NCBI GenBank assembly: GCA_018240985.1
Contig: JAFEER010000241.1
Location: 1 to 47,499, forward strand
DNA length: 47,499 bases
Direction of reading: 5' to 3'
From: Pseudomonadota bacterium
Lineage (GTDB): Bacteria > Pseudomonadota > Gammaproteobacteria > Burkholderiales > Burkholderiaceae_C
Both the position numbers and the translations under genes were made by a program. Under the pieces are notes generated by a model. That model had not been told where the DNA came from and ran no database searches. It saw nothing but the letters and a program-made list of their open reading frames with translations. This document shows, one piece after another, positions 1-47,499 of this stretch (its first letter is position 1; the number at the start of each line of letters is the position of its first letter).

Positions 1-247
1 ACACCACATGGTTGACCGAGGTGCACAGGTGGCCCGGGTAGGGCGGGTAGCCCGGGGGCTGGTAGCCGATGGTGGCGGACACCGTTCCTTGGGCCGCCAT
101 GCATTCGGCGCCCAGGCGGTCGATGTCGCCGGTGGTGATGCCGGGTTTGATGTGCGGGGCGATGTAGTCCAGCACTTCGGAGGCCAGGCGGCAGGCCTCG
201 CGCATGGCGGCAATGCCCGGTGCGTCTTTGATGGTGAAACTGCTCAT
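1..247 (-). CDS. map: Type I methionine aminopeptidase, N-terminal part (cut by window edge)
   Basis: Removes the initiator methionine from nascent proteins in the cytoplasm. Only about the first 82 codons are inside the window; the rest lies to the left. The visible part begins MSSFTIKDAPGIAAMREACR and contains the family's N-terminal helix region, the stretch KPGITTGDIDRL and the motif PPGYPPYPGHLCTSVNHVV, which precedes the metal-binding domain in MetAP type I. The metal ligands themselves are not visible. The gene is divergent from purL across a 186-bp gap. Assignment is by sequence recognition and is firm despite the truncation. Confidence 0.9.
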   Translation of the reverse strand, partial: MSSFTIKDAPGIAAMREACRLASEVLDYIAPHIKPGITTGDIDRLGAECMAAQGTVSATIGYQPPGYPPYPGHLCTSVNHVV

Positions 248-433
248 GGCGTAAATTATCCCATTCGCATTTGCATTCTGCTGGCAACAGGCTTGAATGG
301 GCTTGAATGCAGGTCGCAGCCGGTAAAATGGCGGGCTAATCACAATCACGCGCCGCGGGGCGGGTGGCCCCAGTCAGCGGCCACCAGGCCCGGCGGCCTT
401 TGCCTTTTCTACGTACCCAAATAGGCCGCTACC

Positions 434-3400
434 GTGAGCTTGCACATCACCCAGCTGGAGGGCGGCAATGCCCTCAGCAACTTCCGCGCCCAGCAACTAC
501 TGCCCCAGCTGCAGGCCATACACCCCAAGATCGACGGCCTGGCGGCACGCCATGTGCACCTGGTGGCGCAGGGCAGCGCCCCCACGCCGGCCGAGCTGGA
601 ACGCCTGGCCGCGCTGCTGAACTACGGCGACCCGTACACCGGCGCGCAGGATGGCGCGGTGCTGCTGGTCACGCCGCGCCTGGGCACGGTGTCGCCCTGG
701 GCGTCGAAGGCCACCGACATCGCGCACAACTGCGGTTTGCAGCTGCGCCGCGTGGAGCGCATCACCGAATACCGCATCAGTCTCAAGGGCGGACTGCTGG
801 GCGGCAAGCCCGAGCTGTCGGCCGCGCAGCTGCAGCAGGTTGCCGCGCTGCTGCACGACCGCATGACCGAATCGGTCGTCGCCACGCGCGCCGAGGCCGA
901 ACGCCTGTTTACCGAGCTGGCTGCCGAACCCATGGCCTTCGTCGATGTGCTGCAAGGCGGGCGCCAGGCACTGGAAGCGGCCAACAAGGCCTGGGGCCTG
1001 GCGCTGGCGGACGACGAGATCGACTACCTGGTCAACGCCTTCGCGGGCCTCAAGCGCAACCCCACGGACGTGGAGCTGATGATGTTCGCCCAGGCCAACA
1101 GCGAGCATTGCCGGCACAAGATCTTCAACGCCCAGTTCACCATCGACGGCGTGGCGCAGGACAAATCCCTGTTCGGCATGATCCGCCACACCGAGGCCGT
1201 CTCGCCCCGGCACACGGTGGTCGCCTATGCCGACAACGCCTCCATCATGGAGGGCAGCGCCGTTGAGCAATTTTTTGCCAAATTCGACTCCAGCGCAGAC
1301 CAGACAAGCGCTACCAGCTATCAAAAACAAAGTGGCATCCACCATGTGCTGATGAAGGTGGAGACGCACAACCACCCCACGGCCATCTCGCCCTTCCCCG
1401 GCGCGGCCACCGGCGCGGGTGGCGAAATCCGCGACGAGGGCGCCACCGGCCGCGGCTCCGAGCCCAAGGCCGGCCTGACCGGCTTCACCGTCTCCAAACT
1501 CTGGGGCAGCCAGGTGGGCAAGCCCGAGCACATCGCCAGCCCCTTGCAGATCATGACCGAGGGGCCGCTGGGCGGCGCGGCCTTCAACAACGAGTTCGGC
1601 CGGCCGAATCTGTGCGGCTATTTCCGCGAATACGAACAGCAGGTGGGCGGCATCACGCGCGGCTACCACAAGCCCATCATGATCGCGGGCGGCCTGGGCA
1701 CGATCGATGCGCAGCATGTGAAGAAGATCCTGTTTCCGGCCGGCACGCTGCTGGTGCAGCTGGGCGGCCCGGGCATGCGCATCGGCATGGGCGGCGGCGC
1801 GGCCAGCTCCATGGCCACGGGCACGAACGCGGCCGAGCTCGACTTTGACTCTGTGCAGCGCGGCAACCCCGAGATCGAACGCCGCGCGCAGGAGGTCATC
1901 AACCACTGCTGGGCGCAAGGGGCAAACAACCCCATCCTGGCGATCCACGACGTGGGCGCGGGCGGCCTGTCCAACGCCTTCCCCGAGCTGACCAACGACG
2001 CCGGCCGCGGCGCGCGCTTTGACCTGCGCGCCGTGCCGCTGGAGGAATCCGGCCTGGCCCCGAAGGAAATCTGGTCCAACGAAAGCCAGGAGCGCTACGT
2101 GCTGGCCATCGCGCCCGAGTCGCTGGCGCAGTTCACGGCCTTCTGCGAGCGCGAGCGCTGCCCGTTCGCCGTCGTCGGCGTGGCCACGGACGAGCGCCAG
2201 CTGCGGGTGGGAGACATCGATCTGCAGACCGGCGCACAACGCACAACGCCCGGCGCACAACCCGCCGTGGACATGCCCATGGACGTGCTGCTGGGCAAGC
2301 CGCCCAAGATGCACCGCGACGTGCAAACCGTGCAGCGCAGTTTTGCGCCCATCAACTTGGACGGCTTGCCGCTGGAGAAGGCCGTGATCGAGGTGCTAGC
2401 CCACCCGACGGTGGCCTCCAAGCGTTTCCTGATCAACATTGGCGACCGCGCCGTGGGGGGCCTGACGCACCGCGACCAGATGGTCGGCCCCTGGCAGGTG
2501 CCCGTGGCCGACGTGGCCGTGACCCTGGCCGACTACCAGGGCTTTGCCGGCGAGGCCATGGCCATGGGCGAGCGCACGCCGCTGGCCGTCATCAACGCGC
2601 CGGCCTCGGGCCGCATGGCGGTGGCCGAGAGCATCACCAACCTCTTGGCCGCACCCATAGCGCTTTCGCGCGTGAAGCTGTCGGCCAACTGGATGGCCGC
2701 CTGCGGCGAGCCCGGAGAAGACGCCGACCTGTACGCCACCGTGCATGCCGTGGGCATGGAGCTGTGCCCGCAGCTCGGCATCTCGATCCCCGTGGGCAAG
2801 GACAGCCTGTCCATGCGCACGCAGTGGCAGGAGGGCGGCGAGACGAAGAAGGTCACCTCGCCCGTCAGCCTGATCATCACGGCGTTTGCCACGCTGGCCG
2901 ACGTGCGCGGCACGCTCACGCCGCAGCTCGATGCCAAGGAGGAGGACAGCACCCTGGTGTTGATCGACCTGGGCCGCGGCAAGAACCGCATGGGCGGCTC
3001 CATATTGGGTCAGGTGCTGGGCCAGAGCGGCGACCAGACGCCAGACCTGGACGACGCCAAGGACTTGATCGCCCTGGTCAACGCCGTGAACGCGCTGCGC
3101 CAGCAGGGCCAGATCCTGGCCTATCACGACAAGGGCGACGGCGGCCTGCTGGCCAGCGTGGCCGAGATGGCCTTTGCCGGCCAGCTGGGCGTGGCGCTGA
3201 ACGTGGACATGCTCCTCACCGAGGGCGACGGCATCAGCGACAGCCGCATGGACAGCGGCGAGGGCAAGAACTGGGGGCAGCAGGTCAGCGGCCGGCGCGA
3301 CGCCCAAACCCTGGCCGCGCTGTTCAACGAGGAGCTTGGTGTCGTCCTGCAGATCCGCACCGCCGATCGCACCGCCGTCATGCAGACCCTGCGCGAGCAT

Positions 3401-4471
3401 GGCCTGATCCAGTGCAGCCACACCATAGGCAAGACGCGCCCCGCCGCATCGCCCGTGGGGGCAGGCAAGGGCGAGCTGCAGGTCTGGCGCGACGCCAAGA
3501 AGGTGTTTGGCGCCACGCTGTCCGATCTGCACCAGGTCTGGGACGCCGTCAGCTGGAAAATCTGCCAACAGCGCGACAACCCCGCCTGCGCCGACAGTGA
3601 GCACGCCGCCATGGGCGATGCGGCCAACCCCGGCCTGCACGTGAGCCTCAGCTTCGACCCGCTGCAGGACGTGGCAGCGCCGTTCGTGAACCTGGCAAGG
3701 CCCAAGGTGGCCGTGCTGCGCGAGCAGGGCGTGAACTCGCATGTGGAAATGGCCTACGCCTTCACCGAGGCCGGCTTCGAGGCCTACGACGTGCACATGA
3801 CCGACCTGCAGGCCGGCCGCGCGCGCTTGGCTGACTTTGCCGGCGTGGTTGCCTGCGGGGGCTTCAGCTACGGCGACACGCTGGGCGCAGGCATTGGCTG
3901 GGCGCGCTCCATCACCTTCAACCCGCGCCTGTCCGAGCAGTTTCAGCAGTTCTTCGGCCGCGGCGACACCTTCGCCCTGGGCGTGTGCAACGGCTGCCAG
4001 ATGTTTGCCGAGCTGGCCGACATCATCCCCGGCGCGCAGGACTGGCCGCGCTTCACCACCAACCAGAGCCACCGCTTCGAGGCGCGCCTGTCCATGGTGG
4101 AGGTGCTGGATTCACCCAGCCTGTTCCTGCAGGGCATGGCCGGCAGCCGCCTGCCCATCGTGGTATCGCACGGCGAGGGCTATGCCAACTTTGCGCGCCG
4201 CGGCAACGCGGATCGGGTGGTGCCCGCCATGCGCTTCGTGGACAACCACGGCCAGGCGACCGAGCAGTACCCGTTCAACCCCAACGGCTCGCCCGGCGGC
4301 CTGACGGCCGTGACCACGCAGGACGGCCGCTTCACTGCCATGATGCCGCATCCGGAGCGCGCCTTCCGCAACATCCAGATGAGCTGGACTGACCTTGCCG
4401 CCACCGGTGGCCTGGACGCCCTCAGCCCCTGGATGCGTATCTGGCGCAATGCGCGCAAGTGGGTGGGCTGA
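434..4471 (+). CDS. purL: Phosphoribosylformylglycinamidine synthase (FGAM synthase, large single-chain form)
   Basis: Converts FGAR, glutamine and ATP to FGAM in purine biosynthesis. At 1345 residues it is the long proteobacterial form. The order is PurS-like N-terminus, two AIRS-like ATP-binding halves ([19 protein letters not shown] near residue 313) and a C-terminal class I glutamine amidotransferase starting near residue 1089 ([15 protein letters not shown]), with nucleophile Cys in GVCNGCQMF near 1184 and the His-Glu pair in MPHPERAF near 1305. The start is GTG at 434, giving [12 protein letters not shown], the usual N-terminus. Odd: residues about 284-301 ([18 protein letters not shown]) form a low-complexity insert just before the conserved HNHP block, and its DNA matches a short genomic repeat (1290-1330). 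Confidence 0.97.
1290..1330 (+). repeat. Short interspersed repeat inside purL (CAAGCGCT..CAGCTAT family)
   Basis: The core CAAGCGCTACCAGCTATCAA follows an imperfect inverted partner (CCAGCGCAGACC). The same core occurs at 39340-39360 (CAAGCGCTGGCAGCTATTTT) and, diverged, in aroE at 26657-26700. Here it is read in frame as part of the insert near residues 286-299 of PurL. Confidence 0.6.
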
Positions 4472-4478
4472 TCGCTGC

Positions 4479-4931
4479 TTACTGACCTGCGGCCGGCTGG
4501 CAGCCGCCGCGCACCTGGCAGTCCGGCACGATGCGCCCCTGTGCATCGCGCCACAGCATGGGGGCCGCGCCAGCGGGCGTTGATCGCTCGGGCGCTATCT
4601 GCGCGGGCGGCTGCGGCTGGTTCGGGTCGTGCAGCACGGTGGAGCTGCCCACGCCCGCGCCCACACGCGCATTGCCCACGGGCACCGAGGCGCCCACGCC
4701 CGCATGCCCCGTCACCTGGCCACTCTGGTGCACCCCCACGCCAACGCCCACTGGTCCAACCCCTGTGCCCACGCCGGCAGAGACGCCGCCCGAGCCAACG
4801 CCCACCCCCACGCTGAACGGGCCCACGGGCACGCCCACGCCCACATGAGCCGAAGGCCCGGAGCAGGCCGTCAACAGCCAAGCCAGCAGGGCGGCTGCGC
4901 AAGTCCAGGTAGATGGGGTGTTCTGCTTCAT
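4479..4931 (-). CDS. Gly/Val-rich putative lipoprotein
   Basis: A 150-residue protein starting MKQNTPSTWT. A hydrophobic segment (AAALLAWLLTAC) ends in a lipobox, L-T-A-C, so export and lipidation at Cys are expected. The middle (about residues 28-95) is built of short Gly-Val-rich repeats (GVGVPVG, GVGVGSG, GVGTGVG and similar); the C-terminus is Pro/Gln/Ala-rich with two Cys (DCQVRGGCQ). The ATG at 4931 was chosen over a codon 21 bases upstream because it puts a Lys next to the signal core. It is convergent with purL and divergent from ompW. I do not recognise a characterised family; a surface or envelope-associated protein is an inference. Confidence 0.7.
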   Translation of the reverse strand: MKQNTPSTWTCAAALLAWLLTACSGPSAHVGVGVPVGPFSVGVGVGSGGVSAGVGTGVGPVGVGVGVHQSGQVTGHAGVGASVPVGNARVGAGVGSSTVLHDPNQPQPPAQIAPERSTPAGAAPMLWRDAQGRIVPDCQVRGGCQPAAGQ

Positions 4932-5029
4932 GGATTGGCATTGTGCCGCCATGTGCCAAGCGTTGCAAAAAATTGAGGGTATATGCCTATGGACAATTTG
5001 ACGACATAGAAACCAAAAGGTCTTGAAAC

Positions 5030-5043
5030 TTGATTTAAGACAA
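5030..5043. promoter_or_regulatory. Possible FNR/Anr-like site upstream of ompW
   Basis: TTGATTTAAGACAA matches the FNR consensus TTGAT-N4-ATCAA at 8 of 10 defined positions, with an intact left half. It lies 73 bp before the ompW start. ompW is oxygen-regulated through FNR in enterobacteria; use of this site here is only an inference. Confidence 0.3.
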
Positions 5044-5116
5044 AGTTGACCATGTCGTTGGTGGGCCTAATGGAGGCACGGGGGCTGTCCCCGTTCAACC
5101 AAAGAAAAGAGTGAAC

Positions 5117-5707
5117 ATGAAAAAGAACCTGCTGGCGCTGGCCATCCTGTGTGCAACCACTAGCGGCGCGGCGTATGCGCAGCAACAAGACGGCCAATGG
5201 CTGGTGCGCGCCCGCGCCGTGCATCTCGACATCTCCAACGGTGGCGCCGCCGGCGCGGCCGGCGTCAGCATCAACGACAAGTGGATCCCGGAAGTCGATG
5301 TGTCGTACTTCTTCACGCCCAACTTCGCGGCCGAGCTGGTTCTGACCTACCCGCAAAAACACGACGTGCGCCTGAACGGCGGCCAGATCGGCACCCTCAA
5401 GCACCTGCCACCCTCGCTGCTGGGCCAGTACCACTTCACCGGCATGGGCGCGTTCAAGCCCTATGTGGGCGCGGGCATCAATTACACGCGCTTTTCCAAT
5501 GTGAACATAGCCGGCGGCGCGCTGACGGTGAAGAAAAGCAGCTGGGGCCCGGCCCTGCAGGTGGGCTTCGACTATGCGCTGGACAAGAACTGGTCGCTCA
5601 ACTTCGACGTGAAGAAGCTCTACATCGACACCACCGTCAGCGGCGGCATCGGCAAGTTCAAGGTTGACCCCGTGCTGGTGGGGGTGGGCGTGGGCTACCG
5701 CTTCTGA
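5117..5707 (+). CDS. ompW: OmpW family outer membrane protein
   Basis: Small outer membrane beta-barrel (196 residues) of the OmpW family, thought to pass small hydrophobic molecules. It starts MKKNLLALAILCATTSGAAYA, a clear signal peptide with cleavage near AYA-QQ. The body shows alternating beta-strand patterns, the typical FKPYVGAGINYTRF segment and the C-terminal strand DPVLVGVGVGYRF ending in Phe, the barrel-assembly signature. ATG at 5117 is preferred over GTG at 5111 because AAAGAGTG lies just upstream as a ribosome binding site. It stands alone, is followed by a strong terminator and has a possible FNR-like site upstream. Confidence 0.93.
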   Translation: MKKNLLALAILCATTSGAAYAQQQDGQWLVRARAVHLDISNGGAAGAAGVSINDKWIPEVDVSYFFTPNFAAELVLTYPQKHDVRLNGGQIGTLKHLPPSLLGQYHFTGMGAFKPYVGAGINYTRFSNVNIAGGALTVKKSSWGPALQVGFDYALDKNWSLNFDVKKLYIDTTVSGGIGKFKVDPVLVGVGVGYRF

Positions 5708-5748
5708 ATGCACAGGCCGGGTATTCGCCCATGCCGGGCGCACCACGC

Positions 5749-5778
5749 AGAACGGGCTCGCCAAGGCGAGCCCGTTCT
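5749..5778 (+). terminator. Rho-independent terminator after ompW
   Basis: Perfect 12-bp inverted repeat, AGAACGGGCTCG and CGAGCCCGTTCT, separated by CCAAGG and followed by GATTTT. It lies 41 bp past the ompW stop. Being symmetrical, it may also serve the convergent PEP-CTERM gene, which ends at 5826. Confidence 0.85.
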
Positions 5779-5825
5779 GATTTTGCTGGCAACGCGCCGA
5801 CGTGCGGCGCGTGCCGGTCAGGCCG

Positions 5826-6620
5826 TCACGTGTTGCGGCGACGGCGGCTGATAAGGCCAGCACCAGCCAGTGCCAGGCCGATCAAGGCCAGCGATCCGGG
5901 CTCGGGTACCTGCAGCCGTTCGGTAGAGATGGTCAGGCCAAAGGGCAGTTGGGTGGACTGTCCTTCCTGGGTCGTGAAGCCGATGCAACCGGCGCCCACT
6001 CCGGCGGCGGTGCAGGCGCTGGTGGGCAGCACACTCAGCACGCCACCGTTGGTCGGGAAGGCATTCACAAAGTAGGTTTGGCCGTCGTACAAAAACGACT
6101 CGTTCAGCAGACCGGCCACCTGCACAAAGATGTCGTTGCAGGGGTTGTTGGCTGGGCTGGGGGCGGCGCAGGGCGCTTGGTTAGGTGTTTCTACAAACTT
6201 GATGAGGTAGTCGATGTTTGGCAGCGGGAAGCCGCCGGCGGCCGGGTTTGTCGGCTGCAGCGACACGGATACGCGCAGGGTGGCATCCGTCAGGCTGGTT
6301 CCGGTGATCGGGTTATTGTTGTGGGTCAGCGTAACGCTATTGGCGATATGGGCAGCGTCAAGCGGGTCACCGGTAAACAATGTCAGAACGTTTTGCACGG
6401 CTGGAACCGGGTTGGTGATGACCAGCGAGCTTTGGCCTGACCCAGTCGAAGTGCCCCAACTCAATGTATGGCCAGCATTGGACAGGGTCACCCCGCCGGG
6501 TGCAAAAGACGACCAGACGCCCGTGGTTGTCACGGCCCAATTGGTGACTGGTACTGCATGGCTCATGGCACTGAGGGCCAGGGCACCTGCAGCGATCAGG
6601 ATCTTTCCAAGATGTTTCAT
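5826..6620 (-). CDS. THxN family PEP-CTERM sorting domain protein
   Basis: Secreted protein of 264 residues carrying a PEP-CTERM sorting signal, the substrate type of exosortase (EpsH/XrtA). The signal peptide is MKHLGKILIAAGALALSAMSHA. The centre has SVTLTHNNNPITG, with the T-H-x-N motif of the THxN subfamily. The C-terminus has the three-part tag: VPEPGS, a hydrophobic helix (LALIGLALAGAGLI) and the basic tail SRRRRNT. Two Cys pairs (near CAAPSPANNPCND and CTAAGVGAGC) could form disulfides. Upstream is a degraded copy of the same gene (6851-6930), and further up two enzymes often linked to exosortase systems. The exosortase itself is not in the window. Confidence 0.9.
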   Translation of the reverse strand: MKHLGKILIAAGALALSAMSHAVPVTNWAVTTTGVWSSFAPGGVTLSNAGHTLSWGTSTGSGQSSLVITNPVPAVQNVLTLFTGDPLDAAHIANSVTLTHNNNPITGTSLTDATLRVSVSLQPTNPAAGGFPLPNIDYLIKFVETPNQAPCAAPSPANNPCNDIFVQVAGLLNESFLYDGQTYFVNAFPTNGGVLSVLPTSACTAAGVGAGCIGFTTQEGQSTQLPFGLTISTERLQVPEPGSLALIGLALAGAGLISRRRRNT

Positions 6621-6716
6621 GATGGCTCTCCTACGAGGGGCTGGTGGGATATGAGGCTGCCTGGTTGCTGGTGTTGGCCAATTGCTGATGCTTCAAACCG
6701 CCTCGTCATGCATGAA

Positions 6717-6828
6717 GCATGAGTCGTGCCAGAAAATTCAATATTTCTAAGTCATTGAAAAAAAATAAGATTTTTTTCCGATTCAGAGTGACTCGAATTT
6801 GAGTGTAAAAAAAACCGACGCTTAAACC
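6717..6828 (-). repeat. Direct repeat copy 1 upstream of the PEP-CTERM gene
   Basis: A segment of about 112 bp that aligns over its whole length with 6945-7057: GCATGA..., then an ATATTT/AATATTTA block, TTGAAA, a run of seven T and GTGTAAAAAAA..CCGACGC. It is much more AT-rich than its surroundings. It occupies the promoter region of the PEP-CTERM gene starting at 6620. Confidence 0.7.
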
Positions 6829-6850
6829 ACAGCCATGTCATCCCCGAGGG

Positions 6851-6930
6851 GGTGCCGGTCTGGCCTTGATACTCAAACGATTCGTTCAGCAAACCGGCAT
6901 GCTGCACGCAAATGTCGTTGAATGGGGTGC
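6851..6930 (-). pseudogene. Relic of a second THxN PEP-CTERM gene
   Basis: Read on the minus strand, 6851-6930 encodes NDICVQHAGLLNESFEYQGQ, which lines up with NDIFVQVAGLLNESFLYDGQ of the intact neighbour (coded near 6080-6145). No start, signal peptide or PEP tag remains. Only about 25 codons survive, lying between the two direct repeats, as expected after tandem duplication of promoter plus gene and decay of one copy. Confidence 0.75.
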
Positions 6931-6944
6931 CGGGGGACTTACGA

Positions 6945-7057
6945 GCATGACTTCTGTCAGGAAAACGTAATATTTATTATCTCTTTGAAAGTAAAGAGTT
7001 TTTTTGGTGCGGAAATGAATGCGCAGACTGCGTGTAAAAAAATCCGACGCTCAAACC
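6945..7057 (-). repeat. Direct repeat copy 2 next to the PEP-CTERM relic
   Basis: Partner of 6717-6828, 228 bp further along in the same orientation. Both carry GCATGA, the AT-rich block, TTGAAA, seven T and GTGTAAAAAAA..CCGACGC. Its right end runs into the stop codon of the adenylate-forming enzyme gene. The stretch 6621-7050 (430 bp) contains no other gene: it is made up of the two repeats and the relic. Confidence 0.7.
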
Positions 7058-8493
7058 GGCGCGGTGCTCACGTAGTCAAACTTGCGTTCGTAGTCCAGCA
7101 TGGGGCGCCATGGGAATTGCTCTGGCCCCAGTACACACACTTGCAGGCGCTCATGGCCGTGCTGTGCGCACAGCTGTGCCATTTCTTGCTGCAGCATTGG
7201 GCTGGCCGACCGGGCGCTGCTGGCCTGTAGCGTTAGGCGTGCCTGGCCGTCATCCGTGCGCTCCAGGCGGAAGGCGCCGCTCAATTGGTCGGCAATGGCG
7301 TGATCGAGATAGATCAGCTCCTTGATGCGCTCCACCGATGGCATGCCGGCGGGGCGATCCTTGATGCGTCCCTGCACCAGTGCCATGGGCAGCCAGGGGG
7401 CTGGCACACCGGCCAGCGCCGCTGCTTGTTGCGCGTCCTGCAGCGGCAGCAGCCTGGCCATGTCGCCCGTGGCGTAGCGCGGCAGGGCAATCACGTTGCC
7501 GGCGCCCAGCATGGTGATGCACAGCTCGCCAAAGCCATTGGCGTCCGGGTTCAGCACCTCCAGGTGGGTGCGCAGCGGGTTGTAGCAGAACACCGAGGGC
7601 AGGGCGTCCGGCACCGCGCCCCCGCACAGCAGCCGCGCCAGCGTCGCGTTGCCGCGCATGGCGCGGCGCATGCGGATGGTTTCGCGGGTTTCAAACAGCA
7701 GGTTCAACCCCAACTCGCCCACGCCGAACGAGCTGCCCACCAGGCGCTGCGGGTCGTGGTCGATATCGATTCCCATGCGCGCGGCGATGTAGTCGCGCTG
7801 GGCCTCCACCAGCACCTCCTCGCCCAGGATGACGCTGGTGCCCAGGGCGCGCCAGTCCACGCCCACGGCCTGCGCCTCGTCCAGCAGGCGGCGGATGAAC
7901 ATCGGGTCGGTGCACAGCAGGGTTTGCGCAAAGCCGGGGCCCACGTCACGCAGGATGGAGCAGGCCATGTCCTCGCGCACGCTGACATTGGCCACGGCCA
8001 CCGCGCGCGAGCGGAACACCACGCCCATGGGCAGGCAGTTGACGAGCAGGGTGGGCCTGTCGTCCACGCCGAAGATGTCCTGCAGGCCCAGGTCGATATC
8101 GAACCAGGCTTCCTCGTACTGCGCGCGCGCCGTCAGGCGAAAGCCGTAGCTGCGCCCGCCGCGGCCGGAGCTGGTGAGCACGTCGGCCAGCATGGCAGCG
8201 GGCAGGGGGCGCGCGAGCTGCGCCAGTGTGAAGCGTTCAAAGGTGTTGGCCTTGGTCAGCACGGGCAGGCTGGCCAGGTCGGTGCGGGGGCCAATGCCTG
8301 CTGGGGCTATGCCGTTTTCCTGTAGCAGCGCCCGGTAGGCCGCGCTGTGCCTGGCGGCGTCCATGCAGGCGCGCAGGGCACCTCTTTGGGAGCTGGACTG
8401 CATGCGCGCACCGCCCATGCGGCGCCCCTGTTTCAGGAGCACGCGGCGCAAGGTGCGTATGGCGCCGGAGGGTAGCAGCGAGAGCAGGCTCAT
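7051..8493 (-). CDS. Adenylate-forming enzyme, PaaK/CapK/LuxE-like
   Basis: A 480-residue member of the adenylate-forming superfamily closest in feel to phenylacetate-CoA ligase, CapK and LuxE. Visible motifs are DVLTSSGRGGRSYGF (the Ser/Gly-rich ATP loop), GELCITML, the Y-x-T-G-D motif in RYATGDMARL, and RIKDRPAGMPSVERIKELIY matching the hinge region. It should activate a carboxylic acid as an acyl-AMP; the acid is unknown. The ATG at 8493 (MSLLSLLPSG) was chosen; an upstream in-frame start would overlap the preceding gene. It follows the exosortase-associated acyltransferase by 10 bp and is probably co-transcribed with it, suggesting activation and transfer of the same acyl group. Confidence 0.75.
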   Translation of the reverse strand: MSLLSLLPSGAIRTLRRVLLKQGRRMGGARMQSSSQRGALRACMDAARHSAAYRALLQENGIAPAGIGPRTDLASLPVLTKANTFERFTLAQLARPLPAAMLADVLTSSGRGGRSYGFRLTARAQYEEAWFDIDLGLQDIFGVDDRPTLLVNCLPMGVVFRSRAVAVANVSVREDMACSILRDVGPGFAQTLLCTDPMFIRRLLDEAQAVGVDWRALGTSVILGEEVLVEAQRDYIAARMGIDIDHDPQRLVGSSFGVGELGLNLLFETRETIRMRRAMRGNATLARLLCGGAVPDALPSVFCYNPLRTHLEVLNPDANGFGELCITMLGAGNVIALPRYATGDMARLLPLQDAQQAAALAGVPAPWLPMALVQGRIKDRPAGMPSVERIKELIYLDHAIADQLSGAFRLERTDDGQARLTLQASSARSASPMLQQEMAQLCAQHGHERLQVCVLGPEQFPWRPMLDYERKFDYVSTAPV

Positions 8494-8503
8494 GCCCGCG
8501 AGT

Positions 8504-9223
8504 TTATGCCAGTGGCGCGCGCATCCAGGCCAGCAGCGCGGGGTCGCGCTGGCCGAGTTGATATTCAAGTACCCGCAGGTCGGCGACGTAAGGAGCGACC
8601 GGGCCGTAATAGTCGGTAAATGGCCCGATCTGCTGAAAACCGAAATTCATGCGCGTCAATATCCGCGCCAGGGAGCGCTCCATGGCCGCATACCAATATC
8701 GAATGTCGTTATTCACGCTATATACATACATTTCACGGTACAGCGTGAGCATGATTTGCGGCGACGGATTGCGCTGGTCGTTGGCGCGCGGGGCCTCGGG
8801 TTCGGCCGAGGAAAACCCGGCTGGCGGCCTTTCGCCTTGGCGGCGGCGATAGTTCTTGTGCACCATCAGGCGGCTGATCTCGGCCGCCTGTGCCGGTGGC
8901 GGCAGGATCACGCTATCCAGCAGCGAGACGCAATGGGTTTGAAATGGAAAGCTTTGCAGCGCATCGGGGAAGACCAGGCGGACATAGCCCACCAGATCTT
9001 CATGCAGGTTCATGGCTGCAAAGTGTGCCGAACTGGCGTCATGCTCATCCGTCTCGCGCTTGTCCTGGTAGTCCTGGGGCGCCAGAAAGCCGCATTCCTC
9101 ACAATAGACTTGATAGCGCAGTTCTTCGATGGCGGCAAACAATGCCTTGTCGCGGCTAGGTTGTACGGCCTGGCCCGAGAACTGGACCGAGAACTGTTGT
9201 TGTGGATGCAAAACGGCATTCAT
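8504..9223 (-). CDS. PEP-CTERM/exosortase system-associated acyltransferase
   Basis: A 239-residue protein of the GNAT-like family found with exosortase systems and distantly related to autoinducer synthases. Recognisable parts are IEELRYQVYCEECGFL, the HFAAMNLHEDLVGYVRLVF strand, the EISRLMVHKNYRRR block (acyl-donor binding) and a C-terminal region MNFGFQQIGPFTDYYGPVAPYV. The start is ATG at 9223 with AGGAG 8 bases upstream. It forms an operon with the adenylate-forming enzyme (10-bp gap). Its substrate is unknown. The linked PEP-CTERM protein and repeats downstream support an exosortase-related, probably exopolysaccharide or envelope, role. Confidence 0.85.
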   Translation of the reverse strand: MNAVLHPQQQFSVQFSGQAVQPSRDKALFAAIEELRYQVYCEECGFLAPQDYQDKRETDEHDASSAHFAAMNLHEDLVGYVRLVFPDALQSFPFQTHCVSLLDSVILPPPAQAAEISRLMVHKNYRRRQGERPPAGFSSAEPEAPRANDQRNPSPQIMLTLYREMYVYSVNNDIRYWYAAMERSLARILTRMNFGFQQIGPFTDYYGPVAPYVADLRVLEYQLGQRDPALLAWMRAPLA

Positions 9224-9832
9224 GCGCGGCGCTCCTGCTGGTGTTAGGACGACTGGGGGGTGTTTTTGGCGCTGCGGTACGGCCTGATTGATAGGCGGTA
9301 CATGCCAAAAAAAGTGAGAGAGCACTCTTGCTGCTCAACCAACGTCCATGATCTTGTATGACGGCAGATTCACTGGAATATTTAGTCAGATTTATTGCTA
9401 AATGCTTCTTTGGCGTGTGGGCGAGAGGGTGCCAATTTGACTGGCAAGCACCTTGATGATCATCAAGCGGATGGCGTCGCCTGGTCGGGTTGTCGGCGCG
9501 TTTCAGCAGTCCGTGCGGGGTGATTGCTGAGCAGGCTCGCAACCTGAAGAGCTGCGTCATTGCAGGGTGGTTGTGTATCTTGCCTGGAAAGGCCTGTACT
9601 GGTTGTACTTGCAACTGGCTAGAAAAAGTTGCCATTTGGCAACATCTTTCGACCACAACATGGGGCCTGTGTGAGGCGCCGCACGATCGCACTGGTGCCG
9701 GCTGCTTGGCAAACTATCATCCGCCATGCACAGGCCAAGCCGGGTCTGTTGTAAAACCCGCTTGCCGCTATAGCTATGAAGCTTGAAGCGGTGGCAAGCA
9801 CTTGCACGGCAACATTACCATTGAGGATGATC
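9224..9832. other. 609-bp intergenic region between divergent operons
   Basis: No convincing gene; the ORFs here lack family resemblance and good ribosome sites. It holds the divergent promoters of the acyltransferase (minus) and TPR (plus) operons. Visible structure: ATTTAG-N12-CTAAAT (9380-9403), the perfect palindrome at 9628-9643, and a weak copy of the GCTTGCCGCTATAGCTATGAAGC-type repeat near 9760-9785. I could not find a convincing sigma-54 GG-N10-GC promoter. Confidence 0.5.
9628..9643. promoter_or_regulatory. Perfect palindrome GTTGCC-ATTT-GGCAAC, candidate operator
   Basis: Six-bp perfect inverted repeat with a 4-bp spacer, with an extra half-like TTGCAAC 16-20 bp upstream. It sits between the divergent acyltransferase and TPR operons, about 190 bp from the TPR start. 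It has the form of a dimeric regulator site; the regulator is unknown. Confidence 0.4.
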
Positions 9833-11506
9833 ATGAAGACTCCCCTGTCACGCTCACTTTTTTCCGCGGCCTGCCTGGCAGCAGTCTCGCTGGCGCCGGC
9901 GGGCAGCGGTGCCACCGGTCAGCCCGCCAATGAGTCCGGTGTCAGGCAGCAAGAATTTCTTCAACGCACATCCCTGTCCGATAACCGCCTGCCGCCGGGT
10001 TTGGTAAGCGCGCAAGGCGTAACCGCCCCCGACGAAGGCGTGGCGGGTGACATGGCGCAGATCAGTACCCTGTTGCAGCAGGGCAAGACCGACCAGGCCC
10101 TCAAGGCCATCGATGCGTTGCAAAAAAAGCGGCCCGGTGACGTGGTACCGCCGTTCCTGCGCGGCCGCGCTCTGTTGCAAAAGGGGGATGCCGCTGGCGC
10201 ACGCAAGGCCATGGAGCAGGCACTGCAGATCGATGGCAACTATTTCCCCGCGATCGCCGTGCTGGCGGGACTGGACAATGCCGAAAAACACCCGGACGCG
10301 GCACGAACCCGTCTGGAGGCAGCCATCCAGCGTCAGCCCGGCAACGTGCCGGCCTATCAGGTACTGGCCGAGTTGCGCGCCGCCAATGGCGCCGACAAGG
10401 CCGAATTGGTCGGTATCTTGCGCAGGGCCGTCGAGGCCGCACCTGGGAACCCACAGGCGCACCATCTGCTGGTGGAGTACTTCTTGCGCAGCGGCGAACC
10501 CAAAGAGGCCTTGGCAGCGGCACAGAAGGCAGTGGCCGCCTTGCCTGAGAGCCCACCGATGTTTGACGCGCTGGGACGTGCTCAAGCGGCAAACGGGGAA
10601 TTCGATCAAGCCCAGGCCAGCTTCAACCGCATGGCGGCGCTGCAGCCGCAGTCGCCCCAGCCCTACCTGCGCATGTCCACCGCCTACCTGATGGCGGGCG
10701 ACCAGGCGGCCGCGGCCAACAAGCTGCGCAAGGCGCTGGAGCTCGACCCCAGCCTGCTTGAAGCCCAGCAAGGGCTGGTCAGCCTGGCCATGGCCGCGAA
10801 AAAACCCGACGAAGCCCTGGCCATAGTGCATCAGGTGCAAAAGCAAAGGCCCAAGGAGGCGGTGGGCTACCTGCTCGAAGGTGAAATCGAGGCGGCCGGC
10901 AAGAACTGGGACAAGGCCATAGCGGCCTTCCGCAAGGGCCTCAAGCAGACCGACAGCCCCGAACTCGCCGTGCGCCTGTACGCCGCGCTGCAGGGGGCGG
11001 GCAAGAAGCCGGACGCCGAGCGCTGGGCCGCCGACTGGACGCGCGCCCACCCCAAGGACGCCACCTTCCCCTTCTACCTGGGCAACCAGTCCCTGGCACG
11101 CAATGAACTGCCCGAGAGCCTGCGCCAGTTCGATCGTGTGCTTGCGCTGCAGCCGGGCAACGCCATTGCGCTCAACAACCGCGCCTGGATCAAGGGCCAG
11201 CTGGGCCAGGGCGGCGCCCTGGCCGACGCCGAGCGCGCCAACACCCTGGCGCCGAATCAGCCGCCGCTGATGGACACCTGGGCCATGCTGCTGTCGGCCG
11301 ACAATCAGCATGACAAGGCCGTGGAGTTGCAGAAGAAGGTGGTGCAGATGCAGCCGCAGCAGCTGGGCTACAAGCTGAATCTGGCCAAAATCTACCTCAA
11401 GGCCAGCCGCAAGAGCGATGCCAAACCCCTGCTCGACGAGCTGGCCGCGGCCGGGGACAAGTTCGCCGCCCAGGCCGAGGTGGAGCAGCTGAAAAAGCAG
11501 CTGTGA
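9833..11506 (+). CDS. Periplasmic tetratricopeptide-repeat protein
   Basis: A 557-residue protein starting MKTPLSRSLFSAACLAAVSL, a signal peptide without a lipobox. The rest is almost entirely TPR helices from about residue 70: repeated patterns such as ALQIDGNYFPAIAVLAGL, AVEAAPGNPQAHHLLVEYFL, ALELDPSLLEAQQGLVSLAM and LALQPGNAIALNNRAWIKGQ. It should act as an interaction scaffold in the periplasm. ATG at 9833 is preferred because GAGG lies upstream; the ORF extends 19 codons further but without a signal. TPR proteins of this kind occur in PEP-CTERM/exopolysaccharide loci (PrsT type), though this one is shorter than PrsT and not a lipoprotein. The protease follows 50 bp downstream. Confidence 0.8.
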   Translation: MKTPLSRSLFSAACLAAVSLAPAGSGATGQPANESGVRQQEFLQRTSLSDNRLPPGLVSAQGVTAPDEGVAGDMAQISTLLQQGKTDQALKAIDALQKKRPGDVVPPFLRGRALLQKGDAAGARKAMEQALQIDGNYFPAIAVLAGLDNAEKHPDAARTRLEAAIQRQPGNVPAYQVLAELRAANGADKAELVGILRRAVEAAPGNPQAHHLLVEYFLRSGEPKEALAAAQKAVAALPESPPMFDALGRAQAANGEFDQAQASFNRMAALQPQSPQPYLRMSTAYLMAGDQAAAANKLRKALELDPSLLEAQQGLVSLAMAAKKPDEALAIVHQVQKQRPKEAVGYLLEGEIEAAGKNWDKAIAAFRKGLKQTDSPELAVRLYAALQGAGKKPDAERWAADWTRAHPKDATFPFYLGNQSLARNELPESLRQFDRVLALQPGNAIALNNRAWIKGQLGQGGALADAERANTLAPNQPPLMDTWAMLLSADNQHDKAVELQKKVVQMQPQQLGYKLNLAKIYLKASRKSDAKPLLDELAAAGDKFAAQAEVEQLKKQL

Positions 11507-11556
11507 GGCGCGCGGCCACCATTGGCAACACACGCCGAAGCAGGTAGGGACATACC

Positions 11557-12336
11557 ATGAGCTTGATACGCCAATCACTTCCATGGTTGTTCATGGTCGT
11601 GCTGCAGTGGCTGCTCCACGGCAGCGCGCTGGCGCAATTGCCCGATACCGTGGATCGGGTCAGGCCATCCGTCGTGCTGGTGGGCAGCTACAGCGCTACC
11701 GACAACCCGCGCTTCCGTTACGTCGGCACGGGCTTCGTCGTGGGCGACGGCCTGCGCGTGGTGACCAACGCCCATGTGGCCAAGGCTACCGGCAGCCAGG
11801 GCGCCGAAGCGCCGGCCTTGGTGGTACAGGTGCGCTCGGGCGCCAGCGCCTGGGTGATGCGCCAGGCCAGGGTGCTGGAAAACAATCCGGAGCAAGACCT
11901 GGCCCTGCTGCAGATCGATGGGCCGGCGGCGCCGGCGCTGAAGGTCGGGCCTTCGGAGCAGGTGCGTGAAGGGGAGGAATACGCCTTCATGGGCTTTCCG
12001 GTTGGCGGCATCCTGGGGTTTTCTTCCGTCACCCACAGGGCCCTGGTGTCCTCCATCACCACCATGGCTCTGCCCAGCCCCACAAGCCAGCAACTGAGCG
12101 AACGCGCCATCCGCAGTGTGCGCTCAGGGCCACAGCAGGTGTTTCAGCTCGACGCCACGGCCTACCCCGGCAACAGCGGCGGCCCGCTGTTCGATACCCG
12201 CAGTGGCGCGGTGTATGGCGTCATCAGCATGGTGCTGGTCAAGGGAACGCGGGAGTCAGCACTCAGCCAGCCGTCAGGCATTACCTATGCCATACCGAGC
12301 CGCTATGTGGCGGACATGCTGGCGCGGCATCCATGA
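11557..12336 (+). CDS. Exported trypsin-like serine protease (S1C, no PDZ domain)
   Basis: A 259-residue protein with an N-terminal signal (WLFMVVLQWLLHGSALA-Q) and a trypsin-fold domain. The catalytic triad is visible: His in VVTNAHV (near residue 72), Asp in NPEQDLALLQI (near 114) and Ser in YPGNSGGPLFD (near 206). There is no room for a PDZ domain, so it is shorter than DegP/DegS. It probably processes or degrades periplasmic proteins. It lies 50 bp after the TPR gene and is probably in the same transcript, so the TPR protein may be a partner or substrate; that is inference. Confidence 0.87.
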   Translation: MSLIRQSLPWLFMVVLQWLLHGSALAQLPDTVDRVRPSVVLVGSYSATDNPRFRYVGTGFVVGDGLRVVTNAHVAKATGSQGAEAPALVVQVRSGASAWVMRQARVLENNPEQDLALLQIDGPAAPALKVGPSEQVREGEEYAFMGFPVGGILGFSSVTHRALVSSITTMALPSPTSQQLSERAIRSVRSGPQQVFQLDATAYPGNSGGPLFDTRSGAVYGVISMVLVKGTRESALSQPSGITYAIPSRYVADMLARHP

Positions 12337-12363
12337 TGCACGGGCTTGCATAGTGCCGGGTGT

Positions 12364-12729
12364 TCAGGACTGCGCCACCAAAAAAACCCCGGTGCAGATC
12401 AAGGCCACGCCACCAGCGCGCAACGCTGAAACCTGCTCACCTAGCATCAACCCGACCAGGACGGTGAATACAAACCCCAGACCTACGAGCGGATAGGCCT
12501 TGCTGACATCCCACTTCGACAGCACGCCGAGCCAGATCACGGCGCCCATGCCGTAAAGGACAAAACCGCCCACTACGTATTTGTTGGTCATGACGGAAAT
12601 CAGCGTGCCCAGGGAAAAGGGCTGGCCCATGGCGTCACGCACGCCGGGTGCCGACATGCCGGCCTTGAGCGAGAACTGCGCCGCCACTGACAGGGCGATG
12701 CTCAGAAGTGCCGTGGTAAGGGTGTTCAT
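12364..12729 (-). CDS. Small EamA/SMR-like membrane protein
   Basis: A 121-residue protein with four predicted membrane helices (starting MNTLTTALLSIALSVAAQFS), and the features SLKAGM, GFVLYGMGAVIWLGVLS and the C-terminal ALICTGVFLV typical of EamA/small multidrug resistance half-transporters such as ArnE/ArnF. The start overlaps the stop of the HAD-UbiA gene in an ATGA arrangement, implying translational coupling. Such proteins sit beside UbiA-type polyprenyl-phosphate glycosyl enzymes and may flip the lipid-linked sugar; this is a context-based inference. Confidence 0.8.
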   Translation of the reverse strand: MNTLTTALLSIALSVAAQFSLKAGMSAPGVRDAMGQPFSLGTLISVMTNKYVVGGFVLYGMGAVIWLGVLSKWDVSKAYPLVGLGFVFTVLVGLMLGEQVSALRAGGVALICTGVFLVAQS

Positions 12730-13844
12730 GGATGCAGTTCCAGAGAAATGAAATGGGCCGCCAGGACAGCAGCGAGCATGGCCAGCACCGTCAGGCGGCT
12801 GCCCCTGTCCTTGAGGGCATAGACCACAGGGTCGTCGTGCATTTCGCCGCGCGAGGTCTTGATCCACAGGCGCGCCATCCAGTACACCAGTCCGATGGTC
12901 ACCAGCCACAGCAGCTGCGGGGTCGCGTAGCGCGTCTGGGTCTCGGGCGCGCTGATGAACAGGCCGAACACGACAACGGCGCAAAGTGACGCGCCTACGC
13001 CCAGGGGCCACAGCACTACCAGGTCGGTGACGCGGTAGTCGCGCCCGCGGGTGGCGTCTGCGCCGGCCTGCTGCAAGGACACCAGTTCCGCACAGCGCTT
13101 GACCAGCGCCAGGCTCAGAAATGTGAAGGCCGAGAACGCAAGCAGCCAGGAACTGGTGACCACGCCGATGGCCACCGAGCCGGCCAGTATGCGTATGGTG
13201 TAGAGCAGTGACAGCATGATCACATCCATGAGCACATATTCCTTGATGACCCAGCTATAGCAACTCGTCAGCACCAGGTAGGCCAGCAGCATCCATGCAA
13301 ACCCTGGCGAGGCGCTCACTGCCAGGGCAAACGCCAATACCAGTGCCACACCTGCCACGAGAAGCCCGTGGTGGATGGGCAGGGCGCCACTGGCGAAGGG
13401 GCGCAGGCGCTTGCGCGGATGAACCCGGTCGTTGCCAAGATCCCACAGGTCGTTGACGATGTAGGTGGCGGAAGCCGCCAGCGAGAACGCCATGAAGGCC
13501 AGCATGATCTGGATGAGTTTGCCGATGTTGGTGAACTCAAAGGTGGTCAGCAGCGGCACGAACAGCAGCACATTCTTGATCCATTGGTGCACGCGCAGGG
13601 CGCGCAGCCACAGGGCAAGGCCGCCTGGCTGCTTCTGGAAGTCGCGCTCGACGGGGGTGTCTTTGCGTACCTGATTGGCAATACCCTCGGGTACGCCCAC
13701 CAGAATCGCGGCCTGGGCCTGCTTCCAGATCGGCAGGTCGGCCGCGCAGTCGCCGGCGTAGACAAAGGCCTCGCCCACGCTTTCCTGGATCGCCTTGAGC
13801 TTGGCCGAACCCTTGAGGTTGTTCTGCGGCTGGGTGGCGAGCAC
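12726..13844 (-). CDS. UbiA family prenyltransferase, part downstream of the amber codon
   Basis: Intact 372-codon frame that begins with GTG immediately after the amber codon. It contains the end of the HAD domain (motif IV, GDCAADLP) and a full UbiA membrane domain: the NDxxDxxxD site (NDLWDLGND) with HPRKRLRP after it, and YSWVIKEYVLMDVIMLS as the second conserved region. This type resembles decaprenyl-phosphate phosphoribosyltransferases, which load 5-phosphoribose onto a polyprenyl phosphate. No good ribosome site precedes the GTG, so independent expression is uncertain. It overlaps the EamA-like gene by 4 bases. The DprE1/DprE2-type epimerase genes seen beside such enzymes elsewhere are not here. 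Confidence 0.7.
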   Translation of the reverse strand: MLATQPQNNLKGSAKLKAIQESVGEAFVYAGDCAADLPIWKQAQAAILVGVPEGIANQVRKDTPVERDFQKQPGGLALWLRALRVHQWIKNVLLFVPLLTTFEFTNIGKLIQIMLAFMAFSLAASATYIVNDLWDLGNDRVHPRKRLRPFASGALPIHHGLLVAGVALVLAFALAVSASPGFAWMLLAYLVLTSCYSWVIKEYVLMDVIMLSLLYTIRILAGSVAIGVVTSSWLLAFSAFTFLSLALVKRCAELVSLQQAGADATRGRDYRVTDLVVLWPLGVGASLCAVVVFGLFISAPETQTRYATPQLLWLVTIGLVYWMARLWIKTSRGEMHDDPVVYALKDRGSRLTVLAMLAAVLAAHFISLELHP

Positions 13845-14174
13845 CTAGTCAAAAATGCCGAGATGGGTGGCGACGGATTCAGCAATGGAGTGGTGCGCCG
13901 CCGTGGCAAGGATGATCCGTCGGCCCTTGGATTTTTCCTCGCGCAGGTATTCCAGCAGTGGCGCGTTGTAGGGGAGTTTTTCGGGGTCGATGGCTACGCG
14001 GGCGGCGATGGCCTCCTTGAACCCCGCTCGGCCACGGAGTAGCCACAAAGGCAGGAATACGAGGCTGGAGGGTGACTGCTTGACCAGCTGGATCACCGAT
14101 TCCAGCAAGGTGTCTGTTGGCGTAAGGGTGCCGTCCAAATCGACGACCAAAGGTATCTGCGCCGTATCGATCAT
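12726..14174 (-). pseudogene. HAD-UbiA fusion interrupted by an in-frame amber codon
   Basis: Read through the amber codon (CTA on the plus strand at 13845-13847), this is a 482-codon gene matching the usual length of HAD-UbiA fusions. The N-terminal HAD domain has motif I (VVDLDGTLTP, from residue 9). Motif IV (YAGDCAADLPIW) falls after the stop, so the stop cuts the phosphatase domain itself. The UbiA domain has NDLWDLGNDRVHPRKRLRP and about eight membrane helices. The start ATG at 14174 has AGGAGG 4 bases upstream. The context around the stop reads GIFD-stop-VLATQPQNN, with no loss of frame and no other damage. It may be a recent nonsense mutation, a sequencing error, or a readthrough/restart case. 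Confidence 0.75.
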
Positions 14175-14314
14175 CCGCCCTCCTGAACCATCCCTGCCAT
14201 CACGGAGAAATTGGTTGGTTGAACCTGAGGCCACTACTTCGGGGGCCGCTGCCGCGTGGTGCACTGTAGTGTGCCTGAGCCCTGAGGGGTGGCGCTGCTG
14301 CCGCAACGGCCGCG

Positions 14315-15208
14315 TCAATGCTCGTTGAATTGCGTGCGCAGAAGCTCGATGAAGCAGTCCGCGCGCTCCGACGGCGCATATTGCGGCGGCAGGGCCAGCA
14401 CCACTTCTACCGCGCAAGGTGGGTGCAGGGGCAGTATGCGCAGTTCGCGTGCGAACACCGACGCCACGTAGGGGTTGACCACACCCAGTCCCAGCCCCTG
14501 GGCCGCCAGGCAGCAGATGGTGGATGAGTAGGTGGTTTCTATGGTGGAGCCCGCCTCGATGCCGTGGGCCTGCATGGTGTGCTGCAGCTGCAGGAAGATG
14601 TCGTCATCGGTATTCAGGGTCAGCAGCAGCTGGCCCTGCAGGTCACGCACATGGAGCGCGCTGCGCGTGGCCAGGGGGTGCTGCGGGTGCATGACGCACA
14701 CGGCATGGCCGCGGTGCAGCACGGTGGCATCGAGCTCCGGCGTGGCTATGGCCATGGTGCTGACCACCAGGTCGAAGTGGCCGTGCAGTAGCCCCTCGCG
14801 CAGCGCCGTGGTGCCCAGGGTCTGCAGGCTGAGATGGGTGCCCGGGTAGCGTTTGGCGAACTGGCAGACCACGGCCGGGATGACGCTCAGGCCCAGGGCC
14901 GGCGTGCAGCCTATGCGCAGGGCGCCGGCCCCCGACTGGCGCAGTACGGCCAGCGCGTGCTCGATGCGTTCGCGCCCCAGGAAATGCTGCTGCACCGTGG
15001 CGTACAAATCCATGGCCTGCTGGGTGGGGCGCAGGCGGCCCTTGTGCATGTCGAACAGCTTGAGCCCGGCGGCGGCCTGCATCTGGGCCAGCAGGCGGCT
15101 GACCGAGGGTTGGGTGGTGTGCAGCAGCTGGGCGGCGGCCGTGGTGGTGCCGGTCTGGATGACGGCGCGAAAGGCCTCGATTTCACGCGGGTTCAGGGGC
15201 CGGGTCAT
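14315..15208 (-). CDS. LysR family transcriptional regulator
   Basis: A 297-residue LysR regulator. The N-terminal winged helix-turn-helix (residues about 6-65) reads EIEAFRAVIQTGTTTAAAQLLHTTQPSVSRLLAQM, followed by the linker helix and an effector-binding domain (ALRIGCTPALGLSVIP onward). It is divergent from the Bug-type binding protein gene with 156 bp between the starts. That gap holds two adjoining palindromes (15239-15263), likely its operator. LysR regulators usually control the divergent gene, so the binding protein and the beta-propeller gene are the expected targets. The effector is unknown. Confidence 0.93.
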   Translation of the reverse strand: MTRPLNPREIEAFRAVIQTGTTTAAAQLLHTTQPSVSRLLAQMQAAAGLKLFDMHKGRLRPTQQAMDLYATVQQHFLGRERIEHALAVLRQSGAGALRIGCTPALGLSVIPAVVCQFAKRYPGTHLSLQTLGTTALREGLLHGHFDLVVSTMAIATPELDATVLHRGHAVCVMHPQHPLATRSALHVRDLQGQLLLTLNTDDDIFLQLQHTMQAHGIEAGSTIETTYSSTICCLAAQGLGLGVVNPYVASVFARELRILPLHPPCAVEVVLALPPQYAPSERADCFIELLRTQFNEH

Positions 15209-15238
15209 GGTGGAGTCTGATGCTGCAAGTGGGTGGGA

Positions 15239-15263
15239 GGTATACCGGTATTGAATAGATACC
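15239..15263. promoter_or_regulatory. Tandem palindromes between LysR and Bug genes, candidate operator
   Basis: GGTATACC is followed at once by GGTAT-TGAATAG-ATACC, a perfect 5-bp inverted repeat with a 7-bp spacer. Both have the same half-site, GGTAT. They lie 31 bp from the lysR start and about 100 bp from the Bug gene, where a LysR dimer would bind. Confidence 0.5.
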
Positions 15264-15364
15264 CCGCAAAAATGTATTTTCCTGCAGGTTGTGCGCTTCC
15301 TACACTGGCTTCATTGCAGCAACGCGCCGCGTACCGCGGTGCCAGGAACCAAGGAGATTCGGTA

Positions 15365-16366
15365 ATGGGCAAGCATTCGGGAACATGGGGCCGCCGCAGC
15401 GCCGGTCTGGGCATGGTGGCGGTGGCGGCCGGCCTGCTGGGCGGCACGGCCCTGGCGCAGGAGGGTTATCCCAGCCCTGGGCGGCAGATGCGCATCGTCG
15501 TGCCCTTCACGGCCGGTGGCAGCTCGGATGTGCAGGGCCGCATGCTGGCCGACAGGCTGAGCCGCATGTGGGGCCAGCCGGTGGTGGTGGAAAACAAGCC
15601 CGGTGCCGGCGGCCACCTGGGCGGCAAGTATGTGGTGGATCAGGTCGCCGACGGCTATACGCTGATGATCGGCTCCATCGGCCTGCATGCCGCCTATGGG
15701 GTGTACAGCAAGCTGACCTACAACCCGGGCAAGGATCTGCGCGTGGTCACCGTGCTGGCCGAAATGCCCCATGTGGTGGTGGCCACGCCGTCGCTGCCGG
15801 TGAAGAGCCTGTCCGAACTGACGGCCCTGGCCAAGGCAGAACCGGACTCGGTGCATTTCGGCTCGGCGGGCGTGGGCTCGTCCGTGCACATGATGGGCGA
15901 GCTGTACAAGCTGCAGTCGGGCGCGCCCATTGTCCATGTACCCTACCGGGGCAGCTCCGCGGCGCTGAACGACCTGCTGGGCGGGCAGATCCAGTTGATG
16001 TTCGAAAACCCGCCCACGGTGCTGTCCCATGTCAAGGGCGGCAAGCTCAAGGCCCTGGCCGTGACGGGCAAGCAGCGCCTGGCGGCCCTGCCCGATGTGC
16101 CCACGGCGGCCGAGTCCGGCATGAAGGACTATGTGGCGACCTCCTGGACTACCGTGGCGGTCTCGTCCAAGGTGCCCGAGGCCATCGTGAAGAGGCTCAA
16201 CGAGGATATCCGCAAGGTGGTGAATACCCCAGAATTCCGCAAGGGGCTGGAGGAGCAGGGCATGAGCGCGGTGGCCAACACCCTGCCCGAGGCCGACGCC
16301 TTCGTGTCCCGCGAGAAGAAGCGCTGGGATCATGTGATCACCGAGGGCAAGATTTCCGCCAATTGA
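15365..16366 (+). CDS. Bug family (TctC-type) tripartite tricarboxylate transporter binding protein
   Basis: Periplasmic solute-binding receptor of 333 residues, with a signal peptide (GLGMVAVAAGLLGGTALAQ). Characteristic stretches are IVVPFTAGGSSDVQGRML, VVVENKPGAGGHLGG, GSAGVGSSVHMMGELYK, VPYRGSSAALNDLLGGQIQ and ALPDVPTAAESG. ATG at 15365 has AAGGAG 8 bases upstream. No TctA/TctB membrane subunits are nearby, which is usual for the large orphan Bug sets in Comamonadaceae and Bordetella. The ligand cannot be told from sequence; carboxylates are typical. Probably controlled by the divergent LysR protein and co-transcribed with the beta-propeller gene 23 bp downstream. Confidence 0.94.
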   Translation: MGKHSGTWGRRSAGLGMVAVAAGLLGGTALAQEGYPSPGRQMRIVVPFTAGGSSDVQGRMLADRLSRMWGQPVVVENKPGAGGHLGGKYVVDQVADGYTLMIGSIGLHAAYGVYSKLTYNPGKDLRVVTVLAEMPHVVVATPSLPVKSLSELTALAKAEPDSVHFGSAGVGSSVHMMGELYKLQSGAPIVHVPYRGSSAALNDLLGGQIQLMFENPPTVLSHVKGGKLKALAVTGKQRLAALPDVPTAAESGMKDYVATSWTTVAVSSKVPEAIVKRLNEDIRKVVNTPEFRKGLEEQGMSAVANTLPEADAFVSREKKRWDHVITEGKISAN

Positions 16367-16389
16367 GCACAACCTGGTATCCGACTCCT

Positions 16390-17670
16390 ATGAATTCCGC
16401 AAGCACCGACCCGTTCGTACCCTGCCGCCGCGTGGGCGACGGCAGCCAGCACCATTTCTTTGGCTACTACAACAAGTCCAACTGGGACAAGGGCAACCGC
16501 CTGCTGGCGGCCCAGCGTACGCCGTGGATGGACCAGTACCTGACGCCCGCGGCCCGGGCCACCATAGGCTACTTCGACACGCAGGACGGCGACCGTTTTC
16601 ACGCCGTGGGCGAGACCGGCGCCTGGAACTGGCAGATGGGCAGCCAGCTGCAGTGGCTGGACGGCGCGCCCGGCCGCCAGTTGATCTACAACGATCGCAC
16701 GGGCGATATGCAGGCGCGCTACCCGGGCTTTGGCGCCGTGATCGTGGACGTGGACAGCGGCACGCGCCGCCAGCTGCCCATGCCGGTGTACGTGGTTGCG
16801 CCCAGCAGCGCATGGGCGCTGTCGGTCAACTACCGGCGCCTGTACATCACGCACGAGACCATTGGCTACAGCGAGCCGGGCCAGCCGTTCGAGCTGCCGC
16901 TGGCGCCCGAGGACGACGGCATCTGGCGCATGGACATCGCCAGCGGCGCGGCGCAGCTACTGGTCAGCTACGCCCAGCTCAAGGCCTTCCACCATAGAGA
17001 CTCGATGGACAAGGCCATCCACTGGGTCAGCCATATCGAAGTCAACCCGGCTTCTTCGCGCATCCTGTTCCTGCACCGTTGGACTGAGCGCGTGAAGGAC
17101 GAAACCTGCTTTTTGCACCGCCTGATCACCATGAACCCCGACGGTTCGGACATGCGCCTGCTCGAATGCTCGGATCATCCGCTGCCGCAGCTGGCCGATG
17201 ACTTCGACCCCAGCGCCGTGGGTACCTTCGACTACGAGAAGTCCGAATACCAGATCTCGCACCCGCTGTGGCAGGACGACGAGCACATCATCGTCTGGGG
17301 CCCGCACGCCGGCGAGATCCATTACCACCTGTACCACGACGCCGAGGGTGGCGAAGTGCAGGTGATTGGCCGCGACGTGCTGGTGGAGAACGGCCACATG
17401 ACCTTCTCGCCCGTGAGCACGCGCTGGCTGCTCAGCGACACCTATCCCGACGACAGGACGCACGAGCGCTTCCTGTTCCTGTTCGACATGCAGACCGGCG
17501 CGCGCCGCAATCTTGGCAGCTTCTACGCCACGCCGGATCTGTCGAAGGAAAACCGCTGCGACCTGCATCCGCGCTGGAGCCGCGACGGACGGCTGGTGTG
17601 CATAGACTCGGTGCACGAGCACCAGCGCCAGATGTATGTGCTGGACGTGTCGTCCATCGTGGCGGCCTGA
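16390..17670 (+). CDS. TolB/PD40-like beta-propeller protein of unknown function
   Basis: A 426-residue protein without a signal peptide. It opens with the motif HHFFGYYNKSNWD and then shows repeated WD40/TolB-like blades, for example MGSQLQWLDGAPGRQLIYND, WALSVNYRRLY, LHRLITMNPDGSDMRLL, ISHPLWQDDEHIIVWG, MTFSPVSTRWLLSDTYPDD and LHPRWSRDGRLVCIDSV. The FGYYDKxPW-like opening occurs in uncharacterised propeller proteins and resembles oligogalacturonate lyase-like folds. The frame is open far upstream, but ATG at 16390 is the first start after the binding-protein gene. It follows the Bug gene by 23 bp, so it may act on the same ligand; lyase, lactonase and simple binding roles are all possible. 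Confidence 0.7.
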   Translation: MNSASTDPFVPCRRVGDGSQHHFFGYYNKSNWDKGNRLLAAQRTPWMDQYLTPAARATIGYFDTQDGDRFHAVGETGAWNWQMGSQLQWLDGAPGRQLIYNDRTGDMQARYPGFGAVIVDVDSGTRRQLPMPVYVVAPSSAWALSVNYRRLYITHETIGYSEPGQPFELPLAPEDDGIWRMDIASGAAQLLVSYAQLKAFHHRDSMDKAIHWVSHIEVNPASSRILFLHRWTERVKDETCFLHRLITMNPDGSDMRLLECSDHPLPQLADDFDPSAVGTFDYEKSEYQISHPLWQDDEHIIVWGPHAGEIHYHLYHDAEGGEVQVIGRDVLVENGHMTFSPVSTRWLLSDTYPDDRTHERFLFLFDMQTGARRNLGSFYATPDLSKENRCDLHPRWSRDGRLVCIDSVHEHQRQMYVLDVSSIVAA

Positions 17671-17730
17671 GGCGCCGCCTTTTCGCCGGTGCCGGTGGAC
17701 AGGCCCGCGCGGCGTTTCCTGGGCTGAATA

Positions 17731-17773
17731 TGCGCTAATCCTTTATGGAATAAGCGCAGGCAGCTATACAAAT
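17731..17773. repeat. Hairpin repeat after the beta-propeller gene, 3' side of alkB
   Basis: TGCGCT (17731-17736) pairs with AGCGCA (17753-17758) and is followed by GGCAGCTATACAAAT. It resembles the short interspersed repeat with CAGCTAT seen elsewhere in the window. A similar hairpin lies on the other side of alkB (18472-18500). Confidence 0.45.
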
Positions 17774-17780
17774 CGTAGCA

Positions 17781-18443
17781 TCAACGGGCCTTGCGAAATG
17801 TGAGGTTGATGCGGCAATCGCCCGTGGTCGGGTGCGCGCCCGGCGCCAAGGGCAGCACGCCATGAAAGCGCAGCCTGTCCACGCCACCCCAGACCACCAC
17901 GTCGCCATGCTGCAAGGGCACGCGCAGCGGGCGCTCGGCGCGCGTGGCGCCGCCCCACAGGAACATGGCCGGCAGGCCCAGCGATACCGAGACGATGGGC
18001 GCGTCCATATCGCGCTCGTCGCGATCCTGGTGCAGCGACATGCGTGCGCCGGGTGCGTAGCGGTTGATCAGGCAGGCATCGGGTTGGAAGCCGGCAAACC
18101 CGGCCTGCTGCGCTGCCGCCTGCGCCAGCTGCAAAAAGGCCTGCGGCATGGCCGGCCAGGGCTGGCCGGTGAGCGGATCGTGGGCGGCGTAGCGGTAGCC
18201 GCGCCGGTCGCTGATCCATGACAATGGGCCGCAGCCCGTCATCGCCACCGACATGGTCTGGCCGCCGGGTGTCTGCATGTGGCGCCAGGGCGCGTGGGTG
18301 GCGATGTGCTGCACGCATTGCACCAGCGCGTCGGCCTGGGCCAGTGCAAAGCCGCGCAGCAGCACCGCCTGCGCGCCCAGCGGCAGCGCCTGAGGCGCTG
18401 CGGGGTCGTTGGCAAACAAGTCATCGGCGGGGGCTTGGGGCAT
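17781..18443 (-). CDS. alkB: DNA/RNA oxidative demethylase AlkB
   Basis: Fe(II)/2-oxoglutarate dioxygenase repairing N-alkylated bases. At 220 residues it matches E. coli AlkB in length. The iron ligands are visible: H-x-D in MSLHQDRDE and the distal His in DRLRFHGVLPL. The 2-oxoglutarate-binding Arg is in CRINLTFRKAR near the C-terminus. Other family stretches are PDACLINRYAPGA and PAMFLWGG. ATG at 18443 gives MPQAPADDLF; a TTG 18 bases upstream is less likely. No ada gene is adjacent. The gene lies between two similar hairpin repeats and is divergent from the acyl-CoA synthetase gene. Confidence 0.92.
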   Translation of the reverse strand: MPQAPADDLFANDPAAPQALPLGAQAVLLRGFALAQADALVQCVQHIATHAPWRHMQTPGGQTMSVAMTGCGPLSWISDRRGYRYAAHDPLTGQPWPAMPQAFLQLAQAAAQQAGFAGFQPDACLINRYAPGARMSLHQDRDERDMDAPIVSVSLGLPAMFLWGGATRAERPLRVPLQHGDVVVWGGVDRLRFHGVLPLAPGAHPTTGDCRINLTFRKAR

Positions 18444-18471
18444 GGCGGTAGTTTGAAGCAAAATGGCATGC

Positions 18472-18504
18472 AGCGCTTATCCATAAAGCGCTAAATGCTA
18501 TGTT
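18472..18504. repeat. Hairpin repeat between alkB and the acyl-CoA synthetase gene
   Basis: AGCGCTTAT-CCA-TAAAGCGCT forms a near-perfect hairpin followed by AAATGCTATGTTTA. It has the layout of the 17731-17773 repeat (hairpin, then ..GCTAT) in the same orientation, so alkB is bracketed by direct copies. It falls in the shared promoter region. Confidence 0.45.
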
Positions 18505-18535
18505 TATAAGAGCATTTTCAACAACGGAGACAAGC

Positions 18536-20056
18536 ATGAACATCGCCCATCTGCTGCAGCGCAGCGCCCTGGTTCATGGTGAGCGCCCCGCCGTGCTGGC
18601 CGGCAGCCGCCTGCTGCACGACTACCGCCAGCTGGGCGCGCGCGCGGCGGCGCTGGCCGGGCATTTGCGCGGGCGCTGCGGTGTGCGGCCGGGCGACCGC
18701 GTGGCGATCTTCGCGGCCAACTGCCCCGAGTATCTGGAGGCGCTGCACGCCATCCACTGGGCCGGCGCCGTGTCCGTGCCCGTCAACTACAAGCTGCATG
18801 CGCGCGAGCTGGCCCATGTGCTCGGCGACAGCGGCGCGCGCGTGGTCTGCGTATCGGCCGAGCTGCGCGATGCCGCGTTTTCCGCCGGTGCCGACCCCGC
18901 CGGCCTGCAGCTCTTGGGCAGCCCCGCCTGGAGCCAAGCGGCTTTGGGTGCGCCGCTGGCGATGGAGGAGCGCGCGCCGGATGAGGTGGCGTCGCTCTTC
19001 TACACCTCGGGCACCACGGGACGGCCCAAGGGCGTGATGCAGACGCACCGCAACCTGCTGGCCATGACCATGGCCTACTTCACCGACGTGGACGACGTGC
19101 AGCCCGATGACGCCATGGTCTACGCCGCGCCCATGTCGCATGGCGCCGGCCTGTACAACTATGCCCACATGCTGCGCGGCGCGCGCCATGTGGTGCCGCA
19201 GTCGGGCGGGTTCGATGCGGCCGAGCTGGTGCAGCTGGCCGCCGATGTGGGCCGGCTGTCGCTGTTTGCCGCGCCCACCATGGTGCAGCGGCTGGTGGAA
19301 CATGTTCGCGCCACGGGCGGCGACGGCAGCGGCTTCAAGACCATCGTCTACGGCGGCGGCCCCATGTATGTGGACGACCTGCGCCGCGCCATTGCCACCA
19401 TGGGCCAGAAGTTCGTGCAGATCTACGGCCAGGGCGAATCCCCCATGACCATCACTGCGCTGGCGCGCGAGCAGCTGATGGACCAGCAGCACCCGCGCTG
19501 GGAGCAGCGCATCGCCTCCGTGGGCGTGGCGCATGCCTGCGTCGAGGTGCGCGTGGCCGACGCCGAGGATCGCACCATGCCCACGGGCGAACTGGGCGAG
19601 GTGCTGGTGCGTGGCGACACGGTGATGGCCGGCTACTGGAACAACCCCGAGGCCACGGCCCAGACCCTGCGCGGCGGCTGGCTGCACACGGGCGATGTGG
19701 GCAGCCTGGACGAGCATGGCTTTCTCACCCTGCGCGATCGCAGCAAGGACGTGATCATCTCCGGCGGCTCCAACATCTACCCGCGCGAGGTGGAGGAGGT
19801 GCTGCTCCTGCACCCGCGCGTGCGCGAGGTGGCCGTGGTGGGGCAGCGCGATGCCGACTGGGGCGAGGTGGTGATCGCCTTCGTCGTGGCCGATGGCGAG
19901 CCGGTGGCGGACGCCGGGCTCGACGCAGAACTGGATGCTCTGTGCCTGGATCACATCGCGCGCTTCAAGCGCCCCAAGGCCTACCGCTGGGTGCCTGAGC
20001 TGCCCAAGAACAGCTACGGCAAGGTGCTCAAGACCGAACTGCGCAGCTGGCTGTAA
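18536..20056 (+). CDS. AMP-dependent acyl-CoA synthetase/ligase
   Basis: A 506-residue ANL-superfamily enzyme activating a carboxylic or fatty acid to its CoA thioester. Motifs: ATP loop SLFYTSGTTGRPKGVMQTHRN (residues about 155-175), YGQGESPMT (adenine binding), WLHTGDVGSLDEHGFLTLRDR (Asp motif) and SGGSNIYPREVEEVLL (hinge and CoA side), with the catalytic Lys in LPKNSYGKVLKTEL near the end. ATG at 18536 has GGAGA upstream; an earlier in-frame ATG at 18500 lies within the repeat region. The flavin reductase gene 91 bp downstream may be in the same transcript. The substrate cannot be told from sequence. Confidence 0.9.
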   Translation: MNIAHLLQRSALVHGERPAVLAGSRLLHDYRQLGARAAALAGHLRGRCGVRPGDRVAIFAANCPEYLEALHAIHWAGAVSVPVNYKLHARELAHVLGDSGARVVCVSAELRDAAFSAGADPAGLQLLGSPAWSQAALGAPLAMEERAPDEVASLFYTSGTTGRPKGVMQTHRNLLAMTMAYFTDVDDVQPDDAMVYAAPMSHGAGLYNYAHMLRGARHVVPQSGGFDAAELVQLAADVGRLSLFAAPTMVQRLVEHVRATGGDGSGFKTIVYGGGPMYVDDLRRAIATMGQKFVQIYGQGESPMTITALAREQLMDQQHPRWEQRIASVGVAHACVEVRVADAEDRTMPTGELGEVLVRGDTVMAGYWNNPEATAQTLRGGWLHTGDVGSLDEHGFLTLRDRSKDVIISGGSNIYPREVEEVLLLHPRVREVAVVGQRDADWGEVVIAFVVADGEPVADAGLDAELDALCLDHIARFKRPKAYRWVPELPKNSYGKVLKTELRSWL

Positions 20057-20147
20057 CCATGGCGCGGGCCGTATTTTGAAAATCGGGGAATATGTCGCAG
20101 GCGCACCGCATCCAATGGTGCATGGGTATCAACGAGAGGACAACATC

Positions 20148-20864
20148 ATGGCCATCTACAGCGTCAAGATTCTCGCCAAGCAGGCCGTCGCCCAGGGCAC
20201 CATGGGCTTTCACCTCGAAAAGCCGGCGGGCTTTGAATTTCGCGCCGGCCAGGCGTTCGAAGTGCAACTGCCTGGCGGCCCCGAGGGCGAGGACGGCGCC
20301 CATGCGTTTTCCATCGTCAGCGCCCCGCACGAGGGCGAGCTGATGTTCGCCACGCGCATGCGCGACAGCAAGTTCAAGCGCGCCCTGGGCGAGCTGCCCG
20401 TGGGCGCCAGCCTGAACATCGACGGGCCCTTTGGCTCGCTGATCCTGCACAAGAAGCTGGAGCGCCCCGGCGTGCTGGTGGCCGGCGGCATCGGCATCAC
20501 GCCCTTCATGAGCATGCTGCGCAGCGCGGCCGAGCAGCGATCCGGGCAGACCCTGGTGCTGCTGTATTCCAACCGCCGCCCGGAGGACACGGCCTTCCTG
20601 GCCGAGCTGCAATCGCTGGCGCAACGCAACCCGCACATGCGCCTGCTCGCCACCATGACCGACATGTCGCATTCCAACCAGGCCTGGGACGGCGCCACGG
20701 GCTATATCGACAGTGCCTTCGTGCAGAACGCCATCAAGGACTTGCCCGCGCCCATCTTCTACGTCTCCGGCCCGCCGGCCCTGGTCGAGGCCATGCGCAA
20801 TACCCTGACGCAGGCCGGCGTGGACGAGGACGATGTGCGCAGCGAGGAATTCTTCGGGTATTGA
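20148..20864 (+). CDS. FAD-binding ferredoxin reductase-type oxidoreductase
   Basis: A 238-residue protein of the ferredoxin-NADP reductase family, with only the FAD and NAD(P) domains and no 2Fe-2S domain. The flavin site is HAFSIVSAPHEG, where the usual Arg of RxYSxxS is replaced by His-Ala. The FAD domain continues with GPFGSLILHKK. The NAD(P) domain has VAGGIGITPFMSML, LLYSNRRPEDTAF and YVSGPPALVEAM, and ends EEFFGY, the classic C-terminus. It should pass electrons from NAD(P)H to a separate acceptor protein. ATG at 20148 has GAGAGGA upstream. Confidence 0.9.
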   Translation: MAIYSVKILAKQAVAQGTMGFHLEKPAGFEFRAGQAFEVQLPGGPEGEDGAHAFSIVSAPHEGELMFATRMRDSKFKRALGELPVGASLNIDGPFGSLILHKKLERPGVLVAGGIGITPFMSMLRSAAEQRSGQTLVLLYSNRRPEDTAFLAELQSLAQRNPHMRLLATMTDMSHSNQAWDGATGYIDSAFVQNAIKDLPAPIFYVSGPPALVEAMRNTLTQAGVDEDDVRSEEFFGY

Positions 20865-20912
20865 GCACAAGCCTTCTTGGCTTGCAACGAGTTTCAGCGG
20901 GCCTGTCTTACT

Positions 20913-20990
20913 CCCTCCCCCTCTGGGGGAGGGCAGGGGTGGGGGCCAGCGACGCTCGCGCGTCGATGCCGGCAAGATGCCGGCGCTCCA
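20913..20990. repeat. Intergenic palindromic repeat (C/G-rich hairpin plus GCCGGCAAGATGCCGGC)
   Basis: CCCTCCCCC-TCT-GGGGGAGGG is a perfect 9-bp hairpin at 20913-20933, followed by CAGGGGTGGGGG. At 20968-20985 GCCGGCAAGATGCCGGC forms a second hairpin, 6 bp with a 5-base loop. A related C/G-rich structure lies at 39191-39280. It fills the gap between two convergent genes and may also terminate transcription. Confidence 0.6.
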
Positions 20991-21020
20991 GCCCCAGTCC
21001 AAACTCGGTGCTGGCAAGCC

Positions 21021-22586
21021 TTACGCATTCCACGCCGAGACCACGAAGCGCACCCGGCCCGATATGCCGGGCGCGCTGTTGTTGCCAAAGGGGATGGTCA
21101 TCACGCGCTTGCCGGTCTTGAGCGTCTTGTAGGCCAGCGACTCGGTGGCGCGGCCGACGCTGTCGCTCTGCCAGCCAAAGCTGGCCGTCCAGTCCTCGCC
21201 AGCCGTCTGCGGCGGCACCATTTCGACGACCACGGTGTCGCGGAACAGATAGCCGCCCTCGTAATGCCCGTCGGGCCAGAACTTGCGCTCGACCTCGTAG
21301 TCGGGCACGCGCACCCCCAGCGTCATGCCATAGGCCAGCGATGGCCGCACCGGGTTCACGCGCGCGCGGTTGGCCAGGAACACGGTGGACAGGTAGATGC
21401 TGCGCGCGTCCTTGTTGGCCGGGTCTATCAGATCCTGGTGGCTGCGGCAGGCCACCGAGTCTTCCTCGGCCATGCGGCGCGACAGGTACCAGCGCTTGCC
21501 GCGGGGCGAGGCCAGCAGTTCGAACTGGTACAGCGCGTTCACCGGCTTGCCCTGAATGTCGGGCGGCAGCTGCACCGCGTCGATATCCGCCCAGATGTCC
21601 ACGCGCACATCGCCGAACAGAAAGCGCGTCAGGTTCTGGTACGCCTCCTCGCTGTTGACGATGCCGAAGTAGCCCGAGTGCGAGCGGTAGGTGTAGGCCG
21701 TGGCGCTGGGGGCGGAGAACTTGCCCTTGGCATCCACGCCCCAGACCGAGGCGTTCTCGATGCGCACCAGGCCATCGCTGCCATGGCCGGCGAAGGTGCG
21801 CGACAGACCCATCGCCACCTCGTAGTCGGCGCGGTTGGTGCCTATCATGCAGAAGAAGCGCTCGGACGGGAATACCTCCTCGGGCAGCCAGTCCACGCGC
21901 TGGGTCTTCTGGTACAGGGCGTCCAGTTTCAGGTACTGGGCCATGTTGTCGCGGTTGAAGTTGCTTATGTCCGCGGCGCTCAGCCATTGCGGCACGTTGA
22001 TGCCGGCGACGTCGATGCCGTTGTGCGGCGTGGCGTAGGTGAAGACCTTGTCCACGCTGGCGCGTGCCTGCTCGTCGCCCAGATCGGGGTTTTGCAGAAA
22101 GGCGCGGCATACCAGGCCGCCCATGGAATGCGCCACCAGGTAGCAGCGAAATTCATCCGGCGCCAGCTGGTTGGCGGCGTTGCCGCACACCAGGTCGCGC
22201 ACGCGCAGGATCAGGTCGCTCAGGCCATGGGCGAAATGCGAAATATCGGGCGTCTGGCCGCTGCCCAGCAGCGCCGAGGCCTGCTCGTAATAGCGGTAGA
22301 TGACGATGGAGCGGGGCGCGATCTGCCCCTCCCAGTCGCTGTCCATGATGTCCAGCCCGTTGTCGTAGACGTCGCCATAGCCGTAGTCCGACATCAGGCG
22401 CAGCACCGGGGATTCGAAGACGAATTTCTTCGCCTGCTGGGTCTTGTCGGCCGTCGCGCGGTACACCGTGGAGCCCAGGTTGAAGCCGCAGAACGGGTCG
22501 GCCGTGGTCTCGTCCTGCTCCTTCGTTGTCATGGCATAGCCACGCACGTAGATGATGGGGTGAAGGGGGGCATTCGCATTGGCCAT
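21021..22586 (-). CDS. Alpha/beta hydrolase (lipase/esterase-like) without signal peptide
   Basis: A 521-residue protein beginning MANANAPLHPIIYVRGYAMT, with the first beta-strand and oxyanion region (IIYVRGY) at the N-terminus. The nucleophile elbow is CYLVAHSMGGLVCRAF, the GHSMGG-like lipase box with Ala for the first Gly. A candidate acid/His region is near FTYATPHNGID and the later SHSGYFGI. The C-terminal 200 residues look beta-rich and have no family I recognise. No signal peptide is visible. It follows an M15 peptidase gene by 10 bp with AGGAG as ribosome site, so the two are co-translated. Substrate unknown. Confidence 0.8.
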   Translation of the reverse strand: MANANAPLHPIIYVRGYAMTTKEQDETTADPFCGFNLGSTVYRATADKTQQAKKFVFESPVLRLMSDYGYGDVYDNGLDIMDSDWEGQIAPRSIVIYRYYEQASALLGSGQTPDISHFAHGLSDLILRVRDLVCGNAANQLAPDEFRCYLVAHSMGGLVCRAFLQNPDLGDEQARASVDKVFTYATPHNGIDVAGINVPQWLSAADISNFNRDNMAQYLKLDALYQKTQRVDWLPEEVFPSERFFCMIGTNRADYEVAMGLSRTFAGHGSDGLVRIENASVWGVDAKGKFSAPSATAYTYRSHSGYFGIVNSEEAYQNLTRFLFGDVRVDIWADIDAVQLPPDIQGKPVNALYQFELLASPRGKRWYLSRRMAEEDSVACRSHQDLIDPANKDARSIYLSTVFLANRARVNPVRPSLAYGMTLGVRVPDYEVERKFWPDGHYEGGYLFRDTVVVEMVPPQTAGEDWTASFGWQSDSVGRATESLAYKTLKTGKRVMTIPFGNNSAPGISGRVRFVVSAWNA

Positions 22587-22596
22587 GGCGGTACTC

Positions 22597-23205
22597 CTAG
22601 GAAAAAATGGGAGCACCCGATGCACGCCGGGCGCGCATTTGCGCGAGCATGTCGCGTTCGTTGAGGCTGGCGGCCCAGGCGGGGCGCAGTTGGTAGTGGG
22701 GATGATCGACGATGGTCTTCCAGTTCCCGCCCCATTCCAGGCCCAGATCCATGCCCAGCGCGCCCACGGCCTTGTACTTGGGTGAGTCGCCCAGGTAGCG
22801 GGTGCCCTCGAACACCCCCACGTCAAACGCGATGCCGAAGTTGTGGTTGGAGTAGCCGCCCCTGGCATTGGTGACCACATCGCCCGGCGCCGTGCGGCCC
22901 TGGGCGTAGAGCGCATCCTGTTCCTCGTAGGTTCTCAGGCAGCTGAGGATGCGGATGGTGATGCCCGCGGCTGCCGCCTTCTGCACCAGCGCGCGGGCCA
23001 TGGGCTGCACCTGTGGCAGCAGCGTGGCGATGTTTTTCTCGCTGCGCGCATCCACCGGCGCAATGGCCTCGGACGGGCGCTGGCCTTCGATCTTTTGGCC
23101 CACAACGCGCTCATAGATCGCGCCCCAGGTTTGCGGGCCGGCCCGTCCATCCACATCGATTCCCAGCTTGGCCTGAATCGCGGCAATCATGTCTTCGATG
23201 CGCAT
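22597..23205 (-). CDS. M15 family peptidase, endolysin-like (L-alanyl-D-glutamate/D-Ala type)
   Basis: A 202-residue protein. The N-terminus (MRIEDMIAAIQAKLGIDVDGRAG then PQTWGAI) is like a peptidoglycan-binding module. The catalytic domain has SCLRTYEEQDALYAQGRT, then VTNARGGYSNHNFGIAFDV with zinc ligands His and Asp, and the last ligand in TIVDHPHYQL. This is the pattern of phage and bacterial L-Ala-D-Glu endopeptidases (T5 endolysin, VanY/CwlK relatives). No signal peptide or holin is visible, so export must be by another route, or it is a domesticated endolysin. It leads the operon with the hydrolase and is divergent from the sigma factor. Confidence 0.88.
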   Translation of the reverse strand: MRIEDMIAAIQAKLGIDVDGRAGPQTWGAIYERVVGQKIEGQRPSEAIAPVDARSEKNIATLLPQVQPMARALVQKAAAAGITIRILSCLRTYEEQDALYAQGRTAPGDVVTNARGGYSNHNFGIAFDVGVFEGTRYLGDSPKYKAVGALGMDLGLEWGGNWKTIVDHPHYQLRPAWAASLNERDMLAQMRARRASGAPIFS

Positions 23206-23325
23206 GGTCTTTCTCCGGTTGGTGGCACGGTGGCCAGGGTGGAGCGTGCCGTTTGCGCAGCGGGGCGTCAGCCGGTAGACCCGCAAGCGGTGGCGGCTTG
23301 CATGAGACTGTCAATATACGAGCGT

Positions 23326-23337
23326 GCCTTGCAAGGC
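23326..23337. promoter_or_regulatory. 12-bp palindrome GCCTTGCAAGGC upstream of the sigma factor gene
   Basis: Perfect palindrome in the 211-bp gap between the divergent M15 peptidase and sigma factor genes, next to a TCAATATACG stretch that could be a -10 region. A regulator site is possible but unproved. Confidence 0.25.
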
Positions 23338-23416
23338 GCAATGCTTGCGCAGTTCGTGCCTGCGGTTGGGCGGGAACGCCGCGGCTGCCTACCCCATCCA
23401 ATGCGCAGGAGGATCT

Positions 23417-24121
23417 ATGCCATACGCACAGCACCAACCCACCAGCACCCAGGACAGCCCCGATGCCGAGCTCGCCAGCCGCGCTGCGGGCGGCGATGCC
23501 CCGGCCTTCGAGGCCATCATGCGCCGGCATAACCGCCTGCTGTTTCGCACCGCGCGCGCCATTCTCAAGAGCGACCAGGAGGCCGAGGACGCGCTGCAGG
23601 ACGCCTACCTGCGCGCCTGGCGGGCGCTCGGCAGCTTTCGCGCCGATGCCAGGCTGTCCACCTGGCTGGTGCGCATCGTCGCCAACGAGGCACTGGGCCG
23701 CCTGCGCCGCAAGAGTGCCGACATCATTGCCCTGGAGACCGCCATGACCGCGCCCGACCACGACATCCAGGCCGCGCTGTCCGACACGCCCGACGCCCGC
23801 CCTGATTCCTTTGCCATGCGCGCCCAGCTGCGCCGGCTGCTGGAGGCGCATATCGACCTGCTGCCCGATGCGTTTCGCACCGTGTTCATGCTGCGCGCCG
23901 TGGAGGAGCTGAGCGTGGAGGAGGTGGCCGAGGTGCTGCAGATTCCGGAGGCCACGGTGCGCACGCGCTTCTTCCGCGCCCGCAGCCTGCTGCGCGAGGG
24001 CCTGGCCAGCGCCATCGACGTGACCCTGGCCGATGCCTTTGCCTTTGACGGCGCGCGCTGCGACCGCATCGTCGCCGGCGTGCTGGCCCGGGCACGCCAA
24101 CAGGGCTTGGGTACGCACTGA
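23417..24121 (+). CDS. ECF-type RNA polymerase sigma factor
   Basis: A 234-residue sigma-70 family protein with regions 2 and 4 only. Region 2 reads FEAIMRRHNRLLFRTARAIL, DALQDAYLRAWRALGSFR and STWLVRIVANEALGRLRR; region 4 reads LPDAFRTVFMLRAVEELSVEEVAEVL and PEATVRTRFFRARSLLREGL (helix-turn-helix). ATG at 23417 has a near-consensus AGGAGG. No anti-sigma gene is adjacent, so control may be through unlinked factors or by transcription. folE follows after 29 bp, which suggests co-transcription. The C-terminus past region 4 (DVTLADAFAFDGARCDRIV) is a short extension. Confidence 0.93.
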   Translation: MPYAQHQPTSTQDSPDAELASRAAGGDAPAFEAIMRRHNRLLFRTARAILKSDQEAEDALQDAYLRAWRALGSFRADARLSTWLVRIVANEALGRLRRKSADIIALETAMTAPDHDIQAALSDTPDARPDSFAMRAQLRRLLEAHIDLLPDAFRTVFMLRAVEELSVEEVAEVLQIPEATVRTRFFRARSLLREGLASAIDVTLADAFAFDGARCDRIVAGVLARARQQGLGTH

Positions 24122-24150
24122 TTCCCAAGCGCCGACGATTGGAACCCGCC

Positions 24151-24873
24151 ATGAATGCCCACACACCGCTTGCCATAACGCTGCCCCGCGACGCCGCCGC
24201 CCGCATGAGCGCACCGGATCGCATCCGCTACCGCCTGATGCAGGCCGGCCAGCGCTACCACGCCAACGACAACATTGCCGGCTTCATCGAGGACGGCGAG
24301 CTGCAGGAGCTGCAGGGCGAGGTCGAGGCCAGGATGCGCGAGGTGCTGCATGCGCTGGTGATAGACACGGACAACGACCACAACACCCAGGACACGGCCA
24401 GGCGCGTGGCCAAGATGTTCGTGCGCGAGGTGTTCAAGGGCCGCTATGAAGCGGCACCCAGCGCCACGGCGTTTCCCAACGTGTCGCAGCTCAATGAGCT
24501 CATGGTGGTCGGGCCGATCCGCGTGCGCAGCGCCTGCTCGCACCACCTGTGCCCCATCCTGGGCCAGTTGTGGATAGGCATATTGCCGAGCGCGCAGTCC
24601 GACCTGATAGGCCTGTCCAAGTACGCCCGCCTGGCCGAGTGGATCATGAACCGCCCGCAGATCCAGGAGGAGGCCATCGTCATGCTGGCCGACGAACTGC
24701 ACGCGCGCGTGCAGCCCGACGGTCTGGCCGTGGTCATGGAGGCCAGCCACATGTGCATGGGCTGGCGCGGCGTGAAGGATGATGGGGCGCTGATGAAGAA
24801 CTCGGTGATGCGCGGCGCCTTCCTCACCAACAGCGACCTGCGGCGCGAGTTCCTGAGCCTGATACGCCCCTGA
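24151..24873 (+). CDS. folE: GTP cyclohydrolase I, divergent variant
   Basis: Converts GTP to dihydroneopterin triphosphate, the first pterin step. At 240 residues it fits the family. The zinc ligands are kept: Cys and His in RSACSHHLCPILG and the later Cys in ASHMCMGWRGV. The catalytic helix region ADELHARVQPDGLAVVMEASH is normal. Odd: the stretch after RGV reads KDDGALMKNSVMRGAF where most FolE proteins have a Ser/Thr-rich xTxTS run, so this belongs to a distinct subgroup. It lies 29 bp behind an ECF sigma factor and not beside folate genes. It may feed another pterin such as monapterin, which is inference. Confidence 0.88.
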   Translation: MNAHTPLAITLPRDAAARMSAPDRIRYRLMQAGQRYHANDNIAGFIEDGELQELQGEVEARMREVLHALVIDTDNDHNTQDTARRVAKMFVREVFKGRYEAAPSATAFPNVSQLNELMVVGPIRVRSACSHHLCPILGQLWIGILPSAQSDLIGLSKYARLAEWIMNRPQIQEEAIVMLADELHARVQPDGLAVVMEASHMCMGWRGVKDDGALMKNSVMRGAFLTNSDLRREFLSLIRP

Positions 24874-24929
24874 GAGGGTGTGCCGGCGAGAAGCGCCTAC
24901 CATGGCGTTTTTCATTCGCACTGGCTGTC

Positions 24930-25595
24930 ATGACTACCACGCTGAAGATCGACTTCGTTTCCGACATTGCCTGCCCCTGGTGCGCCATTGGCCTCGCTGC
25001 CTTGTCGCAAGCGGCCGAGCGGCTCACGGATCAGGTGCAAATCGACTGGCATTTCCAGCCCTTCGAGCTCAACCCCGGCATGGGGCCGGAGGGCGAGGAT
25101 CTGTTGGAGCACCTGGCCGCCAAGTACGGCTCCACGCCCGAGCAGATGCGCCAGACGCAGGAGGCGATTGCCGCGCGCGGCGCCGCTCTGGGCTTTGTGT
25201 TCAGCCCCAAACGCACGCGCGTCTACAACACCTTTGACGCGCACCGCCTGCTGCACTGGCAGGGCGAGCAGGGCGGGGCGGGCGCGCAACTGGCACTCAA
25301 GCGGGCGTTGTTCAAGAGCTTTTTCACCGATGCCGAGAACCCGTCCGACCACGGCGTGCTGCTGCGCCTGGTGCGCGAAACCGGGTTGGACGACGCGCGC
25401 GCCCGTGCGGTGCTCGAATCGGGCGAATACGCCGATGCCGTGCGCCAGCAGGAGGCGTTCTACCAGCAGCACGGCATCCATTCCGTGCCGGCCGTGATCG
25501 TCAACGGGCGCCACCTGATCCAGGGCGGCCAGCCGGTGGAGGTATTCGAGCAGGCGCTGCGCCAGATTGCCGCGCAGCAGGCATCGACTGCCTGA
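24930..25595 (+). CDS. DsbA family oxidoreductase, FrnE-like
   Basis: A 221-residue thioredoxin-fold protein of the FrnE/2-hydroxychromene isomerase-like group, with no signal peptide, so cytoplasmic. The active site C-P-W-C is in DIACPWCAIG near residue 15. Family stretches are FQPFELNPGM, FSPKRTRVYNTFDAHRLLHW and the cis-Pro region HSVPAVIVNGRHLI. It should act on protein or small-molecule thiols; FrnE proteins are linked to oxidative stress. It is 56 bp after folE on the same strand. Confidence 0.92.
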   Translation: MTTTLKIDFVSDIACPWCAIGLAALSQAAERLTDQVQIDWHFQPFELNPGMGPEGEDLLEHLAAKYGSTPEQMRQTQEAIAARGAALGFVFSPKRTRVYNTFDAHRLLHWQGEQGGAGAQLALKRALFKSFFTDAENPSDHGVLLRLVRETGLDDARARAVLESGEYADAVRQQEAFYQQHGIHSVPAVIVNGRHLIQGGQPVEVFEQALRQIAAQQASTA

Positions 25596-25626
25596 TACAC
25601 GCGGCAGCAGAGCCCTTGCCACTGCG

Positions 25627-26361
25627 TCAAGGCAGCTCCGCACTCCCCATGCGCGCCATGATGGTGCGCGTGCGCCCTGTCAGATAGGCCGAATTCGGCA
25701 TCTTCTCGAAGCGCTTGGGCGCGGGCAGCATCACGGCCAGGCGGGCGGCCTCGAAGGCGCTGAGCTGGCGCGCGCTTTTCTTGAAGTAATGCTGGGCAGC
25801 GGCCTCGGCGCCGAAGACGCCGTTGCCCCATTCCACGTTGTTCAGGTAGATCTCCAGGATGCGCTGCTTGGATAGCAGCTGTTCCAGCGCCAGCGTGAGC
25901 ATGAATTCCTGGCCCTTGCGCACGAGATTGCGCTCGCCCGAGAGCAGCAGATTCTTCGCCAGCTGCTGGGTGATGGTGGAGCCGCCGCGGATCTTGATGG
26001 GGCGTAGCGGGCGGTCAGGTGCCTGGGTTTGCTGTTTGGCGGCCTGGGCCTCGGCGCGGGCGTTGCGCTCCCAGGCCTTTTCGATGGCGTCCCACTCCAC
26101 GCCGTCGTGGTTCACGAAGTTGTCATCCTCGGATGCGATCACGGCGCGCTTCAAGTGGTCGGAGATTTGCGCGTAAGGCAGCCACTGCTGGCGCCAGCGC
26201 AGCGTGCCGCTCTGGCGGATCTGCGCCCAGGCCTCGGAGCGCTGGAAGCTCGTCGATTCCGGATCCAGCACCGCCATGGCGGCGATGCGCGCGACGAAGA
26301 ACAGCTGCAGCCCAGCCAAGGCCAGCAGCACCAGGGCGATCCAGCGCAGCAGGGCGCGCAT
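25627..26361 (-). CDS. mtgA: Monofunctional biosynthetic peptidoglycan transglycosylase
   Basis: Polymerises lipid II into glycan strands. The 244-residue protein has an N-terminal membrane anchor (LLRWIALVLLALAGLQLFFV) and the GT51 domain: catalytic Glu in VIASEDDNFVNHDG, then RGGSTITQQLAKNLLLS, RKGQEFMLTLALEQLLSKQRILEIYLN and GAEAAAQHYF. ATG at 26361 starts the anchor directly; the ORF extends upstream without a better start. It follows aroE by 8 bp in the rnb-tonB-aroE-mtgA run. Confidence 0.96.
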   Translation of the reverse strand: MRALLRWIALVLLALAGLQLFFVARIAAMAVLDPESTSFQRSEAWAQIRQSGTLRWRQQWLPYAQISDHLKRAVIASEDDNFVNHDGVEWDAIEKAWERNARAEAQAAKQQTQAPDRPLRPIKIRGGSTITQQLAKNLLLSGERNLVRKGQEFMLTLALEQLLSKQRILEIYLNNVEWGNGVFGAEAAAQHYFKKSARQLSAFEAARLAVMLPAPKRFEKMPNSAYLTGRTRTIMARMGSAELP

Positions 26362-26369
26362 GTTCGGGT

Positions 26370-27218
26370 TCAGGCGCCGGCGGCGATGGCGGCGCGCAGC
26401 TCGTCCAGCACCTGGGCCGATGGTGGGCGCAGGCCGCGCCACAGGGCAAAGGCCTCGGCTGCCTGCTCCACCAGCATTCCCAGGCCGTCGCGCGGCCGTG
26501 CGCCGTGCCGTGCGGCCCAGTCCAGAAAGCCCTGGGCGGCGGGGCCGTACATCATGTCGTAGGCCAGGCTGCCCGGGCGCAGCACGCTGGCGGGCACCGG
26601 GGCGGCGGCGCCTGCCAGGCTGCTGGCGGTGGCGTTGATGATCACATCGAAATCTGCCTCTGGCGCTTGCATGTCAAGCGTGAGTAGCTCTGTTTTTTGT
26701 AGTGACGCCAGGGCGGCGTGGCTGGCCACCAGGGCCTGGGCGCGCTCGGGCGTGCGGTTGACCACGGCGATGCGCCGGGGCTGGCGCATGAGCAGCGGCC
26801 CCAGCACACCCGCGGCGGCGCCGCCCGCGCCCACCAGCAGCAGGTCGCGCCCGGCGAGCTGCACGCCGGCGCCCCGCTCGATGTCGGCCACCAGGCCCAG
26901 GCCATCGGTGTTGTCGGCGTGGATGCTGCCGCCCTCAAACACCAGGGTGTTGGCGGCGCCGGCCAGCTGCACGCGCTCGCTGCGCGTGCTGGCCAGCTCG
27001 GCGGCCTGCAGCTTGAAGGGCACGGTGATGTTGCAGCCGCGCCCGCCGGCCGCGGCGAAGTCGCGCAGCGCTTGGGCAAAGCCGTCCAGTGGAACAAGAT
27101 GGCGCTCGTAGTGCAGGCGCTGGCCCGAAAGCTCGGCAAAGCGCGCGTGGATCCAGGGCGAGCGGCTGTGGGCGATGGGGTTGCCCATCACGCAATAGAG
27201 GTCGGGGGTGGTGCTCAT
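26370..27218 (-). CDS. aroE: Shikimate dehydrogenase
   Basis: Reduces 3-dehydroshikimate with NADPH in aromatic amino acid synthesis. The 282-residue protein has the shikimate site GNPIAHSRSPWIH (residues 12-24), the catalytic Lys in CNITVPFK, HADNTDGLGLV with the conserved Asp, and the NADP loop LLVGAGGAAAGVLGPLL followed by AVVNRTPERAQAL. A weakly conserved stretch at residues about 173-188 (LQKTELLTLDMQAPE) is coded by a copy of the short repeat. It lies 3 bp after tonB and just before mtgA. Confidence 0.95.
   Translation of the reverse strand: MSTTPDLYCVMGNPIAHSRSPWIHARFAELSGQRLHYERHLVPLDGFAQALRDFAAAGGRGCNITVPFKLQAAELASTRSERVQLAGAANTLVFEGGSIHADNTDGLGLVADIERGAGVQLAGRDLLLVGAGGAAAGVLGPLLMRQPRRIAVVNRTPERAQALVASHAALASLQKTELLTLDMQAPEADFDVIINATASSLAGAAAPVPASVLRPGSLAYDMMYGPAAQGFLDWAARHGARPRDGLGMLVEQAAEAFALWRGLRPPSAQVLDELRAAIAAGA
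26657..26700 (-). repeat. Short interspersed repeat inside aroE
   Basis: GGCGCTTGCATGTCAAGCG forms an inverted repeat (CGCTTG/CAAGCG), followed by TGAGTAGCTCTGTTTTTTGT. It matches the copy at 39327-39365 (CTTGTCTGCCAAGCG then CTGGCAGCTATTTTTTTG), and is translated in frame in aroE. Confidence 0.55.
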
Positions 27219-27221
27219 CGG

Positions 27222-28082
27222 TCAACGAACGTCGGTTTGCAGCGTCTGCTCGCGCGTGAACTTGAAGCGCGAGACCACGGCGATCTGATCTGCCTTGGCG
27301 CGCATGGCGGGGCCGAAATGGCCGAAGGGCCCGGCGGCGCGGGCAATGGCCTCGGCGCGGCGATCCAGCTGGCGGTTGCCCGAGCCCTGCACCACCTCGG
27401 TCTCCAGCACGCGGCCGTCGTGGTTCACGGTGACGATCATGATCAGCTCGCCATACAGTTTGTGGCCGCCCTGCTCGGGGAAGTTCTGCGTGCCCTTGTC
27501 CTCCACCTTGCGGCGCAGTGCGTCGTAGTACACCGCGTATACCGCCTCTTGCGTGGCGGGGCTGATGTAGCGCTTGCGTGGGCGGGCGTTTTCTTCGTTG
27601 ATGCGCTTTTCAATCTCGGCCAGCAGCTTCACCAGCTGGCGGCGTTTTTGCTCCTGCTGCTCGCGCTCCGTGCTTTCGCTGGCCTTGCGCGGGTCGGGTT
27701 GCGGCAGCACGGCCAGTTGCTGGCGCACCTGGGCCAGCAGCTGGGTCTGCTGCTCCAGCATCTGATCCATCTTGCGCTGGGCATCCTCCAGGTCGTCGCC
27801 GATCGAGGTCAGGGCCGAATAGGGCAGGGGGCTGGTGGCGCGGCCCTTGGCGGCCTCGCCCCCGCCGGCCAGCGACGCCTGGGCGATGGCCTGGGCCTTG
27901 TCGGGGCGCTCGTTGGTCTTGGCGTTGACCAGGATGACCTCCAGCGGCGTGTCCTGGAACACGCGGTTGAAGCGTTCTGGATCGACAAAGCGCACCGTGA
28001 GCAGCAGCGCGTGGATGGCGACGGAGATGGCCAGCGCGATCTGCAGGGCGCTCAGTTGGCGGAGCTGGAGGACGGGTTTCAC
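27222..28082 (-). CDS. tonB: Energy transducer TonB-like protein
   Basis: A 286-residue protein with a single N-terminal membrane anchor (LQIALAISVAIHALLLTVRF), including the S..H pair typical of TonB anchors. A long charged/coiled-coil periplasmic region follows (DLEDAQRKMDQMLEQQTQLL, EQQEQKRRQLVKLLAEIEKR). The C-terminal TonB domain has YGELIMIVTVNHDGRVLETEVVQGSG. It should pass energy from an ExbB-ExbD motor to outer membrane receptors, but exbB/exbD are not adjacent. It sits between rnb and aroE, with an 8-bp gap after rnb. Confidence 0.87.
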   Translation of the reverse strand: MKPVLQLRQLSALQIALAISVAIHALLLTVRFVDPERFNRVFQDTPLEVILVNAKTNERPDKAQAIAQASLAGGGEAAKGRATSPLPYSALTSIGDDLEDAQRKMDQMLEQQTQLLAQVRQQLAVLPQPDPRKASESTEREQQEQKRRQLVKLLAEIEKRINEENARPRKRYISPATQEAVYAVYYDALRRKVEDKGTQNFPEQGGHKLYGELIMIVTVNHDGRVLETEVVQGSGNRQLDRRAEAIARAAGPFGHFGPAMRAKADQIAVVSRFKFTREQTLQTDVR

Positions 28083-28090
28083 GGGGGCGA

Positions 28091-30169
28091 TTATCCCGGC
28101 TGGGTGGCGCCGCCCTCGCTGCCCGCCCCATCGGTTTCGTTGATGTCCACGGCAATGGCGATAGGCCCGGCCACGGTGTCTTCCTCGTCCTCGTCCACCG
28201 GGCCGTCGTCGCTCGCGTCCAGCGGGTCGTCCAGGCGCGCCAGCAGCGTGCCGTTCACGTCCAGCGCGATCTCGTCGATCTCGCCCAGCTTCACGCGCAC
28301 GCGCGCGCCGCGCGGCAGGCCCTGGGCGCCCAGCACCGGCAGCACCAGCGGCAGGCTGTCGGCGCGCACCAGGAAGGCGCCATTCGGCCCCTCCTTGAAG
28401 ACGGTGGCGTCCAGTTCGGTGATCTGGTTCTGCTCCAGGTATTTAAGCGTCCAGAAGCGCTCCATGCCGGCCTGGTAGCCGTTGTAGGCGCCGTAGGTGG
28501 CGTCAAAGCTGCTGATGATGCTGAACAGCTCGGCGTCCTTGGGCTTGAAGGGCGCGGCCAGCGCGGCCGTCTTGCCGTGGCGCGCGCAGGCGATGATCTG
28601 CCACTGGTTCACCAAGTCCACGTAGCGGCGCAGCGGCGATGTCGCCCAGGCGTAGCTCTTCACGCCAATGCCGGCGTGCGGCAGGGCCTTGGTGCCCATG
28701 CGCACCTTGATGCCGGGCGCCAGGCTGGCCTGACTGCGGTAGATGCCGGGCACGCCATGCTCGGCCAGCATCTGGCCCCAGTGGCTGTTGGCGACGATGG
28801 CGGCCTCGGCCACGATCAAATCGAGGGGCGCGCCGCGCTGGCGCGTGCTGATGCGCACGGTCTCAACGCCCGTTGGCTCGGCCTTGCCGTTGCCCTCCAA
28901 GCGGAAGTTGTAGTCCGGGCGGTTGAAGGTCTCGGGCTTGCCGCGCACCTGCTCGCGTCCGGCCTTCAGCTGCTTGGCAAACCTGTGCAAGAACGATAGC
29001 TGTTCGCGCAATTCCAGCAAGGATTGTGGCGTATTTTCGTGTTGAATCGATGCGTCCTGCAGCCAGGCCTCGGTGACGATGTGGTCCAGCTGGTCGTGGC
29101 GCAGGTTCACCGCCACGGGCACGCGCTCCAGGCGCGTTTCGCTGGCGGTGATGGCCAGCGTCGCCTCGTCCACCGTCACGTACAGCGACACGGCGGGGTT
29201 GGCGCGGCCCTCGTCCAGGGTGTAGATCTGCACCACCTCGTCGGGCAGCATGGTGATCTTGTAGCCGGGCATGTAGACCGTGGACAGGCGCGTGCGCCCC
29301 AGCTTGTCCAGCTCGCCGCCGGGGGCAATCGCCAGCCCCGGCGCGGCGATGTGGATGCCCACGGTGACGGTGCCCGTGCCCAGGCCGCGCACCGACAGGG
29401 CGTCGTCGATCTCGGTGGTCTGCGAATCGTCGATGGAGTAAGCCTGCACCTCGGCCAGCGGCAGGTCCTGCGGCGGCTGCGGCGCGGCCAGTTGCGGGAA
29501 ACCCGTGCCTCGGGGGAAGTTCTCGAACAGAAAGCGCTTCCAGTGGAACTGGTAGGGCGAGTCGATGGCGCCCGCGGCCTGCAACAGGTCAAGCGGCGCC
29601 TTGTGCGCGGCGCGGCTGGCCTCGACCACGGCCTTGTATTCGGGCGCGTTCTTGTCGGGGCGGAACAAAATTTTGTAGAGCTGCTCGCGGATCGGCTGCG
29701 GGCAGGTTCCGGCCGCCAGCTCGGCCGCCCAGGCCTCGATCTGCGCCTGGATCTGCTGCTTTTTCTCGATGGCGGCCAGCGCCTGGGCCACGATGTCGGC
29801 CGGCGCCTTCTTGAAGCGCCCCTTGCCGGCGCGCCTGAAGTAGTGCGGCGCCTCGAACAGCGCCAGCAGCATGCCGGCCTGCTCGGTCACCGGGCAGTTG
29901 GCGGAAAAATACTCGCGCGCGAGGTCGGCAAAGCCGAACTCGTCCTCGGGCGCGAACTCCCAGGCCAGTTGCAGCTCGATGCCGGCGGCAATATCGCGTG
30001 CCTGGGCCAGCAGCTCGGCCGGGGCGGGCTTGTCGAACTTCAAGAGAATGTTGGCGGACTTGGCCTTGACGCGCTTGCCCGAGTCGAGCTCGATCTGCGC
30101 CGAGGTGTCGGCTTCGGAGAGGATGCGGCCGGCCAAAAATTTACCGGCTTCGTCGAACAGTGCATGCAT
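28091..30169 (-). CDS. rnb: RNB domain exoribonuclease (RNase II/R family)
   Basis: A 3'-5' exoribonuclease of 692 residues. The N-terminal region (MHALFDEAGKFLAGRIL) is a cold-shock-like part. The catalytic RNB domain has VQAYSIDDSQTTEIDDALSV with its cluster of Asp metal ligands, LSTVYMPGYKITMLPDEV, and near the C-terminus YAWATSPLRRYVDLVNQWQI, the conserved RNB end motif. An S1-like domain with an acidic tail (DASDDGPVDEDEEDTV) follows. ATG at 30169 is the first start before the conserved N-terminus. A degenerate repeat-like stretch may lie at 28990-29040. Start of the rnb-tonB-aroE-mtgA run. Confidence 0.93.
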   Translation of the reverse strand: MHALFDEAGKFLAGRILSEADTSAQIELDSGKRVKAKSANILLKFDKPAPAELLAQARDIAAGIELQLAWEFAPEDEFGFADLAREYFSANCPVTEQAGMLLALFEAPHYFRRAGKGRFKKAPADIVAQALAAIEKKQQIQAQIEAWAAELAAGTCPQPIREQLYKILFRPDKNAPEYKAVVEASRAAHKAPLDLLQAAGAIDSPYQFHWKRFLFENFPRGTGFPQLAAPQPPQDLPLAEVQAYSIDDSQTTEIDDALSVRGLGTGTVTVGIHIAAPGLAIAPGGELDKLGRTRLSTVYMPGYKITMLPDEVVQIYTLDEGRANPAVSLYVTVDEATLAITASETRLERVPVAVNLRHDQLDHIVTEAWLQDASIQHENTPQSLLELREQLSFLHRFAKQLKAGREQVRGKPETFNRPDYNFRLEGNGKAEPTGVETVRISTRQRGAPLDLIVAEAAIVANSHWGQMLAEHGVPGIYRSQASLAPGIKVRMGTKALPHAGIGVKSYAWATSPLRRYVDLVNQWQIIACARHGKTAALAAPFKPKDAELFSIISSFDATYGAYNGYQAGMERFWTLKYLEQNQITELDATVFKEGPNGAFLVRADSLPLVLPVLGAQGLPRGARVRVKLGEIDEIALDVNGTLLARLDDPLDASDDGPVDEDEEDTVAGPIAIAVDINETDGAGSEGGATQPG

Positions 30170-30224
30170 AGGGCGGCGATTTTCCCATGCCCGCGCCCCG
30201 CGCCGGCGCGGCGGGCCGGCACCC

Positions 30225-31523
30225 CTACTTGCCGACCAGCACCGCCGTGTAGCCGCCCACCAACACACCAGCCACGCGCTGGCGCACGCGCAGCACGGCG
30301 GCCTCGCCCGGCTTCATGTCGGCGATGCCCGCGTGCAGCTGCACCACCAGCGGGTCGCAGCCGCGCTGCACGGTCTCGCGCGGGCGCAGCAGCTGGGCGC
30401 GCTGCTGGATGGCCAGGCCGGCCACATTCAGCAGCCGGGCGCCGCGCGCCTGCGCCGGCAGCAGGCCGGCCACCACCGGCTGGCCGGGCGGGGCGAAGCG
30501 GGCGTCGCGTGCGTTGGCATACAGCTTGAGCCAGTCCATGGCGTTGGCGTCTTCCAGCACGACCTCGACCTCGGCCTGGCCGGTGTGATCCAGGTAGCCC
30601 AGATCCAGCGCCAAATCCAGCGCCGCCGGCGAGCTGGAAGTGACCACCGCGATGTTGCGCTGCGCCACATGGCGGTCGGCCGCGGCGCCGAACTGGTTGG
30701 GCGCCACGGCGTCCATCATGGGCTCGCTCACGCGCACCACCAGGCATTCGTGGCCGTTGTTCACGTATTCGGGCACCCAGGTCGTGGGGCAGCGCACCAT
30801 GACATGCGAGCCCATCGACAGGTAGGCGCCCGCCGGCCCGCGCACCTCAGTCCAGTTGCTGCTGCGCGCAAAGCGGTTGCCCAGGTCTACCCAGGTGGCG
30901 CCGATCAGGTGGGCGTCGGCGCGCGAAATGCCCAGGCTGGGGTTGAACCAGTAGAACTCCACGCGCACGCGGTAGGCCGGCGCCTTGCCCAGGTTCCAGA
31001 CCTGGGCGTAGAGCGTGTTGGGCGCGCCGGCACGCGCCACTCCGCCCAGCGTGGCGGGCATCAGCGGCGCGGCCGAGGCATCGACGCCGGGCACGACGAA
31101 GATGTCGGGTGACTCCCAGAACACGCCGCCAAAGGGCCGCGCACCGGCGTCGCCGGCGGCGCTGCGCACCAGCAGGAAGGGCAGGTATTCGTCCTTGCGC
31201 GGGCCGAAGCGCGGGCCGTCGCGCAGCGTGTCGCGCACCTTGTCCTTGAACCAGTTCTGGTCGGCGGGCGTGTTGCGCGGCGGGCGGCCCGGATCCTGGC
31301 CGGGGCGCTGCGGGTCTATCTTGACCTTGGGCGGCGGCTGATCCTGCGGCACATCGACGGTGCCGGGGTCGGGGCAGCGCGGCTGCGGCTCGCAGTGGCG
31401 GCCCGGGTGCGGGCCGCAGCAGGTGCAGTGCGGCGGGCGCTCAGGTTCGCCCGGGTGGCAGGGCATGGGGGCGCCGCAGCGGGGGCAGCGCATGGCGGAT
31501 GCGGGGTGGGTGTTGTCGGTCAT
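30225..31523 (-). CDS. Uncharacterised protein with N-terminal Cys-rich zinc-ribbon-like motif and CARDB-like domain
   Basis: A 432-residue protein I cannot assign to a known gene. The N-terminus has MRCPRCGAPMPCHPG then HCTCCG, which could bind zinc, followed by a Pro-rich linker (about residues 45-90). The middle (DIFVVPGV, then NTLYAQVWNLGKAPAYRVRV and EFYWFNP) resembles CARDB-type beta-sandwich domains. The C-terminus ends in beta-rich sequence (GEAAVLRVRQRVAGVLVGGY). No signal peptide. AGGAGG precedes the ATG at 31523. It follows the phospholipase C-like gene by 11 bp, so the two proteins probably work together; a carrier, adaptor or surface role is only a guess. Confidence 0.65.
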   Translation of the reverse strand: MTDNTHPASAMRCPRCGAPMPCHPGEPERPPHCTCCGPHPGRHCEPQPRCPDPGTVDVPQDQPPPKVKIDPQRPGQDPGRPPRNTPADQNWFKDKVRDTLRDGPRFGPRKDEYLPFLLVRSAAGDAGARPFGGVFWESPDIFVVPGVDASAAPLMPATLGGVARAGAPNTLYAQVWNLGKAPAYRVRVEFYWFNPSLGISRADAHLIGATWVDLGNRFARSSNWTEVRGPAGAYLSMGSHVMVRCPTTWVPEYVNNGHECLVVRVSEPMMDAVAPNQFGAAADRHVAQRNIAVVTSSSPAALDLALDLGYLDHTGQAEVEVVLEDANAMDWLKLYANARDARFAPPGQPVVAGLLPAQARGARLLNVAGLAIQQRAQLLRPRETVQRGCDPLVVQLHAGIADMKPGEAAVLRVRQRVAGVLVGGYTAVLVGK

Positions 31524-31534
31524 GGCGCTACCTC

Positions 31535-33724
31535 CTACTTGATCGGTGGTGGCGGTGCGTCGTCGCAACCGGGGTCGTCCAGGCCAAAGCCCACCCAGTG
31601 CAGCTTCAGCGTCGGGATATGCGCGCGGTCGTAGCTACCGTCCTCGGGCTGCACCTGGGGCGGCCAGATACAGGGCGGCGGGTATTCGTTGTTTTCCGGG
31701 TCGCGGTGCTTGGGCGCGCTGGCGCTGCGGTTCCAGTCCCAGGCCTTGTAGCCATAGCCGCGGTCGGCGTCCAGGTTCCAGTCCACGTAGGGCAGTTCAG
31801 TCCGCTGGCCGGGCTGCGGGCTTTGCCGCGTGTGCAGCCAGATCTGGTAGCAGGAGAAGCTGACCGCATCGCCCAGGTGGGCGTCGGTGCGCAGCAGGGT
31901 GGGCGCGTTGTCGTTGACCCACTGCGGCGAGGGCGAGGTCTCGAGCTGGTCGCGCACATTGGCGTCGGTGGCGACGGGCTGGAACAGCACCGTGGGCAGC
32001 GAGCGCTGCGCATACGGCCCGGCCATGGTCAGCGCCAGCTCGGCCGGCTGCGCCTGCGGGTAGGCCCAGGGGCTGTGGTACTCGGTCGGCGTGCGGCCGT
32101 CGGACTCGGTGGGGTACAGGTGCGGGTAGACGAGATCGCGGAACGGCGTCTTGCCCGGCGGGGGCAGGGCGCCGGCCGGGAAGATGTCGCCGATGTCGGC
32201 CATCACGGTCTTGAACACCGCGCTGTCGGGCAGGCCTATGGCCACCAGGCCCAGGCTGATCTCGTCGTCCATGGGCAGCATGTAGCCGGTCATCACCAGG
32301 GCCGAGCGGAAGGTTTTCAGCAGGTGGTACAGCGGGAGTTCCAGCGCGTAGTACAGGCCGAGCCGGATCGGGTAGGTGGCAATGTCGGCCAGCACCGCCC
32401 AGGGCAGCGTCGCCAGGTACAGGGCGACTTCCAGGATGTAGGCCAGCGCGTTGATGATGGACAGCAAGAAGTCCAGCAGGTCGTCGAACCAGCTGGAGTC
32501 GCCGCTGTCGCTGCCCGGCGCCGACTCCTGCGGGTCGCTGGGGGTGGGGAACTGCAGGTTGGGAAACAGCTCCGGCGGCGCCGGCGGCTCGTGCGCGAAG
32601 CCGTCCACCGTGGTCATCTTGAGGAAGGAGAACAGCAGCCGGTAGGTCTCCGCTATCAGCTCCACGGTGGGCCGGCCGTCCTCCTCGCGCAGGATCTTCG
32701 GGTGCACGCCGTTGCTGTAGAACACGTCCTTGATGGCGTCGTGCAGCAGCTGGGCGACGGGCTCGGCCAGCTTGGAATCCAAGTCCAGCAGGCGCCGCCG
32801 CTCCCAGTTCTCGCGCAGCGTGCCGCCCGTGGGGTAGGCGGGGCGCGGCACGGCGGCGCCGTCCGACTCGTCGAAGGCAATGTCGTAGTACAGCGCCGAT
32901 TCGGTCAGCTGCGGGTATTGCGTGCTGGAGCCGGGGCGGTTCGGGTCGCGCAGGTACCAGAACGCGTCGAGGTGGTTCTCCACCAGGTGGTGGCGCTGCC
33001 AGTGCAGGCGGAACGGCCCGCCGGCAATGGCGTTCACAAACGGGTGGCCGGTGACGTCGGCGCCCACATGGGTGATGTAGCCCAGGGCGTAGGCCTGGGC
33101 GCGCTCGCGCAGGTCGGCGTCTTCCAGCGCCGCTGCGGCGCGCCACAGCGCGCGCCCGAACTGGCCGGTGCGCCGGTAGTGCAGCATGTCCGACCACAGG
33201 AAGGCCTGCTCGTCCCAGCCCTTGTTGTGGCCCATGGAGAAGTAGGTGAACAAGTCCCAGTTCTGCGTGGCCAGGTCTTCCAGCGCCGTGATGAGGATGC
33301 TGCTGAGCTCGCCGGCGACGTTGCCCACGACCTCGGACAGCCCGCCGGTCAGGCGGCTGATCTCCTCCTCGGTGTCCTCGGAGATGGGGCCGATGTATTT
33401 CTCCCACTTGGTGATGTAGGGGTCAACCGCGTCGTACAGGCCGAGCAGGAAATGCTCGAAGTTGGCCAGCACGCTCGACAGCGGGATGTCGATGGGCCCG
33501 ACCTTGGTGTCGCGGAAGTCGGGCAGGAAGAAGAACAGATCCGGGCCAATGGCGCCCAGGGCTGAAAAATTGCTGTGCGCCTGCATCAGCCGCCCCAGTT
33601 CCTTGGGGTCTGGGCCGATCCACTCGGGGTTGATGCGCTTGCTGGCCTGCGGGACATACCCCTGTGCCGCCAGCTGCTTGGCCACGCCACGCATGACACT
33701 CACGTGAATCATCGGTCCGGGCAT
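31535..33724 (-). CDS. Large zinc-dependent phospholipase C-like protein
   Basis: A 729-residue protein. The N-terminal 250 residues carry the pattern of the Zn-dependent phospholipase C family: an early His (MPGPMIHVSVM), GAIGPDLFFFLPDF near residue 58, MGHNKGWDEQAF, and YALGYITHVGADVTGHPFVN near 215. Residues about 411-471 are strongly hydrophobic (FLLSIINALAYILEVALYLA and PWAVLADIATYPIRLGLYYA), implying membrane contact. The C-terminal 200 residues are unlike anything I know. No N-terminal signal peptide. GGAGG precedes ATG at 33724. It is first in a two-gene unit with the zinc-ribbon/CARDB-like protein. Toxin, effector or lipid-acting enzyme are all possible. Confidence 0.7.
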   Translation of the reverse strand: MPGPMIHVSVMRGVAKQLAAQGYVPQASKRINPEWIGPDPKELGRLMQAHSNFSALGAIGPDLFFFLPDFRDTKVGPIDIPLSSVLANFEHFLLGLYDAVDPYITKWEKYIGPISEDTEEEISRLTGGLSEVVGNVAGELSSILITALEDLATQNWDLFTYFSMGHNKGWDEQAFLWSDMLHYRRTGQFGRALWRAAAALEDADLRERAQAYALGYITHVGADVTGHPFVNAIAGGPFRLHWQRHHLVENHLDAFWYLRDPNRPGSSTQYPQLTESALYYDIAFDESDGAAVPRPAYPTGGTLRENWERRRLLDLDSKLAEPVAQLLHDAIKDVFYSNGVHPKILREEDGRPTVELIAETYRLLFSFLKMTTVDGFAHEPPAPPELFPNLQFPTPSDPQESAPGSDSGDSSWFDDLLDFLLSIINALAYILEVALYLATLPWAVLADIATYPIRLGLYYALELPLYHLLKTFRSALVMTGYMLPMDDEISLGLVAIGLPDSAVFKTVMADIGDIFPAGALPPPGKTPFRDLVYPHLYPTESDGRTPTEYHSPWAYPQAQPAELALTMAGPYAQRSLPTVLFQPVATDANVRDQLETSPSPQWVNDNAPTLLRTDAHLGDAVSFSCYQIWLHTRQSPQPGQRTELPYVDWNLDADRGYGYKAWDWNRSASAPKHRDPENNEYPPPCIWPPQVQPEDGSYDRAHIPTLKLHWVGFGLDDPGCDDAPPPPIK

Positions 33725-33958
33725 ATCAACCTCCGCGCATCGCGCAGTGCACGCCAACTTCGCGTGCGGCCATGGTCATCCCGGTTGGCACTTGAAAGTG
33801 CCATCAATTATTTCTGGTGGGAGCCGCGGCGCTGTGCTGGATAGCGTCCAAGCCGTTGATTTGACTGTTGGATTGCCGGCGGGGCAGCGGGCGGACTTGC
33901 AACCCGCCGATTGCAGATCTGCGTTTTGCTTGCAATTATTTTTGGAACATTCAGGTTC
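33725..33958. other. Intergenic stretch upstream of the phospholipase C-like gene
   Basis: Together with the element that follows it makes a gap of about 360 bp. No gene is seen. The palindrome GCAGATCTGC lies at 33913-33922, and the surrounding 33890-33930 (GCGGACTTGCAACCCGCCGA onward) has the look of an interspersed repeat remnant. The promoter of the phospholipase C-like gene must be here. Confidence 0.4.
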
Positions 33959-34121
33959 GGAGCCTGTCGGACTTGGAAATCGCCGGCTGCAAATTGACCG
34001 CAGCAGTCCATTTTTCACCGTCTTTTTGCCCCATAGCCGGGCTATGAGGCTGCAAATCCGGCAAAAACTGTCCTCGCTGGGGTCAATTTTCGCTTTCGAC
34101 GCTCCAAGTCCGACAGGCTCC
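33959..34121. mobile_element. 163-bp MITE-like element with 19-bp terminal inverted repeats
   Basis: The ends are a perfect 19-bp inverted repeat, GGAGCCTGTCGGACTTGGA at 33959-33977 and its complement at 34103-34121. Inside are nested inverted repeats: AAATTGACC/GGTCAATTT (33991-33999 and 34081-34089), TTTTTGCC/GGCAAAAA (34023-34030 and 34060-34067) and the central CATAGC-CGG-GCTATG (34032-34046). It has no coding capacity. Its right end is inside yqiA and supplies that gene's last codons and stop. Confidence 0.75.
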
Positions 34122-34703
34122 CAGACGGCAAAACCGCAGCACCTCTGCCAGATGCGCCGGGAAGTCGCTCAGCGCGTGGTCGCCACCCTCCAGCACCTGC
34201 TGGTGCGCCTGCGGGTAGCGCGCCACCATCTCGCGCCAGTCCAGCAGCTCATCGCCCCGGGCGGCGATCAAGAGCTCGGCCGCGGCCGCGGGCTGCCGGC
34301 TGACGTCCAGCGCCAGCAGTTCGGTGATGAACTCGGGCTGGAAGAAAAACCGATCTTCGGGGTCATGCCAGCTGGCCTGCTCGCCAATATGGCGCGCCAG
34401 GTCGCGCGCCGGGTTCACGGCGGGGTTCAGCAGCACGCTTTTGCAACCGGCCTGCTGCGCCACCCAGCTGGCGTAGAAGCCGCCCAGCGACGAGCCGATC
34501 ACCGCCATGCCATCGCCCTGGGGCCAATGCGCGATGCCCTCGGCCACCAGGGCCATGGCGGCGCGCGGCGAGGGCGGCAGCTGCGGGCACCACAGCAGCA
34601 CGCCGGGATGGTGGCGCGCCACATGGCTGGCCACCAGGCGCGCCTTGGCGGACTGGGGCGAGGAGCGAAAGCCGTGCAGGTAGAGCAGGTGGGAGGTGGC
34701 CAT
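34083..34703 (-). CDS. YqiA/YcfP family alpha/beta hydrolase (esterase)
   Basis: A 206-residue esterase-like protein. It starts MATSHLLYLHGFRSSPQSAK with the oxyanion strand LYLHGF, then the nucleophile elbow AVIGSSLGGFYASW (G-S-S-L-G-G), LLNPAVNPARDL, the acid region LLIAARGDELLDW and the catalytic His in LEGGDHALSDF, all typical of YqiA. ATG at 34703 is chosen over one three codons upstream. Odd: the natural end of the family falls near VLRFCRL; the last 12 residues (GACRTWSVESEN) and the stop are coded by the inverted-repeat element at 33959-34121. It is divergent from rodA. Confidence 0.9.
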   Translation of the reverse strand: MATSHLLYLHGFRSSPQSAKARLVASHVARHHPGVLLWCPQLPPSPRAAMALVAEGIAHWPQGDGMAVIGSSLGGFYASWVAQQAGCKSVLLNPAVNPARDLARHIGEQASWHDPEDRFFFQPEFITELLALDVSRQPAAAAELLIAARGDELLDWREMVARYPQAHQQVLEGGDHALSDFPAHLAEVLRFCRLGACRTWSVESEN

Positions 34704-34740
34704 GGGGTGCATTATCCGGGGCGCCGATAATCACGCCCCC

Positions 34741-35922
34741 ATGTCCACCGCCTTTGACACGCCCACCCTGCCGCAGCGCATCCTGCCCCTGTTCCGGGGC
34801 TTCGACTGGCCGCTGATCCTGCTGTTGTTGGTGCTGGCCAGCATCGGCCTGGTGGCGATGTATTCCTCGGGTTACGACCATGGCACGCGCTTTTACGACC
34901 ATGGACGCAACATGCTGCTGGCGGCCGGCATCATGTTCCTGGTGGCCCAGGTGCCGCCGCAGCGCCTGATGGTGCTGGCCGTGCCGCTGTACGCGCTGGG
35001 CGTGGCCCTGCTGGTGGCGGTGGCGCTGTTCGGCATCACCAAGAAGGGCGCCACGCGCTGGCTCAACGTGGGCGTGGTGGTGCAGCCGAGCGAACTGATG
35101 AAGATCGCCATGCCGCTGATGCTGGCCTGGTGGTTCCAGAAGCGCGAGGGCCAGCTGCACGCGCTGGAGTTCATCGTCGCCGGCGTGCTGCTATTGATTC
35201 CCGTGGGCCTGATCATGAAGCAGCCGGATCTGGGCACCTCGCTGCTGGTCATGGCAGCGGGTTTGTCGGTGATCTTCTTTGCCGGCCTGCCCTGGAAGCT
35301 GGTGGCGCCGCCGGTGCTGCTGGGCGCGGTCGGCATCGCCCTCATCGTCTGGTACGAGCCCCAGCTGTGCGCCGACGGTGTGCGCTGGTCGGTGCTGCGC
35401 GACTACCAGCAGCAGCGCATCTGCACCCTGCTCGACCCCACGCGCGACCCGCTGGGCAAGGGCTTTCACATCATCCAGGGCATGATCGCCATCGGCTCGG
35501 GCGGGGTCTGGGGCAAGGGCTTCATGTCGGGCACGCAGACGCACCTGGAGTTCATTCCCGAGCGCACCACCGACTTCATCTTCGCCGCCTTTTCCGAGGA
35601 ATTCGGCCTCGCCGGCAACCTCACGCTCATCGTCTGCTACGTGCTGCTGGTATGGCGCTCGCTGGCGATTGCGGCCACTGCCGGCACGCTGTTCGGGCGC
35701 CTCATGGCCGGGGCCGTGGCGGTGATCTTCTTCGTCTATTCGTTTGTCAACATGGGCATGGTCAGCGGCATCCTGCCTGTGGTGGGCGTGCCGCTGCCCT
35801 TCGTGAGCTATGGCGGAACGGCCATGGTCACGCTGGGGCTGGCGCTGGGGGTGCTGATGTCGGTGGCGCGCGCGCGCCATCAACCGGGCGAGGACGCGCC
35901 CGATTCGATACAGGAGTTGTAG
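34741..35922 (+). CDS. rodA: Rod shape-determining protein RodA (SEDS peptidoglycan polymerase)
   Basis: Lipid II polymerase of the elongasome. The 393-residue protein has about ten membrane helices. SEDS motifs: GATRWLNVGVVVQPSELMKIAMPL, KQPDLGTSLLVMAAG, GSGGVWGKGFMSGTQTHLEFIPERTTDFIFAAFSEE (written in parts; the catalytic Asp lies in the large loop before it) and the C-terminal VGVPLPFVSYGGTAMVTLG. The start is the ATG at 34741. The usual partner pbp2/mrdA is not visible here. tldD follows 43 bp downstream. Confidence 0.95.
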   Translation: MSTAFDTPTLPQRILPLFRGFDWPLILLLLVLASIGLVAMYSSGYDHGTRFYDHGRNMLLAAGIMFLVAQVPPQRLMVLAVPLYALGVALLVAVALFGITKKGATRWLNVGVVVQPSELMKIAMPLMLAWWFQKREGQLHALEFIVAGVLLLIPVGLIMKQPDLGTSLLVMAAGLSVIFFAGLPWKLVAPPVLLGAVGIALIVWYEPQLCADGVRWSVLRDYQQQRICTLLDPTRDPLGKGFHIIQGMIAIGSGGVWGKGFMSGTQTHLEFIPERTTDFIFAAFSEEFGLAGNLTLIVCYVLLVWRSLAIAATAGTLFGRLMAGAVAVIFFVYSFVNMGMVSGILPVVGVPLPFVSYGGTAMVTLGLALGVLMSVARARHQPGEDAPDSIQEL

Positions 35923-35965
35923 CCACCCGGCGGCAGGGGACGCGGGCCCTGCCTACAATCGCCGC

Positions 35966-37426
35966 ATGATCTCCCGCGAACCCACCATTGAACGCCTGGC
36001 GCTGGCGCGCGAGCTGCTGCTCACGCCCTTCGGCCTGGATGAGTCCCATCTCTCCCGCGCGCTGGCGCAAATCCGCGCGCACCGCGTCGATGACGCCGAC
36101 CTGTACTTCCAGTACACGCGCAGCGAGGGCTGGAGCCTGGAGGAGGGCATCGTCAAGACGGGCTCTTTCAGCATCGACCAGGGCGTGGGCGTGCGCGCCG
36201 TGAGCGGCGAGAAGACCGCCTTTGCCTATTCCGACGACATCTCCGAGGCCTCGCTGCTCGATGCCGCCCGCACCGTGCGGTCAATTTCGGCTGCAGCCGG
36301 CTCTGGACGTGCGCGAGTAGCAAGCAAAAAGATAGCTAAGAGCCGCTCCCTCTACCCCCATATCGACCCCATCGCCACGCTGGACAGCACGGCCAAGGTG
36401 CAGCTGCTGGAGCGCGCCGAGCAGCGCGCCCGCGCCAAGGATCCGCGCGTGGTGCAGGTCATGGCGGGCCTGGCGAGCGAGTACGACGTGGTGCTGGTGG
36501 CGCGCGCCGACGGCACGCTCGCGGCCGACGTGCGCCCGCTGGTGCGCCTGTCCATCACCGTGATCGCCGAGCAGGGCGGGCGGCGCGAGGTGGGCTCGGC
36601 CGGCGGCGGCGGGCGCTTCGGCCTGCCCTACTTCAGCGACGAGCAGATCGGCAAATATGTGGATGAGGCCGTGAACGCCGCCCTGGTGAACCTGGAATCG
36701 CGCCCGGCGCCGGCCGGCGAGATGACCGTGGTGCTCGGCCCCGGCTGGCCCGGCGTGCTGCTTCACGAGGCCGTGGGGCATGGGCTGGAGGGTGATTTCA
36801 ACCGCAAGGGCTCTTCGGCGTTCAGCGGCCGCATCGGCCAGCGCGTGGCCGCCAAGGGCGTGACGGTGCTGGACGACGGCACCATCGCCGACCGGCGCGG
36901 CTCGCTGAACGTGGACGACGAGGGCCATGCCACGCAGAAGAACGTGCTGATCGAGGACGGCATCCTGAAGGGCTACATCCAGGACTCCATGAACGCCCGC
37001 CTGATGGGTGCCAAGCCCACCGGCAACGGCCGGCGCGAGAGCTATGCCCACATCCCCATGCCGCGCATGACCAACACCTACATGCTGGCCGGCGACAAGG
37101 ATCCGAAGGAAATCGTCGCCAGCATCAAGAAGGGCCTGTATGCCACCAACTTCGGCGGCGGCCAGGTGGACATCACCAGCGGCAAGTTCGTGTTCTCGGC
37201 CAGCGAGGCCTACTGGGTGGAGAACGGCAAGATCCTCTACCCCGTGAAGGGCGCCACGATCGTCGGCAGCGGCCCCGAGTCACTTAAAAAAGTGAGCATG
37301 ATCGGCAACGACCTGGCGCTGGACAGCGGCGTCGGCACCTGCGGCAAGGAGGGCCAGAGCGTGCCCGTGGGCGTCGGCCAGCCGACCATGCGCATCGATG
37401 GCATCACGGTGGGCGGCACGGCCTGA
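35966..37426 (+). CDS. tldD: Metalloprotease TldD
   Basis: Subunit of the TldD-TldE protease, which trims peptides such as microcin B17 and modified RiPP precursors. The 486-residue protein has the zinc site HEAVGHGLEGDF (residues 267-278) and the conserved stretches AYSDDISEASLLDAAR, GSLNVDDEGH, GYIQDSMNARLMG and YATNFGGGQVDITSGKFVFS. Residues about 108-128 (ISAAAGSGRARVASKKIAKS) are a variable linker whose DNA partly resembles the short repeat (AGCAAGCAAAAAGATAGCT). tldE is not in the window. No obvious terminator follows; the aroG leader begins 73 bp downstream. Confidence 0.95.
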   Translation: MISREPTIERLALARELLLTPFGLDESHLSRALAQIRAHRVDDADLYFQYTRSEGWSLEEGIVKTGSFSIDQGVGVRAVSGEKTAFAYSDDISEASLLDAARTVRSISAAAGSGRARVASKKIAKSRSLYPHIDPIATLDSTAKVQLLERAEQRARAKDPRVVQVMAGLASEYDVVLVARADGTLAADVRPLVRLSITVIAEQGGRREVGSAGGGGRFGLPYFSDEQIGKYVDEAVNAALVNLESRPAPAGEMTVVLGPGWPGVLLHEAVGHGLEGDFNRKGSSAFSGRIGQRVAAKGVTVLDDGTIADRRGSLNVDDEGHATQKNVLIEDGILKGYIQDSMNARLMGAKPTGNGRRESYAHIPMPRMTNTYMLAGDKDPKEIVASIKKGLYATNFGGGQVDITSGKFVFSASEAYWVENGKILYPVKGATIVGSGPESLKKVSMIGNDLALDSGVGTCGKEGQSVPVGVGQPTMRIDGITVGGTA

Positions 37427-37461
37427 CGCGGAATTTGTCGCGCCTTGACCACAAAAAGGTT

Positions 37462-37491
37462 TTGCTGCAGTGCCGCAAATCGTGCTACATT
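37462..37491 (+). promoter_or_regulatory. Possible promoter of the aroG leader
   Basis: TTGCTG (37462-37467), an 18-bp spacer and TACATT (37486-37491) form a reasonable sigma-70 promoter. The expected transcription start, about 37498, would place the leader ATG at or next to the 5' end, making the leader peptide mRNA leaderless. An alternative -35-like TTGACC at 37445 has no -10 at the right spacing. Confidence 0.4.
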
Positions 37492-37498
37492 GAAGCGC

Positions 37499-37555
37499 AT
37501 GTCGATTCGTAGCGCGTCTTATTTTTACTTTTGGTTCTCTGTCCATGGCGGATGA
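37499..37555 (+). CDS. aroG leader peptide, aromatic-rich (18 residues)
   Basis: The short frame encodes MSIRSASYFYFWFSVHGG and ends in TGA. Residues 8-13 are six consecutive aromatics, Tyr-Phe-Tyr-Phe-Trp-Phe. It lies 120 bp before aroG, which makes the first committed step of aromatic amino acid synthesis, and is followed 42 bp later by a strong terminator. This is the arrangement of pheL- and trpL-type attenuators, where ribosome stalling at codons for the end product prevents termination. The random occurrence of six aromatic codons exactly here is very unlikely. Only a weak GAAG precedes the ATG, consistent with the possible leaderless start. Confidence 0.85.
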   Translation: MSIRSASYFYFWFSVHGG

Positions 37556-37596
37556 GAGAGGTAGACGCGCACCCTGACTGAGCCCCTTCTCCCAAG

Positions 37597-37636
37597 AACC
37601 GCCGAAGCTGCAAAGCCCGGCGGTTTTTTTGTTTTT
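37597..37636 (+). terminator. Attenuator terminator upstream of aroG
   Basis: AACCGCCG (37597-37604) pairs with CGGCGGTT (37618-37625), with an inner GCT/AGC pair, followed by seven T, G and five T. It lies between the leader peptide and aroG and would stop transcription before the gene. A competing pair is possible between GGCGG at the end of the leader ORF (37547-37551) and CCGCC of the 5' arm (37599-37603), a candidate antiterminator. Confidence 0.85.
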
Positions 37637-37674
37637 GAACCTGTCCTGACACATCAACCCGCGAGGATCACCCC

Positions 37675-38793
37675 ATGACCGCAGCCGCCCCCAGCCACGA
37701 AGCCTGGTATCCCAACGTCGAGAAAACCAGCCAGACCGACGACCAACGTATCGAGGAAATTACCGTGCTTCCCCCTCCCGAACACCTGATCCGCTTCTTC
37801 CCCATCCGCGGAACCGAGGTCGAGTCGCTGATCGGCAACACGCGCCGCAGCATCCAGCGCATCATGAATGGCGAGGACGATCGCCTGCTGGTCATCCTCG
37901 GCCCCTGCTCCATCCACAACCCCCAGGCGGCGCTGGAATACGCGCAAAAGCTGAAAGTGGTGCGCGAGCAGTACAAGGATCAGCTCGAAGTAGTGATGCG
38001 CGTGTACTTTGAGAAGCCGCGCACCACCGTGGGCTGGAAGGGCCTGATCAACGACCCCTACCTGGACGGCAGCTACCGCATCGACGAGGGCCTGCGCATC
38101 GCGCGCCAGCTGCTCATCGACATCAACCGCCTGGGCGTACCCGCGGGCAGCGAGTTCCTGGACGTGATCTCGCCGCAGTACATCGGCGACCTGATCAGCT
38201 GGGGCGCCATCGGTGCGCGCACCACCGAGAGCCAGGTGCACCGCGAGCTGGCCTCAGGCATCTCGGCGCCGATCGGCTTCAAGAACGGCACCGACGGCAA
38301 CATCCGCATCGCCACCGACGCCATCCAGTCCGCCAGCCGCGGCCACCACTTCCTGTCGGTGCACAAGAACGGCCAGGTGGCGATAGTGCGCACCGTTGGC
38401 AACAAGGACTGCCACGTCATCCTGCGCGGCGGCAAGGCGCCCAACTACGACGCGGCCAGCGTCGCCGCGGCCTGCAAGGACCTGACGGCCGCCGGCCTGC
38501 CGGCCACGCTGATGGTGGACTGCAGCCACGCCAACAGCAACAAGCAGCACGAGCGCCAGCGCGACGTGGCGCGCGACATCGCGGCGCAGATCGCCGGCGG
38601 CTCGCGCAGCGTGTTCGGGGTGATGATCGAAGGCCACCTGCAGGCCGGGGCGCAGAAGTTCACGCCTGGCAAGGACGATCCCGCGAAGCTGGAATACGGC
38701 AAGAGCATCACCGATGCCTGCCTGGGCTGGGACGATTCCGTCGCCTGCCTGGCCGAGCTGGCCGCTGCCGTGCAGGCCCGCCGGTCGGTGTAA
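37675..38793 (+). CDS. aroG: 3-deoxy-7-phosphoheptulonate (DAHP) synthase, class I
   Basis: Condenses PEP and erythrose 4-phosphate to DAHP. The 372-residue protein is of the AroF/G/H type: LLVILGPCSIHNPQAALEYA (metal Cys), VVMRVYFEKPRTTVGWKGL, SEFLDVISPQYIGDLISWGAIGARTTESQ (in parts), IGFKNGTDGN, LRGGKAPNYD and LMVDCSHANSNKQHERQ, ending with VFGVMIEGHL. GAGG lies 10 bases before ATG at 37675. Expression should be controlled by the upstream leader and attenuator. Which aromatic amino acid also inhibits the enzyme cannot be read off. Confidence 0.97.
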   Translation: MTAAAPSHEAWYPNVEKTSQTDDQRIEEITVLPPPEHLIRFFPIRGTEVESLIGNTRRSIQRIMNGEDDRLLVILGPCSIHNPQAALEYAQKLKVVREQYKDQLEVVMRVYFEKPRTTVGWKGLINDPYLDGSYRIDEGLRIARQLLIDINRLGVPAGSEFLDVISPQYIGDLISWGAIGARTTESQVHRELASGISAPIGFKNGTDGNIRIATDAIQSASRGHHFLSVHKNGQVAIVRTVGNKDCHVILRGGKAPNYDAASVAAACKDLTAAGLPATLMVDCSHANSNKQHERQRDVARDIAAQIAGGSRSVFGVMIEGHLQAGAQKFTPGKDDPAKLEYGKSITDACLGWDDSVACLAELAAAVQARRSV

Positions 38794-38834
38794 GCTGCGC
38801 AGGCCTATCTCCACCCACTTCAGAAAGAGCCAAC

Positions 38835-39146
38835 ATGCGCAGCGAAGTATTTGTCACCCTGTCGCCCCAACAGGAATTCAAGCTCGACGCCGAGGGCGGC
38901 CAGGCCTTTACCCATGAAGAGGCGCGCCGCTGGCTGGATGACGAATTCGTGCGCCTGGAGTGCGAACCGCTGCGCGCCAGCGGCAAGGTGCTGCTGGCCG
39001 ACAAGGTGCTGACGGTGGCCAGCGCGGCCGGCCAACGTCTGCTGGCCGACGCGGCCTGGTCGGCCCAGTTTGCCCGCGCCACCGTGGCCGCCCTGGGGCG
39101 CCCCGTGGTGCGCGTGGACGTGCCGGCCATGACGGTCGGTTTTTAA
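38835..39146 (+). CDS. Conserved small protein of unknown function
   Basis: A 103-residue soluble protein (MRSEVFVTLSPQQEFKLDAE) with no signal peptide, membrane helix or Cys. It has an acidic, helical centre (HEEARRWLDDEFVRLECEPL) and a C-terminal beta-like end (GRPVVRVDVPAMTVGF). I do not recognise a family. It begins 41 bp after aroG on the same strand with AAAGAG before the ATG, so it may be co-transcribed with aroG. Codon use is like its neighbours, so it is a real gene. Confidence 0.75.
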   Translation: MRSEVFVTLSPQQEFKLDAEGGQAFTHEEARRWLDDEFVRLECEPLRASGKVLLADKVLTVASAAGQRLLADAAWSAQFARATVAALGRPVVRVDVPAMTVGF

Positions 39147-39190
39147 ACCATTGAATCAAAAAGGCTTGGCCATGTACATTCCACAGAAGC

Positions 39191-39280
39191 CCCTCACCCC
39201 TCCCTCTCCCCAAAGGGGCGAGGGCGATCGGTTGCGCCGGTATTTCTCCCTCTCCCTCTGGGAGAGGGTGGGGGTGAGGG
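39191..39280. repeat. C/G-rich palindromic intergenic repeat
   Basis: CCCTCACCCC (39191-39200) pairs perfectly with GGGGTGAGGG (39271-39280), and CCCTCTCCC (39202-39210) with GGGAGAGGG (39260-39268). An alternative local hairpin is CTCTCCC-TCT-GGGAGAG at 39252-39266. It lies between two convergent genes, like the related 20913-20990 structure. Confidence 0.65.
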
Positions 39281-39326
39281 CCCGTGGCTTGATCTGAGAT
39301 ATGTCGCCAATCAGGCAAAAAGGCTG

Positions 39327-39365
39327 CCAACCCTTGTCTGCCAAGCGCTGGCAGCTATTTTTTTG
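39327..39365 (+). repeat. Short interspersed repeat overlapping the end of mpl
   Basis: CTTGTCTGCCAAGCG gives an inverted CTTG/CAAG, then CTGGCAGCTATTTTTTTG. This is the clearest copy of the repeat also found in purL and aroE. Its T-run codes, on the minus strand, the last two Lys codons and part of the end of mpl, including the TAG stop. Confidence 0.6.
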
Positions 39366-40746
39366 AGAGTGCATCGAGCAGCTTGGCGTGTATGCCGCCA
39401 AAGCTGCCGTTGCTCATGCACACGATGTGATCGCCCGGCCGCGCCGCCGCCGCCAGCTGCGTCACCAGTTGTTCGATGTTTGCCGCCGTGCAGGCGCGCG
39501 CACCCATGGGGGCCAGCGCCTCGGCCGCGTCCCAGTCGAGGCCGGCGGTGTGGCAAAAGGCCAGGTTGGCGGGCTCAAGCGCCCAGGGCAGCTGCGACTT
39601 CATCGTGCCCAGCTTCATGGTGTTGCTGCGTGGCTCAAACGCCGCCAGGATGCGCGCGCCCTTGCCCACCAGCCGGCGCAGGCCGTCCAGCGTGGTGCGC
39701 AGCGCCGTGGGGTGGTGGGCAAAGTCGTCGTAGACGCTGATGCCGCGCACCGTACCGCGCAGTTCCATGCGCCGACGCACGTTCCCGAAGCGCGCCAGCG
39801 CCTCGGCGGCCTGGGCCGGGGCCACGCCCACATGCTCGGCAGCGGCGATCGCCGCCAGGGCGTTGAGCTGGTTGTGCACGCCAGATAGCGCCCAACGCAC
39901 GCGCGCCACCGGCTGGCCGCGCTGCAGCACCTCGAAATCATGCGGCTCGCCGCGCGCCGCAAAATCGCTCACCGCCGCGCCAAAGCTGGCCACGCCGCTC
40001 CAGCAGCCGGCGTGCAGCACGCGCGTGAGGCTTTCCTCCAGGCCGTTCACCACCACGCGGCCCGAGGGCGGCACGATGCGCACCAGGTGGTGGAACTGGC
40101 GCTCGATCTGGCCCAGGTCGTCGAAGATGTCGGCGTGGTCGAACTCCAGGTTGTTCAGCACCGCAGTGCGCGGGCGGTAATGCACAAACTTGCTGCGTTT
40201 GTCGAAAAACGCCGTGTCGTATTCGTCGGCCTCGATCACGAACAGCGGGCGCTCCTGCTCCGCCGCGAGCGCACCGAGGCGGGCCGAGATGCCAAAGTTC
40301 ATCGGCACGCCGCCGACAAGAAAGCCCGGTGCCAGGCCCGCGCATTCCAGAATCCAGGCCAGCATCGAAGTGGTGGTGGTCTTGCCATGCGTGCCGGCCA
40401 CGGCCAGCACATGCCGGCCCTGCAGGACATGCTCGGCCAGCCACTGCGGGCCGCTGGTGTAGGCGGCACCAGCGTCCAGGATGGCCTCCATCAGCGGGAA
40501 CTTCGGGCTGCCGTCGGCCAGGCGGGCACGGCTGACCACGTTGCCGACCACGAACATGTCGGGCTTGAGTTGCAACTGCTCCGCGCCATAGCCTTCGATG
40601 AGCTCGATGCCCAATGCGCGCAGCTGGTCGCTCATGGGGGGGTAAACGCCGCTGTCGCAGCCGGTGACGCGGTGGCCTGCCTCGCGCGCCAGGGCGGCCA
40701 GGCCTCCCATGAAGGTGCCGCAAATGCCTAGGATGTGTATGTGCAT
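39355..40746 (-). CDS. mpl: UDP-N-acetylmuramate:L-alanyl-gamma-D-glutamyl-meso-diaminopimelate ligase
   Basis: Recycles murein tripeptide by joining it to UDP-MurNAc. The 463-residue Mur ligase-type protein starts MHIHILGICGTFMGGLAALA, the characteristic Mpl N-terminus. It has the ATP loop VAGTHGKTTTTSML, the EADEYDTAFFDKRSKFVHY motif that separates Mpl from MurC, NNLEFDHADIF, and YDDFAHHPTALRTTL. It ends ALSKK with the stop inside the short repeat. It is divergent from the conserved gene at 40891. Confidence 0.96.
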   Translation of the reverse strand: MHIHILGICGTFMGGLAALAREAGHRVTGCDSGVYPPMSDQLRALGIELIEGYGAEQLQLKPDMFVVGNVVSRARLADGSPKFPLMEAILDAGAAYTSGPQWLAEHVLQGRHVLAVAGTHGKTTTTSMLAWILECAGLAPGFLVGGVPMNFGISARLGALAAEQERPLFVIEADEYDTAFFDKRSKFVHYRPRTAVLNNLEFDHADIFDDLGQIERQFHHLVRIVPPSGRVVVNGLEESLTRVLHAGCWSGVASFGAAVSDFAARGEPHDFEVLQRGQPVARVRWALSGVHNQLNALAAIAAAEHVGVAPAQAAEALARFGNVRRRMELRGTVRGISVYDDFAHHPTALRTTLDGLRRLVGKGARILAAFEPRSNTMKLGTMKSQLPWALEPANLAFCHTAGLDWDAAEALAPMGARACTAANIEQLVTQLAAAARPGDHIVCMSNGSFGGIHAKLLDALSKK

Positions 40747-40890
40747 GGGCGCTGATTCTATGAAGCTGGCGTGGGCAGCTATGAAAAGCAGAGTCAAGCC
40801 AGCCCCGTCAGTGTCGTGCGCAGGGCATTCCTGCCGCTGGTGCGCACTTGGCGCCACAATGTAGTGTCCTTGCCCCGGATCGCCGCCACC

Positions 40891-41502
40891 ATGGAAAACG
40901 CCCTCGCCACCGAAATTGCCAATGCCGCAGCCCGCCTGGTGGTCGAGGAGGGGCTGGAATGGGGGCCTGCCAAGCGCCGCGCCATCAAGGTGCTGGGCCT
41001 GCCCGCGCGCACGCCGCTGCCGGACAACGATAGCGTTGAGGACGCCGTGCGCGAGTACCTGACCCTGTTTTGCGCCGACACCCAACCGCGCGAACTGCAA
41101 GCCCTGCGCGAGCTGGCGCTGGTATGGATGGAGCGGATGCAGGCCTTCCGGCCTTATTTGGGCGGCGCTGTCTGGCATGGCACGGCCACACGCCTGTCGG
41201 ACATTTATATTTCCCTGTTCTGCGATGATTCCAAGTCCGCCGAGATCGCCCTCATAGACCGCCATGTGAGCTATGAACCGGGCAGCATCAAAGGCCTGCG
41301 CGGCGAGCAGGTGAATGTGCTGAGCGTGAGCAGCCACAGCCGGGAGCTGAATGAGGAAATCGGTGTGCACCTGTTGATTTATGACCTGGATGACCTGCGC
41401 GGCGCGTTGCGCGTCGATGGCCGCGGCCGCGTGCCGCGTGGCGACATCGAGGCCGTGCAGCGCTTGCTGCAGCAAGCCACTTCTTCTTTGCCGAATCCAT
41501 GA
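40891..41502 (+). CDS. Conserved protein of unknown function, upstream of tlpA
   Basis: A 203-residue soluble protein. The N-terminal half is helical (ENALATEIANAAARLVVEEG, then EWGPAKRRAIKVLGL). The C-terminal half has HGTATRLSDIYISLFCDDSKSAEIALID and REELNE-like acidic turns (SRELNEEIGVHLLIYDLDDL). I recognise it as a gene type near mpl in Burkholderiales but not its function; a nucleotidyltransferase-like fold is possible. ATG at 40891 is chosen because it gives the usual helical N-terminus; the open frame starts 40 codons earlier in repeat-like sequence. Its end overlaps the next gene by 4 bases, so translation is coupled. Confidence 0.75.
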   Translation: MENALATEIANAAARLVVEEGLEWGPAKRRAIKVLGLPARTPLPDNDSVEDAVREYLTLFCADTQPRELQALRELALVWMERMQAFRPYLGGAVWHGTATRLSDIYISLFCDDSKSAEIALIDRHVSYEPGSIKGLRGEQVNVLSVSSHSRELNEEIGVHLLIYDLDDLRGALRVDGRGRVPRGDIEAVQRLLQQATSSLPNP

Positions 41503-42071
41503 ACCCTTCTTCTGTTGATCCGAGTATCGATGTATCCCGGGTGGCGCAAGCCTCGCGCCGCCGCATGTTGCTGTGGGGGGCTGGCGCTGTGGCCGGCCTG
41601 GCGGGTGCGGGCCTTGCGGCGTGGCGTTTGCGGCTTGGGGATGTGAGCGAAGGCCAGGCGCAGACCCTGTGGGATGCGAGTTTCGCAAGGCTTGACGGCG
41701 AGATGCTGTCAATGGCCGCGCTGCGCGGCCGTCCGTTGTTGCTGAATTTCTGGGCCACCTGGTGCCCGCCCTGCGTGCAGGAGTTGCCAATGCTGAACGC
41801 GTTTTATGCTGATAATCGCGCAAAGGGCTGGCAGGTGCTTGGTCTGGCCATTGACCAGCCCGATAATGTGCAGAAATTTTTGCAACGCATGCCGCTCGAT
41901 TTTCCCGTTGTTCTGGGCGGACTTGGTGGCGCCGAGTTCTCGCGCGGCCTGGGCAACGACAAGGGAGGGTTGCCGTTTACGGTGATGTTTGCTGCAGATG
42001 GCAGCATATCGAAGCGTAAAATTGGCCAGCTGAACGGGCAGGATCTGCAAGACTGGTCCAAGAGCTTGTGA
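41499..42071 (+). CDS. TlpA/ResA-like thiol-disulfide oxidoreductase, membrane-anchored
   Basis: A 190-residue thioredoxin-fold protein. The N-terminal anchor or signal (RRRMLLWGAGAVAGLAGAGLAAW) carries an RRR stretch. The active site is NFWATWCPPCVQELPML (C-P-P-C near residue 90), followed by VLGLAIDQPDNVQKFL and the cis-Pro loop GGLPFTVMFAADG. It should reduce periplasmic disulfides, for example in cytochrome c maturation. It overlaps the upstream gene by ATGA and lies 110 bp before accB. Confidence 0.93.
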   Translation: MNPSSVDPSIDVSRVAQASRRRMLLWGAGAVAGLAGAGLAAWRLRLGDVSEGQAQTLWDASFARLDGEMLSMAALRGRPLLLNFWATWCPPCVQELPMLNAFYADNRAKGWQVLGLAIDQPDNVQKFLQRMPLDFPVVLGGLGGAEFSRGLGNDKGGLPFTVMFAADGSISKRKIGQLNGQDLQDWSKSL

Positions 42072-42181
42072 GGCACGGGCCTTGTAAGCGGAGAACGTGA
42101 ATTTTTGAGCTTGTTGCAGCGAAATAGACTGAAATTAGGGTAAATTCGCCCCCCATTCCGTTTTTAGCCGTTGGAGCTCCC

Positions 42182-42640
42182 ATGGATTTGCGAAAACTCA
42201 AGACCCTGATTGATCTGGTTTCCGAGTCGAATGTTTCCGAACTCGAAATCACCGAAGCCGAGGGCAAGGTGCGTATCGTCAAAAGCGGTGCGGCCGTGGC
42301 GCAGCAGTTTGTCGCGGCTCCCGTTCAGCAGGCCCCGGTGGCGGCTGCAGCACCCGTCGCCGCACCGGTGGCCGAACTGCCGGCGCCTGCAGCGGCGGAG
42401 CCTGCGGGCCACACCGTCAAGTCACCCATGGTGGGGACGTTCTACCGTGCCGCCAGCCCTGGTGCCAAGCCTTTTGTCGAGGTGGGCAGCCAGGTCAAGG
42501 AGGGCGACACCATCTGCATCATCGAGGCCATGAAGATCTTGAACGAGATCGAGGCCGACAAGTCGGGCACCGTCACGCGCATCCTGGGCGAGAACGGCCA
42601 GGCGGTGGAATTTGGTCAGCCGCTGTTCGTGATCGAATAA
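42182..42640 (+). CDS. accB: Biotin carboxyl carrier protein of acetyl-CoA carboxylase
   Basis: Carries biotin between the two acetyl-CoA carboxylase reactions. The 152-residue protein starts [20 protein letters not shown] as in other AccB proteins, has a Pro/Ala linker (about residues 48-82), then the biotinyl domain [20 protein letters not shown] with [15 protein letters not shown]. The biotinylated Lys is residue 118. It is followed by accC, but with an unusual 124-bp spacer containing a small ORF. Confidence 0.98.
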
Positions 42641-42655
42641 AGCCGGTTGGCGCTT

Positions 42656-42772
42656 ATGTTCAAAAAAATATCGATCGCCAATCGCGGCGTTCTTGCCGCA
42701 GGCAAGGCGAAGCAAATTGCACTGGCGCGCGCCAGCGCGCGGGCGATGAGCCGCGAGGTAGCCCATGTTTAA
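42656..42772 (+). CDS. Small ORF copying the accC 5' end, overlapping the accC start
   Basis: A 38-codon frame lying between accB and accC. Its first 11 residues, [11 protein letters not shown], mirror the AccC start [11 protein letters not shown]. At DNA level 42656-42689 matches 42765-42798 at about 28 of 34 positions. The rest ([20 protein letters not shown] and on) is basic and Ala-rich and unlike AccC. Its stop TAA (42770-42772) overlaps the accC ATG (42765), an 8-base overlap that would allow coupled translation. The perfect palindrome CTGGCGCGCGCCAG (42722-42735) lies inside. It could be a translated small peptide, a regulatory ORF, or just a duplication scar. No strong ribosome site precedes it. 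Confidence 0.5.
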
Positions 42773-44114
42773 AAAAATCCTCGTCGCCAATCGCGGCGAA
42801 ATCGCCCTGCGTATACAGCGCGCCTGCCGTGAGCTGGGCATCAAGGCGGTGATGGTCTACTCCGAGGCCGACCGCGACGCCAAGTACGTCAAGCTGGCCG
42901 AAGAGGCGGTGTGCATTGGCCCAGCCCCCTCGCCCCTGTCCTACCTCAACATGCCGGCCATCATCTCGGCGGCCGAGGTCACCGACGCCGAGGCCATCCA
43001 CCCGGGCTATGGCTTTCTGTCCGAGAACGCCGACTTCGCCGAGCGCGTGGAGAAGAGCGGCTTTCAGTTCATAGGCCCGACGCCCGAGAACATCCGCATG
43101 ATGGGCGACAAGGTGTCGGCCAAGCAGGCCATGATCAAGGCCGGCGTGCCCTGCGTACCTGGCTCGGACGGAGAGCTGCCGGATGATCCAACGCAGATCC
43201 GCCGCATCGCCAGGAGCATTGGTTATCCCGTGATCATCAAGGCCGCAGGTGGCGGTGGTGGACGCGGCATGCGTGTGGTGCACACTGAAGCGGCACTCGT
43301 GAATGCGGTGCAGATGACCAAGGCGGAGGCGGCAGCGGCCTTCGGCAATCCGGCCGTGTACATGGAGAAGTTCCTGCAGAATCCGCGCCACATCGAGATC
43401 CAGGTGCTGGCCGACAAGCATCGCAACGCCGTCTACCTGGGCGAGCGCGACTGTTCCATGCAGCGGCGCCACCAGAAGGTGATCGAGGAGGCGCCGGCCC
43501 CGGGCATTCTGCGCAAGCTGATCGAGCGCATCGGCGAGCGCTGCGTCGCGGCCTGCAAGAAGATCGGCTACCGCGGTGCGGGCACCTTCGAGTTTCTGTA
43601 CGAGAACGGCGAGTTCTACTTCATCGAGATGAACACGCGTGTGCAGGTCGAGCACCCGGTGACCGAGTGGATCACGGGCGTGGACATCGTGCGCACCCAG
43701 ATCATGGTGGCGGCCGGTGAAAAGCTAACCTTCACACAGCGCCAGATCCAGATCCGCGGACACGCCATCGAATGCCGCGTGAATGCCGAGGATCCGTACA
43801 AGTTCATCCCCTCGCCGGGCCGCATCACCATGTGGCATGCGCCGGGCGGTCCGGGCGTGCGCGTGGACTCGCATGCCTATACCAACTACTACGTGCCGCC
43901 GAACTACGACTCCATGATCGGCAAGATCATCGTACACGGCGACACGCGCGAACAGGCGCTGGCGCGCATGCGCACCGCGCTGTCCGAAACCGTGATCGAG
44001 GGCATCAACACCAACGTGGACTTGCACCGCGATCTGCTGGTGGATGCCAAGTTCATCACCGGCGGCACCAACATCCACTACCTTGAGGAATGGCTGGCGC
44101 AGCGCAAGCGCTGA
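42765..44114 (+). CDS. accC: Biotin carboxylase subunit of acetyl-CoA carboxylase
   Basis: Carboxylates biotin on AccB with ATP and bicarbonate. The 449-residue protein is full length: [20 protein letters not shown] at the N-terminus, the ATP-grasp loop [69 protein letters not shown] with the metal-binding Glu residues, and a C-terminal domain with [21 protein letters not shown] lies 8 bases before ATG at 42765. A terminator follows. Confidence 0.98.
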
Positions 44115-44134
44115 TAGAGCCTCCAAGGCAAGGC

Positions 44135-44170
44135 AATGCTGGCTTCTGGCGACGGAGGCCGGCATTTTTT
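44135..44170 (+). terminator. Rho-independent terminator after accC
   Basis: AATGCTGGC (44135-44143) pairs with GCCGGCATT (44158-44166) with one G-T pair, followed by TTTT. It lies 20 bp after the accC stop and 26 bp before prmA, separating accBC from prmA, though readthrough into prmA is possible. Confidence 0.75.
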
Positions 44171-44195
44171 CTTTGATTGCACGATGAGGCGACCC

Positions 44196-45092
44196 ATGTT
44201 TGAGCTGAGCCTGTTATGTCCCGAAGACCGGGTGGAGACCTTGAGCGACGCTTTCGACGCTCTTGAGGCGCTGAGCGTATCGGTCGAGGACGCGGACGCC
44301 CAGACCGATGCCGAGCAGGCGCTGTTTGGCGAACCCGGCATGCCCGCGCCACGCGAAGGCTGGCAGCGCAGCCGCATCACGGCGCTGTTTGCCAGCCGAG
44401 GGGCAGCCGAAGAGGCTGTGCAGTTGCTGCAGCCGCAGGATTTCTTTGCCGGCTGCAGCGTGCTCGGCATTGCCTATGTGCAGGAGCAGGACTGGGTGCG
44501 TCTGACCCAGTCGCAGTTCGAGCCCGTGGAAATTACGCCAGACTTCTGGATCGTGCCGACCTGGCATGAGTTGCCGGCTGCGGCGCGGCGCAGCATACGC
44601 CTGGATCCGGGCCTGGCCTTTGGCACGGGCACCCACCCCACCACGCGCATGTGCCTGCGCTGGATTGCGCGCCAGGGTGCAGAAAACGGGGGCAAGACGC
44701 TGGGCCGTGTGCTCGACTATGGCTGTGGTTCGGGCATTCTGGCCATTGGTGCGGCCAAGTTCGGTGCCGTAGACATCGACGCGGTGGACATCGACACTGC
44801 GGCGGTCGAGGCCACGCGGCAGAACGCCCAGGCCAATGGCGTGCAATTGAAAGCCGGCCTGCCGGATCAGGCGCGGGGCGAGTATCAAACGGTGCTGGCC
44901 AACATCCTGGCCACGCCGCTGAAGGTGCTCGCGCCCCTGCTGTGCGCGCATGTGGCGGCGGGCGGCAATCTGGTGCTGGCCGGCATTCTGGAGCGCCAGG
45001 CAGAGGAGTTGCAGCAGGCTTACGCCTCCTGGCTGCCTTTGCAGGTGGCCGACAGCGAGGATGGCTGGATCTTGATGACGGCACGCCGCTGA
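44196..45092 (+). CDS. prmA: Ribosomal protein L11 methyltransferase
   Basis: SAM-dependent enzyme trimethylating ribosomal protein L11. The 298-residue protein has an N-terminal substrate-recognition domain (MFELSLLCPEDRVETLSDAF) and a Rossmann methyltransferase domain: RLDPGLAFGTGTHPTTRMCL (L11-methylase signature), RVLDYGCGSGILAIGAAKFG (SAM loop), VDIDTAAVEATRQNAQANGV and VLANILATPLKVLAPLL (N-I-L motif). ATG at 44196 fits the conserved N-terminus. It follows the accC terminator. Confidence 0.97.
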   Translation: MFELSLLCPEDRVETLSDAFDALEALSVSVEDADAQTDAEQALFGEPGMPAPREGWQRSRITALFASRGAAEEAVQLLQPQDFFAGCSVLGIAYVQEQDWVRLTQSQFEPVEITPDFWIVPTWHELPAAARRSIRLDPGLAFGTGTHPTTRMCLRWIARQGAENGGKTLGRVLDYGCGSGILAIGAAKFGAVDIDAVDIDTAAVEATRQNAQANGVQLKAGLPDQARGEYQTVLANILATPLKVLAPLLCAHVAAGGNLVLAGILERQAEELQQAYASWLPLQVADSEDGWILMTARR

Positions 45093-45147
45093 GCCTCTGG
45101 ATGGCGCCATGTTTCGGCGCTGGGCGCACACCTACAATCCACGGTAG

Positions 45148-46455
45148 ATGAGTCAGATCACCCGCTGCCCCCACTGCGCCACGGCCTTCAAGGTGGTCGC
45201 TGACCAGTTGCGGATATCCGACGGCTGGGTGCGTTGCGGGCATTGCAAGGAGGTGTTCGACGCCTCCGAGCATTTGCTGATAAGCGAGCCTGAACAGCTG
45301 CTGCCGGACATGCCGCTGCAAGACTTGCCTGCAGCACATACGCCTGCTGGCGTGCATGTCTGGGGCAGTGCGCGCGAGGCGGCTCCAGTCCAAGAGCCCA
45401 GCGAGTTGCCTGCCAACTTCGAGGCGCAGCCCGCAGCCGCGTTGCAGGAGTCTGCACCACTGGCGCAACCGGGTCCTGCCGCAGACACTGATACCCAAGA
45501 GGCTCACGCGCTGGTGCACGAGGACGCGCCGGATGCTGCCAGCGCACCCGCCGATGCTGCCGGGCTGGTGCCACTGTCTTCCTTGCTCAAGCATGAGTCA
45601 TTCGATCGGGGGCAGACCGATCTTGCAGCGCCGGCGCAAGAACCCAAGGGCTACGAGCTGCCTGGGCCGCCGGACAGCGATTCCATCGGGGCGCAGGACG
45701 ATGATGCATACGACACCGCGCGCGAGCCCGAGCATGCGCCAGACGAACCCATGCCAGCGCCGGGCGAACCGGCTGCGGTCGCCGACGTTCACGATGACCT
45801 GGTAGAGCAGGCTGAGTTGCAAGCGCTGGCGCCAGCCCAGGCCGAGCCCCCGTTGGCCGAAGAGGCCGCGCTGATGCCTGTGCAGACGCTTGCGGACGCC
45901 GCGCAGGCAGAGGCCGCAGAGGCCGCCGCGCCCGACGCACCAGGATTTGTGCTCGCTGCACGGCGCAAGGTCTTCTGGGGTCGGCCCGGGGTGCGCGGTG
46001 CGCTGGCGGCGATGGGGCTGGTGTTTGCGCTGGCACTTGCCTTGCAAATGCTGCTGCAAGAGCGAGACGTGATTGCCGCACGCCACCCGGCATTGCATGG
46101 CCTGCTGGTGCAACTGTGCCAGCCGTTGCAATGCTCCATTGAGGCGCCGCGCCGCATTGACGCGGTGGCCATCGACAGCTCGTCCTTCGTCAAGGCGCCG
46201 CATGATGGGGCAAGCTACGAGCTGCGAGTGGGCATCAAGAACAATGCTGCGTTTGCGGTGGCCATGCCGGCATTGGAGCTGACCCTGACCGATGCCCAGG
46301 ATCAGACCCTGATGCGCCGCGTGCTGCTGCGCAATGAACTGATGGCACCCGCTGAATTGGGCCCGGGCGTGGTCTGGAGCACCTCTGTGCCGATGCAAGT
46401 CGTGCAGAGCGCCTCGTTGGTGGCCGGCTACCGCTTGCTGGCCTTTTATCCCTGA
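45148..46455 (+). CDS. Zinc-ribbon and DUF3426 domain membrane protein
   Basis: A 435-residue protein. The N-terminus is an MJ0042-type zinc ribbon: ITRCPHCATAFKV, then WVRCGHCKEVFDA (two CxxC pairs, residues 8-36). A long acidic, Ala/Glu/Pro-rich linker follows (about 45-265). Then comes one membrane helix (GALAAMGLVFALALALQMLL) and a C-terminal DUF3426 beta-domain (SFVKAPHDGASYELRVGIKN onward). A cytoplasmic zinc ribbon joined to a periplasmic domain is the normal layout. Function unknown. The position after prmA is conserved in Burkholderiales. Confidence 0.9.
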   Translation: MSQITRCPHCATAFKVVADQLRISDGWVRCGHCKEVFDASEHLLISEPEQLLPDMPLQDLPAAHTPAGVHVWGSAREAAPVQEPSELPANFEAQPAAALQESAPLAQPGPAADTDTQEAHALVHEDAPDAASAPADAAGLVPLSSLLKHESFDRGQTDLAAPAQEPKGYELPGPPDSDSIGAQDDDAYDTAREPEHAPDEPMPAPGEPAAVADVHDDLVEQAELQALAPAQAEPPLAEEAALMPVQTLADAAQAEAAEAAAPDAPGFVLAARRKVFWGRPGVRGALAAMGLVFALALALQMLLQERDVIAARHPALHGLLVQLCQPLQCSIEAPRRIDAVAIDSSSFVKAPHDGASYELRVGIKNNAAFAVAMPALELTLTDAQDQTLMRRVLLRNELMAPAELGPGVVWSTSVPMQVVQSASLVAGYRLLAFYP

Positions 46456-46482
46456 ATTTCTCTACTTCCAATTTTCAAGCAT

Positions 46483-47379
46483 ATGGCTGCACTGATCTGC
46501 GGTTCGCTGGCATTTGACAGCATCATGACCTTCGAGGGGCGCTTTGCCGAGCAGATACTGCCCGAGCAGCTGCACATCCTGAATGTGTCCTTTCTCGTGC
46601 CCACGCTGCGTCGCGACTTTGGTGGTTGCGCCGGCAATATTGCCTACAGCCTCAAGCTGCTGGGCGGAGACCCTCGGCCCATGGCGATGCTTGGTGCCGA
46701 TGGCGGCGAATATCTGGCGCGCTTGCAGCAGCTAGGCATCGATACCCGCTATGTGGGCAAGGAGGAGGGCACCTACACCGCTCAGGCCATGATCATGACC
46801 GACCGCGACAACAACCAGATCACGGCCTTCCATCCGGGCGCAATGATGCAGGCACATCTGAACTGCATCGAGCGCCATGCGGGCGCGCAGATCGGCATCA
46901 TTGCGCCCGACGGGCGCGACGCCATGCTGCAGCATGCCGCTCAATTCGTTGAGGCAGGCATCCCCTTCGTGTTCGACCCGGGGCAGGGCCTGCCCATGTT
47001 CGATGGTGAAGACCTGCGTCGTTTCATCGCCCAGGCCAGCTGGATTGCCGTGAACGATTACGAAGCGAAGATGCTGTGCGACCGTACCGGCTGGACACTG
47101 GCCGAACTGTCGCAGCAGGTGCGTGGCCTCATCGTCACGCTGGGCGCCGAGGGTTGCGAGGTCTGGGAGCAGGGCGACAAGACCCATGTGGCAGCGGTCA
47201 AGCCCACGCAGGTGGTGGATCCTACGGGCTGTGGCGATGCATGGCGTGGCGGTCTCTTGTATGGCCTGGAAAAGGGCTGGCCCCTGGTGCGTTGCGCGCA
47301 ATTGGGCAACCGCCTGGGCGCCCTCAAGATCGCACAGCGCGGGCCGCAGAACTATGTGCTGGACTTTGCCCCTGACTAG
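46483..47379 (+). CDS. PfkB family carbohydrate/nucleoside kinase
   Basis: A 298-residue ribokinase-family kinase. It has the N-terminal strand MAALICGSLAFDSIMTFEGR, the first PfkB motif GGCAGNIAYSLKLLGGDPRP, the substrate region EGTYTAQAMIMTDRDNNQI, IAVNDYEAKML, and the second PfkB motif VVDPTGCGDAWRGGLLYGL with its catalytic Asp. Adenosine kinase-like members share this form (FHPGAM replaces the nucleoside lid residues), but ribose or another sugar cannot be excluded. It starts 27 bp after the DUF3426 gene, so they are probably co-transcribed. Confidence 0.9.
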   Translation: MAALICGSLAFDSIMTFEGRFAEQILPEQLHILNVSFLVPTLRRDFGGCAGNIAYSLKLLGGDPRPMAMLGADGGEYLARLQQLGIDTRYVGKEEGTYTAQAMIMTDRDNNQITAFHPGAMMQAHLNCIERHAGAQIGIIAPDGRDAMLQHAAQFVEAGIPFVFDPGQGLPMFDGEDLRRFIAQASWIAVNDYEAKMLCDRTGWTLAELSQQVRGLIVTLGAEGCEVWEQGDKTHVAAVKPTQVVDPTGCGDAWRGGLLYGLEKGWPLVRCAQLGNRLGALKIAQRGPQNYVLDFAPD

Positions 47380-47417
47380 TGTCGCGTCACCGGTCATCTG
47401 TCGGTCTGCGCTGGCCC

Positions 47418-47496
47418 TCGAATCGCATCGCTGCGTTGCATCGCTTGCCAATACGCTCGGTATTGGCTGCGCAATGCGCCTTGCGCTGCGATCCGA
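47418..47496. repeat. Long imperfect intergenic hairpin repeat at the window end
   Basis: TCGAATCGCA (47418-47427) pairs with TGCGATCCGA (47487-47496) with one mismatch, and the centre CCAATAC-GCTCG-GTATTGG is a perfect 7-bp hairpin. Between them the arms pair imperfectly. It lies 38 bp after the pfkB stop and continues to the window edge. It has the look of an interspersed palindromic repeat of Comamonadaceae and may stop or slow transcription. Confidence 0.65.
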
Positions 47497-47499
47497 TGG

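Follow-up and report, generated by a model that had tools for sequence, protein, structure and literature searches.

A putative ribosome-mediated attenuator with aromatic leader codons upstream of the DAHP synthase gene aroG in Burkholderiales

The aroG leader region and its relatives

The window analyzed in this study is a stretch of 47,499 nucleotides from a bacterium of the order Burkholderiales (contig JAFEER010000241.1), and all features described below lie on its forward strand. The proposed regulated gene, aroG (37675..38793), was assigned by profile match. As the preliminary description had stated, its product is a DAHP synthase; this enzyme catalyses the opening step of aromatic amino acid synthesis and is here of the AroFGH type (TIGR00034, 527.8 bits with a cut-off of 173.2), and it scored 535.3 with the narrower AroG model NF006723, just below the cut-off of 568. 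The gene is preceded by a Shine-Dalgarno (SD)-like GAGGA at 37663..37667, and its upstream neighbour is tldD (35966..37426, profile match), which is not part of the proposed switch. Between the two genes, a predicted extended -10 promoter element, TGCTACATT (37483..37491), contains a TANNNT box (37486-37491) that ends 7 nt before the start codon of a short leader ORF. This ORF, MSIRSASYFYFWFSVHGG, has 18 codons (ATG at 37499 to TGA at 37555), and six of them in a row, at 37520..37537, encode Tyr-Phe-Tyr-Phe-Trp-Phe (YFYFWF). An intrinsic terminator was found further downstream by folding and by a terminator scan (37597..37630); its hairpin, AACCGCC...GGCGGTT (37597-37625, -16.5 kcal/mol), runs into a T-run at 37624-37630, and a second T-run follows at 37632-37636. 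Comparison and folding point to two further segments, the predicted sides of an antiterminator. Segment 2, the 5' side (37547..37561), consists of GGCGG (37547-37551) and AUGAGAGAGG, and segment 3, the 3' side (37583..37603), consists of CCCCUUCUCC...CCGCC, with CCGCC at 37599-37603; segment 3 doubles as the 5' arm of the terminator. The ORF with its six aromatic codons, GGCGG, CCGCC, the hairpin and the T-run all lie where the preliminary description had placed them.

The six frames of the window contain a single run of at least five aromatic codons, that of the leader, and no run of six was found in 100 block-shuffled windows. The fold of the leader RNA taken alone has a z score of -1.82 (7 of 200 shuffles were equally good), and the terminator scan returned one site compared with 0.6 in shuffles. 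The RNA evidence from the window alone is thus moderate, and the case rests on conservation in relatives. With these, the combination of leader and terminator is confirmed as real and beyond chance.

To cover near relatives, the best 80 of 595 aroG loci in a collection of named genomes were taken, a choice that favours such relatives. One locus with only 10 nt of upstream sequence (L041) was set aside, and 450 nt upstream of aroG were assessed in each of the remaining 79. An aromatic leader ORF comparable to that of the window precedes aroG in 70 of these 79 loci, including a weak, Phe-only leader (L048) and two further weak ones (L031 and L043). According to the script, 68 of the 70 leaders start with ATG, and those of L069 and L080 with GTG. 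The nine loci without a leader belong to four Polynucleobacter, two Cupriavidus and the records L074, L078 and L079. An alignment of the aroG upstream regions of relatives, the comparison by which the preliminary description was to be checked, showed conservation of the aromatic codons, of GGCGG and of the terminator.

To build a covariance model, R1, 70 sequences were aligned (with the window, without L075), and the model was searched against 300 genomes of the order. It produced 87 matches in 86 genomes, of which 80, in 80 genomes, adjoin aroG as judged by tblastn on the surrounding DNA. The other seven have E values of 9.6e-4 or worse, and the aroG-adjacent matches in G640, G658 and G500 are equally weak. 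Since an AroG match was obtained in 240 of the 300 sampled genomes, one third of the AroG-bearing genomes carry the module, and 160 have no R1 match beside aroG. As a control, 40 aroG upstream regions were taken, one AroG each from 40 of these 160 module-free genomes (one region being 258 nt long), and none of them contained a leader with at least six aromatic residues in eight; two TTG-started ORFs reached five in eight, without the GGCGGTTT signature. The terminator pattern with its T-run is present in 79 of the 80 aroG-adjacent matches, the window counted among them, and the exception (L205) has an interrupted T-run. In a sample of 370 genomes of the class, a second covariance model, R2, gave matches with E values of 0.001 or below in nine genomes. 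Three of these belong to the window's own family and two matches (G067 and G296) are weak. Four genomes from outside the order (G010, G147, G243 and G244) have the same module just upstream of aroG, which suggests either transfer or an older origin.

The exact pattern [FY]F-x-YFWF was also tried on the 300 genomes and matched 13 of them, partly away from the leader (for example, at 575252 in G587, where the leader lies at 567219). It was too narrow and too unspecific, and was replaced by models R1 and R2. Several smaller observations concern individual genomes. In four Polynucleobacter loci (L050, L051, L057 and L058), the upstream gene is separated from aroG by a very short gap that holds neither leader nor terminator, and both are present in two Polynucleobacter-titled MAGs (L034 and L036). 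The AroG proteins of a Solimonas-titled record (L042), a Planctomycetota MAG (L078) and a Verrucomicrobiia MAG (L079) are 79%, 66% and 70% identical to that of the window, respectively, and the Solimonas-titled record also carries the leader; these three records represent either misbinned contigs or transfer. Within the window's own genome, no aromatic leader or terminator was seen by eye upstream of the second DAHP synthase gene (L082, G000:C105:1464-2495), and the stretch scanned at pheA contains no ORF with three or more aromatic residues in eight.

Alternative RNA pairings and a model of the proposed switch

Pairs and codons were counted in 148 sequences, 70 of which come from the named set with the window; the order search contributed the other 78, its 80 sequences less L135 (the window itself) and L205. 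At least one genome seems to be represented twice, by L026 in one set and L140 in the other. The script assigned leaders to all but one of the 148 sequences (147), missing that of L182, where one is present.

Because GGCGG-like and CCGCC-like patterns served to locate segments 2 and 3, their core is constant partly by construction and is silent on covariation. The core is nearly invariant in an untuned alignment too, and because its pairs hardly vary, the covariation term of RNAalifold on alignment A1 is near zero. The outer pair between segments 2 and 3 is more informative. It is C-G in 66 and T-A in 34 of the 148 sequences; its two positions pair in 74% compared with 60% in shuffles, and none of 2000 shuffles, which ignore relatedness, matched this. 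The terminator pair between segments 3 and 4 that uses the same segment 3 base is G-C in 91 and A-T in 47 of the 148. A single base of segment 3 thus varies in step with both of the bases with which it can pair. Support is weaker for the pairs beyond this one, for which 62, 8 and 44 of 2000 shuffles did equally well, and no excess of pairing is seen in the four columns on the inner flank of the core. In a swap test on the inner part, which consists of GAGAGG and the stretch before CCGCC, own arms gave -7.43 kcal/mol and swapped arms -6.61 kcal/mol, with 0 of 5000 trials as good; the reversed control was null, and swap tests of this kind ignore relatedness. As a refinement, the antiterminator is assigned a second part, in which GAGAGG would pair with the C/U-rich stretch before CCGCC.

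On a FastTree phylogeny of the AroG proteins, six independent G/A changes were placed in segment 3. On average, segment 4 follows in 5.0 of these and segment 2 in 4.4, with changes in the opposite sense in 0.0. Read in reverse, the tree holds 12 independent C/T changes in segment 2, of which segment 3 follows 3.0, opposes 0.1 and stays unchanged in 8.8; a C to U change in segment 2 still allows pairing with G. Four control positions (g+5, g-3, g-4 and g-5) change the same way as segment 3 in 0.0 to 0.4 events only. Events on the tree are so few that 0.05 is out of reach of a sign test (median p 0.125). The GGCGG:CCGCC antiterminator put forward in the preliminary description is thus favoured by compensatory changes and by the swap test, and the tree test, which is underpowered, points in the same direction.

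Two further structures were considered. A candidate 1:2 (protector) hairpin, UUCUCUGUCC with GGAUGAGAGA (37535..37560), is seen in folds of the window and by RNAalifold on A1, and its swap test was no better than the reversed control. A predicted outer stem, with its 5' arm GCGCGTCT at 37512..37519 and its 3' arm AGACGCGC at 37563-37570, would enclose the aromatic codons when no ribosome is present; own versus swapped arms gave a z score of -6.2 over 70 sequences, a value obtained without a reversed-sequence control.

The effect of ribosome position was modelled by folding the RNA up to the end of segment 3 in 144 leaders, the edge of the ribosome being placed 14 nt downstream of the A-site codon. 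On average, the 2:3 core had a probability of 0.86 with the ribosome at the first aromatic codon (above 0.5 in 87% of the leaders and below 0.5 in 13%), 0.57 at the last aromatic codon, 0.36 without a ribosome (above 0.5 in 36%) and 0.00 with the ribosome at the stop codon. The fold model hence agrees with the earlier proposal that stalling frees GGCGG and that a ribosome at the stop codon covers it (0.86 versus 0.00). For the window itself, the corresponding probabilities were 0.97-0.999 at aromatic codons 1-5, 0 at codon 6, 1e-6 without a ribosome and 0 at the stop. These no-ribosome folds indicate that segment 2 is hidden in the window but not in about a third of its relatives.

When the ribosome edge was varied from 11 to 17 nt, a Phe codon giving the antiterminator was found in at least 141 of the 144 leaders and such a Tyr codon in at least 127 of 133. 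For Trp, the corresponding counts were 87-92 of 93 at edges up to 15 nt and 61-62 of 93 at 16-17 nt, edges at which the Trp codon of the window fails as well. In the model, sensing of Phe and Tyr is therefore robust, whereas that of Trp hinges on where the ribosome edge is placed. Compared with shuffles, the stalled-state fold has a mean z score of -1.27, and the score is under -1 in only 80 of the 144 leaders. At equilibrium, folding of the window's complete RNA favours the terminator even when the ribosome is stalled. Given this result, antitermination would have to be kinetic and take place during transcription, as the analogy with trp also suggests.

We put the probability that a ribosome-mediated transcription attenuator controls aroG at about 0.9. 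Conservation, selection on residues and the 2:3/3:4 pairing rest here on sequence comparison, and we infer a response of aroG to aromatic supply. Conservation in relatives, the pairing tests and folding have both strengthened and sharpened the original reading of leader and terminator as an attenuator. In the proposed mechanism, transcription would start at or next to the leader AUG, and a ribosome would load on the 5' end of the RNA without an SD site. If Phe-tRNA or Tyr-tRNA (probably also Trp-tRNA) were short, the ribosome would wait in the aromatic codons, the upstream hairpins would stay open and segment 2 (GGCGG...GAGAGG) would be free to pair with segment 3 (CCUUCUC...CCGCC); no terminator would form and aroG would be transcribed. 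If the aromatic tRNAs were charged, the ribosome would run to the stop codon and sit on segment 2, the terminator would form and transcription would end at 37624-37636. With no ribosome on the leader, local hairpins would hide segment 2, in the window if not in every relative, and the terminator would again form.

Leader translation and competing explanations

In 65 of the 70 leaders of the named set with the window, a TANNNT box ends 6-8 nt before the start codon, about one being expected per distance, and TGn precedes TANNNT in 96 of the 147 leaders of both sets together. An SD-like site lies before the leader start in only 2 of 70 cases, which is no enrichment over shuffles (4.2), whereas aroG starts, picked by a simple script, have their own SD in 52 of 67 loci. 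A -10 box at this distance from the ATG, combined with the lack of SD enrichment, suggests that the leader mRNA is probably leaderless. The attenuator could also operate as proposed but with a normal 5' UTR, in which case TGCTACATT would not be the -10 element of the leader promoter. In favour of this reading, only 42 of 77 leaders in the wider order have TANNNT ending 5-9 nt before the start (SD sites were seen in 5, compared with 5.4 in shuffles; the set is slightly biased, as part of the box belongs to the model used to retrieve it); moreover, a consensus promoter scan of the window found no -35 element and no full promoter at the leader. The 6-8 nt spacing and the TGn extension among the nearer leaders, as well as the contrast in SD sites between leaders and aroG, speak against a normal 5' UTR, which we regard as unlikely.

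The leader codons bear on what the attenuator would sense. At least six aromatic residues in eight are found in 122 of the 147 leaders; Phe occurs in all 147, Tyr in 136 and Trp in 93. In the most aromatic eight-residue stretches of 144 leaders, TTT (391), TTC (206), TAC (124), TAT (105) and TGG (97) were counted, together with just two TTA or TTG codons and one CTT codon for Leu. As these stretches were picked for their aromatic residues, what counts as evidence is that synonymous codons are mixed and Leu codons almost lacking, and not the aromatic share. By this comparison, synonymous changes and exchanges among F, Y and W leave the residues aromatic. As for the GGCGG-type motif, 74 of the 147 leaders have it in codon register 2, 65 in register 0 and 8 in register 1, and its occurrence in all three registers argues that it is constrained as RNA and not as peptide. 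Three sequences (L199, L203 and L209, from G551, G634 and G658) have kept segments 2, 3 and 4 with a leader of only 1-3 aromatic residues; sensing may have been lost or changed in them.

A peptide that itself arrests the ribosome, in response to a free aromatic compound or a drug and not to uncharged tRNA, would be another way to use such a leader. TnaC senses free Trp, and a conserved aromatic-rich stretch could contact the exit tunnel. To our knowledge, however, arrest peptides need fixed residues, while in these leaders F, Y and W interchange, their order and number vary among relatives, and the part after the aromatic run is read in different registers, so we consider an arrest peptide very improbable. 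Slightly more doubtful still is control at aroG translation or through an RNA-binding protein, with the leader only shaping the RNA: the three leaders that keep the RNA segments with few aromatic residues would fit, but the terminator and T-run in nearly all aroG-adjacent matches (79/80), the separate SD of aroG (52/67) and the retention of aromatic residues through synonymous changes do not. Least credible of all is a terminator that just ends the upstream tldD transcript, the aromatic ORF being incidental, since a TldD match lies directly upstream in 54 of the 70 loci of the named set with the window but the 16 without one in the upstream DNA (889 to 1520 nt) keep leader and terminator, leader and T-run are both missing from the gap in four Polynucleobacter whose upstream DNA, by eye, resembles a tldD end, the 40 module-free aroG genes lack a comparable leader and the aromatic codons are conserved; the terminator is thus not simply that of tldD.

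Relation to known attenuators and a second leader before trpE

We file the aroG leader under ribosome-mediated attenuators that work like pheL and trpL. It combines a leader ORF with a run of the sensed codons, an intrinsic terminator, an antiterminator that, by the pairing tests, uses the 5' arm of the terminator, and a downstream gene that makes the sensed amino acids; in the folding model it also has the matching geometry of stalled and stopped ribosomes. The enterobacterial pheL-pheA and trpL-trpE systems are alike in having a leader rich in the sensed residue, an antiterminator competing with an intrinsic terminator, and a biosynthetic gene downstream. Unlike them, the aroG leader precedes a DAHP synthase gene, has a mixed Phe/Tyr/Trp run and matched no Rfam leader family; its segment 2 lies at or before the leader stop codon, and its start is probably leaderless. 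The pheST attenuator likewise has a Phe/Tyr-rich leader, pheM, but it controls a tRNA synthetase, and the likeness is one of description. Passages of PMC1262725 and PMC5343134 name attenuation of pheST and, in gammaproteobacteria, of trp and pheA, respectively.

The closest parallel for the leader start comes from Sinorhizobium meliloti (S. meliloti), where, according to a passage of PMC7298713, the 5' end of the trpL transcript starts with the ATG of the leader ORF, giving a leaderless attenuator RNA. Both leaders are linked to attenuation of an aromatic pathway gene, and the aroG leader has its -10 box 6-8 nt ahead of the ATG, with no SD; the S. meliloti system, as far as that passage describes it, differs in concerning Trp, trpE and an alphaproteobacterium, and its leaderless start is reported, whereas that of the aroG leader is predicted. 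Attenuation ahead of DAHP synthase genes has also been proposed elsewhere. The uORFC-13-1 motif, as presented in a section of PMC8632094, is a predicted uORF with a terminator before the DAHP synthase gene aroF and resembles the aroG module in its Phe codon(s), terminator and downstream gene; it is set apart, by its description there, in being limited to Acholeplasma and environmental sequences and in having a U-run with at least one Phe. Table 7 of PMC1173090 gives putative attenuators, taken from Merino's site, before the DAHP synthase-tyrA operons of Vibrio, which represent another operon and another taxon, and for which the table gives no leader peptide.

At 37300-37800, an Rfam search with E values up to 5 gave five matches that fell well short of gathering scores, none of them to a leader family; nor did Pfam and NCBIfam detect one in five leader peptides of relatives, a length of about 20 residues on which HMMER is weak. 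A literature search, which covered few subscription journals and many of its sources in part, found no aroG attenuator described in Betaproteobacteria and no measured response of an aroG leader to amino acid supply; the word aroG is absent from the main text of PMC2965389. Within that coverage, we found no earlier description of the aroG attenuator, nor any description of how flux through the shikimate pathway is controlled by gene regulation without TyrR and TrpR. According to the relevant part of PMC5343134, the genomes it covers from classes other than the gammaproteobacteria lack both regulators, which would leave room for control by RNA. Tentatively, and at somewhat less than even odds, many Betaproteobacteria may use a leaderless pan-aromatic attenuator as their main supply-sensing control of entry into the aromatic pathway, where it would replace the missing TyrR and TrpR and act beside a leaderless-looking Trp leader (RGAWPWR) before trpE. 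With the aroG module, one in three AroG-bearing genomes sampled from the order has a concrete switch that lends itself to testing, and the family model can be used to annotate it. The module could also serve as a sensor of aromatic amino acid shortage, and leaderless-looking leaders could tie SD-free initiation to regulatory output.

The trpE leader was observed in the window's own genome (L223/L266, G000:C55), approximately 275 nt upstream of trpE. It reads MFIHRTVIAGRSDRGAWPWRKPAHLNS, with the core DRGAWPWR, in which WPW supplies two Trp codons, and has relatives in L267-L290. No T-run of five was found between this leader and trpE in the stretches scanned, and the leader region (L223) had no Rfam match. 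Of 25 genomes of the family, all but L288 have the motif [RQ][GE]AW[PL]WR near trpE, and 21 of the 24 leaders carry a TANNNT that ends 5-9 nt ahead of the ATG; the trpE leader is perhaps a leaderless leader of a different kind.
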